A DNA stretch of 37,974 nucleotides, taken from positions 1 to 37,974 of IMG/VR virus record IMGVR_UViG_3300026094_000001. One strand, given 5' to 3'. This document shows, one piece after another, positions 1 through 37,974 of this stretch; positions within the stretch are counted from its first letter, which is position 1, and each line of letters opens with the position of its first letter. Both the position numbers and the translations under genes were made by a program. The notes beneath the pieces are model-generated. The model was not told the DNA's origin. It made no database searches and saw nothing but the letters and a program-made list of their open reading frames with translations. The stretch is from a virus.

Positions 1-90
1 CGGCCATCGCCGTTTCTATTCACGCATCCACCGGATGCGACCCGGTGGTAGCTGGCTTTCGCCCTCTCGCTTATAGCGGAAACGGCACGC
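1..90. repeat. Terminal direct repeat, left copy
   Basis: These 90 bases recur exactly at 37885-37974. An exact short overlap at both ends is what an assembler leaves when a circular or circularly permuted molecule is cut open, so genes should be read as continuous across the joint. The repeat lies in the spacer between avd and the template repeat, and its first five bases are the end of the template repeat. A true physical terminal repeat of this length is possible but less likely. Confidence 0.9.
16..60 (-). ncRNA. Structured spacer between avd and template repeat
   Basis: On either strand this stretch can form two competing hairpins. One pairs CGCATCC with GGATGCG around a 3-nt loop. The other pairs CCACCGG with CCGGTGG. 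In known retroelements of this class the RNA between avd and the template repeat is needed for cDNA priming and Avd/RT binding, so this folded leader is a plausible part of the template RNA. The fold was seen by eye; the function is inferred from the family and from position. Confidence 0.45.
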
Positions 91-111
91 GGTCGTCGTA
101 CACGCTTGCGG

Positions 112-507
112 TCATCGCGTAGATGGCCCCGCTTTTGGTGCAAGCGACCCCGACATCTGACTGCTGGTTTGCGCGGACCATCCGTGAAGCTGGCGGCCGA
201 GACCATCGATATGCTCCATTGCTTTTGCGGCGGCGCCTTTGGATAGGCAGCGCTGCTCCATTGCGACGAAAAGCAGGACATCGAGGCGCGCATTACGCCG
301 CTGCGCTTTATCAATGTGATTGCTTCTCGCATGCCCCTGGAGTCGATTGGCGGTATCGATATCGACAATCAGCTCCACGGACTCAAATAAAAGACGCTGC
401 ACAAGCGTATGGCGCAATTCCTTGGGCGCCTTTTTGGTCGTCTCATGCAGCGTGCTGACAAGCCTCTGCGCTTCTTTATACGCAGGCAGGCTTTTCGACT
501 TTGCCAT
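112..507 (-). CDS. avd: DGR accessory variability determinant (Avd)
   Basis: 131 residues, the usual size for Avd (about 125-130). The protein is helical and basic, starting with a Lys/Ser-rich tip followed by amphipathic helices, as expected for the four-helix-bundle Avd/S23-like family. Avd assembles as a pentamer that binds the DGR reverse transcriptase and its RNA and is needed for mutagenic retrohoming. It begins 20 nt after the stop of the variable tail fibre gene and is followed on the same strand by the template repeat and the reverse transcriptase, the classic order fibre-avd-TR-RT. No strong Shine-Dalgarno precedes the ATG. The family call rests on size, helix content and context. 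Confidence 0.8.
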   Translation of the reverse strand: MAKSKSLPAYKEAQRLVSTLHETTKKAPKELRHTLVQRLLFESVELIVDIDTANRLQGHARSNHIDKAQRRNARLDVLLFVAMEQRCLSKGAAAKAMEHIDGLGRQLHGWSAQTSSQMSGSLAPKAGPSTR

Positions 508-527
508 TAAAGTTCAAAGGGCAAAGG

Positions 528-3500
528 TTAAAGGACGACGCGCCGGACGGGACGCACCGAGCGGTCGGTGTTGTCCTTGAAGTAGGCAGTCTGGTAGCCC
601 TCATAGCCAGAGTACGTGAAGAGCTGGTTCCAGGCACGGCCTCCTTCATCTGCGTCTGTGCTCGACCAGTAACGCTCAAGATCGACCGCCTCAGCGCCGC
701 CGTCCTGGAAGTCCGTCACACTCGTCTGCGATGGATCGCCCGCGGTGTAGGCCGAGGCTGTAGGATCGCTTGACGGGTTAAAGCCGATGTCTTGCGAGCC
801 CGGGAACGTGTATGTGTTGTTGCCCGTATAGTTATCCGCCGTCACTGGCTTCAGGTTCCGGTAGATAAGCTCCAGCTCGTCCATCGCCGGCAGATACCAG
901 TCTGAGCCGCCATCGCTTGGCACCGGATCGCTTGAGCGGATTGAGCGAATATGCTCAAACGCCTCATAAGAGGTGTCGTTTTTCGCAAGGATGTTTTCTG
1001 TCGATGAGAGCCCGTCCCAGCGCGTGAACGACCCAGCCTGGCCCGTGCGATCCTGAGAATCCCACGGCGGGTTGGTTGCGTCCTCAAGGCTCTTAGGAGA
1101 AACCACAAGCGCATACCGCTCACCGGTCTGGTAATCGTCCTGACTGTCGATCGTGCCCGCAACGGTGTCGATGATGCCGACAAGGTAACCGCCCGCGTAA
1201 GCCGAGCCGATGTTGGCAGGATCTTCGGGGTCAAAGAAAACGCTGGCCGTCGTAAAGCTGATCTCCGGGGAGTAGGCGGAAAAGCCGTATGTCGCGCCCT
1301 TGTGGCGAACCTTGACGGTGTAGCTCTCCTGGCCTTCATCGAGCACGCCCGCGGGCACGTCGATGCTCTCAAGGTTGCTAGTGTCCTCGCCTGAATCGAA
1401 CACCTCGACACTGTCGGAAACGCGAGTAATCACCCACTGCGATGACTCATGGGTGTCGCTGCCGTTGACCGTGTTAAAGGCCGACGAGGTAATCGTTGGC
1501 GTCTCGCCGATGTCCGTTGCGTTGTCAGCCGGCGAGGTGACGGTTGGCTGATCGGTAAAGATATCGGCCGTTGTAAACTCGGTGGCCTCAGAAAAATCCG
1601 AGGCGTCCCCGTTTTCATCGGTGTAGCGCACGCGCCAGTAGTAGTTGGTCAGCGTCGAGAGATTGCTGCTCGGCGTATACGTCGTGCTCGTCCCAGAGAC
1701 GGTCTCATCGACGATCGTTGTCGAGAAATCGGAGACTTCTGAAATCTGCCACTGCGCCGAGGCCATCGGGACGCCGTAGAGGCTTCGGTAGGTGGAGGCC
1801 TCAAGCGTGGGCGTTAGCGTCGTGCCTGTCGCCGTATCGCTTGGCGACTCGTTGACGGGCGTTTGTACTAGAGCTCGCTCGGTGGCAGTAATGCTAAACT
1901 CACCAGTTGCGGAGTCGTAGCTCAAGTCACCTGCGGCTGAAAACAGGCCTCGGATTTCCGCGTCTGTTTTCCCCGCCTGGCCCCAGCTGAATGTGCCGTC
2001 GCCGTCAGACAGAAGCGCCTGCCCAGATGTCCCAGAAGTTGCCACCTTGAGCTCATCAGCGCCGATCGAGTCTGCCGTGTTGGCAAGATCGCCGTAGCTG
2101 CCGGTTGTCGCTACCGCTGCAAGCGATGACGACTGAGCGTACTGGCTGTGAGGGTTAGCAGCAGATTCATGAGTGCTTATACCGCTGTTAACGCGAGCGT
2201 CTGCCCTTGCGTCTGTGTAATAAAGGTTAGACGTCCCTTCGCTTAAATCATCGGTACTTTTGCCGCTAAAGTCTGTGTCAAAGTCCGTACTTCCGTAAGC
2301 TGCGGACTGATCTTGGGGCGTATAACCAAGCGCCCCGGTTACGTCTGAAGCCTGTAAGGTGACTGCCCCGTCGCGGCCATTAAAGGAGATCACCGTGCCT
2401 TGGGCAGAAAAAGCTGCGTCCTGCCAGACTGAGCCATCCCAAACGTAGAGCTGTCCGCCTGTAGTGTTGTAATAGAGCGCTCCAGTCGACAATGGGTCGC
2501 CGTCGTTATCTGTCGAAGGCTCTGATGACTTAGCGCCAAGGTACTGGTCGGTGAAATTGTCTAGCGCAGTCTCAGCGTCGGTCGCTGCTGTCTGAGCGTT
2601 TGTTTCGCTACTAGCTGCGGCATTGGCGCTGTTAGCGGCTGCTGTCTCTGAGTCTGCTGCGTTACTTTCCGAGGCAGCCGCGGCATTCTCTGAAGCAAGC
2701 GCATTGGTCGCCGAGGTCTCGGCCTGGGCTGCCGGGGCGTCCCAGTCGTTGCCGTTGTAGAAAAAAACCGCCTGCTCGGTGGTGTCGTAGTAGACCGCGC
2801 CGGCGACGATTGCATTGCCGTCGTTATCCGTGGTCGGCGCTGTGTCAAAAGAGCCAAGGAAGCGGTCGTCGAAAGTGTCGAAGATGTTCTCGGTAGCGTT
2901 TTTCGCCGCAACCGCATCATCCTTTGCCGACACGGCACCGGACTCGGCAGTCTGGGCGTTGGCCTCGCTTGTAGCAGCAGCGGACGCGCTAGACGCAGCA
3001 TTCGACTCTGAAGTCGCTGCATTGGACTCGCTTGTTGACGCAGCGGATGCGCTCGATGCGGCCTTGCTCTCTGACTGGGAAGCATTTTGTTCACTGGTTA
3101 GAGCGTTATTTTCAGAGGTTGCTGCGTTTTGCTCTGAAGTAAAAGCGTTAGATTCGCTCGTAGAGGCAGCGGATGCAGACGCAGAAGATTTAGCTGCGTG
3201 GTGAAGAGCAGAAAAGTCATTTGTGCCGTCGCCACCAGCGTCCACTGATACAGGGGTATCCTCCGGGCTGATAGCCCACTCTTCAGCGTAGCCTTGAGAA
3301 TCCTCTGCATCAGCAGCAGACTGCGGTGCAGTTTGGATAGCAGTTATGTTATCTGCCGCAGTATTCACAGCACTGATGTTAGTAGATACCGTGACAACAT
3401 CTGATAGGTTGTTCGCTACACTTTCTACGTTAGCAATGCTGGCTGCAACTGTACTTATATCTGAATTAGAGCCATTAAGGTCAGATGATAAAGTTTGAAT

Positions 3501-3713
3501 GTCGGAAATGTTTGTAGAAACTGTAGTGACGTCGGAGCTAATCCCAGACACAGTCACCACTTCTGAGTCAATCGCTGCTACATCCGTGATTTGCTGCTCA
3601 ATGTCAGCAACCGCCTGAAGTGCGTCGTTGTCCACGGACTCGATAGCAACAATAGCTTCGTTAATTTTTTCTCTTACGCTTGCGCCGGATTCTTTGTTAG
3701 CAAAAGTAGGCAT
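528..3713 (-). CDS. Tail fibre with DGR-diversified C-terminal DUF1566 domain
   Basis: 1061 residues. Residues 1-150 form a helical attachment region. Residues 170-275 and 328-385 are Ala/Ser/Asn/Glu-rich heptad-like coiled coil. Two related modules, near 285-327 and 391-433, share TDNDG, a GA(V/L)YY(D/N)TT strand and a Trp end. A fibre motif FNGRDGAVTL lies near 444, and fibronectin-like strands span 615-825. The C-terminus, from about 826, is a DUF1566/Lcl-type fold with WYLPAMDEL, YWSST and VRPVRR. Residues 1025-1057 are encoded by the variable repeat, so residues 1031, 1034, 1042, 1044, 1045, 1050 and 1051 are exposed, mutable positions where the template encodes Asn. It probably binds the host receptor at the tail tip. 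Very acidic composition. Confidence 0.92.
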   Translation of the reverse strand: MPTFANKESGASVREKINEAIVAIESVDNDALQAVADIEQQITDVAAIDSEVVTVSGISSDVTTVSTNISDIQTLSSDLNGSNSDISTVAASIANVESVANNLSDVVTVSTNISAVNTAADNITAIQTAPQSAADAEDSQGYAEEWAISPEDTPVSVDAGGDGTNDFSALHHAAKSSASASAASTSESNAFTSEQNAATSENNALTSEQNASQSESKAASSASAASTSESNAATSESNAASSASAAATSEANAQTAESGAVSAKDDAVAAKNATENIFDTFDDRFLGSFDTAPTTDNDGNAIVAGAVYYDTTEQAVFFYNGNDWDAPAAQAETSATNALASENAAAASESNAADSETAAANSANAAASSETNAQTAATDAETALDNFTDQYLGAKSSEPSTDNDGDPLSTGALYYNTTGGQLYVWDGSVWQDAAFSAQGTVISFNGRDGAVTLQASDVTGALGYTPQDQSAAYGSTDFDTDFSGKSTDDLSEGTSNLYYTDARADARVNSGISTHESAANPHSQYAQSSSLAAVATTGSYGDLANTADSIGADELKVATSGTSGQALLSDGDGTFSWGQAGKTDAEIRGLFSAAGDLSYDSATGEFSITATERALVQTPVNESPSDTATGTTLTPTLEASTYRSLYGVPMASAQWQISEVSDFSTTIVDETVSGTSTTYTPSSNLSTLTNYYWRVRYTDENGDASDFSEATEFTTADIFTDQPTVTSPADNATDIGETPTITSSAFNTVNGSDTHESSQWVITRVSDSVEVFDSGEDTSNLESIDVPAGVLDEGQESYTVKVRHKGATYGFSAYSPEISFTTASVFFDPEDPANIGSAYAGGYLVGIIDTVAGTIDSQDDYQTGERYALVVSPKSLEDATNPPWDSQDRTGQAGSFTRWDGLSSTENILAKNDTSYEAFEHIRSIRSSDPVPSDGGSDWYLPAMDELELIYRNLKPVTADNYTGNNTYTFPGSQDIGFNPSSDPTASAYTAGDPSQTSVTDFQDGGAEAVDLERYWSSTDADEGGRAWNQLFTYSGYEGYQTAYFKDNTDRSVRPVRRVVL
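543..641 (-). repeat. DGR variable repeat (VR)
   Basis: Ninety-nine bases at the 3' end of the tail fibre gene align without gaps to 37791-37889. Ten positions differ (562, 563, 566, 580, 581, 584, 589, 614, 622, 623), and at each the template carries T on the plus strand, which is adenine on the coding strand. The GC-rich block 543-561 is identical in both copies and is the expected initiation-of-mutagenic-homology segment at the 3' side. This is direct sequence evidence for past adenine-specific mutagenic retrohoming. Confidence 0.95.
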
Positions 3714-3718
3714 GTCTG

Positions 3719-4240
3719 TTAAACTCCATCATTCCATGTGTCTGTGTCGAACCAAAGGCCGCGGTCATCCCAATAGCCATACTCGACCACAAAGTAGTCC
3801 TCATCGACGATTAGCTCGCTGGTGACTGCAAAGGTCACGGCCACAGAGTTGATCTGGTCGGCTGATCCGATGTTGACTTTGTAATCGACGACTAGCGCGG
3901 TGAAATAATAGGTATCCGGCTCTGGCACTAGAAGGCGAAAGCTGTAGTTTTGCTTGCTTTGCAATGCTGCAATCAGTTCGGCCTGGCCTTGATCAGAGCG
4001 CACGTTAGCCATCTGCATCGTGAACCCATCAAATGATTCCTTCCCCTTAACACGCACAGGCGCATCGCTGCCGACGGCGTGATAAGTCAGCACCTCTGTG
4101 CTTTTGCCAAACTCAGAGACATCCGTGACCTCACCGACACGCTTGTAATCAAGGAATCTAAAGTCCGGCCCTGTGATGGTGTCAGGCACTTCGCTAGAGA
4201 TGTAAATCTCTGTGCCTGCGGATGTGTATGCGTTAGACAT
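3719..4240 (-). CDS. Second tail-tube-like protein
   Basis: 173 residues, clearly related to the major tail tube protein at 13237-13689. Both start with a TSAGT segment and share GEVTD, EFG, a (D/S)xGQxELIxAL block, NYSF and a GSxDQIxS block in the same order. This copy has about 25 extra acidic and aromatic residues at its C-terminus. It lies 6 nt upstream of the variable tail fibre gene, far from the tube gene. Such a paralogue could form a collar or adaptor ring at the tail tip, holding the fibre; that role is inferred. It could also be a second tube subunit. Confidence 0.7.
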   Translation of the reverse strand: MSNAYTSAGTEIYISSEVPDTITGPDFRFLDYKRVGEVTDVSEFGKSTEVLTYHAVGSDAPVRVKGKESFDGFTMQMANVRSDQGQAELIAALQSKQNYSFRLLVPEPDTYYFTALVVDYKVNIGSADQINSVAVTFAVTSELIVDEDYFVVEYGYWDDRGLWFDTDTWNDGV

Positions 4241-4251
4241 TAGTTGATTCC

Positions 4252-4683
4252 TTAATCAATCGAGAGATTTTGGCTAATTGACTCCATGTCCGACTCTGCT
4301 TTCTTAAAAGTTGCATCAGCCTCTCTGGCCGTTGATGATGCCCTTACTTTGTATTTTCCTTTCATTCGGCACTCTTCTATCGCAGCGCCAGCTTTTTGCC
4401 ACGCCTTAGCGTTCTCAACAATGCTTTGTGCGGCCTCCGATAAAGTGCCTTCCATTGCCCTCGCTTCCGCAGATACCCAAGGGTAGGATTCGGGTTCTTC
4501 CGGACTGCCGTCCGCGATAAATCTCTCAGCGTCTCTCTTTTTATACTCGTACGTGCTATCTTGCCCGGGTATTGCCGTTATATGGCGGGAGCGAATCTTA
4601 CCTGCTGCTGAGTCAATCTTTTCTAAGTAAAAGACTTTCGCCTCATCTAGGTCGTTAAAACGATTGACCTCAACGCTACTCAT
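4252..4683 (-). CDS. Hypothetical tail-module protein
   Basis: 143 residues. A helical protein with the pattern YEYKKRDAERF, a YPWVSAEARAM segment and a long C-terminal helix. This resembles the small proteins (DUF4376-like in spirit) often encoded between the tail tip and tail fibre genes of phages, some of which help assemble fibres. Its start overlaps the end of the upstream gene by 8 nt, showing translational coupling. Bases here are noticeably richer in A and T than in the head genes. Function is not established. Confidence 0.55.
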   Translation of the reverse strand: MSSVEVNRFNDLDEAKVFYLEKIDSAAGKIRSRHITAIPGQDSTYEYKKRDAERFIADGSPEEPESYPWVSAEARAMEGTLSEAAQSIVENAKAWQKAGAAIEECRMKGKYKVRASSTAREADATFKKAESDMESISQNLSID

Positions 4684-5053
4684 TGATTGTGACCTCTTCT
4701 CTCAGGTAAGGCGGCGGCGGAATAATAATAATCACCTGCTCACCCGGAACATCGCTATTAACAGTGAGCGTGTCATCCTCTAGGGTTCCTGATACGCGCC
4801 CGCTTTTTAGAACTTTGTACCATGAACCAACTGGGATGCCGCTAATAGTATTGCTGTCAACAGACAGTTCCATCGGCACCCTTCCTTTAACCTCTTCGGC
4901 GTCTCGATCAAACCAAGCATCGCTCAGCTTTTCGGGCAAGGTGTCTACAACGAACGCATCGTTATCTTCTGTCTGGTAATCTTCAACAGGTGTCTGGACA
5001 GCCTGTAAAATACTGCCTTTCTCATCCACAACAACATAGTTATAAGTTTTCAT
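4676..5053 (-). CDS. Hypothetical tail-module protein
   Basis: 125 residues, mostly beta-strand-like. It starts MKTYNYVVVDEKG and carries a late IIIIPPPPYL stretch where a hydrophobic strand runs into four prolines. It overlaps both neighbours (ATGA with the tail tip gene upstream, 8 nt with the next gene), so it is coexpressed with them. Position between tail tip and fibre suggests a small tip or fibre-attachment protein. I do not recognise a named family. Confidence 0.5.
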   Translation of the reverse strand: MKTYNYVVVDEKGSILQAVQTPVEDYQTEDNDAFVVDTLPEKLSDAWFDRDAEEVKGRVPMELSVDSNTISGIPVGSWYKVLKSGRVSGTLEDDTLTVNSDVPGEQVIIIIPPPPYLREEVTINE

Positions 5054-8000
5054 CGCGCAAGACCTACTGAATAAAGCGATGCGTAAGCAACTTCTGTGTC
5101 TGTAAAATTGTCTTTTTCTCTTACCTGTATATCAAAGTTCCTAGTCTGGCCTGGGCTTAAAGTGAACCTATCAAAAATCGTGACGTGTCCGTCGGCTGTA
5201 TCTGATGAAGTTACGTTAGGGAATCCCACAGGATTGTATGTCCAGACAAAAACATCTGTGGTGTTTTTGAAAAATCTCATGTAACCTATTACAAGGAAGT
5301 CTGCTGTATCCCCTGTGGGATTAGAAAACGTCGCAGATACAACACTCGTATAGTTGCCATCAAGTAATATATCGGTGTCGTTGTACGCGAACTGAGGCGC
5401 GGTTATTGCGTTGCCCTGAACCTGCAACGTATCGACAGCAGCGAAATCAATCTTGGCATTAGTGATCTCACCGTTTTGAATCTTTGCGCTATCGATTGCC
5501 GCGTTCGCAATTTTCGCATTATCAATCGAGCCATTAGCAATCAGTACATCGTCAATGAACACTTGGTTGTTCGTCACGATGAACGGTGCCACGTCATCAG
5601 AGCCGATGTTGCCCCCTTGGGGGAGGATGGCGAATCGATCTGCGTTGACGTAGAACTCGGAGAATGAGTTTCCACTGTCGTCAGTCGCTTCGTTGGCAAG
5701 CCCAAAGCCTGCCACAGCACCGTTATTGTCAATCTTTACAGTGTACTGATCTTCTAGCTCTGTGATTTCAAGACCATAATCATCAAGCCGAGTATTGAGG
5801 TCTTGGCTCAACTGAGACTCGGAGATGTCATTGCTGATGAATTGGATCAGGTCAGCGTTGGTGATTTCTGGGTCTACAGGCGTTATGGTGCTGTCATCAC
5901 TAAACTCTGACCAGTAGCCGTGGACACTCCTTGCGCGGATTCGGACAAAGAAGGTCTCTCCGTAAGTATTAACAGGGAACCTGACGACAGCCGCTTCTGG
6001 CTCATAAGTTTCTCTAAGCGGCGCTGTTGAAGGGCTGCCGTACTCAACCTCAACCAGAGACGGTGTGGCTCCGCCCGAACCAAGCTGGTAGTCAACCAGA
6101 ATATACGACTGAACTGTTCCAATCGGGGGCAACTGCTCATCAACCTGAAGAAGGTTAGTGATGGTTGGAGTTGCTGGCGAAAGTGCAGTCTCATCTTCGA
6201 TGACGTACTCAACAGGGTCAGACCATTCGCTGAACCGGTCACCTTTGACCGCGCGAGCTTGAAACTCGTAAGTCGTTCCTACGTTCAGGCCGTCAATTCG
6301 GAATATGGATGAGTCTTGCGGCGCAGTCAGATCATATCCATCTGTACCGACCTCTCTATAGCGAAGCTGGTTTTGTTGACTTGAGCCGAACTGAGCTGAG
6401 TTTCTAACATTGACATAGACTGTCGCTGTCGGAGAACCTTCCCCGTCTCGGACAACGCTTGTGATGCTGGTTGCGTCGCCCCTGATGTCAGGATCATCAA
6501 TTTCAGGCTTTTCAGGCGGAACTCTGTCTGGGTCAACTGGCTCCGTTATGACGGGATCGTAAGCAGGAATAGGCCCGTCGATTGCATCAAGAACATTGTC
6601 TGCTGATGGGACAGTCGTGACAGTTGCTTGGAAGTCGCCCTCTGGCTGAATCTCTGTGACCTTAACATCGATGCTTTCCCTCCCAAGCTCGCCGAAGATT
6701 ACGAGATCATCAGGAGAGAGATTAAGCACCTCGTTGTCGAGCACGAGGGTTTTTGTGCCGGGCGCATCAGTCAGAACACCAACGGTTGAAAGTTGCCCGT
6801 TAGATTTCTGAATCTTGACGCCGTAGCTTTCCCCGGCCTGCATAGGGAAGATTTCATCAACTTCAATCTCAGTGTTGGAGTTGACAGCTTTGATCCTCCC
6901 AGCCGCCAGGCCAACAAGCATTACATCGTGCTGAATTGTCAGCAGGTCGCCTCGTTGGTAACGAAGATGCTGTACATCCTGCTTAAAGGTAAACCGCTCG
7001 GGGCGAAGGCGCTGCTGAGCTAGGTGATACCTGCCGTACTTGTGCGCTTGGTCTGGGTTGGTTACGCCTTTAGCCTGAAGCGTCTCATACTTCTGTGCGT
7101 TTGTTTCATCAAACCCGTCGTCAAACACCAGGCGCTCGGCGTTTTCCCAAGTCGTATCATCGACAAACCTGACCCTCAGAGCCTCGGGTATTTCTACAGC
7201 CGATGTCTCAAAGCTAAAGTCAAAGCTATTCCTAGGACTTATGACCATCCTCGGGACAGACTGCACAATGTCCCTGACAACACTGATCTTTGAATCCGGG
7301 TTAAACGCCCACGAAGCAAGCCCAGCACCAGCAACCTCTCCGGCTCTATCTAGCGTTGTGCCGGTATTGTCAAATATGCCGTTGTACTTAAAGCCCTCTG
7401 TCTCGCAGTAATCAGCCCAATCAAGAAGAGCGGCAGTGTCCAAGTCGCTCTGAGGGACAGGACGGCGGTTAGCTGTGCCACTCCAGATGTCTGCATAAAT
7501 CCAAGCAGGGTTATTGGTGGGCTGCGGAACCCAGGCAGCGCCATTCCAAACATCAAGGACAGATGTTGCCTCAACAGACAAGTCCTCAATACGGCCATTA
7601 AGCTGATCTGTTGCTCGCACACGAAGCGCCATGACGACCGTGCCGTCAACATCAAACCCTCGGACACTGCGTATTGTGCGAAGAGCGCTCCAAGTGATTT
7701 CGTTTTGCACAGAGCTTGTGTTTGAGTGACGCGTGCGAAGCCTTGTTACCCGAACTTCATACTGCCCAGTCGGCACATTCCAGCGTAACCCACGACGTAT
7801 TGTTTGCTTCTTACTGGAGCTGACATCAAATTGCTCTCTCTCAGCAATCCAGGCCGTCGTGCCAACTTCTCTGTACTCAATCTTGAAAGTTACTGTTGCT
7901 GAGGTTGTCTTGGCATTCTTGTTTACCGAATACAAAGCACCAGTAAAGTCAATGCTAATTTCGTCGGCATCTGTGTCGGTTGTCCTAATTGCCGATTCTT

Positions 8001-9261
8001 GATCGACCAGCGTAACCTCGCCATCGTCAGAGATTCCCTCAAAATCAGTGTTCTGAGTTGTAAACGCTGGGTTCGACTCAATGACGGTATTGGAGTAGAG
8101 CCTTATATCATCTGGAGCACCGATCTCGTACTCAACATCATCGAATTGATTGATGTCGGTTTCTCCGATCTTAATAGGGTCGCCAGCGTAAGGAATGGCG
8201 GTTGAGCCATCTACCTGCACATCTAAAAGGTTGACGGATGGAGAGGTGTAGGTTGTATCGCTAGTCTGCGGGTTTGTTGAGCTTGTGCCATTTAATGTGA
8301 TGCGGATAGTAACGCTGACGTTCTGCAAGTCGTCGTTTGCAGAAAGGCCCGGGATTGGGTCTCCAGAGGTGATTGGGGTAAATGTGGCCCCACCGTCAAT
8401 GGACGCCTCAAGACTCACATCGGTTTGTGAGTTATTTGAATCCCACTGAACCCTTACCGTCGATGCTCTATAAGAAACAGCATTTGATAGACTTAGAGGC
8501 GGCGAAGTCCATGTGCCTTGAGTTGTGCTGTCAGCCAATTCCAGAGATGAACCAGACACAACGACATCAGAGAATGTGCCTGTGTTCCAGCGAGCTTCAT
8601 TCTCGAACTCATGCTCAACAAACTCACTGGATCGAGTAATCCGAGAGTACCCGTCTCCTACTGTAACGCCGCCAATGTCTAGTGGCCCGTAGCCGAGGCA
8701 CACCAACATGCGAAGGTATTGGTCATCACCCACAACCTCAGTAAAGGGCTTTGCCGTCATGGGGATGGAGGGGAAGAACCGGAAGGTGCCATAGAGGCGC
8801 GGGATAGGCTGGAAAGCAGCAACCTGATTGCTAGTACCTGTTACCGCCTCTAGTCGGTTGAAGGACTCTGCCGCTGCTGGCTGCTCGGGCTGCTGAGGCG
8901 GGATCAGCGCATTGATCGCCATGTTGCCTGCAATAGAAATGCCTACTGCTGCTGTCGTGGCCTGCCATCCGCTAAGTCCGCCAATAGTGCCTGCGCCCAC
9001 TCCGGCGCTTATGACGGCAACACCAATAGCAGCGACAACTCGTAGGATGTCCCCATCCTGCGGCACAGGCCATAGGATTAGCGTCGCGCCGTCTTTAACG
9101 CGCGTCAGGCGGTGCAGTTCTTCGGCAACTTCCTTGCCGTTTATATAAGCAGCGACAGGCGCACCGCCAGCGATCTCGTAGATGCTCTGGCCTGCTTCTA
9201 CATCAGCATAGACCCATTGAGGTTTTAGCGGATGCTTACTCGCCTGTACTGTTACCGACAT
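5050..9261 (-). CDS. Tail tip host-specificity protein, lambda J-like
   Basis: 1403 residues. The first 130 or so residues include a short beta-grasp-like segment (GGAPVAAYINGKEV) and a hydrophobic, Gly-rich stretch (about 75-120), as in the I-like tail protein of lambdoid phages; here it is joined to the J-like protein. A TipJ/phage-tail_3 body follows, with RLYGTFRFFPSIPM. The second half has fibronectin type III repeats (VNVRNSAQFG and EFQARAVKGD regions), then a Asn/Ile/Ala-rich repeat (AKIANAAIDSAKIQNGEIT) typical of the J central-fibre base, then a beta-rich end. It forms the distal tail tip and contacts the host surface. Coding sequence is lower in GC than the head genes. Confidence 0.88.
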   Translation of the reverse strand: MSVTVQASKHPLKPQWVYADVEAGQSIYEIAGGAPVAAYINGKEVAEELHRLTRVKDGATLILWPVPQDGDILRVVAAIGVAVISAGVGAGTIGGLSGWQATTAAVGISIAGNMAINALIPPQQPEQPAAAESFNRLEAVTGTSNQVAAFQPIPRLYGTFRFFPSIPMTAKPFTEVVGDDQYLRMLVCLGYGPLDIGGVTVGDGYSRITRSSEFVEHEFENEARWNTGTFSDVVVSGSSLELADSTTQGTWTSPPLSLSNAVSYRASTVRVQWDSNNSQTDVSLEASIDGGATFTPITSGDPIPGLSANDDLQNVSVTIRITLNGTSSTNPQTSDTTYTSPSVNLLDVQVDGSTAIPYAGDPIKIGETDINQFDDVEYEIGAPDDIRLYSNTVIESNPAFTTQNTDFEGISDDGEVTLVDQESAIRTTDTDADEISIDFTGALYSVNKNAKTTSATVTFKIEYREVGTTAWIAEREQFDVSSSKKQTIRRGLRWNVPTGQYEVRVTRLRTRHSNTSSVQNEITWSALRTIRSVRGFDVDGTVVMALRVRATDQLNGRIEDLSVEATSVLDVWNGAAWVPQPTNNPAWIYADIWSGTANRRPVPQSDLDTAALLDWADYCETEGFKYNGIFDNTGTTLDRAGEVAGAGLASWAFNPDSKISVVRDIVQSVPRMVISPRNSFDFSFETSAVEIPEALRVRFVDDTTWENAERLVFDDGFDETNAQKYETLQAKGVTNPDQAHKYGRYHLAQQRLRPERFTFKQDVQHLRYQRGDLLTIQHDVMLVGLAAGRIKAVNSNTEIEVDEIFPMQAGESYGVKIQKSNGQLSTVGVLTDAPGTKTLVLDNEVLNLSPDDLVIFGELGRESIDVKVTEIQPEGDFQATVTTVPSADNVLDAIDGPIPAYDPVITEPVDPDRVPPEKPEIDDPDIRGDATSITSVVRDGEGSPTATVYVNVRNSAQFGSSQQNQLRYREVGTDGYDLTAPQDSSIFRIDGLNVGTTYEFQARAVKGDRFSEWSDPVEYVIEDETALSPATPTITNLLQVDEQLPPIGTVQSYILVDYQLGSGGATPSLVEVEYGSPSTAPLRETYEPEAAVVRFPVNTYGETFFVRIRARSVHGYWSEFSDDSTITPVDPEITNADLIQFISNDISESQLSQDLNTRLDDYGLEITELEDQYTVKIDNNGAVAGFGLANEATDDSGNSFSEFYVNADRFAILPQGGNIGSDDVAPFIVTNNQVFIDDVLIANGSIDNAKIANAAIDSAKIQNGEITNAKIDFAAVDTLQVQGNAITAPQFAYNDTDILLDGNYTSVVSATFSNPTGDTADFLVIGYMRFFKNTTDVFVWTYNPVGFPNVTSSDTADGHVTIFDRFTLSPGQTRNFDIQVREKDNFTDTEVAYASLYSVGLAR

Positions 9262-9661
9262 ACCTGTAGAATCCTTCTATTCTGTTGACCCAACGCCAAT
9301 CGTTGTAGTCCTCAACACAGCTAGTTCCGCCGTTATAGCTGTGGAGCATCATGTTAGGGGCAATGACTACAGCAATGTGCCAAGGACGCCCTCTGACAAT
9401 AACCACATCTCCCTCTTGAGGTTCTTGAACTTGCAAAGTCATCTCAGCCAATTTTTTTTGTACTCTGGCTGTTCTGTCTTTGTTCTGTGCGGTTTCTAGC
9501 CCGGCGTCTTGCTTACCAAGGTGTATTCCGTAAACGCCTCTAAACACCTGCTCAACAAGACGGAAACAGCCATGCGGAGGCTCGTACTCAACTCCGACAT
9601 AATCTCTGTATTTATGCAGAGGCATTGCTTGGAGCAAATTGCAGTGCTGGAAAAGCGTCAT
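9236..9661 (-). CDS. NlpC/P60-type tail tip peptidase, lambda K-like
   Basis: 141 residues, a single NlpC/P60 cysteine peptidase domain. The nucleophile is Cys32 in GCFRLV, the general base His95 in WHIAVVI, with His107 as a possible third polar residue. Such proteins sit at the tail tip and may cut peptidoglycan stem peptides during DNA entry or help tip assembly. It overlaps the DUF1833 gene upstream by 50 nt and the J-like gene downstream by 26 nt. A second in-frame ATG at codon 13 lacks a ribosome site, so the first was chosen, with AAAGG in front. Confidence 0.82.
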   Translation of the reverse strand: MTLFQHCNLLQAMPLHKYRDYVGVEYEPPHGCFRLVEQVFRGVYGIHLGKQDAGLETAQNKDRTARVQKKLAEMTLQVQEPQEGDVVIVRGRPWHIAVVIAPNMMLHSYNGGTSCVEDYNDWRWVNRIEGFYRYVGNSTGE

Positions 9662-10085
9662 TGAGAGCGCCTTTCATAAATGACGCCCGAATCTGTATTT
9701 GTGTCGCAGAGTCTCCAGAGAGAGATTCAAACTCAAAGTTGACTGGGCCAAACTCCACAGTGTCAGGTGTGTCCGCCAAAACGATTTCGTACTTAATGTT
9801 CGCTCGCTCACGTTTGCCAGCAAGCTGCCTAAGTGCAAAAACAAGGCTTTGATCTACAGCATCCGCTGTGATTTCAATAGACGGCGGTCGGTCTGCCGCT
9901 TGCGATGCGGCCATCACACGAAACGGGAAGTTGGTGTAAGTGCCTTCAAACCTTTGCAGCTCCTGAGAGTCATTGACGATCCGCACGGTGTTTATCTCAG
10001 AATGAGTAATCGTCAGGCACTCTAGAAAAACCTTGTCTGTCGCAGAAGCCAGAACGGCCTGCAGTGCGCCCTGTGATAAAGCCAT
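9612..10085 (-). CDS. DUF1833 minor tail protein, lambda L position
   Basis: 157 residues. The family pattern is visible: an FLECLTITH strand early, FRVMAASQAADRPPSIEITADAV in pieces across the middle, and PVNFEFESLSGDSATQIQI near the end. DUF1833 proteins occupy the place of the lambda L protein between the M-like protein and the NlpC/P60 peptidase and are thought to build the tail tip baseplate hub. Here that order (M-like, DUF1833, NlpC, J-like) is conserved with overlapping genes. The drop in GC content of the tail module begins at about this gene. Confidence 0.8.
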   Translation of the reverse strand: MALSQGALQAVLASATDKVFLECLTITHSEINTVRIVNDSQELQRFEGTYTNFPFRVMAASQAADRPPSIEITADAVDQSLVFALRQLAGKRERANIKYEIVLADTPDTVEFGPVNFEFESLSGDSATQIQIRASFMKGALNDAFPALQFAPSNASA

Positions 10086-10441
10086 TACGGGATGATCTCC
10101 AGTCGCATCTGTACCTGATACTGATCGCCGGCAATCGCGGTGATCCGCGGCGGGTTGGTCACGTCAAAGCGCACGGCGGTGGCATCGCCAGTAATCGGGT
10201 GCTTCCAGTCGAACTCAAGAGCGCCCTGTCCGAGCGTATCGCGATAGAACTCATCGAACGTGGCGTACTGGTCGGCATCAAGCCATACGCGCGCTGAGAA
10301 AGGCTGTACGGCGGCTGTGAATCGCTGGCGCTGAAACGGTTTGCCCGTATCCATCTCGGTGCGCACGGCACCGCTGGGCGTTTCGATATTAAAGCCCTGT
10401 TGGTGGACTTCCTGCGGGAGAGAGCTCGGCCATGTCGGCAT
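10085..10441 (-). CDS. Minor tail protein, lambda M-like position
   Basis: 118 residues, starting MPTWPSSLPQEV and continuing with the pattern RTEMDTGKPFQRQRF, then a DQYATFDEFYRDTLGQG block and a beta-rich end. This pattern is common in short proteins encoded right after the tape measure gene in siphoviruses, in the place of lambda gpM. It probably forms the first ring of the tail tip on which the tape measure and the L-like protein assemble. It abuts the tape measure gene by 1 nt and overlaps the next gene by 1 nt. Confidence 0.72.
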   Translation of the reverse strand: MPTWPSSLPQEVHQQGFNIETPSGAVRTEMDTGKPFQRQRFTAAVQPFSARVWLDADQYATFDEFYRDTLGQGALEFDWKHPITGDATAVRFDVTNPPRITAIAGDQYQVQMRLEIIP

Positions 10442-10442
10442 G

Positions 10443-12422
10443 TTAGAACTGCCCCTGTCTGCGTGCGCCGTGACGGCGGAAGATGCCGTCGAGCTGACCC
10501 TGGGAGTCGAGGCGCTCCATTGACTTTTTCACCATCACATCGACGGTCATCTCGCCGTTGGGGCCGCGCCGGGTTTGTTGTTGCTCGGCCTCCATCTGAT
10601 CGCCGCTCTGGTTGATCACGTTCACCGTGACATCCCCGCCGCCGCCAAGCCGACTGTTTGGTGTGACCTGCCCGTCCTGGCTAGGAACGAACAGCTCGGG
10701 CCCACGCTCGCCGACCATGTAGGGGCGGCCGTCGTAGACGTTGCCGCCGTTCGCCCGACCAGGAAGGAAACTCATGCTCTGCATCTGCGCGGTCGATGCG
10801 ACCTGATCGCCAGCACCCCCGCCGGGGAATAGACCAGAGATGCCCGAGGTGATTGCACTCGCGGCGGGATCGATGACCTGCTGGCGCAGGATGGCCGCGC
10901 TGATGTCCTGCGCGAGCTGCTTGAACACGTCGGATGCGGACTCGCCGCGGACGATCAAGTTTTCAAGCGCGTCGCCAATACTATTCTCGATGGTGTCGGC
11001 GACGTCCCTGACCGAATCGCCAATCGAGAGCATCATTTTGTCGAAAACAGGTAGCTCATCGGTAATCTGCTGGACGGACTTCTCGATGCCCGAGAAAGAG
11101 TCCTGCACACCCGAGAACTCCATGTCCTGAATAAGGTTCACATGGGCTAGGCTTTCAGGACCCCTAATCAGATTGCGCTGTGACCCGGCCTGTGCCCCAG
11201 CCGGTGAGCGCGATGGCATCTCAATGCCGTTACGTGTGGCCTCGGCTGCATCACGCAGAGCATCGGCGGCAGAGTTGCCCAAAGACGGCCCGGCATCACC
11301 CCCGTTGCGGAGCCGGTCGAGTTCCTTGCGGTAGCCCGCCAGGTCCTCGCTCAGATGCTGAATCTGCTCTCGGTAACCCTCGACCGCCGGCACATCGCCG
11401 AAGCCCAGGTTTTCAAGTTCCTCAACCTCCGAGCGCAGGTCGGCAATCCGGCCCTCCGTTTTTGGGATGAGCTGGCTTTCCAGGTCCTCGATCCGGCCGG
11501 TGCCAAAGCGCTCGACGAGCTCATTCATCATGCGCTCGGTCGCTCCCAGCGCCAGCCCGATCTTGCCAAACCCCTTGCCAAAGAATAGCCGTCCGATGAG
11601 ACCGTACCCGGCCGGGCCGGCGACGTTGTCGATGTTCTCGACGGTCGTGGCCGAGAGCTCAAGGATCGTCGCTAACAGCCGCCGGATTTCCGCCTCGTTC
11701 TCCGAGGCAAAGCCAAGGAATGCGTTATCGAGGCTGCTGCGAATCTGATCGCTCATGATTGCCACTTCTTCGGCAATCCGCGCGGTCGACTCCACCGTCT
11801 CGTTGGAGGCGATATTAGCCTGCGTGCCTAAAGAGCCAATGCCATCAGCTCCGCGCCGGAGCAGCGGCAAAAGCCGCCGGGCGAGATCATCGCCAAAGAT
11901 GCGCGCGGCCACAGCGAGCTGCTGGGTCTGCGTTTCCGCGCCAGCCACCGCGTTGGCGACGGTGTTGAAAAGCTGCTGAGGAGACTTGGACCGCAGGTCA
12001 TCGACCTCGATGCCCACCATCGCGAAGTCGTCAATAAACGACTGCATGCCTGACTTGGCATCCTCGGCGCGGTCAGAGATCGTGATCAACGCATCCGAGA
12101 CGTCCGCCGAATCGGCCCCCACCAGCCGGAATGCGAACGAGAGCCGCTGGAACTGCTCGGCGGTCACGCCAAGCGCCTGGGACTGATCGCGGATCGAGCG
12201 AGCGGACTGCAGGGCGGCATTGCCAAAGGCGATGAGCTGCTGCGTGCCGACGGTCAGCCCCACGGCGCCGAGCACACGAGTGAGCGTGTTAAGCGTCGAG
12301 GTGAAGTTATCCGTAGCGCGCTGGGCTGTCGTCGAGGCCTTGGAGAACTTGCCCAGATCGCGCTGGGCCTTGTTCACCGGCCGCGTATCGACTTCAACCT
12401 GCAGCCTTGCGACGTCTACCAT
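10443..12422 (-). CDS. Tape measure protein
   Basis: 659 residues. Starts with MVDVARLQVEVDTRPVNKAQ, typical of tape measures, followed by long helices, a hydrophobic stretch near 275-300 and coiled coil near 325-380. The C-terminus carries the usual Gly-rich end with GRANGGNVYDG, MVGERGPELFVPS and VNVINQSG. Taking roughly 1.5 angstroms per residue, the tail would be about 100 nm long. The gene follows the tail chaperone pair and overlaps the second one by 29 nt, the standard siphovirus order. It acts inside the tail tube and may reach the cell during infection. Confidence 0.9.
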   Translation of the reverse strand: MVDVARLQVEVDTRPVNKAQRDLGKFSKASTTAQRATDNFTSTLNTLTRVLGAVGLTVGTQQLIAFGNAALQSARSIRDQSQALGVTAEQFQRLSFAFRLVGADSADVSDALITISDRAEDAKSGMQSFIDDFAMVGIEVDDLRSKSPQQLFNTVANAVAGAETQTQQLAVAARIFGDDLARRLLPLLRRGADGIGSLGTQANIASNETVESTARIAEEVAIMSDQIRSSLDNAFLGFASENEAEIRRLLATILELSATTVENIDNVAGPAGYGLIGRLFFGKGFGKIGLALGATERMMNELVERFGTGRIEDLESQLIPKTEGRIADLRSEVEELENLGFGDVPAVEGYREQIQHLSEDLAGYRKELDRLRNGGDAGPSLGNSAADALRDAAEATRNGIEMPSRSPAGAQAGSQRNLIRGPESLAHVNLIQDMEFSGVQDSFSGIEKSVQQITDELPVFDKMMLSIGDSVRDVADTIENSIGDALENLIVRGESASDVFKQLAQDISAAILRQQVIDPAASAITSGISGLFPGGGAGDQVASTAQMQSMSFLPGRANGGNVYDGRPYMVGERGPELFVPSQDGQVTPNSRLGGGGDVTVNVINQSGDQMEAEQQQTRRGPNGEMTVDVMVKKSMERLDSQGQLDGIFRRHGARRQGQF

Positions 12423-12720
12423 TGTTTTTCCTTCGCTGTGAGAATGCGCGGAATTGCTCGCTCACCTTGTCTGCCACCGCCTCGCGGTCGACCTGCGTTG
12501 GATCAGCCCAGGGGCAGGGGCAGTTGGCGTCTTTGGATCGGTGGTGCTGGTCGGCGTAGGCCATTGAGAGCGTGCGGATGGCCTGCGCCTCGTGAGGCGC
12601 GAGTACCAACCCCGTGACTGACTGCCAGGCGGCGATGTCCTGCCAGCCGATCGGCACCGGCCCCATGCCGCCCTGGACAATGGGGCCTATCTCGTAGAGC
12701 CACTGCACCAGCTCAGGCAT
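12394..12720 (-). CDS. Tail assembly chaperone, downstream frame (lambda T-like)
   Basis: 108 residues if started at its ATG. The same reading frame is open upstream through the 104-nt gap to the previous gene and beyond its stop codon, with protein-like sequence (such as TDFVRFRAWLETTPEK) but no usable start. This indicates that the product is mainly made as a -1 frameshift extension of the upstream gene, as in lambda G/GT. The C-terminus is basic and Arg/Lys-rich. It lies directly in front of the tape measure gene, whose product such chaperones hold during tail assembly. Confidence 0.7.
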   Translation of the reverse strand: MPELVQWLYEIGPIVQGGMGPVPIGWQDIAAWQSVTGLVLAPHEAQAIRTLSMAYADQHHRSKDANCPCPWADPTQVDREAVADKVSEQFRAFSQRRKNNGRRRKAAG

Positions 12721-12824
12721 TGCGCCAATCGGCGGCCAGTTGCCCTCGTAGCCCTCGGCGCGCGGCCGATGCTGCTTTTCAGGCGTTGTCTCTAGCCACG
12801 CGCGAAAGCGGACAAAGTCAGTCG

Positions 12825-13214
12825 CTACTCGGAGTTGGTGCTCATAAAATTGGCCCGATCGCCCTGGAAGCTATCCACCTGCTCAATAAGCCAGGGGAAT
12901 CGCTCATAGACGGTGCGGACGTTTTCAGGTGTGAACGCGAGCTCCTCGCCATCGAGCTCAATGCCGCCCCATTCGAGCGTCATTGCAACGCGCGTCTCCA
13001 TCGCCTCCTGCTCAAGCGCATCGAGGTCGAGGTCGGAGGAGCGGTGATTGCGAAACCGCCGGCGGATGTCCGCGCGACGGCTTTTGGCAATCCTGGAGTC
13101 CGGCCCGGCAAGCTTGATCCAGGCGTCTGTGATCTCCTGGGTGATGGGGTGCCGCACATAGAGCGCGGCCCCCTCATCAGAGCCCTTGACCGTGTCGAGT
13201 GCAGAGAAATCCAT
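12825..13214 (-). CDS. Tail assembly chaperone, upstream frame (lambda G-like)
   Basis: 129 residues, placed between the tail tube and tape measure genes, where siphoviruses encode tail chaperone G. It begins MDFSALDTVKGSDEGA and has the ALYVRHPITQEI segment often seen in this family, then a charged helical middle. Near its end the codons AAT TTT ATG give a run of four T (plus-strand A at 12846-12849) where a Phe tRNA could slip back one base into the frame of the next gene. Assignment rests on size, position and the frame arrangement. Confidence 0.75.
   Translation of the reverse strand: MDFSALDTVKGSDEGAALYVRHPITQEITDAWIKLAGPDSRIAKSRRADIRRRFRNHRSSDLDLDALEQEAMETRVAMTLEWGGIELDGEELAFTPENVRTVYERFPWLIEQVDSFQGDRANFMSTNSE
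12846..12849 (-). other. Candidate -1 frameshift site in tail chaperone pair
   Basis: On the coding strand the run TTTT lets the tRNA reading TTT re-pair with TTT one base upstream. The -1 frame is open from a stop about 13 codons before the zero-frame stop onward, so slippage must fall within this short overlap, which includes the T run. No textbook X XXY YYZ heptamer was found, so the exact slip site is a suggestion. Confidence 0.4.
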
Positions 13215-13236
13215 GCTAAGACCCCCGGTCTAGCGT

Positions 13237-13689
13237 TTAAGCGGGCGAGACTTCGACGATCTCGTCGGTGATCTCGATGGTGATCGAGGCCGAGGTGATC
13301 TGATCGACACTGCCGACGTTGGCCGTGTAGCTCATGACCTGGCCGACGAAATACAGCTCGGTGCCATTCTGGAGGGTGACGTTGAAGCTATAGTTATCAT
13401 CGCTGTCGAGCGCGTTGATGAGCTCCGTCTGCCCCGCATCTGAAGGAACACGGGCGACGGTCATCGAGATCGAGCCGTCGTTAAACGAACCCTTGCGCTT
13501 GACGGTCTGACGGCCATCGAGCGGGTTGTGGGTGACAAGGCTGTACTCACGGCCGAACTCGCCAAGGTCAGTCACCTCGCCGATGGTCTCGAAGGTAAGG
13601 GCCTCAAAGCCGGTGTCGTCGTAGGTGCTCGGCTCGCCCGAGACAATACCGATCGTGGTGCCTGCAGAGGTAAATGCTTCTGATGCCAT
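13237..13689 (-). CDS. Major tail tube protein
   Basis: 150 residues, beginning MASEAFTSAGT and beta-rich throughout, with GEVTDLGEFG, a GQTELINAL block and GSVDQITSAS. This pattern belongs to siphovirus tail tube proteins of the lambda V/HK97 gp6 fold type, which stack as hexameric rings around the tape measure. It lies between the HK97 gp10-like gene and the tail chaperones, the expected place. A diverged second copy occurs at 3719-4240. Confidence 0.82.
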   Translation of the reverse strand: MASEAFTSAGTTIGIVSGEPSTYDDTGFEALTFETIGEVTDLGEFGREYSLVTHNPLDGRQTVKRKGSFNDGSISMTVARVPSDAGQTELINALDSDDNYSFNVTLQNGTELYFVGQVMSYTANVGSVDQITSASITIEITDEIVEVSPA

Positions 13690-13693
13690 TGTG

Positions 13694-14137
13694 CTATCTC
13701 CTGGTGTTCTCGCGCACGGCGTCGTTTAGATACTTGGTTGCTTCACGGATGCTCACCCGCATCATTCCCCGAGGTGCCTGACGCGACCACGCCTCGTACT
13801 CCAGTCGCTCGATGTACGGGACGTTGTTGGTGAGGTAGTAGATGGTGCCGGGGATGCGCTGCTTGATCGCCGTCACCTTCGGGGTTGGGTCTGCAATCGA
13901 GTCGATCGCGCTCGTGACGGGCGCCCCGATTGAGGGAATCCAGTTGGCCCGAGCGGTGCCGCCGACATAGCCAGGCGGCGCACTGTCAGGGTTTTGCCAC
14001 TCGTCAGGGTTGCCGACCGGCGTGCGAGTGATGATCTGCCTCGACAGCCCCTCGGCGAAGTCGGCTGTGACCTCGTGAATCCGCTCGCTGTACTTCTCGG
14101 CATAGTTCGCGATCTGCTTACCGAAGCTGCGCGCCAT
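13694..14137 (-). CDS. HK97 gp10-like head-tail connector/tail completion protein
   Basis: 147 residues. An N-terminal helix (FGKQIANYAEKYSERIHEV) is followed by an RTPVGNPDEWQN segment, a GTARANW motif and a YLTNNVPYIERLEY segment, all hallmarks of the HK97 gp10 family. These proteins sit at the head-tail interface or at the top of the tail and help complete it. It overlaps the next upstream gene by 1 nt and is followed 4 nt later by the tail tube gene. Confidence 0.85.
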   Translation of the reverse strand: MARSFGKQIANYAEKYSERIHEVTADFAEGLSRQIITRTPVGNPDEWQNPDSAPPGYVGGTARANWIPSIGAPVTSAIDSIADPTPKVTAIKQRIPGTIYYLTNNVPYIERLEYEAWSRQAPRGMMRVSIREATKYLNDAVRENTRR

Positions 14138-14517
14138 CAGTCAAACACCCGCCAGTTGATCGAGACCGGGATCACATACCAGACGTCGTCAAAGAGCGCC
14201 GGGCCGAAGTCGATCGACTCGATATGCACATCCTGAATCTTGCGGTTGGCCGCGAAGTGATCGCGCACCTTGTCGGCCATGTTCTGCGCCGCACCGGAGC
14301 CCTTGCCGATGGGGGCAGCGACGCTGACCTGGTAGATGCCCGGCGTGTTCTGTTGGTGATCGAGTGAGTAGAGCGTGCCGCCGGCCGGCAGGATGCTGAC
14401 CTGCAGATGCAGCTCGCTCGGGTCGGGCTCGTAGTTGGTGTTTGCCCAGGCGACATCGGGCAGGCCCGGCATGCTCGCCAGGTGCTGGTCGAGCGCGGCG
14501 GTGACATCTCGGAGCAT
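14137..14517 (-). CDS. DUF4128-like tail terminator
   Basis: 126 residues. An N-terminal helix (VTAALDQHLASMPGLP) leads into beta strands with WANTNYEPDP, QVSILPAG and a central GIYQVSVAAPIGKG, ending WRVF. This pattern matches DUF4128, found in the tail terminator (lambda U-like) place between the connector and the tail tube. The protein would cap the tail tube and join it to the head. It overlaps the gp10-like gene by 1 nt. Confidence 0.75.
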   Translation of the reverse strand: MLRDVTAALDQHLASMPGLPDVAWANTNYEPDPSELHLQVSILPAGGTLYSLDHQQNTPGIYQVSVAAPIGKGSGAAQNMADKVRDHFAANRKIQDVHIESIDFGPALFDDVWYVIPVSINWRVFD

Positions 14518-14519
14518 GA

Positions 14520-14867
14520 TTACTGCCTCGCCTGTGCGATCGTCATCACCCGAACGCCGGCCGGCTTGATCGGGTTGGTGTCAATGATCCGGTACTCAAC
14601 GCCATCCTTGGTGACGCGGTCATCGATCTGCGGGGCGCCCGCCACCAGCAGCCGTGCATCACCGCGCTTGACCAGCGTCTCGTCGATCTCATTGCGCCGA
14701 AAGTCCGTCCACACCGTGTCAGCGGTGTAGGTCTCGGTCGTGCTCGATGTCGTGCCCGTAGCCGGGTCATAGCTCGTGCCGGTCTCGCGGGTGTAGGTCA
14801 GCGAGCTGCCGAAGCGCTTTAGCAGCGACTCCGCGCTCGCCTTGGTGCCGGTGTAGTCAAAGCTCAT
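14520..14867 (-). CDS. Head-tail joining protein, hypothetical
   Basis: 115 residues, beginning with a helix (TGTKASAESLLKRFG) and then beta strands rich in Thr and Tyr, ending KPAGVRVMTIAQARQ. Small proteins of this pattern, with a GVEYRIIDTNPIKPAG-like end, are encoded between the DnaT-like connector and the tail terminator in many siphoviruses and act as stopper or joining proteins. Context supports a neck role; no single named family is certain. Confidence 0.6.
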   Translation of the reverse strand: MSFDYTGTKASAESLLKRFGSSLTYTRETGTSYDPATGTTSSTTETYTADTVWTDFRRNEIDETLVKRGDARLLVAGAPQIDDRVTKDGVEYRIIDTNPIKPAGVRVMTIAQARQ

Positions 14868-14870
14868 CGC

Positions 14871-15314
14871 CTAAGCCCGCGCGACGTTGATCACGTTGGT
14901 GGCGGCCGAGGAGGTGCGCACATACTTGCGCAGCTTCAGCCGGATCATCGGGTCGAAGTTGCGATTGCTCACCCCGTCCTGGTACTCAACCGAGATCGTG
15001 TCGACGCTCTCGGACTTCACCGCTGGCGTGATGACCGCGGCCGGGCCGTTGCCCTGATCAATGGCGATCGCGATGGTGTACTCGGCATCGATGATGCCCT
15101 GCGGCACGGTGGCGTCATCGAGCTCGACGCCATCAACATAGGCGTTCTTCCGCGGCCACTGCTCGGCCTGCGTGTCACTCGCCTTCTCGCCAATGAACTC
15201 AAGCGCTTCGAGGTAATCGTGAGCGAGCACGAGCAGCTCATCGGCGTTCGCTTCAAGCGTAAAGCCGCGCTCGGTGGCGTAGCTCGTGAGTCCGGTTGTA
15301 TCGCCGTAGGCCAT
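14871..15314 (-). CDS. DnaT-like/gp6-type head-tail adaptor
   Basis: 147 residues. The pattern MAYGDTTGLTSYATERGF at the start, a helix with ADELLVLAHDYLEALE, a QAEQWPRKNAYVDG segment and a basic IRLKLRKYV end matches the phage family annotated as putative DnaT-like ssDNA-binding protein. In phages these proteins occupy the head-tail adaptor (gp6/gp15) position, and the DnaT name is probably only a historical label. It lies right after the capsid block and before the joining proteins. Confidence 0.75.
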   Translation of the reverse strand: MAYGDTTGLTSYATERGFTLEANADELLVLAHDYLEALEFIGEKASDTQAEQWPRKNAYVDGVELDDATVPQGIIDAEYTIAIAIDQGNGPAAVITPAVKSESVDTISVEYQDGVSNRNFDPMIRLKLRKYVRTSSAATNVINVARA

Positions 15315-15316
15315 AG

Positions 15317-15460
15317 TCAGCTACCCCTGTATCCACTCGCCCTAATTGCCCGGCCCTGTCGCTCGGCCCGAGCCTTGGCGCCGCGCCCGACATAGCAGGT
15401 GCCCGACGGCCCCCACTTCCAGCCCGAGCGGCCGTTTTTCTGGCAGCGCTGCACCGGCAT
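15317..15460 (-). CDS. Small conserved phage protein, 47 aa
   Basis: 47 residues, basic and Gly/Trp-rich, starting MPVQRCQKNG, with a GWKWGPSGTCY middle and an AIRASGY end. Similar short proteins sit in the connector region of many proteobacterial phages and carry the same Cys/Trp spacing; their role is unknown. The start shares one base with the stop of the upstream gene (TGATG), and the stop lies 2 nt before the next gene, so it clearly belongs to the operon. Confidence 0.65.
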   Translation of the reverse strand: MPVQRCQKNGRSGWKWGPSGTCYVGRGAKARAERQGRAIRASGYRGS

Positions 15461-15753
15461 CAGTCATCGAGGGGCGTCGGCCCCTCCTCCTGACTCACGC
15501 TCCCGCGGCAGTGCCAGTCGGCGCGGGCTAGGTCGTTGGGTGAGAGCGCATCGCCCGAGGCAATGCCTGCAGAGCGCGCGCAGTAGTTATCGCCGGCCGG
15601 CGTGCCGGGGCGAATGCGCCCGCCCGCTTGGCCGAAGTTGATCACGCGGCCCTCGGAGGTGATGGCCGCCTTTTCCTTGTCCTGGGCGCGTGACTCGCGG
15701 ATAGAGACCACGCGGCCTTTGATGCGATAGCGCTTGCCAATCTCAAGCGGCAT
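15460..15753 (-). CDS. Hypothetical head-region protein
   Basis: 97 residues. A basic first third (KRYRIKGRVVSIRESR) is followed by an INFGQAGGRIRPGTPAGDN stretch and a YCARSAGI motif. This Pro/Gly-Tyr-Cys-Ala-Arg-Ser motif recurs in small proteins encoded between capsid and connector genes in related phages, but no function is known to me. It is translationally coupled to the 47-residue gene that follows. Confidence 0.6.
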   Translation of the reverse strand: MPLEIGKRYRIKGRVVSIRESRAQDKEKAAITSEGRVINFGQAGGRIRPGTPAGDNYCARSAGIASGDALSPNDLARADWHCRGSVSQEEGPTPLDD

Positions 15754-15758
15754 CGCGC

Positions 15759-15986
15759 TTATTCCTCGCCTACGGACGGTTCGCCCGCTGGCGCTGTGCG
15801 TGATAGACCCGGAACGCCCGGCTCGTCGGTAGCGCGAACGTCCTCAACGCCTTCTGACTTGCGTTTGCCCCGACCTTTGGGTTTGGTGTTGGCATGCTTG
15901 AGTGCCTCTCGCTGGGCGCGCTTGACGCGCTGTACGGTTTCAAAATCGACCAACTGGCCGGGCTCAAGGCCATCCCTGTTTGCCAT
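15759..15986 (-). CDS. Hypothetical small protein after capsid gene
   Basis: 75 residues when started at 15986, where AGGAG lies 9 nt upstream; an in-frame ATG 24 nt earlier would overlap the terminator tract and was rejected. The product is highly charged with a basic centre (KPKGRGKRKSEG) and an acidic tail, without cysteines or membrane segments. It lies directly downstream of the intrinsic terminator that follows the capsid gene, so its expression depends on readthrough. Function unknown. Confidence 0.55.
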   Translation of the reverse strand: MANRDGLEPGQLVDFETVQRVKRAQREALKHANTKPKGRGKRKSEGVEDVRATDEPGVPGLSRTAPAGEPSVGEE

Positions 15987-16010
15987 CGGTAAAACTCCTG
16001 ATCGGCCCAT

Positions 16011-16043
16011 AAAAAAAGGCGGCCCCTCCGCAGAAGGGCCGCC
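16011..16043 (-). terminator. Intrinsic terminator after major capsid gene
   Basis: On the minus strand a perfect 8-bp stem (GGCGGCCC with GGGCCGCC) and a 10-nt loop are followed by seven T. It lies 18 nt past the capsid stop. Partial termination here would lower transcription of the connector and tail genes relative to the capsid gene, a common way to raise capsid yield. Confidence 0.85.
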
Positions 16044-16061
16044 CTGTGCGCACTAACCGGT

Positions 16062-17072
16062 TTAGTTAGTGACGAGGAACGCCAGCGGGATGTTCTTGCG
16101 GTCGATCACGCGGTCGATGTTGCTCGCGCTGGCGAGCTCATCGTGTGTGAACGACACACCCGTGGGCGTGCCCGTGGCCTGGAAGCCGAAGGGGTGCAGA
16201 ATCCAGGTGTTGCGCACCCACAGGGTCTCGACGCCACCGCCGTCGCCCTGATCGGCATAGCGCTCGACCTCAACCGGCACCTCGGGGCTGCCCACGCCGT
16301 AGCCAAAGGCACCCGAACCAAACAGCACGCTGGTGTACTTAAACCCGTCGGTGCCGCCCGCCTCTGAAGGCATCAGATCATCAACGATCACCCGCAGGCC
16401 GAGGTAGGTCGGGATGACCAGATTGCCCTCGGAGTCGGGGATGAAGTCGATGTCGTTGTTCTTCAGCATCTGGGCGTACACCGCCGAGTGAACCGAGATC
16501 GCCGTGAGCTCGTCGTAACGATCCCCCAGCGTATTGGTAGCCTCGACAAAGGCATCGCGGTTGAACTTCGTGCCGGCGTCCTGCCCCGAGACCGACTCGG
16601 AGGCCACATCAACCACCATATCGCCGGAGTCGTTGGCGACGTTGTCAGCGACAATGCCGTTCACGGTGGCGATCAGGCGACGCTGCCACTGACGCTCAAA
16701 GTAGCGATCCGTGCGGTTGCGCACCTGATCCATCGCCCGAGCACCCAGAGCGAGCTCGGAGGCCAGATCGGCGGCCTGCCAGCCCTGGTTGACGAACGCC
16801 TTGCGGGCGATCTGCTCACCCTGCACGACTTTCTGCGGCGTGGCCGTTGAGCTCGGATCATCGGAGCTGTAGTTCACCTCCACCGAGCCGTCGAGGTCTT
16901 TCCAGAACGGCAGCTCGGCGGTCTTACCGGCGGAGCCAGCAAGCTCGTCGAGGAGCGCGTTACGGGTGACGACGCCGGCATCGAAAAAGGCGGTCTTTTC
17001 AGGACCATTGACCGGGGGCAAATCCCGGAAAACGGTCACATCGATAATGTCACTAAGACGAGTGGTAGCCAT
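16062..17072 (-). CDS. Major capsid protein
   Basis: 336 residues, with no cleaved prodomain obvious. Pattern features are MATTRLSDIIDVTVF at the start, a VVTRNALLDELA helix, QKVVQGEQIARKAFVNQGW, and a long helix with ARAMDQVRNRTDRYFERQWQ. These fit an HK97-fold coat protein of the type found with DUF4055 portals. The gene follows the scaffold and is followed by a strong terminator, as expected for the most highly expressed structural gene. Codon use is GC-rich and uniform with the other head genes. Confidence 0.85.
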   Translation of the reverse strand: MATTRLSDIIDVTVFRDLPPVNGPEKTAFFDAGVVTRNALLDELAGSAGKTAELPFWKDLDGSVEVNYSSDDPSSTATPQKVVQGEQIARKAFVNQGWQAADLASELALGARAMDQVRNRTDRYFERQWQRRLIATVNGIVADNVANDSGDMVVDVASESVSGQDAGTKFNRDAFVEATNTLGDRYDELTAISVHSAVYAQMLKNNDIDFIPDSEGNLVIPTYLGLRVIVDDLMPSEAGGTDGFKYTSVLFGSGAFGYGVGSPEVPVEVERYADQGDGGGVETLWVRNTWILHPFGFQATGTPTGVSFTHDELASASNIDRVIDRKNIPLAFLVTN

Positions 17073-17088
17073 GAGGTTAATCTCCTAT

Positions 17089-17769
17089 TTACTGGCCGTA
17101 ATACTCATTGCGCAGGCGCTGGTATTCCGTTGGGTTATCGGCTCGCAGCTCGGCGAGCTCGGCGCCTGACATCTCGGCAAATGATTTATTGCTTACGGCC
17201 CCGCCGTTATTCGATCCCGCGGCCCCGCCGCCGGTGGCACCGCTCCCGTCTACCAGGAACGGATACTTCTCTCGCAGTTGGGCGAGGATTTTGTCCTTGC
17301 CCACGGGCACGCCGCCGAGCTCAAAGACGACATTGTCGTCACGGAACTTGGCGTACTGTGCGGCTTTCTCCTGCAGGAGCTCGCCACGGGCGCTGTCGCG
17401 CGTAAGCTCCGAGGCGATCTTGGCGGCCTCGGTCTCGATGCTCTGGCGCTCGATGCGTGACAAAAACTCCTCGTGCCTCTCCTGGAGCTCACGCTTGGCC
17501 TCTTGTTCGCGCTCGTAGAGCTCGCGGAACTGCTCCTTTTCCTTGAGCCGCTCCTCCTCCTGGCGCTTCTGCTCCTCTTCGAGCTCCTTGGCGCGCTGCG
17601 CGGCGGTCTTTTTCTCCCCGAGCAACTCCTCGACCTTGTTCTTCAGCCCGCTCACTTGCTCATCGATGAGCTGCTGCACCTCCTCCTCGGTGTAGGTCTT
17701 GCCGGAAGCCTTAATCTCCTCGGCGACGTTCTGCTCGGCCTGCTCCTGGATTTCCTGATCTGTAGCCAT
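17089..17769 (-). CDS. Capsid scaffold protein
   Basis: 226 residues. Residues 1-140 are almost all charged coiled coil (such as ELEEEQKRQEEERLKEKEQ). A short compact part follows around 140-170 (NVVFELGGVPVGKDKILAQ), then a Gly/Ala/Ser linker and a C-terminal helix ending YQRLRNEYYGQ that may bind the coat protein. The layout is that of a phage scaffolding protein that directs procapsid assembly and then leaves. It lies between the minor head protein and the capsid gene. Confidence 0.82.
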   Translation of the reverse strand: MATDQEIQEQAEQNVAEEIKASGKTYTEEEVQQLIDEQVSGLKNKVEELLGEKKTAAQRAKELEEEQKRQEEERLKEKEQFRELYEREQEAKRELQERHEEFLSRIERQSIETEAAKIASELTRDSARGELLQEKAAQYAKFRDDNVVFELGGVPVGKDKILAQLREKYPFLVDGSGATGGGAAGSNNGGAVSNKSFAEMSGAELAELRADNPTEYQRLRNEYYGQ

Positions 17770-17814
17770 TGCTCTAAGCCCCTAGCTTCGGTTGCTTGCC
17801 GGCCTCTAGCCGGG

Positions 17815-18879
17815 TTAGTCAGCCGGTTTGGCTTTCTGCCAAGCCAGCGGATTCTGGTCGCGCAGCTCCTGCAGGCTGATCTCGGCGCCATCGGCGTCGA
17901 TGAAGTCCTTGGCGTTGAGCCCGCCCTGCTTGAACAGCTCGTACTTCGCATCACCGTCTCGGTACTTGCGAAAGAACTCGCGCTGAAAGTCGGCCGGCTG
18001 ATCGTTAAGCCAGCCGGAGAATGTCTTGCGTGATGAGACCTGGCTGACGCCATCCGCCCCGATCGCCGGGCGCTCACCCTCAAGGCCGCCGAGCACCGAG
18101 TCCGGTCGCGGCTCGGGCACTCGCACCGAACGGCAGTTGTAGTGCAGCGGCGGAATCGGGCCGGTACCGGCCTCAAAGACCTGTCCGTCAAACCCCGAGC
18201 AAGTGGGGGTCGTGCGTATATCGAGCGTGGCGACAAACTTCTCGCCGGCCAGCACTGCCTCGTTCTCGGCAACGAAGCGCTCACGAGCCACGCTGGCGGT
18301 GTGATTCATCGCCGTCTGGACGACTGTCCGCGCCTGAGAGCGCGTCCGGCCCCTGACCTTCTGGCTCACCCGCCGAGCGATCACATCGGGCGTGTCATTC
18401 GCCACAAAGCCCGAGGAGATCACATTCTTGATCTCCGCTTTCTGTGAGCGGGCGAACGTCTCGACCATCTCATCGATGCTCAGGCGCTGGCGCTGCCCGC
18501 CAATGAGTAGCGTGGCCGCGCTGGAAAACACCGCAGCGCGTAGCGTGTCAGTGTCCGGCCGGCGGCTCTCGCCATCGACCACCTGATCGAGCGTGCGTTT
18601 CTGGAAATCCACCTCGTCCTCGGCGAACTCACCGACACGGTCTGACAGGCGCGTGCGCAGGTTCTGCACCGTGCCCTCGATGATCGTGTCGATGCTGGTC
18701 AAAAGCGCCCCGAGAAGGCCTCTCTGGAGGCTGCTGTCGGTCTCTGCGAGCCGGGCCTGAATGTCAGAGCGCATCTTCTCAAGCGACTCGTCCGCCTCTC
18801 TGGCAACGCCGCGGGCGGCGCGCTGGATCATGACCTGCCGGCGCGTGATGGCGTCAGCCAGGAAGTCGCGGGCGCTCAT
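17815..18879 (-). CDS. Phage head morphogenesis protein (SPP1 gp7/Mu F-like)
   Basis: 354 residues. The central domain shows the Mu F/SPP1 gp7 pattern: GRTRSQARTVVQTAMNHTAS, then REPV-like ERFVAENEAVLAGE, TRTTPTC-like DIRTTPTCSGFDG, and PPLHYNCRS with the conserved His/Cys. These minor head proteins bind the portal and enter the capsid. The first part is helical and the C-terminal 80 residues are charged. It overlaps the portal gene by 4 nt. Confidence 0.88.
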   Translation of the reverse strand: MSARDFLADAITRRQVMIQRAARGVAREADESLEKMRSDIQARLAETDSSLQRGLLGALLTSIDTIIEGTVQNLRTRLSDRVGEFAEDEVDFQKRTLDQVVDGESRRPDTDTLRAAVFSSAATLLIGGQRQRLSIDEMVETFARSQKAEIKNVISSGFVANDTPDVIARRVSQKVRGRTRSQARTVVQTAMNHTASVARERFVAENEAVLAGEKFVATLDIRTTPTCSGFDGQVFEAGTGPIPPLHYNCRSVRVPEPRPDSVLGGLEGERPAIGADGVSQVSSRKTFSGWLNDQPADFQREFFRKYRDGDAKYELFKQGGLNAKDFIDADGAEISLQELRDQNPLAWQKAKPAD

Positions 18880-20261
18880 AGCGGTGAGGAGGCGTTCTCA
18901 GCGTCGATGTCCTCGTCGCTCATCTCCTCGGGGATATGCAGTCGGCCCTTGCGGATGGAATCGCGCTGGATGGAGCGCGAGATCACGCCGACATCACCGA
19001 GCTGGATGAGCGCCATCAACTTCTGCGCATCAAGATCGTCCTGCCAGAAATCCGTGTTGAGCTCGTAGTAAATCTCATCGACCACCTGAACGCCCTCAAA
19101 GCGAGCGGCATCCATGAGCGCGGCGGTCAGGGCGCGAGAGAGGTTGTTGACGATCTGATCGAGTGTGCTCGACTCAGCACTTGCGTTAATGCGCGCCGCC
19201 TCGGCCGTCTCCGATGGCCCGCCGCGCTGGATCAGCCGCGCGCCAATGCCGACCATCTCCTGCTCCTTGCGCTCTTTGAGCTGCACGAGCAGATTGCGCT
19301 CCTCGGGCTGCACGAGCTCAACGCTCCCGCCCTGGGTGACGATGCCGGTGCGCGAACCCAGCTGAACGCCGTTGGGGTTCTGCTCGGCAAAGACCTCGGC
19401 GGGCGTATCGCCGATGTTCAGGTGCAGCGTGGGCTGGCCGCAGATAAAGCCCGCTTCCTCAAGATCGGCGTTGTTGCGATAGTGCGCGACGTTGAGCACC
19501 GCCAGGTCGTAGAGCGGCGCATCGTCGATGTCGGGCAGGTTGTTCTCGGACCCGGCGATGTAGAGCGGGATGTGGTCGAACGCCGCCCCGCCGGCCATAC
19601 GAGGTGTGAACTCCTCGCCTTTGGCCTGACCGCCATCGTCATAGACCTGCTGGGTGTACACGCCATCGCGCAGGCGCAGTACCCGGTAGTTCTTCACCAG
19701 GTCGTGGCCGAACTCATCGGCCTGTGTTTCGTCCTGGACAAGCTCTACCAGCACGGCAAGGGTCAGAACCCGGCGGCCGTTGATGAGCTCGTACTTCCAG
19801 TTGATCAGCGCCTCGGCCGCATAAGAGAGCACCAGCGGGCGGGCGCCGATATTCTGCTCGGTCTCGAAGTCGATCGAGTCATCAATCGACGGATAGTCGA
19901 TAAAGATGATGTGACGGCCGGTGTCCATCACCCCGCCGAGCGCCTCCTTGGCGATATGCTCAAGGCTCGTTCCCGCGCCATCGGCGTTCTCACGCAGGTA
20001 GTCAACCTCCTCGGGCAGCTCGTGCGCGGGGTCTTTGCGAAAGACCATGCCGGACAGCGCCGCGCGGGTCCGCCCCGTGACGCCGAGGTAGTAGGCGCGC
20101 TGGACATAGCGGCTATAGCGCTCGGGGTCTTTGGGCGTGAACTCCGGCAGATAGCGCTCCGGCACGCGCTTGATCGCCGACTCGCCCTCCACCGCATCGC
20201 GGACAAGCCGCCACTTCGGGGAGTAAAGCTGGTAGTCGGGATGCAGTGTTTTTACGCTCAT
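18876..20261 (-). CDS. Portal protein (DUF4055)
   Basis: 461 residues, the usual DUF4055 length. Motifs include the start MSVKTLHPDYQ, a YLPEFTPKDPERYSRYVQRA segment, GVTGRTRAALSGMVF, GRHIIFIDYPS and RLIQRGGPSETAEAARINA. This family forms the dodecameric DNA channel at the capsid vertex where terminase docks. The gene follows the large terminase gene and overlaps the head morphogenesis gene, as expected. Confidence 0.88.
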   Translation of the reverse strand: MSVKTLHPDYQLYSPKWRLVRDAVEGESAIKRVPERYLPEFTPKDPERYSRYVQRAYYLGVTGRTRAALSGMVFRKDPAHELPEEVDYLRENADGAGTSLEHIAKEALGGVMDTGRHIIFIDYPSIDDSIDFETEQNIGARPLVLSYAAEALINWKYELINGRRVLTLAVLVELVQDETQADEFGHDLVKNYRVLRLRDGVYTQQVYDDGGQAKGEEFTPRMAGGAAFDHIPLYIAGSENNLPDIDDAPLYDLAVLNVAHYRNNADLEEAGFICGQPTLHLNIGDTPAEVFAEQNPNGVQLGSRTGIVTQGGSVELVQPEERNLLVQLKERKEQEMVGIGARLIQRGGPSETAEAARINASAESSTLDQIVNNLSRALTAALMDAARFEGVQVVDEIYYELNTDFWQDDLDAQKLMALIQLGDVGVISRSIQRDSIRKGRLHIPEEMSDEDIDAENASSPL

Positions 20262-20270
20262 GCAAAATCC

Positions 20271-21521
20271 TTAGATCGCAAACCGGATGCTCACGTCGCT
20301 CACCGGCTTTCTCACCGGCATTTCGTAGGCGATGGGATAGGTGCCGGCATCGTTGAGATGGTCGTGGCCTGATTGCTTGTCGGGCTCGCCGTTGCGGTCA
20401 TAGGCCTGCTGCTCCAGGCAGCGAACGAACTCGGGGCACCCGCGGGCGTTGATCTTGACCAGCCCCTGCTCAAAAGCGCGGTTGGCGGCGAGGATGCGAT
20501 CCTTGACCGCCGGATTGCGCTTGGGCGCCCGCACCTCGAAGCCCGCCTGCTGCAGCAGCGCTATGTCCGACTGGCTGGCGTTGACTGTTTTGCGGCTAGT
20601 TCCACTAGCGTCTGGGTAGATACACAGGGCATGGCGCGGATAGCGCGCTTTAAGCAGCTCAATAACCGCCGGCGTGTCATAGCCATCGACGATCTCCTCG
20701 ACCGCGTGCATCTGCTCGCCTCGGCGCACATATACAACGCCAGCCATTGCTCCGACGTTGAAGTCCAGACCCACATACAGCCTCTCCTGCGCGGTGATGC
20801 GCTCATTACTGCTGCAGCGGCCTCGGTCAAAGGCAGAATAGACTGTACCGCTCGTTAGATTGACGAACCGGCCCTCGATGTAGGCATCGGCCAGCGCCTC
20901 GGGATAGCTCTCGCGCAGGCTCTGGATGTAGCCATCGGGCAGATACGGGTTGCTATAGCTCGGCGCCTGGATAATGCCGTGCTCGGCCGTGGCCTTTTGC
21001 ACCCAGCGCCAGTGCGCAAAGCGAAAGCCCTCGGGCGTGGTGTACGCCGAGGCCTGGTTGAACGGCTCGGTAATGCCCGCCGGTTGCTGGCGATTACGCG
21101 CGATGATCCGGTTCCACGCCTCCCGAGCGTGCTCGGTCTTGAGCGTGTCGAGCTCATCGACGTGCGCGGTGTAGCTCTCATAGCCAACAATCCGCTCGGG
21201 GTTATCGAGCGTGCGCAGGATGAAATCCCCCCACCCCGCCGAGGCGGTGTAGATCGCGTTGTCCTGGCGGTTGTACTTATGCGCGATGCCGTGCTCATCG
21301 AGCTTGGCCTGCAGCCGGGCAGCGGTAATCAACCGCACCAAGTCATAGGTCGGTGCATAACAGGCGATCAGCGCCTCGGTGCTCTGACAGGCGTCGATCA
21401 TCGCCGCAGCGACGAGTGCCTCGGACTTCCCCGCCCCGTAGCCGGCGCAGAAAAGCCGATAGCGCTTGGCGAGGGTGAGAAAGTCTGCCTGTGGTCTAGT
21501 CGCCTGTATCGTCAGTTGCAC
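20271..21521 (-). CDS. terL: Terminase large subunit
   Basis: 416 residues from a GTG start with GAGG 6 nt upstream; a longer in-frame form (to 21566) begins deeper inside the small subunit gene and has unlikely sequence. The ATPase part has Walker A GYGAGKSE (about residues 27-34) and a Walker B-like HVDELD near 120-125. The nuclease part begins with GLDFNVGAMAGVV and contains IYPDASGTS. It packages DNA into the procapsid through the portal. It overlaps the small subunit by 26 nt. Confidence 0.9.
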   Translation of the reverse strand: MQLTIQATRPQADFLTLAKRYRLFCAGYGAGKSEALVAAAMIDACQSTEALIACYAPTYDLVRLITAARLQAKLDEHGIAHKYNRQDNAIYTASAGWGDFILRTLDNPERIVGYESYTAHVDELDTLKTEHAREAWNRIIARNRQQPAGITEPFNQASAYTTPEGFRFAHWRWVQKATAEHGIIQAPSYSNPYLPDGYIQSLRESYPEALADAYIEGRFVNLTSGTVYSAFDRGRCSSNERITAQERLYVGLDFNVGAMAGVVYVRRGEQMHAVEEIVDGYDTPAVIELLKARYPRHALCIYPDASGTSRKTVNASQSDIALLQQAGFEVRAPKRNPAVKDRILAANRAFEQGLVKINARGCPEFVRCLEQQAYDRNGEPDKQSGHDHLNDAGTYPIAYEMPVRKPVSDVSIRFAI

Positions 21522-21879
21522 CGACAACCTCGATGCGCACGTGGTCAACGCTCGATGCGCTGCCATCGCTGCTCTGGTGATCGAGCTCCTGTCGATCCGA
21601 CCAGCCCATGTTCTTTAGCGCAAAGATCGCCCCGGCCGGCGAGTTGCCGTGCAGGCGCTCCTCGTAGCTATTCTCAATGACCGCCTTTGCGCGTTTTACA
21701 GAGTCAGGAAAACCCTCGTAGGCCTTATACTCATCAAGGCTCTGCCGCGAGGCGAGACCGAGGTAGAGAATCAGCCCGGTCAGCGTCTTTGGCTTGTCTC
21801 GGGCCTCCTGGCGCTCGCAATACTCATCCACGAGGCGATCCATGTCCTCCGGTGATGCGATCTTTCTTGGCCGTCCCAT
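21496..21879 (-). CDS. terS: Terminase small subunit
   Basis: 127 residues. The start MGRPRKIASPEDM is typical of small terminase subunits, followed by helix-turn-helix-like helices (PKTLTGLILYLGLASRQSLD) and a central VKRAKAVIENSYEERL helix, with NSPAGAIFALKNMGW, a hallmark of the family. It recognises the packaging site in phage DNA and feeds it to the large subunit, whose gene it overlaps. Confidence 0.88.
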   Translation of the reverse strand: MGRPRKIASPEDMDRLVDEYCERQEARDKPKTLTGLILYLGLASRQSLDEYKAYEGFPDSVKRAKAVIENSYEERLHGNSPAGAIFALKNMGWSDRQELDHQSSDGSASSVDHVRIEVVGATDDTGD

Positions 21880-21903
21880 GTCTTTGCAGCCCCCGGCTGT
21901 GTG

Positions 21904-22080
21904 TTACTCGCCCAGCAAGTCCTGAAGTTCGTCGGCCATCGCGCCCTCGCCGATCTCATCCATTAGCGACTGCGCGTGACTGATTTCGGCATAGGCACGA
22001 TCGAGCACGCTGGCGATCCGCTCGCCGGCCTGTCCGCGCTCGGCGGCCTCGAAGTGAGCGATGATCTCTGAGAGCGTCAT
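21904..22080 (-). CDS. Small acidic helical protein, 58 aa
   Basis: 58 residues, starting MTLSEIIAHFEAAERG, all helical and acidic, with no cysteine or membrane segment. It lies 3 nt after the preceding gene and 24 nt before the small terminase gene, so it belongs to the late operon. No family recognised; a role near terminase or lysis is only suggested by position. Confidence 0.55.
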   Translation of the reverse strand: MTLSEIIAHFEAAERGQAGERIASVLDRAYAEISHAQSLMDEIGEGAMADELQDLLGE

Positions 22081-22083
22081 GAC

Positions 22084-22311
22084 CTACTCGTGGGTTTCCA
22101 TCAGATAGGTACTGGCGTACTGGCAAAGGCCGACGCCGGTGAGCGTGTCGCAGTGAAAGCTCATGGTCGGGTCGCCGTCCTGCTCCCAGACGATGACCAT
22201 CGACTCGGGGGCGATCTGGCCGTCGCGGATGCTCTGCGCTACGGACTCAAGAAGCCCCGCGCAGGTCTCGGCCCGGTGGCCTTCCTGGTTAAAGCGAACG
22301 ACATTACCCAT
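22084..22311 (-). CDS. Hypothetical protein, 75 aa
   Basis: 75 residues from the ATG at 22311, which overlaps the end of the holin gene by 8 nt; an upstream in-frame start would run deep into the holin gene and gives unlikely sequence. The product begins MGNVVRFNQEGHRAE and contains a VIVWEQDGDPTMSFHCD strand pair, a pattern seen in small proteins of unknown role in prophages. Three cysteines are present but not in a clear metal site. Confidence 0.55.
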   Translation of the reverse strand: MGNVVRFNQEGHRAETCAGLLESVAQSIRDGQIAPESMVIVWEQDGDPTMSFHCDTLTGVGLCQYASTYLMETHE

Positions 22312-22708
22312 TGGAGCGCACCTTCTCGGCGACTTTCTCGGCACTGCGCCCGACGACATAGCCGCCCAGGCCCACCTTGATCAGCTCCCACATGGCACCG
22401 GGGACTTCGAGCTGCAAACCGGCATCGAAAAACAGGTCGACGTAGGGAGCAATAATGTAGTTATTCGCCACAATCGATACGAACACGAGCATGGTGATCG
22501 GCCGCCAGGCGCTAGTGAGCCAGTGATCGGACTTCGCCTCGGCGACGACCACATCGCGCGCGACTTCCTGCGCGGTCTGCTCGTGTTTGAGCATCTCCAT
22601 GCGCAGCTCGTGCGCGGCCTCCGCGGCCTTGTCCTTATCCTCGAAAAAGCGCCCGAGGACGTTATCGACCGCCTTGCCGAGCCCGGCAGTCAGCAGCTGC
22701 TGGATCAT
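22304..22708 (-). CDS. Holin, 3TM-type
   Basis: 134 residues. Starts MIQQLLTAGLGKAVDNVLG, then a charged coiled-coil helix (residues 22-60), then the conserved TSAWRPITMLVFVSIVANNYI segment in a membrane helix, and a C-terminal GLGGYVVGRSAEKVAEK. This is the pattern of the 3TM phage holin family, which opens the inner membrane at the end of the lytic cycle. It overlaps the amidase gene by 4 nt, giving a holin-endolysin pair. Confidence 0.8.
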   Translation of the reverse strand: MIQQLLTAGLGKAVDNVLGRFFEDKDKAAEAAHELRMEMLKHEQTAQEVARDVVVAEAKSDHWLTSAWRPITMLVFVSIVANNYIIAPYVDLFFDAGLQLEVPGAMWELIKVGLGGYVVGRSAEKVAEKVRSNG

Positions 22709-23115
22709 TCGTTCAGCCAGGCCTGGACGTTAAAGCACGGACAGGCTTTGTCGCTCACGTCACGGTGGCCGATAACATCAAGCGGACCGTGGCGCCGCTG
22801 GAGATCATCAACGAGATCACCGAGTGCCTCCCACTGCCAGCGGCTGAAGTTCGCCTCCGCGCTCTTTTCCTGCTCTTTCATTCCGCCGACCAAGCAGATG
22901 CCGATCGAGTCGGCGTTGTGGCCTCGGGCATGCGCACCCTGCACTTCTACCGCCCGGCCTTTCTCGACCCGGCCATCGCGGGTGATGACGTAGTGATAGC
23001 CGATGTCATCCCAGCCGCGCTCGTCCACATGCCACTCCCTGATTGTCTCCGCGCCGATGTCCATGCTCGGCGGCGTATAGCTCGCATGAACGATGATGGT
23101 GCTGAGGTCACGCAT
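22705..23115 (-). CDS. Endolysin: N-acetylmuramoyl-L-alanine amidase
   Basis: 136 residues, a complete amidase_2 domain like T7 lysozyme. Zinc ligands are His10 (IIVHASYTP), His117 (IGHRDVS) and Cys125 (DKACPCF); Tyr40 and Lys123 are the likely catalytic helpers. The conserved SIGICLVGG strand is present. It cuts the bond between MurNAc and L-Ala. It has no signal peptide or anchor, so release should depend on the holin encoded just downstream. Confidence 0.9.
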   Translation of the reverse strand: MRDLSTIIVHASYTPPSMDIGAETIREWHVDERGWDDIGYHYVITRDGRVEKGRAVEVQGAHARGHNADSIGICLVGGMKEQEKSAEANFSRWQWEALGDLVDDLQRRHGPLDVIGHRDVSDKACPCFNVQAWLNE

Positions 23116-23420
23116 TACTTGTCGGCCTTGTCATCAATCTTGGCGAGGATTTGACGGATCAGCGCTTTGACTTCCTGCATGTCGTCGCGGTAGTCATCGC
23201 GCCGGAGATACGTCTCCGAGGCGTGGCGCTGCTGCTGTGTGATCTGCCCCTCGACTTTGGTGATCTCGTCCTGCAGGCGCTTTTCTGCCGCCTGGCGGGC
23301 CGAGGACTCAGCGTTGATCGATTCCTTGACCGATTGGATCGCCTGCCAGAGCAGGAAAGCCGTCCCGCCGAGGAGCAGGTTCACGGCCCCTGCGATCACC
23401 ATCACTGCCGTTTCAAGCAT
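23115..23420 (-). CDS. Membrane-anchored coiled-coil protein, possible inner-membrane spanin
   Basis: 101 residues. One N-terminal membrane helix (about residues 5-26, AGAVNLLLGGTAFLLW) is followed by a charged coiled coil to the end. This is the shape of an i-spanin such as Rz, and the gene lies in the lysis block, touching the amidase start. Other phage proteins share this shape, so the spanin call is tentative. Confidence 0.5.
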   Translation of the reverse strand: MLETAVMVIAGAVNLLLGGTAFLLWQAIQSVKESINAESSARQAAEKRLQDEITKVEGQITQQQRHASETYLRRDDYRDDMQEVKALIRQILAKIDDKADK

Positions 23421-23613
23421 CCCGGCACTCTGGGGCGATACTCACCGAGTAGGGGCCATCAACGCCCTTGAAGATGAAGTTAACCGGCTCGCCGCGGGCG
23501 TCGTCGACGATCCCGCAGATGTAGAGCCGATTGATCGAGCCCTGGTCGCTCACGACACACTCAGCCTCGCCCTGCATGCAGGCGAGCAATGCAGCGGCAA
23601 GTAGAGCGTTCAT
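23413..23613 (-). CDS. Small exported protein of the lysis block
   Basis: 66 residues from the ATG at 23613, which has GGAG 8 nt upstream; the longer in-frame form adds eight unlikely residues. The first 14 or so residues are hydrophobic, a short signal-peptide-like stretch, with an LLAC sequence that could be a lipobox, though no positive charge precedes it. The rest is acidic with three more cysteines. It overlaps the coiled-coil protein gene by 8 nt. An outer-membrane spanin or another periplasmic lysis protein are both possible. Confidence 0.45.
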   Translation of the reverse strand: MNALLAAALLACMQGEAECVVSDQGSINRLYICGIVDDARGEPVNFIFKGVDGPYSVSIAPECRDA

Positions 23614-23624
23614 GGCGTACTCCG

Positions 23625-24746
23625 TTAGGCCTGGCACATCTCAGGCGTGAGGCGAACACGGCCAACCTCGCCATGATCGCGGTGATAAGTGATGACCTGT
23701 GCGCTGCGCTCGGCTTTGTAGCCGTGGCGACTCGCGTAGGCATCCTGTGCCGCGAGCGTCTGATGCTGCTCGACAGTCATCAACGATGACTCCTGCGCGA
23801 CCTTGTGGTGCAGGTGGCCGACGTGACCGTATGACTGCTGGGTGCGCCCGTAGACCTCGCGGAACTTGGAGATAAAGGCCTGCTCCACCTCAGGCATTTT
23901 CTTCAGGTGCCCGTGATGGAAGAAAAGCGAGGTCTGACCGTGCTCAACGCAGTAGTAGGGATCGGGGCTCGTGTCGACCGCCACGCGAGGCTCATCCTCG
24001 TAGTGCGCGGCGAGCCATTCGCGCATGTACGCCGACGTCGCGAGGTCGTGATTGCCCTCGGCGTAGATGATCTGAATCTCCTCATAGCGCTGGGCGAGCA
24101 TGTCGATCACCCGGCGCATCACCCGGATCACCGTGCGAGCAAGGAGCTGCAACCGCGTGTCGCTATCCAGCACATGCCCATGCCCCGGCGTCACCGCTTC
24201 GAGGCTGTCGTAGTGGCAAGCATCGCCAAGCTGGGCGAGGACGACCTTCTTTGCCGGCGGCGCCGAGGCGATGGCGGTCTCAAAGAACGCCACCAGGGTC
24301 TCCTCGGCAATGCTGATATCCCAGTCCGCGCCGCGCGTCTCCTCACCCCAGGCAAGGCTGCCCAGGTGATAGTCGGTGATCACAAAGCAGGACAGGAGAT
24401 TGTCGCTGGCGGCCTTGGGCCGCGATTTGAATCCAGCGCGCGGGATTTGATCGGCAAAGCCATCGAATGCGCCCTTGAGCGCCTCGCGCACGGCATCCGC
24501 ATCGCGGCTTGTCTTAACCCATTCGAGCTTGGGCTCGCCGGTCTCTGCGTCATACAGCGTCGAGCGCCCTTTGACGATCTCATCCGGCAGCGTCTGCGGC
24601 GCTGGCTTTTCTTCCATCTCCTCGATCCGCGCAAGCCGCCGGTAGAGGCCACGCAGATCAATACCGAGCATGGCCGCCGCCCCGGACTTCGTGCCGGCCT
24701 GATCAAGCGCGGCGAGAATCTGGGCGTCCGAGTATTTTTTAGGCAT
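23625..24746 (-). CDS. Metallophosphoesterase with Fis-like HTH N-terminus
   Basis: 373 residues from the ATG at 24746. The first 40 residues resemble a Fis-type helix-turn-helix (SGAAAMLGIDLRGLYRRL). The phosphoesterase core follows, with metal-binding motifs ITDYHLGS, QLGDACHYDS, AEGNHD and a late FFHHGHLKK. Such enzymes in phages are thought to act on nucleic acids or nucleotides, but the substrate is unknown. It is the first gene after the late promoter and terminator, and the terminator T tract touches its start codon; no free Shine-Dalgarno is visible outside that hairpin. Confidence 0.75.
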   Translation of the reverse strand: MPKKYSDAQILAALDQAGTKSGAAAMLGIDLRGLYRRLARIEEMEEKPAPQTLPDEIVKGRSTLYDAETGEPKLEWVKTSRDADAVREALKGAFDGFADQIPRAGFKSRPKAASDNLLSCFVITDYHLGSLAWGEETRGADWDISIAEETLVAFFETAIASAPPAKKVVLAQLGDACHYDSLEAVTPGHGHVLDSDTRLQLLARTVIRVMRRVIDMLAQRYEEIQIIYAEGNHDLATSAYMREWLAAHYEDEPRVAVDTSPDPYYCVEHGQTSLFFHHGHLKKMPEVEQAFISKFREVYGRTQQSYGHVGHLHHKVAQESSLMTVEQHQTLAAQDAYASRHGYKAERSAQVITYHRDHGEVGRVRLTPEMCQA

Positions 24747-24775
24747 AAAAAAGCCCCGGTAGCCGCAAGGGCTCC
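24747..24775 (-). terminator. Intrinsic terminator between late promoter and first late gene (tR'-like)
   Basis: On the minus strand AGCCC pairs with GGGCT, with an inner CGG/CCG helix around a CTA loop, followed by six T that run straight into the ATG at 24746. It lies about 30 nt after the predicted start of the late transcript, as tR' does in lambda, and would hold back the late operon until the Q-like protein acts. Confidence 0.75.
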
Positions 24776-24802
24776 AGGGCGCACTTTTTCCATGTTGCCT
24801 AG

Positions 24803-24831
24803 ATAGTATCAAACTTCTTCTAGAAACACAA
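24803..24831 (-). promoter_or_regulatory. Late promoter (pR'-like)
   Basis: On the minus strand TTGTGT (24831-24826) and TACTAT (24808-24803) are separated by exactly 17 nt. The promoter starts 3 nt beyond the stop codon of the Q-like gene and points at the terminator and the late genes. Position and spacing match the Q-dependent late promoter of lambdoid phages. Confidence 0.65.
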
Positions 24832-24833
24832 CA

Positions 24834-25193
24834 TCATGCGGCTTCGAGGCCGAGCACCCCCGCTATGTAGTAGTGGACCTGGTCGATGCGCTGGCGATAC
24901 TGGGCGACGCTGACCTTCAATTTATCGCTCGCCACCCGGTCGGTATCCTGGGCGACGTAGCGGTAGATCACGGTCTGCTTAAGCCCGCCAGATAGCCCAC
25001 AGATTGCCGATTCCATGCGCTCAATGGGCTCGGGCATCGGCAGGTCAGGGGATTTGCTCGACGACCCGGCACCCGGTCCCTCGCGCATTGCTTTGTGGAT
25101 GATGTTTCGGCGTGGGTAGCCAAGGCCAAAGTCCTGTCGCTCACGCACCCAGTCGCCCCACTCAAAAAGCCGCAGGTCAACGTCTTTGAGCAT
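24834..25193 (-). CDS. Q: Q-like late antiterminator
   Basis: 119 residues. The start LRLFEWGDWVRERQDFGLGYP is the pattern of the phage antitermination Q family (PF06530-type), followed by a segment with MESAICGLSGGLKQTVIYRYV and a C-terminal helix-turn-helix-like part (VSVAQYRQRIDQVHYYIAGVL). Q proteins load RNA polymerase at the late promoter so it reads through tR'. The promoter and terminator just downstream fit this role. It is the last gene of the early operon and overlaps the nuclease gene before it by 17 nt. Confidence 0.8.
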   Translation of the reverse strand: MLKDVDLRLFEWGDWVRERQDFGLGYPRRNIIHKAMREGPGAGSSSKSPDLPMPEPIERMESAICGLSGGLKQTVIYRYVAQDTDRVASDKLKVSVAQYRQRIDQVHYYIAGVLGLEAA

Positions 25194-25569
25194 CTCGCAC
25201 CTCGTCGGTGGCTAATACAAAACCGTCAAAATCAAGCTCGGCAATCGGCGCCCGGTCATAGCCGCCCTCAAATCGCCCGAGAAGCACGGGCAGCGGGACG
25301 CGAAAGCGCCACGGCTGACGCGACTTGCGGTAGGCAAGCGCCGGGATCATGCGCTCGGCCTGCAGGCAGGCCTGGCGCCACCAAGCATTGAGCTGCAACG
25401 TTTCATGGCGTTTCACCTCAAGCGCCCACGGGTCGACGCCCAGGAGGTCAAAGCCACCGCTGCGTGTCTGCTCCAGATTCCGGGCACAGTCCAGCCCGAG
25501 CGCATCCGAGAGTAGATGCGCCAGCTCCCGCTCTGCCGTCGCGCCCTTTCGCCGCTGCGAGGCGCCCAT
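25177..25569 (-). CDS. PD-(D/E)xK nuclease, probable resolvase-type
   Basis: 130 residues. A basic start (MGASQRRKGATAERELA) carries the first acidic residue, Glu13 or Glu15. Asp41 in GGFDLLG and Glu51-x-Lys53 in LEVKRHE complete the PD-(D/E)xK site. The residue spacing is that of small phage nucleases in the place of Holliday junction resolvases, between NIN-type genes and Q. It may resolve branched DNA before packaging. It touches the upstream gene by 1 nt and overlaps Q by 17 nt. Confidence 0.72.
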   Translation of the reverse strand: MGASQRRKGATAERELAHLLSDALGLDCARNLEQTRSGGFDLLGVDPWALEVKRHETLQLNAWWRQACLQAERMIPALAYRKSRQPWRFRVPLPVLLGRFEGGYDRAPIAELDFDGFVLATDEVRDAQRR

Positions 25570-25895
25570 TACGCCGCCTTGGTCCTCTGCCGGTACTGCA
25601 GGGCCGAGCGAAGCTGCGCGGGCCTGTTTTTGACGACATGCCGGATGTGCTTGAGATCAATGCCGAGGTGGCTCGTCACCCACCACGCGCTCCACGGCTC
25701 GGTGGATTCATGGAAAAGCCAGAAGATCGCCTCGATCTTTCGCTCCTGCTGCACACCCTGCCCCCGCTTGGCTTTGGTGACATCGGCAGTCGCCTCACGG
25801 ATGGATAGCGCCAGTAAGGCGGCCAGCACCTTGCGCTCCTCAATATCTCGGCTGGTCTCATCGACCTCGCTGATTTTCAGCTCCCAATCATCCAT
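25569..25895 (-). CDS. Hypothetical early protein
   Basis: 108 residues from the ATG at 25895, which overlaps the DUF1364 gene by 8 nt; the longer in-frame form gives Arg/Ser-rich shadow sequence. The protein is helical with two tryptophan-rich spots (IFWLFHESTEPWSAWWV) and a basic end, and may carry a winged-helix-like fold (SHLGIDLKHIRHVVKNRP). Found between NIN-type nuclease genes, so a DNA-binding role is possible. Not recognised as a named family. Confidence 0.55.
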   Translation of the reverse strand: MDDWELKISEVDETSRDIEERKVLAALLALSIREATADVTKAKRGQGVQQERKIEAIFWLFHESTEPWSAWWVTSHLGIDLKHIRHVVKNRPAQLRSALQYRQRTKAA

Positions 25896-26208
25896 AGTGA
25901 ACAATCCCCATCTCGCGCCAGATCGCCCGCGTCTCCGCCAAAGCACGGATGACGCACTCGTATATCTCCGCCTCACTGACCTTTGCCAACGCCCGGTGGT
26001 CGACGGCGTCGTGACACCCCGAGCAGCCGATGACGGCGTGATCGTCGGAGGCCTTGGTGCCGACTCCGCGGCGGCCAAACGGCGCATGGCAGAGCACCGT
26101 CGTCTCGCTGTTGCCGTTGCAGTGACCTGGAATGCGCAGCGTGCAATCCTGCCCTCGGGCCGAGTAGCGCAGCGCGCGGCTTCGCAATGGCTCGTCTTTC
26201 GGAATCAT
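25888..26208 (-). CDS. DUF1364/YbcO-like HNH-type nuclease
   Basis: 106 residues. The pattern SRALRYSARGQDCTLRIPGHCNG (here split across residues 10-32) with VLCHAPFGRRGVGTKASDD and GCSGCHDAVD gives the Cys/His metal sites of the DUF1364 family, related to E. coli YbcO, a small phage-encoded HNH-like nuclease of the NIN region. It overlaps NinB by 4 nt. It is expected to act on DNA during recombination or repair. Confidence 0.82.
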   Translation of the reverse strand: MIPKDEPLRSRALRYSARGQDCTLRIPGHCNGNSETTVLCHAPFGRRGVGTKASDDHAVIGCSGCHDAVDHRALAKVSEAEIYECVIRALAETRAIWREMGIVHYG

Positions 26209-26639
26209 GCCGCCTCCTCCTCGCGCATGGCCTGCTCAGACCAGCGGATTTCCCAATCGCTGCCGTAGGCGTAGATCAGCTCAATGAGCTCGGACAGCTC
26301 GGCCTTTCGCATCTTCGAGGTGCGCATGCCGAGCAAGACAACGCCACCGTCGAGACCCTGAGCCATGCGCATCTCGCCGCGATAAGCGGCGGTGAACACG
26401 TCCTTCCAGTCCTCGGCGGTGGCATAGACCGACTCGCCGTTGATGACCATCGGGCGCTGGCGGGCCACGTCCCGGAGCATCGCCCAGAGCTTGTCGTTTT
26501 GCTGATTGGAGCGAGTCGGGCGGGATAGCGTGATCAAAACCTCACCACCGGCCAGACCTGCGAAGGTCATGTCACGCGCCCAGTCCATTGCCGGGTTCAG
26601 GCCGGTGTAATCGCGGACAATGCGCTGCACCTGACTCAT
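26205..26639 (-). CDS. ninB: NinB-like recombination protein
   Basis: 144 residues. NinB hallmarks are RPTRSNQQNDKLWAMLRDVA, a DWKDVFTAAY segment, a LDGGVVLLGMRTSKM segment and a C-terminal IYAYGSDWEIRWSE. NinB (Orf) of lambda binds single-stranded DNA and supports RecF-type recombination. It is followed by DUF1364 as in lambdoid NIN regions and overlaps the DUF3310 gene by 4 nt. Confidence 0.85.
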   Translation of the reverse strand: MSQVQRIVRDYTGLNPAMDWARDMTFAGLAGGEVLITLSRPTRSNQQNDKLWAMLRDVARQRPMVINGESVYATAEDWKDVFTAAYRGEMRMAQGLDGGVVLLGMRTSKMRKAELSELIELIYAYGSDWEIRWSEQAMREEEAA

Positions 26640-26983
26640 GCCGCCTCCAGCAGACGGTTGAGATACCAGATGGCCTTCTCAATGGACTCATCCCCGCCCT
26701 TCATGCGCTCTCGCCAGATGTACTTGAGCGCTGCGGACTTGCAGTAGCCGCGGAACTCCTCGGCGGTCATCGACGACTCGATCGCCTCGATGCACTCGAC
26801 ATCGCCCGCGGTGTAGTGCGGCGGCTGGTTGACGTAATCCGGCCCATTGAGCTCCTCGGACTCTTGGCGCGCCTCCTCATCCAAGCGGTCTAGTGCCTGC
26901 ATGAACTCGCGATGCAAATGCCTGTCCTCTACCCTCGGCTCGCGACGGCCAAGCTCATCAGCTTCAATCTTAAGATGGTGCAT
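26636..26983 (-). CDS. DUF3310 protein
   Basis: 115 residues from the ATG at 26983, preceded by AGGAGG; the longer in-frame form covers the Cys-rich gene upstream in another frame. The core holds the DUF3310 signature: VNQPPHYTAGDVECIEAIES, EEFRGYCKSAALKYIWR, and a C-terminal KAIWYLNRLL. These proteins are frequent in phage early regions and resemble nucleotide-kinase-associated proteins, but their action is unproven. Confidence 0.8.
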   Translation of the reverse strand: MHHLKIEADELGRREPRVEDRHLHREFMQALDRLDEEARQESEELNGPDYVNQPPHYTAGDVECIEAIESSMTAEEFRGYCKSAALKYIWRERMKGGDESIEKAIWYLNRLLEAA

Positions 26984-27116
26984 CGCTTTCCTCCTGGTCA
27001 TCTGTGAACGCGCTCTCAAACTGATCGCATGTCGCTGCGGGGCCTGTCGGTGCTTCGTGCAAATGGCACCAGCCAGGCGCGAAATATCTGCAATAAATGC
27101 AACGCTCAACGGTCAT
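26970..27116 (-). CDS. Small Cys-rich protein, probable zinc-binding
   Basis: 48 residues, starting MTVERCIYCRYFAPGWCH. Cys6 and Cys9 form a CxxC, followed by Cys17, His18, His20 and Cys30, a likely zinc site; the end is acidic. Many phages carry such tiny CxxC proteins in the replication operon. It overlaps the preceding 44-residue gene by 11 nt and the DUF3310 gene by 14 nt. Function unknown. Confidence 0.6.
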   Translation of the reverse strand: MTVERCIYCRYFAPGWCHLHEAPTGPAATCDQFESAFTDDQEESDAPS

Positions 27117-27240
27117 CCTTGGGCTCCAGATCGGTCACGCGGACATCACCAAAATGGGCACGTAGCTCGTCGACCATCTGTGCAATGTCGGGATACTTGT
27201 TGCGATTCTCGCTGGCGCTTGCGCTTTTCGGATCGCTCAT
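27106..27240 (-). CDS. Small hypothetical protein, 44 aa
   Basis: 44 residues, starting MSDPKSASASENRNKYPD. Its ATG overlaps the stop of the primase-helicase gene (ATGA), a sign of coupled translation. The sequence is polar with one short helix (IAQMVDELRAHFG). No family recognised. Confidence 0.5.
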   Translation of the reverse strand: MSDPKSASASENRNKYPDIAQMVDELRAHFGDVRVTDLEPKDDR

Positions 27241-29045
27241 ATCGCCACCTCCCGGCCCGAGGTGTAGGGAACGTATCGATAGGCTCTGGCGCCGGCGTGC
27301 TCAATAAACTGATTGGCGTCTCGGTCGAACCAAAGCCGCACGCTCGGCTCGTCCTCGCCGTTGCGCTGTTTTAGGCATCGGAGCACCGCATCCGGCTGCT
27401 CGGTCTCATCGAAAGACTCGCCGGCCTGCTGTGCGATGCGCCGGGATTCTTCCTTGCGCTTGTTCCGCCAGAGTGCAAAGACGGTATCTACCATGTCGGT
27501 GATCGCCCCGGTGCCCTTGACGTCGAACTTGCCGGCGGGCTTGTCCTCGCTCTCGCCCTTTCTCATGTGCAGGCACAGCTGGACGTGGACGTCGTATTCG
27601 CGGGCGAAGTCGGTGAGCTCATCGACAAATTGCTTTTGGCCGTTGTAGTCATCCTCGGCAAAGCCGCACTTGGCGAGGTTGTCGATGACGAAATACCGGA
27701 TGCCGTAGCGGCGCAGGCCGTACTTTGCGACCTCGATGATTCGCTCCGCCTTGGCCGTCCCCACGGCGTTAAACGCCCACAGGCGGCCGCGGTACCAGTC
27801 GTGGATGGCGTGGATGTACTCAGGCGAGGGCAGAGAAACGGCAGCGGCCTGCCGGTCGAGGCGGGCGAGCCACTTTGAGGGCTTAAACTCCATCGAGGCG
27901 ACCATCGCCCTCTGGCCCTGGGCCATCGCCTCGAGCGTCAAAAGCCCGGCCATCTGCGTTTTCCCATGACCGTTTACGCCGGCCATCAGGCTGACCTCGC
28001 CGGGTCGGAGCATGACGGCCTCACCCTTTTTCCAGGGCAACCGCACGCCAGGCTCATCGCCGTTGGGGTAGTAAAAGGCGACGACCTCATCGGCGTAGTC
28101 CGCGGCCTGCACCAGTTCATCAGGGTCAAGCGCACGGGCCGAAGCAACCGCCGAGCCAATGTCACGGGTCGAGACGCCCTTGATTAAGCACTCGTTAGCG
28201 TCTTTGTGCGGCAGGCTGACCGAAAGGCACCGCTCGGGGCCTAGGCGGTCGATGATTTCCTTAATCGCGCCCTGCCCGGCCTCGTCCATGTCCCAGGAGA
28301 GATAAATCTGATCAAACTGCGCGAGCCGGTCGTACTCGGTATCGATCCAGTCCGTACTGTTTGCCCCGTTGGTCGGGCTTAGTGCCGCAAAGCCGTAGGT
28401 ATGCCAGGCGAGGCAGTCGAGCTCACCCTCGCAAAGCACCACCGAGCGCTCGGTATGATCAATCGCCTGCCAGCCGAATAGGCACGGAACGCCGCCGCGC
28501 TCTGACCAGAACTTCTTCTCGCTGATTGATCGGTATTTGAGGTACTGGATTGAGCCATCGGGCGAGAATGCCGGCAGCATCACAGCGCCCTTGTGAGCCG
28601 CGACGCGATAGGCATCGATCGACTCGGCAGATAGCTTTCGGGTGTCGGTCAGCCACCGGAGCACTGCCCGGTCATCCGATGCCTTCGCCGAGCCCTTGGG
28701 CGCACTGAGCTTCGCTGGCCGCTTATCCTCGCCGACCGGAATCTTCGGCAGCGCGATGCCCAGGTACTCACGGGCCTGAGCCAGCGCATCGGACATCGAA
28801 ACGCCCCGCGATTCCGCCCAGAGATCAAGCAGATCGCCGCCAACGCCATTCTCAGCGTGATCAAGCCACAACCCGGCCCGATCCCCCGAAAGCGATACTC
28901 GAAGGCTCTGACCGGCCTCTCCGGCGACCGAGCCGGCGGTGTACTCGCCTCGGCTTTCCTTCCCCTCGGGCAGCAGGTACCGGCACACATTCGCGGCGTC
29001 CTGGGCGAGCAACCGCGCGACGTCCTTTGCTCGGTAATCGCTCAT
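27237..29045 (-). CDS. Primase-helicase, T7 gp4-like
   Basis: 602 residues. The N-terminal part (1-100) resembles the CHC2 primase lead-in, with WLDHAENGVGGDLLDLW, but its zinc-binding cysteines are not visible. A Toprim domain follows, with VVLCEGELDC near 203 and LSWDMDEAGQG near 250. The DnaB/RecA-like helicase has Walker A AGVNGHGKTQ near 355-364, Walker B YFVIDNLAK near 451 and the LCLHMRKGE motif near 490. It unwinds DNA ahead of the phage fork and may prime synthesis. It overlaps the replication initiator gene upstream by 4 nt. Confidence 0.88.
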   Translation of the reverse strand: MSDYRAKDVARLLAQDAANVCRYLLPEGKESRGEYTAGSVAGEAGQSLRVSLSGDRAGLWLDHAENGVGGDLLDLWAESRGVSMSDALAQAREYLGIALPKIPVGEDKRPAKLSAPKGSAKASDDRAVLRWLTDTRKLSAESIDAYRVAAHKGAVMLPAFSPDGSIQYLKYRSISEKKFWSERGGVPCLFGWQAIDHTERSVVLCEGELDCLAWHTYGFAALSPTNGANSTDWIDTEYDRLAQFDQIYLSWDMDEAGQGAIKEIIDRLGPERCLSVSLPHKDANECLIKGVSTRDIGSAVASARALDPDELVQAADYADEVVAFYYPNGDEPGVRLPWKKGEAVMLRPGEVSLMAGVNGHGKTQMAGLLTLEAMAQGQRAMVASMEFKPSKWLARLDRQAAAVSLPSPEYIHAIHDWYRGRLWAFNAVGTAKAERIIEVAKYGLRRYGIRYFVIDNLAKCGFAEDDYNGQKQFVDELTDFAREYDVHVQLCLHMRKGESEDKPAGKFDVKGTGAITDMVDTVFALWRNKRKEESRRIAQQAGESFDETEQPDAVLRCLKQRNGEDEPSVRLWFDRDANQFIEHAGARAYRYVPYTSGREVAI

Positions 29046-29812
29046 AGCGCCGCCTTGAGCCAGCGCGGCTCTTCGCCGTGCTCGTCGAGCAGCGTCGGGC
29101 GCTCGACCTCCCAGCCCTGCGCGTAGTGCTCATCCGGCCCGAAGAACGTGCCGGCCATCATCACATACCGGCTGCCCTCCTTTTGCTCGGAGCGGATATG
29201 GCGCGCATAGCGCTTGGCGCCTTCCAGTATCTCCTCCGCACTAACCCCGGCGCGCCGTCGAGCGACATACGCTCGCCAGGCCTGCTTTCGGTTGTGCGAT
29301 GGCTTTCGCTTAGGTAGCGCCTTGTAGGCCTCATCAAACTCGCTCTCGTCAACTTCGCAAGTTGACGGACGATTCTTCTTCTCTGTCTCTGTATCTGTAT
29401 CTGTCTCTGTCTCTGGGGGCGTTACAGAAACGGTTTCGTAACGTTTCACGTCCGTTTCATGCGTTAAATCGGCATTCTGATTCTTCTGCCGATGTCGCCG
29501 AACCCGCTCTGTGCTGCGGTCGCTGCGATATTGACGGCTGTCCCACTTGGTCGGCTGCCAGTACTCATCAACCAGGCCAACCTCCATCAATCGACGATGC
29601 AACTCATCAAGTTCGCGTCGTTGGAGGCCAAGTTTGACCGATAGCTTTCGCTCCAAAAGATCAAAGCTCTGATCCTCATCGAGCATGCCCTTGCCCTTGC
29701 AGCAAAGCAGCGCGACGAAGTGCCAGCGATCCTCAAAGGCGAGGAGCTTGAGCTTTTCGTCGTCGACGGCCTCGGTGTACATCCGAAACCAGGGGAGATG
29801 CTTCTCATCCAT
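29042..29812 (-). CDS. Lambda O-like replication protein
   Basis: 256 residues from the ATG at 29812, with AGGAGG 7 nt upstream; a longer form lacks a ribosome site. Residues 1-90 resemble a winged-helix domain (KHLPWFRMYTEAVDDEKL and LLERKLSVKLGLQRRELDEL). A basic and then acidic low-complexity linker holds a Thr-Glu/Thr-Asp alternation from a hexamer array (29380-29415). The C-terminal part (about 160-256) has AYKALPKRKPSHNRKQAW and YVMMAGTFFGPDEHY, as in phage replication proteins that load helicase. It likely binds the origin and the primase-helicase encoded next. Confidence 0.75.
   Translation of the reverse strand: MDEKHLPWFRMYTEAVDDEKLKLLAFEDRWHFVALLCCKGKGMLDEDQSFDLLERKLSVKLGLQRRELDELHRRLMEVGLVDEYWQPTKWDSRQYRSDRSTERVRRHRQKNQNADLTHETDVKRYETVSVTPPETETDTDTETEKKNRPSTCEVDESEFDEAYKALPKRKPSHNRKQAWRAYVARRRAGVSAEEILEGAKRYARHIRSEQKEGSRYVMMAGTFFGPDEHYAQGWEVERPTLLDEHGEEPRWLKAAL
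29380..29415 (-). repeat. Hexamer array inside the replication gene
   Basis: On the coding strand six hexamers lie in a row: CAGAGA twice, CAGATA twice, CAGAGA twice. They encode alternating Thr with Glu or Asp. A perfect hairpin (CAACTT/AAGTTG, 3-nt loop, 29350-29364) lies just beyond. In lambda the origin iterons lie inside gene O, so this array is a candidate origin, though it may just be a coding microsatellite. Confidence 0.5.
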
Positions 29813-29915
29813 CGATAGCCTCCTTAATCGCGTCTGACCACGCCCGAACGCGATGGGGCGTAGGGCCTTCAATCTGCATCTTCTCGGCCTGCTCAAGCGC
29901 TTCGTTCCAGCTCAT
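29805..29915 (-). CDS. Small protein before the replication gene, 36 aa
   Basis: 36 residues, starting MSWNEALEQAEKMQIEG, with AGGAG 7 nt before the ATG. Its stop overlaps the start of the replication gene by 8 nt, so it may serve mainly to couple translation. The longer in-frame form would cross the terminator after cro and was rejected. Function unknown. Confidence 0.5.
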   Translation of the reverse strand: MSWNEALEQAEKMQIEGPTPHRVRAWSDAIKEAIDG

Positions 29916-29962
29916 GGCGGGCTCCTTGTAAGGCGCACCGCCCAGGGCAATGCGCGAGGTGT

Positions 29963-29988
29963 AAAAAAGCCCGCATAAACGGGCAAAA
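29963..29988 (-). terminator. Intrinsic terminator after cro (tR1-like)
   Basis: On the minus strand GCCCG pairs with CGGGC around a 6-nt loop and is followed by six T. It lies between the cro-like gene and the replication operon, as tR1 does in lambda, and would restrain early transcription unless polymerase is modified. No N-like protein was recognised. Confidence 0.7.
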
Positions 29989-30000
29989 GGAGGAGAGACT

Positions 30001-30195
30001 CTAGGCATCCTCGAAAACATCCGGCCGTATCTGCTCGGGCGGGACGCCGGATAGCCGAGATAGGCGCATTACCCGCTCGGCCGGCACCCGGCTCTTTCGC
30101 CACAGCTGCACGGCCTGCCAGCTGATCCCAAAATGATCGGCAACGACTTGATCGCCACCGGCCTGCTTGATGATGTCGTCGATTTTGATGTTCAT
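30001..30195 (-). CDS. cro: Cro-like repressor (YdaS-type HTH)
   Basis: 64 residues, a single helix-turn-helix: DIIKQAGGDQVVADHFGISWQAVQLWRKS, shown in parts, then VPAERVMRLSRLSGV. This pattern is of the YdaS/Cro family of phage regulators. It is divergent from the CI-like repressor gene, with 135 nt of control region between the two starts, so it should act at the shared operators to favour lysis. The start codon at 30195 has only a weak ribosome site. Confidence 0.85.
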   Translation of the reverse strand: MNIKIDDIIKQAGGDQVVADHFGISWQAVQLWRKSRVPAERVMRLSRLSGVPPEQIRPDVFEDA

Positions 30196-30203
30196 GAGTC
30201 CAC

Positions 30204-30224
30204 TCTACAAGAAACTCTTATCCC
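30204..30224. promoter_or_regulatory. Operator-like site before cro
   Basis: The plus strand reads TCTACAAG, 5 nt, CTTATCCC. Two sites near 30973 and 31019 share the form NCTACAAG-5 nt-CTT. Its right half covers GATAAG on the minus strand, the likely -10 of the cro promoter, so a repressor bound here would block cro. A perfect palindrome (GATGC-AA-GCATC, 30225-30236) adjoins it and may be a second binding site. Confidence 0.55.
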
Positions 30225-30258
30225 GATGCAAGCATCTCTATGTAATCACAAGCAGGTA

Positions 30259-30288
30259 TTGCATTTATTTGGCGCAGAGGGGTATAAA
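30259..30288 (+). promoter_or_regulatory. Promoter for the CI-like repressor
   Basis: TTGCAT (30259-30264) and TATAAA (30283-30288) with an 18-nt spacer lie upstream of the repressor start at 30331. Between the promoter and the start, CGTGC and GCACG (30306-30320) can form a small hairpin that would hold the only Shine-Dalgarno-like GGGAG in its loop and arm, so repressor translation may be low. Confidence 0.5.
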
Positions 30289-30330
30289 TACGCTCCACTA
30301 GTTCTCGTGCAGGGAGCACGCACTGATTCC

Positions 30331-30957
30331 ATGACGATTAACGCGACTATTAAGCGGCTCCGAGAGGCCGCCGGACTGAGCCAAAGCGAGCTCGGCCGGC
30401 GTTTGGGGGTGAGCTATGCCGCGGTTCAGCAGTGGGAGTCAGGCGCGTCCAGGCCACGGCCTCAACGAATCAAAGAGCTGGCACAGGTTCTAGGTGTCTC
30501 CCAGGCGGTCTTACTCGGACTGGAGAGTGAGGTCGCTTCGGCGGCGGCGCCCATGCGCTCTGTGCCTTTGATTTCATGGGTGCAAGCAGGAAGCTGGGAG
30601 GAAGCGGTGGATATATTTGAGCCAGGCAATGCCGATCATTGGGTTCCAGTCAACGTCACCACGGGCGACAACGCATTTGCTCTGACCGTGGTCGGGGACT
30701 CGATGATCTCCCCTTACGGATCAGCCAGCTATCCGCCGGGTACGATTATCGTCGTCGACCCGGCCGTCTCGCCCGATCCTGGCAAGCGAGTCGTTGCCAA
30801 ACATATCGACACCGGCGATGTGACCTTCAAGGAGCTCGCACAAGACGCCGGCGTCGCCTACCTAAAGCCCCTCAACCCCCAATACCCTGCGCTTCGCATG
30901 GACAGCGAGTGGCAGGTTGTCGGCGTTGTGGTCTCTAGCATCCACGTCGAAAAGTAG
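30331..30957 (+). CDS. cI: CI-like repressor with S24 peptidase domain
   Basis: 208 residues from the ATG at 30331; a longer in-frame form would read back through the operators into cro. Residues 1-65 are an HTH_XRE domain (KRLREAAGLSQSELGRRLGV, then YAAVQQWESGASRPRP). The C-terminal LexA/S24 part has the cleavage site Ala86-Gly87 (VQAGSW), Ser124 in VGDSMIS and Lys157 in VVAKH. It keeps the prophage silent and should self-cleave with RecA* after DNA damage. The gene is followed by a T run and then the second rightward promoter. Confidence 0.92.
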   Translation: MTINATIKRLREAAGLSQSELGRRLGVSYAAVQQWESGASRPRPQRIKELAQVLGVSQAVLLGLESEVASAAAPMRSVPLISWVQAGSWEEAVDIFEPGNADHWVPVNVTTGDNAFALTVVGDSMISPYGSASYPPGTIIVVDPAVSPDPGKRVVAKHIDTGDVTFKELAQDAGVAYLKPLNPQYPALRMDSEWQVVGVVVSSIHVEK

Positions 30958-30972
30958 ATTTTTTTGGCTGAA

Positions 30973-30993
30973 CCTACAAGAAGCGCTTGACAG
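30973..30993. promoter_or_regulatory. Operator-like site over the rightward promoter
   Basis: CCTACAAG, 5 nt, CTTGACAG, an imperfect inverted repeat of the same form as the site before cro. Its right half contains the -35 box TTGACA of the promoter at 30987-31014, so a bound repressor would cover the promoter. Confidence 0.6.
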
Positions 30994-31014
30994 CGCTACA
31001 AGGGCTAGTAGGAT
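30987..31014 (+). promoter_or_regulatory. Promoter of the rightward recombination operon
   Basis: Consensus -35 TTGACA (30987-30992), a 16-nt spacer and -10 TAGGAT (31009-31014) lie 37 nt before the ATG at 31051. It would drive the small genes and the Erf-YqaJ-dUTPase block, in the role of lambda pL. It is flanked by two operator-like sites, and a third CTACAAG lies in the spacer (30996-31002). Confidence 0.7.
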
Positions 31015-31018
31015 GAAA

Positions 31019-31039
31019 CCTACAAGTTTGACTTTTAGG
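31019..31039. promoter_or_regulatory. Operator-like site downstream of the rightward promoter
   Basis: CCTACAAG, 5 nt, CTTTTAGG, the best inverted repeat of the set, with seven of eight half-site positions matching (CCTA-x-AAG and CTT-x-TAGG). It lies between the -10 box and the first gene, where bound repressor would also stop transcription. Confidence 0.6.
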
Positions 31040-31050
31040 AGGCCGAAACA

Positions 31051-31233
31051 ATGTACCGCTGGTACCCAGTACCGAACTACACGTTCCCCGAGAGCAATCA
31101 CCTGCCGCCCGAGCAGCGGCCGGCCCATGTGGTTGATGTCTACGGCGGGATGATCGTCGAGTGCGACTCGCTCGAGATCGCCGAGCACATCGCCTCGCTT
31201 CACAACGAGAGCGTCAGCGAGGAGGCGGCATGA
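31051..31233 (+). CDS. First gene of rightward operon, 60 aa hypothetical
   Basis: 60 residues, starting MYRWYPVPNYTFPESN, with AGGAGG before the ATG. Aromatic and proline-rich at the start, acidic helix at the end. It is the first gene after the repressible promoter, so it will be made early in lytic growth and at induction. No family recognised; it could be a host-takeover or antitermination factor, which is only suggested by position. Confidence 0.6.
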   Translation: MYRWYPVPNYTFPESNHLPPEQRPAHVVDVYGGMIVECDSLEIAEHIASLHNESVSEEAA

Positions 31234-31361
31234 ATAACCACGCCGAGATGCTCAGGCAGATGGCCGCCGAGTGGCGGGCAAACGACGAATTAAGCCAAGC
31301 AATGCTCGATCTGGCGCTGCGCGTATCAGCCGCTCGCCGAGTTGAGGAGGCCAAGAAATGA
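31230..31361 (+). CDS. Small helical protein, 43 aa
   Basis: 43 residues, starting MNNHAEMLRQMAAEWR, all helical. GGAGG lies before the start, which overlaps the stop of the previous gene by 4 nt. No family recognised. Confidence 0.5.
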   Translation: MNNHAEMLRQMAAEWRANDELSQAMLDLALRVSAARRVEEAKK

Positions 31362-31495
31362 TCTTGATCGCACCGACACAGAACGCACTTAAGACAGCCG
31401 AGGAGCTCACCGAGCGCGGCTTTGACATCCACGTCGGCAGTGAGGGGCGCTACCTGCGCGCCTACCCGACCACGATTCCGACAGAGGTGGCGTGA
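31358..31495 (+). CDS. Small protein, 45 aa
   Basis: 45 residues, starting MILIAPTQNALKTAEEL, then RGFDIHVGSEGRYLRAYP. GAGGAGG lies before the start, and the start overlaps the previous stop by 4 nt. The alpha-beta pattern is credible, but no family is recognised. Confidence 0.5.
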   Translation: MILIAPTQNALKTAEELTERGFDIHVGSEGRYLRAYPTTIPTEVA

Positions 31496-32127
31496 TGAAT
31501 GACGACGCCGCACAGCAGCTCCTACATGAAAACCAGAGGAAGCTCTACCAGGAGGCCAACATGAAAACACTCGCCCAGGCGCTCGTTAAGGCGCAGGCCG
31601 CATTCGGCCGAGCTCTCAAGAGCTCGGATAACCCGTATTTCAAGTCGAAGTACGCTGACCTCGGCTCGGTCATCGACGCGGTGATGGAGCCGCTGAACGA
31701 CCACGGCATTGCCGTGATCCAGCGCACCGAGCCATCAGAGACCGGCGTGATCGTTGAGACGCTGTTTGTCCACGAGTCCGGCGAGCAGCTGTCTGCCGGG
31801 AGGCTGTATCTGCCTGCCCCGCAGCAGGACCCGCAGAAGTACGGCGGCGCGCTGACCTATGCCCGTCGCTATGCACTGATGAGTGCCTGCGGGATCGCGC
31901 CCGAGGATGACGATGGAAACGCCGCGGCGAAGGCGCTCAAAGACGAGCAGACAAACCCCATCACCGCCGAGCAGGCCGGAGAAATCCGCGCGCTGATCGA
32001 CGAGGTGGGCGCTGACGAGGCGCGGCTTTGCACCTATTTCAAGATCGGCAGCGTTGATGAGCTGCCCGCTGGCAAGTATCGCAACGCGATTGCCGGCCTG
32101 GAGAAAAAGCGTAAGGAGGTAGCGTGA
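31495..32127 (+). CDS. erf: Erf-family single-strand annealing protein
   Basis: 210 residues from the ATG at 31495; an ATG at 31561, with GGAGG 5 nt before it, is a strong alternative and begins where most family members start. The core is clear: AFGRALKSSDNPYFKSKYADL, split here as ALKSSDNPYFKSKYADLG, then LPAPQQDPQKYGGALTYARRY and MSACGIAPEDDDGN. Erf proteins anneal single strands for phage recombination and genome circularisation. It pairs with the YqaJ exonuclease encoded next, with a one-base overlap. Confidence 0.88.
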   Translation: MNDDAAQQLLHENQRKLYQEANMKTLAQALVKAQAAFGRALKSSDNPYFKSKYADLGSVIDAVMEPLNDHGIAVIQRTEPSETGVIVETLFVHESGEQLSAGRLYLPAPQQDPQKYGGALTYARRYALMSACGIAPEDDDGNAAAKALKDEQTNPITAEQAGEIRALIDEVGADEARLCTYFKIGSVDELPAGKYRNAIAGLEKKRKEVA

Positions 32128-33014
32128 TGGCAGTCGCAGCACATGAAATACAGGGCTCGGAGGCCTGGCTTGAGTACCGCCGCACCCGCGGCGGGGCGTC
32201 CGAGGTGTCGGCACTTTTCCGGGCCTCGCCCTGGATGCCGAAAAACCCCCGCGAGTTGTTCGACGTCAAGACCGGCCGGCGCGAGGTGTTTGTGAACTCC
32301 GCGATGCGGCATGGCAATGAAAGAGAGCCAGCCGCACGGGCCAAGCTGGAGCACTTGCTTGGCGAGGCGATTGAGCCGCAGATCGTCGAGTACGCCGAGC
32401 ACGACCGGATCATCGCGTCTCTTGACGGGCAGACGATGGATGGCAAGACGATCGTCGAGATCAAGTGCCCGCCCAAGGGCCGCGATTCGAAGGCCTGGAA
32501 GCAAGTCGAGGACAACGGCAAGCCGGATCACCACTACTGGCTGCAGATTCAGCAGCAGCTCCTGTGCAGTGGCGCCGACTATTGCCTTTACGCGGTCTAT
32601 GACGCCGCGGCTGACGAGTTACTGACCAGCCAGGTCGAGGCCGACCCTGAGACGCAGACGCAGATCATCGAGCGCTGGCGGGAGTTCTTCTCTGCCCTCG
32701 ACGCGGGTGAGCCGCCCGAGGATGACGAGGAGCGCACAGACGATGCCTGGCGCAATGCGGTCGAGCAGTACATCGCCGCGAAGGCTGCGCTTGATGACGC
32801 CAAGGCCGACGAGCAAGCCGCCAAGGAGGCGCTCGAAGCGCTGGCCGGCGAGGAAGGCGCCAAGGGTTGTGGCGTGAGCGTGAGCCGCTTCTACGTCAAG
32901 GGCTCGGTCGACTACAAGGCCGCGCTGCCGAAGGACATCGACCTGGAGGCTTACCGCAAGCCGGGCCGGTGGCAGACGAAGATCACGATGCAAAAGGAGG
33001 CCAACAATGGCTAA
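32127..33014 (+). CDS. YqaJ-type exonuclease
   Basis: 295 residues. The YqaJ domain shows AWLEYRRTRGGASEVSALF, MRHGNEREPAAR (His62 and Glu66/Glu68), Asp100 in IASLDGQ, and the metal-binding Glu111-Ile-Lys113 in IVEIKCPPKG, then YWLQIQQQLLCSG. This is a lambda exonuclease-type enzyme that chews one strand from DNA ends, giving substrate to Erf. The C-terminal 100 residues hold a charged coiled coil and a DUF-like end. A GTG one codon upstream is possible. Confidence 0.9.
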   Translation: MAVAAHEIQGSEAWLEYRRTRGGASEVSALFRASPWMPKNPRELFDVKTGRREVFVNSAMRHGNEREPAARAKLEHLLGEAIEPQIVEYAEHDRIIASLDGQTMDGKTIVEIKCPPKGRDSKAWKQVEDNGKPDHHYWLQIQQQLLCSGADYCLYAVYDAAADELLTSQVEADPETQTQIIERWREFFSALDAGEPPEDDEERTDDAWRNAVEQYIAAKAALDDAKADEQAAKEALEALAGEEGAKGCGVSVSRFYVKGSVDYKAALPKDIDLEAYRKPGRWQTKITMQKEANNG

Positions 33015-33252
33015 TGGCTACGACGACACCAATCGCGGTGTCCTTTTTCGCAACGACCGCAAAGAGCGGGACGCCCAGCCCGATATGACCGGCAAGGTCG
33101 ACATCGAGGGAAAGGAGTATCGCCTGGCGGGCTGGACGAAAGAGGCCAAGACGGGAAAGAAGTTTCTGAGCATTGCCGTGACGCCGTCCGAGGAGCAGTC
33201 CGCTGCCCCGGCGCAGGCTGCTCAAGACCCTGACGACGAGATTCCGTTCTGA
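33007..33252 (+). CDS. Small SSB-like protein
   Basis: 81 residues. A short beta-rich core (YDDTNRGVLFRNDRKERDAQ, then GKVDIEGKEYRLAGWTK and KTGKKFLSIAV) is followed by an Ala/Gln linker and the acidic tip DPDDEIPF, which mimics the C-terminal tip of bacterial SSB that recruits repair proteins. It lies between exonuclease and dUTPase genes. It may bind single-stranded DNA or compete for SSB partners; the core is short for a full OB fold. Confidence 0.6.
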   Translation: MANGYDDTNRGVLFRNDRKERDAQPDMTGKVDIEGKEYRLAGWTKEAKTGKKFLSIAVTPSEEQSAAPAQAAQDPDDEIPF

Positions 33253-33668
33253 TGATTGAGGTAGCACTACTGAGCGCACGAGCGACGCCGCCTAGCCGGG
33301 CAACCCCCGGCGCGGCGGGGCTTGACTTTTACGCCGCCGACGGCGTGTCGATTGGCCCGAGAAAGCGAAAGCTGGTGCCCACAGGCATCGCCGTCGGCAT
33401 ACCGGCTGACCACGTCGGGCTGATTTGGCCGCGTTCAGGCCTGGCCGTGAAGCACGGGATTGATGTGCTCGCTGGCGTTATCGACTGCGACTACCGCGGC
33501 GAGGTCATGGTCGCGCTGATCAATCACGGCGAATCGAATTTTCAGATCGAAGCTGGCGATCGCATCGCGCAGCTCGTCATCCAGCAATACAGCGCCAGCC
33601 AGGTGATGGTTGTCAGCCATTTGGGCCAGACCCATCGAGGCGAGCGCGGATTTGGGAGCACAGGATGA
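33252..33668 (+). CDS. dut: dUTP diphosphatase
   Basis: 138 residues with all five trimeric dUTPase motifs: AGLDFYAAD (22-30), PRSGLAVKHGID (60-71), GVIDCDYRGEVMV (75-87), AGDRIAQLVI (101-110) and RGERGFGSTG (129-138). It turns dUTP into dUMP and PPi, keeping uracil out of phage DNA and feeding dTMP synthesis. The start overlaps the stop of the SSB-like gene by one base. Confidence 0.95.
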   Translation: MIEVALLSARATPPSRATPGAAGLDFYAADGVSIGPRKRKLVPTGIAVGIPADHVGLIWPRSGLAVKHGIDVLAGVIDCDYRGEVMVALINHGESNFQIEAGDRIAQLVIQQYSASQVMVVSHLGQTHRGERGFGSTG

Positions 33669-33841
33669 ATTACATACAAAAGCAAACCTATCAGACAGCC
33701 CTGTCCGACCTGGATCTGATTGCCCGGTCGATCAAGGAGGCCGGTTATCTGAACGCCGATGCGCAGGCCGCGCATCACTATCTTCTCAAGGCGACAGACG
33801 CGCTCAACGAGGCGCTGGATGCCCGAGATGTCCTCGCCTGA
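33665..33841 (+). CDS. Small helical protein, 58 aa
   Basis: 58 residues, starting MNYIQKQTYQTALSDLD, two helices, with its ATG overlapping the dUTPase stop by 4 nt. No cysteine or membrane segment. No family recognised; it belongs to the rightward early operon. Confidence 0.55.
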   Translation: MNYIQKQTYQTALSDLDLIARSIKEAGYLNADAQAAHHYLLKATDALNEALDARDVLA

Positions 33842-34037
33842 GAAAGAAGCGGTGATTGAAGCAAGTCTCCATCTGGCATCGGCCCAGACGGTTGTTGCGC
33901 AGATGGAGCAGCTACTCGCCCAGGCGCTTGCGCATTGTCAGCGTATGGAGCGGCCATCGGAGGCCTGGGAGGCAAAAACACAGCAAACCCTGCGGCTTCT
34001 GCGGGAGGACGCGAATAAAGGAGTTTTCAATGTGTAG
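33819..34037 (+). CDS. Small coiled-coil protein
   Basis: 72 residues from the ATG at 33819, which has GAGG 6 nt upstream and overlaps the previous gene by 23 nt; an ATG at 33828 is the alternative. The protein is almost wholly helical (AVIEASLHLASAQTVVAQME, then TQQTLRLLREDANKG). No family recognised. Confidence 0.5.
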   Translation: MPEMSSPEKEAVIEASLHLASAQTVVAQMEQLLAQALAHCQRMERPSEAWEAKTQQTLRLLREDANKGVFNV

Positions 34038-34131
34038 TTATATCGGGCTGGGATTGATGATTCTTTCCGGATTGTTCGGCGTTTTATTAATTCTAGCCGC
34101 GGGCTTAACGATATGGGCTGTGCTCAAATGA
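34030..34131 (+). CDS. Single-pass membrane peptide, 33 aa
   Basis: 33 residues, starting MCSYIGLGLMILSGL, almost entirely one hydrophobic helix. AGGAG lies 7 nt before the ATG, and the gene overlaps the end of the coiled-coil gene by 8 nt. Early-operon membrane peptides in phages can alter host membrane functions or superinfection, but nothing here shows which. It is the last gene before a 253-nt gap. Confidence 0.5.
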   Translation: MCSYIGLGLMILSGLFGVLLILAAGLTIWAVLK

Positions 34132-34384
34132 GTTTTGGCGCAAACAACTCGGCCTGCTGTCAACCGCTGGCACAGCGGGCATTCCGGATCGTTGATGAAT
34201 TATACATTGCATAAATATGCGCGAGCCCATGAGGAGGCGTCGGGTAGATATGAGGTTATCCACCATATTGTGCGAACACACACCCCGGCGCCTCACTCAT
34301 GCGCTCACAGGGTCCAGCAGGGAGCGCCGGCTGGCGGCCTCCGGCCGACGCTCCACTGGTGGGTCTTAGACCAGGAGATCGATA
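34132..34384. other. Intergenic region before xis/int genes
   Basis: No convincing gene lies here; an in-frame stretch with a TTG start (34135-34404) has low-quality composition. The left part (34190-34220) is AT-rich. A large hairpin pairs GGAGCG (34321-34326) with CGCTCC (34349-34354) and has further GC pairs inside. A near-palindrome GGTCT-T-AGACC (34362-34372) lies 13 nt before the next gene. These may terminate the early transcript and regulate the integration genes. Confidence 0.5.
34321..34354. repeat. GC-rich hairpin before integration genes
   Basis: A 34-nt imperfect inverted repeat with a 6-bp outer stem and inner GC-rich pairs. No T run follows on either strand, so it is not a classic intrinsic terminator; it may be a regulatory or recombination structure. 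Confidence 0.5.
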
Positions 34385-34597
34385 ATGTTTCTGACGCACG
34401 ATGAGCTCGTAGACTTGACCGACCGGGCAAGCCCCCGGCATCAGGCGAGATGGCTCGCAGAGCACGGGTATCCGTTCGAGATGTCGGCGGCAGGCAAGCC
34501 AAAAGTCCTGCGCACCGAGGTCGAGCGGCGATTATCATCCAAGGCCGAGGCCCGCAGCCGTCGGGCCGAGCCGAACTGGAGCGCACTGATTACCTGA
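34385..34597 (+). CDS. DUF4224 protein, probable excisionase-like
   Basis: 70 residues. The start MFLTHDELVDLTDRASPRHQ, then ARWLAEHGYPFEMSAAGKP and VLRTEVERRL is the DUF4224 pattern. Such proteins precede phage tyrosine integrases and are thought to control excision direction. AGGAG lies before the start, and the stop overlaps the integrase start (TGATG). Confidence 0.82.
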   Translation: MFLTHDELVDLTDRASPRHQARWLAEHGYPFEMSAAGKPKVLRTEVERRLSSKAEARSRRAEPNWSALIT

Positions 34598-35586
34598 TGG
34601 GCCGTCGCAGACAGCACAACCGCCACCTGCCCGCGCGCATGCAACTGCGCCGCGGCGTTTACTACCACACCCCGTATATCGAGGGGAAAGTGCGGTGGCG
34701 CTCGCTCGGCCGGGACTATGCCGACGCGCTGAGAGAGTGGGCCGAGCTGGAAGGCCAGCGCGTGACGCCCGGAGAAACCGTCTCGCACGCGATTGATCGG
34801 TACATGATTGATGCCCTGACTGACCTTGGCGAGAGCACTCAGCGCGATTACAGGCGCTCTCTCGGGGTTCTGCGGCAGGTCTTTGGGGATATGCGGCTCA
34901 CCGACCTTAAGCCACACCACGTCGCGCAGATGCTCGACCAGGCAAAGGCCAAGGTCGCGGCCAACAGGCACGCCGCGGTGCTATCGACGGTGTATCAACA
35001 CGCAATGCGATGGGGCTGGGTCGACACCAATCCGTGCAAGGGCGTGCGGCGTAATCGCGAGACCGCCCGCACGCGCTACATCGACGATAACGAGCTCAAC
35101 TACGCCATACAGCACGCGCCGGCGATTATCGGCCTAGCGCTGCAGTTTGCCTACCTCACCGCGCTCGACCTGGGCGACATGCTGCCGCTGCGTCACAGCG
35201 ACATTGTCGATTACCAGGGCAAGCGCGTGATCAAGTCGGAACGAGGGAAAACCGGGCGCACGGTGACAGTCGAAATAACCGAAACGCTCGGCGAGATCAT
35301 CAGAGAGCTGCGGCGGCTGCCGGATCGGCCGGCTTCGGTCTGGGTCATGCCCAACCGGCAGGGGCAGGCGTACACCGTGAGTGGATGGGAATCGGGCTGG
35401 CAGAAGTTCAAGCGCCAGCACTCGATCGACTGGAGATGGAAGGACGTGCGCGCGAAGGCGCTGACAGATGTGAGTCGCGAGAGAGGGCGAGACGCGGCCC
35501 AGGCACTGGCCGCTCACGCATCGGGCACAACGACTGAGGTCTACATCCGAGCCCGCGATCGGGTCATCGTGCAGCCGGTCAGATAG
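34597..35586 (+). CDS. int: Tyrosine integrase
   Basis: 329 residues from the ATG at 34597. An arm-binding start (LRRGVYYHTPYIEGKVRWRS) and a SAM-like core-binding domain (60-150) precede the catalytic domain. Lys218 (GKTG), Arg285 (KDVRAK), His307 (AAHASG) and the nucleophile Tyr316 (EVYIR) are seen. The first catalytic arginine, normally in TGLRxGE, is replaced by Asp191 (LTALDLGDML), and the box II His is Lys282. It should recombine attP just downstream with a tRNA-Lys gene. Whether it is fully active is uncertain. Confidence 0.88.
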   Translation: MGRRRQHNRHLPARMQLRRGVYYHTPYIEGKVRWRSLGRDYADALREWAELEGQRVTPGETVSHAIDRYMIDALTDLGESTQRDYRRSLGVLRQVFGDMRLTDLKPHHVAQMLDQAKAKVAANRHAAVLSTVYQHAMRWGWVDTNPCKGVRRNRETARTRYIDDNELNYAIQHAPAIIGLALQFAYLTALDLGDMLPLRHSDIVDYQGKRVIKSERGKTGRTVTVEITETLGEIIRELRRLPDRPASVWVMPNRQGQAYTVSGWESGWQKFKRQHSIDWRWKDVRAKALTDVSRERGRDAAQALAAHASGTTTEVYIRARDRVIVQPVR

Positions 35587-35658
35587 GGATTATTTTAGAC
35601 AGATCGCCGGATTTAAGACTGCAACGATTCCAGAAAATGCCCTAAGTGCCTGATTATA

Positions 35659-35705
35659 TGGTGGGCCGTGAAGGACTCGAACCTTCAACCAACTGATTAA
35701 GAGTC
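35659..35705 (-). other. attP core: 3' half of tRNA-Lys(CUU)
   Basis: On the minus strand these 47 bases read as the anticodon loop (CTCTTAA, anticodon CTT), the 3' anticodon stem, a 5-nt variable loop, a T arm (GAAGG-TTCGAGT-CCTTC), a 3' acceptor strand and CCA. The 5' half of a tRNA is missing, so this is not a gene. It would rebuild the 3' end of the host tRNA-Lys after integration. It lies 72 nt past the integrase stop. Confidence 0.88.
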
Positions 35706-35793
35706 CGGTGCCTATACGCCGGCAAGCCGTTGATGTATCTCTAAAACCGTCCCGTACAAACGTCTAAAATCCCACGTGCTCGAAGCGCTGAAA

Positions 35794-35812
35794 GCCCCGC
35801 ATGGCGCGGGGC
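35794..35812 (-). terminator. Hairpin at the end of the late operon
   Basis: GCCCCGC pairs with GCGGGGC around a 5-nt loop, with only a short T run (CTTTC) on the minus strand. It lies 13 nt past the last minus-strand gene and before attP, where the late transcript should stop. Confidence 0.5.
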
Positions 35813-35824
35813 GGCTTTGCGATT

Positions 35825-35977
35825 TTAGACGCGCCCAAAGGCCCGATCGAGGGCAACTTGACGCTCGTCCTCGGTCATCTCCGGCCAGTACATGATGTCC
35901 TCGATATGCCGACCGCAGCCGATGCAGAAAAAATCGCTATCCACCTTGCAAACGTTTACGCACGGGCTTTCAATCAT
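35825..35977 (-). CDS. DUF1289 protein
   Basis: 50 residues. MIESPCVNVCKVDSD, then FFCIGCGRHIEDI and YWPEMTEDERQVAL is a clear DUF1289 pattern with four cysteines (6, 10, 18, 21) likely to bind a metal. Host genomes encode such proteins too, so it may be a picked-up cargo gene. Its start overlaps the previous gene by 8 nt, and its stop lies inside an integrase arm-type site, so it is the gene nearest to attP on that side. Confidence 0.82.
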   Translation of the reverse strand: MIESPCVNVCKVDSDFFCIGCGRHIEDIMYWPEMTEDERQVALDRAFGRV

Positions 35978-36197
35978 GACGAGACTCCAGTAGCTCGCTC
36001 GCCCATTTAATGTCCCGCATATGGGATTGGTAGCAGTGATCTTCTTGGAAGAAAAAGATCGCGTTGATCACATGGCGAAGCGGCCACGCACGGCGATAGG
36101 CCCGGGCGCTGACTGTCTCGTCGTGATGGCCACCGAGGAATAGGACGTTGACTCCCTGAGAGAGCCAAGCGGCGATGCGGATGAATTGATTGACCAT
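35970..36197 (-). CDS. Small phage protein, 75 aa
   Basis: 75 residues. FIRIAAWLSQGVNVLFLGGHHDETVSARAYRRAW, shown here as the GGHHDETVSARAYR motif, followed by VINAIFFFQEDHCYQSH. Proteins with the (D/H)DETVSARA and INxxFFxQxDHC motifs occur in many proteobacterial phages and are of unknown role. It has a hydrophobic first helix. It follows the DGR-linked 156-residue gene by 14 nt. No strong ribosome site precedes the ATG. Confidence 0.65.
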   Translation of the reverse strand: MVNQFIRIAAWLSQGVNVLFLGGHHDETVSARAYRRAWPLRHVINAIFFFQEDHCYQSHMRDIKWASELLESRHD

Positions 36198-36211
36198 CTT
36201 TAACCAGCCGA

Positions 36212-36682
36212 TTAGACGCTGATCCCAAAGATGTCATCGAGCTGCGCCTCGGTGTAGCCAAGCGCAGCGGCGAGCGCCAGCAGGTCTTCGTTTGTGCGCC
36301 AAAACTCATTGGCATCTTCCCAAAGAATTACCGCGCGGGGGTCAGCGTTGGCATCGCTCATCGCGGTTTTGACATTCTCAAGTTCGTCGCGCTCAAGCAA
36401 AGCGAGCTTAAACTCGGCACGGGAGAGCTTCGCCCGATTGCGGGCTTTCTGGCGAGTGCGCTCAATGATATCGGTTTGCTGCCAAGTCCCGTAGACCACG
36501 TCATCTTCTGCGTCGTAGGTGTACGGGTGGGTGTACTCATAGCCCTTGCCATCGGTAGGCTTGGCCTGACCTTTAAGCCTGCGCCAGCCAAGTGCGTGGA
36601 GTCGGTCTTGGCTTGCATTAGCTAGGCTGCCAGGCAGCCCAACCTGCACGACTCGCTCGTCTTTAATCCTTGCCATTGTCAT
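36212..36682 (-). CDS. Tail-associated protein coupled to the reverse transcriptase
   Basis: 156 residues. The C-terminal half (LSRAEFKLALLERDELENVK, then VILWEDANEFWRTNEDLLAL and QLDDIFGI) resembles small proteins encoded beside tail fibre genes in other phages. The middle has YEYTHPYTYDAEDDVVYG. The ATG overlaps the reverse transcriptase stop (ATGA), with GCGAGG upstream, so it is translated with it. It may help fold or attach the diversified fibre; that role is inferred. Confidence 0.65.
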   Translation of the reverse strand: MTMARIKDERVVQVGLPGSLANASQDRLHALGWRRLKGQAKPTDGKGYEYTHPYTYDAEDDVVYGTWQQTDIIERTRQKARNRAKLSRAEFKLALLERDELENVKTAMSDANADPRAVILWEDANEFWRTNEDLLALAAALGYTEAQLDDIFGISV

Positions 36683-37782
36683 GAGTTAGACCTCGCTTTT
36701 GTTAAATTGCGCATGAAAACGACACCGTGCTGTGATGCCTCGATTGCCCATTTCTTTCGGAGTCGGTAGCTGTTGCATCGCCGCGCCAGTGCCAAATAGG
36801 ACGTCACCGTCTCGCCGCGATGCCGATTTTTACTAAGCCCCTCCATCGCCTTATGCCCGCGGCGGGCGGTGCGGCGGCGCAGGTAGGTGCGGTGCGGCCT
36901 GATGAATCGCCCACAGAAATCAAAGCCTGCATCAAGGGGCGCGCATCGGGTCTTTTGCGGGTGAAGCCCTAAACCCACGGCCGTGAGCTCCTCGACAATC
37001 ATCCGGTAGGCTTCGCGCAGCCGGTCGATATCGGCATCCATGAGCACCAAATCATCGACATAGCGCCCGTAATGGCGAACGACGCCGGAGCGCACGAGAC
37101 GCTGATCCATCGCGCTCAAGTAGACATTCGCGCCGAACTGGCTGGTGAGATTGCCAATCGGCAGCCCTCGCCCCGGGCGCGCGTTCCAGAGGCTCTTGTG
37201 CCCGGGGATCAGATCAATGAGCGCGGCATTGCCGGGGAAGTGCGCGTTCTGCGTCACATCGACATTGATGACCTCATTGACCAGGTGCGAGACCCAGGGC
37301 TCATAGCAGTGCGGCATGAGCAGCCGGTGTAAATGCGCCCGCTCGATTGAGGGGAAGAAGTTGCGGATATCGACCTGGAGGATGTAAGCCTTTTGGCTCC
37401 AGCCTCGCGTCACCCGCCTTGCTGCACGCTCGGCCCAATCCGATGCGCCGGTGGTGCCCCGACCCTGAATGCAGGCAAACGTCGTCGCGATCCAGCGCGG
37501 CTCAAAGCGCGGCCGCAGCCGGTTGTAGACCAGGTGATGCACCACCCGGTCGGCAAACTTACTCGCCCAGACCTCGCGCGGCTTTGGGTTCATCACCACA
37601 AAGCACATATGCCCGTCGGGCTTCCAGGTGCAGTCACGCACCTGGTAGTAGATATCCATGATGTTGCGCGAGAAGTTCGTCTCAAACTCCACCGCGGTCC
37701 ACGCGCTGCGCTTATGGCGCCGGCAGCACTCGTAGGCGTGGATGACTTCTTCGACGGTTAGATCAGATGCCGGGGAGGCTAT
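36679..37782 (-). CDS. DGR reverse transcriptase
   Basis: About 367 residues if read from 37782. It has the RT palm motifs LQVDIRNFFPSI, the DGR-specific LPIGNLTSQFGANVYLS with IGxxxSQ, and the YVDDLVLMD catalytic box, then a thumb-like C-terminus. It makes error-prone cDNA from the template repeat, with mistakes at adenines. The first ATG/GTG-type start in frame is GTG at 37692 without a ribosome site, but upstream codons encode the conserved IHAYECCRRHKRSAW N-terminus seen in DGR enzymes. An ATA at 37782-37780 with GGAGG 5 nt upstream is the best start. It is transcribed after the template repeat. Confidence 0.93.
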   Translation of the reverse strand: MASPASDLTVEEVIHAYECCRRHKRSAWTAVEFETNFSRNIMDIYYQVRDCTWKPDGHMCFVVMNPKPREVWASKFADRVVHHLVYNRLRPRFEPRWIATTFACIQGRGTTGASDWAERAARRVTRGWSQKAYILQVDIRNFFPSIERAHLHRLLMPHCYEPWVSHLVNEVINVDVTQNAHFPGNAALIDLIPGHKSLWNARPGRGLPIGNLTSQFGANVYLSAMDQRLVRSGVVRHYGRYVDDLVLMDADIDRLREAYRMIVEELTAVGLGLHPQKTRCAPLDAGFDFCGRFIRPHRTYLRRRTARRGHKAMEGLSKNRHRGETVTSYLALARRCNSYRLRKKWAIEASQHGVVFMRNLTKARSNS

Positions 37783-37787
37783 GACGG

Positions 37788-37792
37788 CCTCC
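37788..37792 (-). promoter_or_regulatory. Ribosome binding site of the reverse transcriptase
   Basis: On the minus strand GGAGG lies 5 nt upstream of ATA (37782-37780), in frame with the conserved reverse transcriptase N-terminus. No ATG, GTG or TTG lies in frame between here and the GTG at 37692. The motif overlaps the end of the template repeat, so the repeat and the start signal are physically joined. Confidence 0.5.
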
Positions 37793-37889
37793 GGACGGGA
37801 CGCACCGAGTTGTTGGTGTTGTCCTTGTTGTTGGCATTCTGGTAGCCCTCATAGCCAGAGTTCGTGAAGTTCTGGTTCCAGGCACGGCC
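37791..37889 (-). repeat. DGR template repeat (TR)
   Basis: Ninety-nine bases aligned without gaps to the variable repeat at 543-641. Read in the fibre frame it is Asn-rich (AAC codons), with segments such as NQNFTNSGYEGYQNANNKDN, and it ends in a stop. The many AAC codons allow adenine mutagenesis to give 15 or more amino acids without stops, as in classical DGRs. The TR lies between avd and the reverse transcriptase; its right end runs into the 90-bp terminal repeat. Confidence 0.95.
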
Positions 37890-37974
37890 ATCGCCGTTTC
37901 TATTCACGCATCCACCGGATGCGACCCGGTGGTAGCTGGCTTTCGCCCTCTCGCTTATAGCGGAAACGGCACGC
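37885..37974. repeat. Terminal direct repeat, right copy
   Basis: Identical to 1-90. Its first five bases are the last five of the template repeat. Joining the two ends gives a continuous fibre-avd-TR-RT cassette. Confidence 0.9.

Follow-up and report, generated by a model that had tools for sequence, protein, structure and literature searches.

A diversity-generating retroelement behind the tail fibre of a lambda-like phage, with a structured RNA on the upstream side of the template repeat

Of the means by which phages diversify host recognition, diversity-generating retroelements (DGRs) are the best known. More than 30,000 of them have been catalogued, and in three of the six clades most members come from phages (PMC8144416). 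DUF1566, a domain with a CLec fold, is reported to be the most frequent target domain of DGRs (PMC6642488). In the DGR of phage BPP-1, the spacer between the template repeat (TR) and the reverse transcriptase (RT) gene, brt, folds, recruits bRT-Avd and primes cDNA synthesis, while a motif in avd terminates that synthesis (PMC12875486). The BPP-1 system has been rebuilt with a reporter target in laboratory E. coli (PMC12875486). A hairpin or cruciform lies 4 nt after the variable repeat (VR) of BPP-1, with an 8-bp stem and the loop consensus GRNA (PMC3240598). A second group of described systems, the RT-15 DGRs, belongs to phages of Pseudomonas, Shewanella and Burkholderia (LPPA56, Cruim01, phPA-G, QDWS and Magia). 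Here, we describe a phage-borne DGR and compare it with these systems, using the BPP-1 record NC_005357 (mtd, avd, TR, brt) both for comparison and as a positive control.

The window, i.e., the whole stretch of DNA that was analysed, is 37,974 nt long. Its ends are identical over 90 nt (1-90 = 37885-37974), so the record represents a circle of 37,884 nt. Once the ends are joined, the parts of the element follow one another on the minus strand: the fibre gene (3713-528), the VR (641-543), avd (507-112), the TR (37889-37791) and the RT frame (to 36679), followed by a gene for 156 amino acids. The features are as follows.

528-3713, minus strand: tail fibre gene, the DGR target; 1061 aa, with a Lcl_C/DUF1566-like C-terminal domain at residues about 914-1057
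543-641, minus strand: variable repeat, in the last codons of the fibre gene
112-507, minus strand: avd, 131 aa
37885-37974, no strand: terminal repeat at the circle joint, with the same letters as 1-90 and collinear with relative L003
37791-37889, minus strand: template repeat, the counterpart of the VR
36679-37782, minus strand: reverse transcriptase; 367 aa when counted from the ATA found in place of L003's ATG
36212-36682, minus strand: 156-aa gene after the RT, PHROG 6034 (unknown function)

The joint is confirmed by L003, an IMG/VR contig that is collinear with the window on both sides and without interruption: L003 451-1368 aligns with window 912-1, and L003 1279-2583 with window 37974-36670. 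A sequence-only reading of the window had rightly proposed that the fibre with its VR, avd, the TR and the RT lie in this order on one strand across the joint, and L003 has the same order with no joint at all. The range to which that reading had assigned the element, 36212-37974, needs amendment, because it contains the TR, the RT and the next gene, whereas the fibre, the VR and avd are found at 112-3713. Several contigs break near the repeats. The window and the near-identical contig L004 both start at most 5 nt from the TR edge (window 1-5 / 37885-37889; L004 at its end), and contig L018 ends inside its own VR. A possible cause of assembly breaks at the TR or VR is diversity of the VR within the sample, and another is the strong folding of the RNA region (1-90). 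L026 (6542) and L027 (6543), related contigs that were assembled from different samples, end at the same point, ~75-80 nt before the expected VR.

The target assignment comes from profile matches. The window domain alone scores 31.7 bits against Lcl_C, below the cut-off of 34.9, and Lcl_C is matched by all 10 relatives. A profile of the domain found no match among PDB sequences, and AlphaFold2 runs on the VR domain, given either 5 or 10 sequences, reached a pLDDT of about 32; that model was not used.

The two repeats can be compared over 99 nt. They differ at 10 positions, and 10/10 of these mismatches fall at TR adenines, with none at the 71 other positions. Adenines occupy 28/99 TR positions, and the chance of all 10 mismatches falling there is (28/99)^10, or ~3e-6. 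We extended the comparison to five phages (the window, L003, L006, L008 and L009), with each VR set against its own TR. The number of adenines changed in the VR is 10 in the window, 18 in L003, 18 in L006, 9 in L008 and 20 in L009, for a total of 75/151; the number of non-adenine TR positions changed is 0/344. The TRs of the five phages differ from one another in non-adenine letters at 15 columns, and in 15/15 of them each VR agrees with its own TR. Such a pattern points to repeated copying from TR to VR, since an undisturbed duplication would not give it. The homogenisation of each VR to its own TR between species supports DGR activity in the past, and bears on the past only. This comparison between species corresponds to the population test for which the sequence-only reading had called. 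Differences restricted to adenines are also seen over the repeat core in three Pseudomonas phages (L011-L013) with two VRs each. Within the population, no VR variation was found in the one near-identical contig available, L004, whose VR is identical; a second near-identical pair, L022/L023, carries no DGR, so that VR variation could not be demonstrated. As a separate observation, six RT-15-type DGRs (L011, L012, L013, L030, L031 and L032) have two VRs per TR.

Both proteins of the machinery have been checked against DGR profiles, as the sequence-only reading had suggested, and both match DGR proteins. Avd scores 41.6 bits against Pfam bAvd (cut-off 40) and matches PHROG 3206 (Avd) at 5.5e-18; against the NCBIfam Avd profile it scores 38.2, below the cut-off of 80. 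The RT matches PHROG 1423 at 2.8e-79, and its best solved relative is PDB 8ub7 (1.5e-32), a 328-aa RT that, going by its length, we take to be the BPP-1 enzyme. The motifs IGNLTSQ and YVDD (the YxDD active site) are present. Further Avd and RT profile searches for DGRs of the window type returned the same contigs only, and RT relatives were absent from the genome contigs searched and from two candidate host MAGs. By its sequence, then, the element is a true DGR of a well-known kind. The profile matches, the adenine-only differences between TR and VR, and the same signature in four related phages all support the proposal that a DGR carried by the phage acts on a fibre that ends in a Lcl_C/DUF1566 domain. 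By analogy, the phage may be able to change its receptor-binding tip.

The rest of the genome indicates the kind of phage. Genes for portal, terminase, major capsid, tape measure, central fibre J, integrase and primase-helicase were identified, and this set of virion, integrase and primase-helicase genes marks a temperate lambda-like phage. Two features bear on the host.

34597-35586, plus strand: integrase, PHROG 1, 2.2e-38
35659-35705, minus strand: attP-like 3' part of tRNA-Lys(CTT), 47 nt, near the integrase

In a collection of 84,980 species, the 47-nt stretch is found exactly in only two of the genomes searched, both of them Ectothiorhodospiraceae MAGs (one named Spiribacter), and in both it lies inside tRNA-Lys. 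The tRNA-Lys(CTT) gene is therefore the likely integration site and, because of this match, the host is probably a halophile of the Ectothiorhodospiraceae. No prophage was found.

The sequence-only reading had called the element complete. All parts are indeed present and in order, but the RT start codon is ATA, and RT output in the window genome is accordingly in doubt. At the start site (window 37780-37782), L003 reads GGAGGCCGTC-ATG and the window GGAGGCCGTC-ATA. Between the last stop in the RT frame (37851) and 37692 there is no ATG, GTG or TTG, and the 337-aa reading from the first GTG (37692) is too short, since the alignment to relatives starts ~30 codons upstream. Among these relatives, L003 starts with ATG, L006 and L008 with GTG a few codons on, and L009 with a probable TTG in the right place. 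A Shine-Dalgarno-like sequence precedes the start.

37788-37792, minus strand: RT-gene Shine-Dalgarno-like sequence, GGAGG, which overlaps the 3' end of the TR

Its GGAG is conserved in all four relatives that have a DGR. An ATG in the spacer of L003 is likewise ATA in the window (CCGCTATAAGCG against CCGCCATGAGCG). From the reading frame, the window RT may be started at AUA, may be an N-truncated product from the GTG at 37692, or may not be made. Translation from AUA would be expected to be weak.

This leads to the strongest competing explanation, namely that the DGR of the window genome has been silenced: the change from ATG to ATA would have turned the RT off or nearly off, leaving the VR frozen and the cassette heading for loss. 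The ATA sits exactly where L003 has ATG, and related contigs show where such a path could lead. In L007 (7998-8499), avd 1-92 is fused to the last ~49 RT residues, and in L025 (4782-5453), avd 1-79 is fused to the RT from residue 225. In L017 (6697-6800), ~13 avd codons remain ahead of the 156-aa gene's homologue, a remnant that indicates deletion rather than ancestral absence. In L020 (1272-1346) and L022/L023 (L022 6712-6780), which lack the DGR, that homologue stands directly behind the fibre. L008 has a single-base avd frameshift (about 4960-4990) in an otherwise intact DGR, which is either real or an assembly error. Against silencing, the RT frame of the window is otherwise intact and VR and TR have no non-adenine mismatch, so that any silencing must be recent. 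Moreover, AUA can start translation weakly, and the ATA is possibly an assembly error. We consider silencing unlikely, though it remains the alternative to be taken most seriously.

Judged by their sequences, the contigs that share this fibre domain can be arranged as a decay series, in which the machinery is often lost and the variable domain retained. The locus thereby adds a small DGR family in phages of probable halophiles, in which one and the same fibre domain is followed by a cassette that is intact, altered in its start codon, truncated or deleted. The 156-aa gene is next to the fibre when the cassette is gone; as a guess, its product is perhaps a fibre assembly protein. The C-terminal half is variable among its homologues.

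In the window, avd and the TR are 106 nt apart, and the TR and the RT 8 nt. The longer of these spacers contains a structured RNA.

6-90, minus strand: structured RNA in the avd-TR spacer, made up of an outer helix plus three hairpins; its DNA is repeated at 37890-37974

The consensus fold 5' of the TR has 30 pairs, 11 of them with changes on both sides, and 0/500 shuffles score as high. The fold pairs 91% of cells, as against 32-50% when it is slid, and each of the five sequences (window, L003, L006, L008 and L009) reaches it independently. In stability, the window is clearly above its shuffles (z -2.9), and the other four range from -2.0 to -0.1. The 5' RNA is thus a predicted four-way junction that is covarying and conserved. 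On the other side of the TR, the 110-165 nt that follow it in the five phages are, on average, no more stably folded than their shuffles, and favourable covariation is absent from their consensus. No Rfam family matches the RNA of the window. In particular, RT-15 (RF03018) has no match at the gathering score in the window, L003, L006, L008 or L009, and permissive searches gave no match in the 3' part of the window or in L006. Conversely, a covariance model of the window-group RNA, itself weak (effective number of sequences 1.19), did not detect the RT-15 loci. The two RNAs share a position and are similar in outline; homology is not claimed.

The RT-15 loci suggest one further element. Just 5' of their outer helix they carry TTGAATCTG, which is complementary to CAGATTCAA at the TR 3' edge. 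Across 86 RT-15-type loci with 12 distinct arm pairs, positions 3-9 of this candidate helix pair in 78/84 cells, with exchanges of G-C/A-T/C-G at position 3 and A-T/T-A at position 5. When the 12 distinct arm pairs are compared at fixed positions, 87.0% are paired versus 83.6% after permutation, and 69/5000 permutations score as high. The corresponding arms in the window are hypothetical.

91-97, minus strand: possible helix 5' arm, GACGACC (hypothesis)
37783-37789, minus strand: possible helix 3' arm, GGCCGTC (hypothesis)

These arms have one A.C mismatch. Those of L009 (GACAATC/GATTGTC) have none, and are the one compensated sequence in the window's group. When helices joining the spacer to the TR edge were searched for freely in the window's group, no excess beyond chance appeared; the evidence for the helix therefore comes from the fixed positions in RT-15-type loci and, within the window's group, from L009. 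A helix from the 5' RNA to the TR 3' edge is thus possible. If real, it would bring both TR ends to the structured RNA and would cover the ribosome-binding site of the RT. Tentatively, we suggest that DGR RNAs have two layouts. In the one found here, the RNA that recruits the RT and primes cDNA would lie 5' of the TR, with the long-range helix to the TR 3' edge rebuilding the primer-template contact of BPP-1's 3' spacer. Since the helix would lie over the RT ribosome-binding site, one RNA could then serve either as template or as RT message.

Alternatively, the mechanism could be exactly that of BPP-1. The priming RNA would then lie 3' of the TR, within the first part of the RT gene, and the 5' fold would be incidental or would do no more than halt reverse transcription at the 5' end of the TR. 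The sequence-only reading had assigned the element to the BPP-1 type, and in its proteins and gene order it does resemble BPP-1. A stop role for the 5' fold is plausible too, given that the avd motif of BPP-1 ends cDNA synthesis (PMC12875486). The type assignment fails for two other elements of BPP-1, the structured spacer 3' of the TR and the GAAA-loop hairpin 4 nt after the VR, both of which are absent. In BPP-1, our searches recovered RF03022 in the TR-brt spacer and the hairpin after the VR. The same scan found no 8-bp GAAA-loop hairpin of this type after the VR of the window, where the nearest candidate has a 7-bp stem and a 14-nt loop, lies 16 nt away, and is not kept in L006, L008 or L009. 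The gap between TR and RT is only 8 nt, as against 144 nt in BPP-1, the sequence after the TR has neither the fold nor the covariation that a priming RNA there would lead one to expect, and the 5' fold covaries strongly. Exact identity with the BPP-1 mechanism therefore seems improbable. An ordinary duplication with an RT from a defence system (DRT/UG) or a group II intron, to whose RT profiles there are weaker matches, can be dismissed with near certainty, given the adenine-only repeat differences in five phages, an RT that best matches a DGR-type RT structure and a PHROG RT family, and the adjoining avd.

Taken as a whole, the data are best explained, with high confidence, by a DGR of a temperate lambda-like phage working as follows. 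One RNA would span the 3' end of avd, the structured element, the TR and the RT start. The RT, together with Avd, would reverse-transcribe this RNA, and errors opposite TR adenines would yield a mutated cDNA. The cDNA would then replace the VR in the last codons of the fibre gene, such that the fibre tip varies at fixed residues. Counting against this account are the lack of a standard start codon at the conserved N-terminus of the RT, the identical VR of L004, the missing BPP-1 hairpin after the VR, the low-scoring model of the VR domain, and the several relatives that do without the machinery. The chemistry of the RT with Avd, retrohoming and the receptor role are carried over from known DGRs; that the 5' RNA does the job of BPP-1's 3' spacer is our own inference. 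With this locus, the priming of cDNA in DGRs that have no 3' spacer becomes a directly testable question.

The element is similar to that of BPP-1 in several respects: (i) the order of VR target, avd, TR and RT; (ii) a homologous RT and an Avd of the same four-helix family; (iii) adenine-specific differences between TR and VR; and (iv) a phage receptor-binding target. It differs in the target itself (Mtd in BPP-1, a Lcl_C/DUF1566-like domain here), in the ATA at the RT start, and in its spacers. BPP-1 has 0 nt between avd and TR and 144 nt with RF03022 between TR and brt, whereas the window has its structured RNA in the 106 nt before the TR and only 8 nt after it. This RNA, absent from Rfam and on the side of the TR where the BPP-1 model has none, is the other thing that this locus adds. 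In BalMu-1, the RT-14 RNA is 3' of the TR, as in BPP-1 and opposite to the RNA of the window. RT-15 DGRs have two VRs per TR rather than one, and their RNAs are not detectably homologous to that of the window by covariance model, but they too have, in the avd-TR spacer, an RNA with an outer helix plus three hairpins, as well as an RT that begins at or near the TR 3' end and is 35-42% identical to the window's, and, in several cases, Lcl_C-like targets. Related systems are those of L003, L006, L008 and L009 from IMG/VR. Their fibre stems are unlike that of the window and their RT start codons vary, but they have the same cassette, upstream RNA and fibre domain, with RTs 54-79% identical to that of the window.
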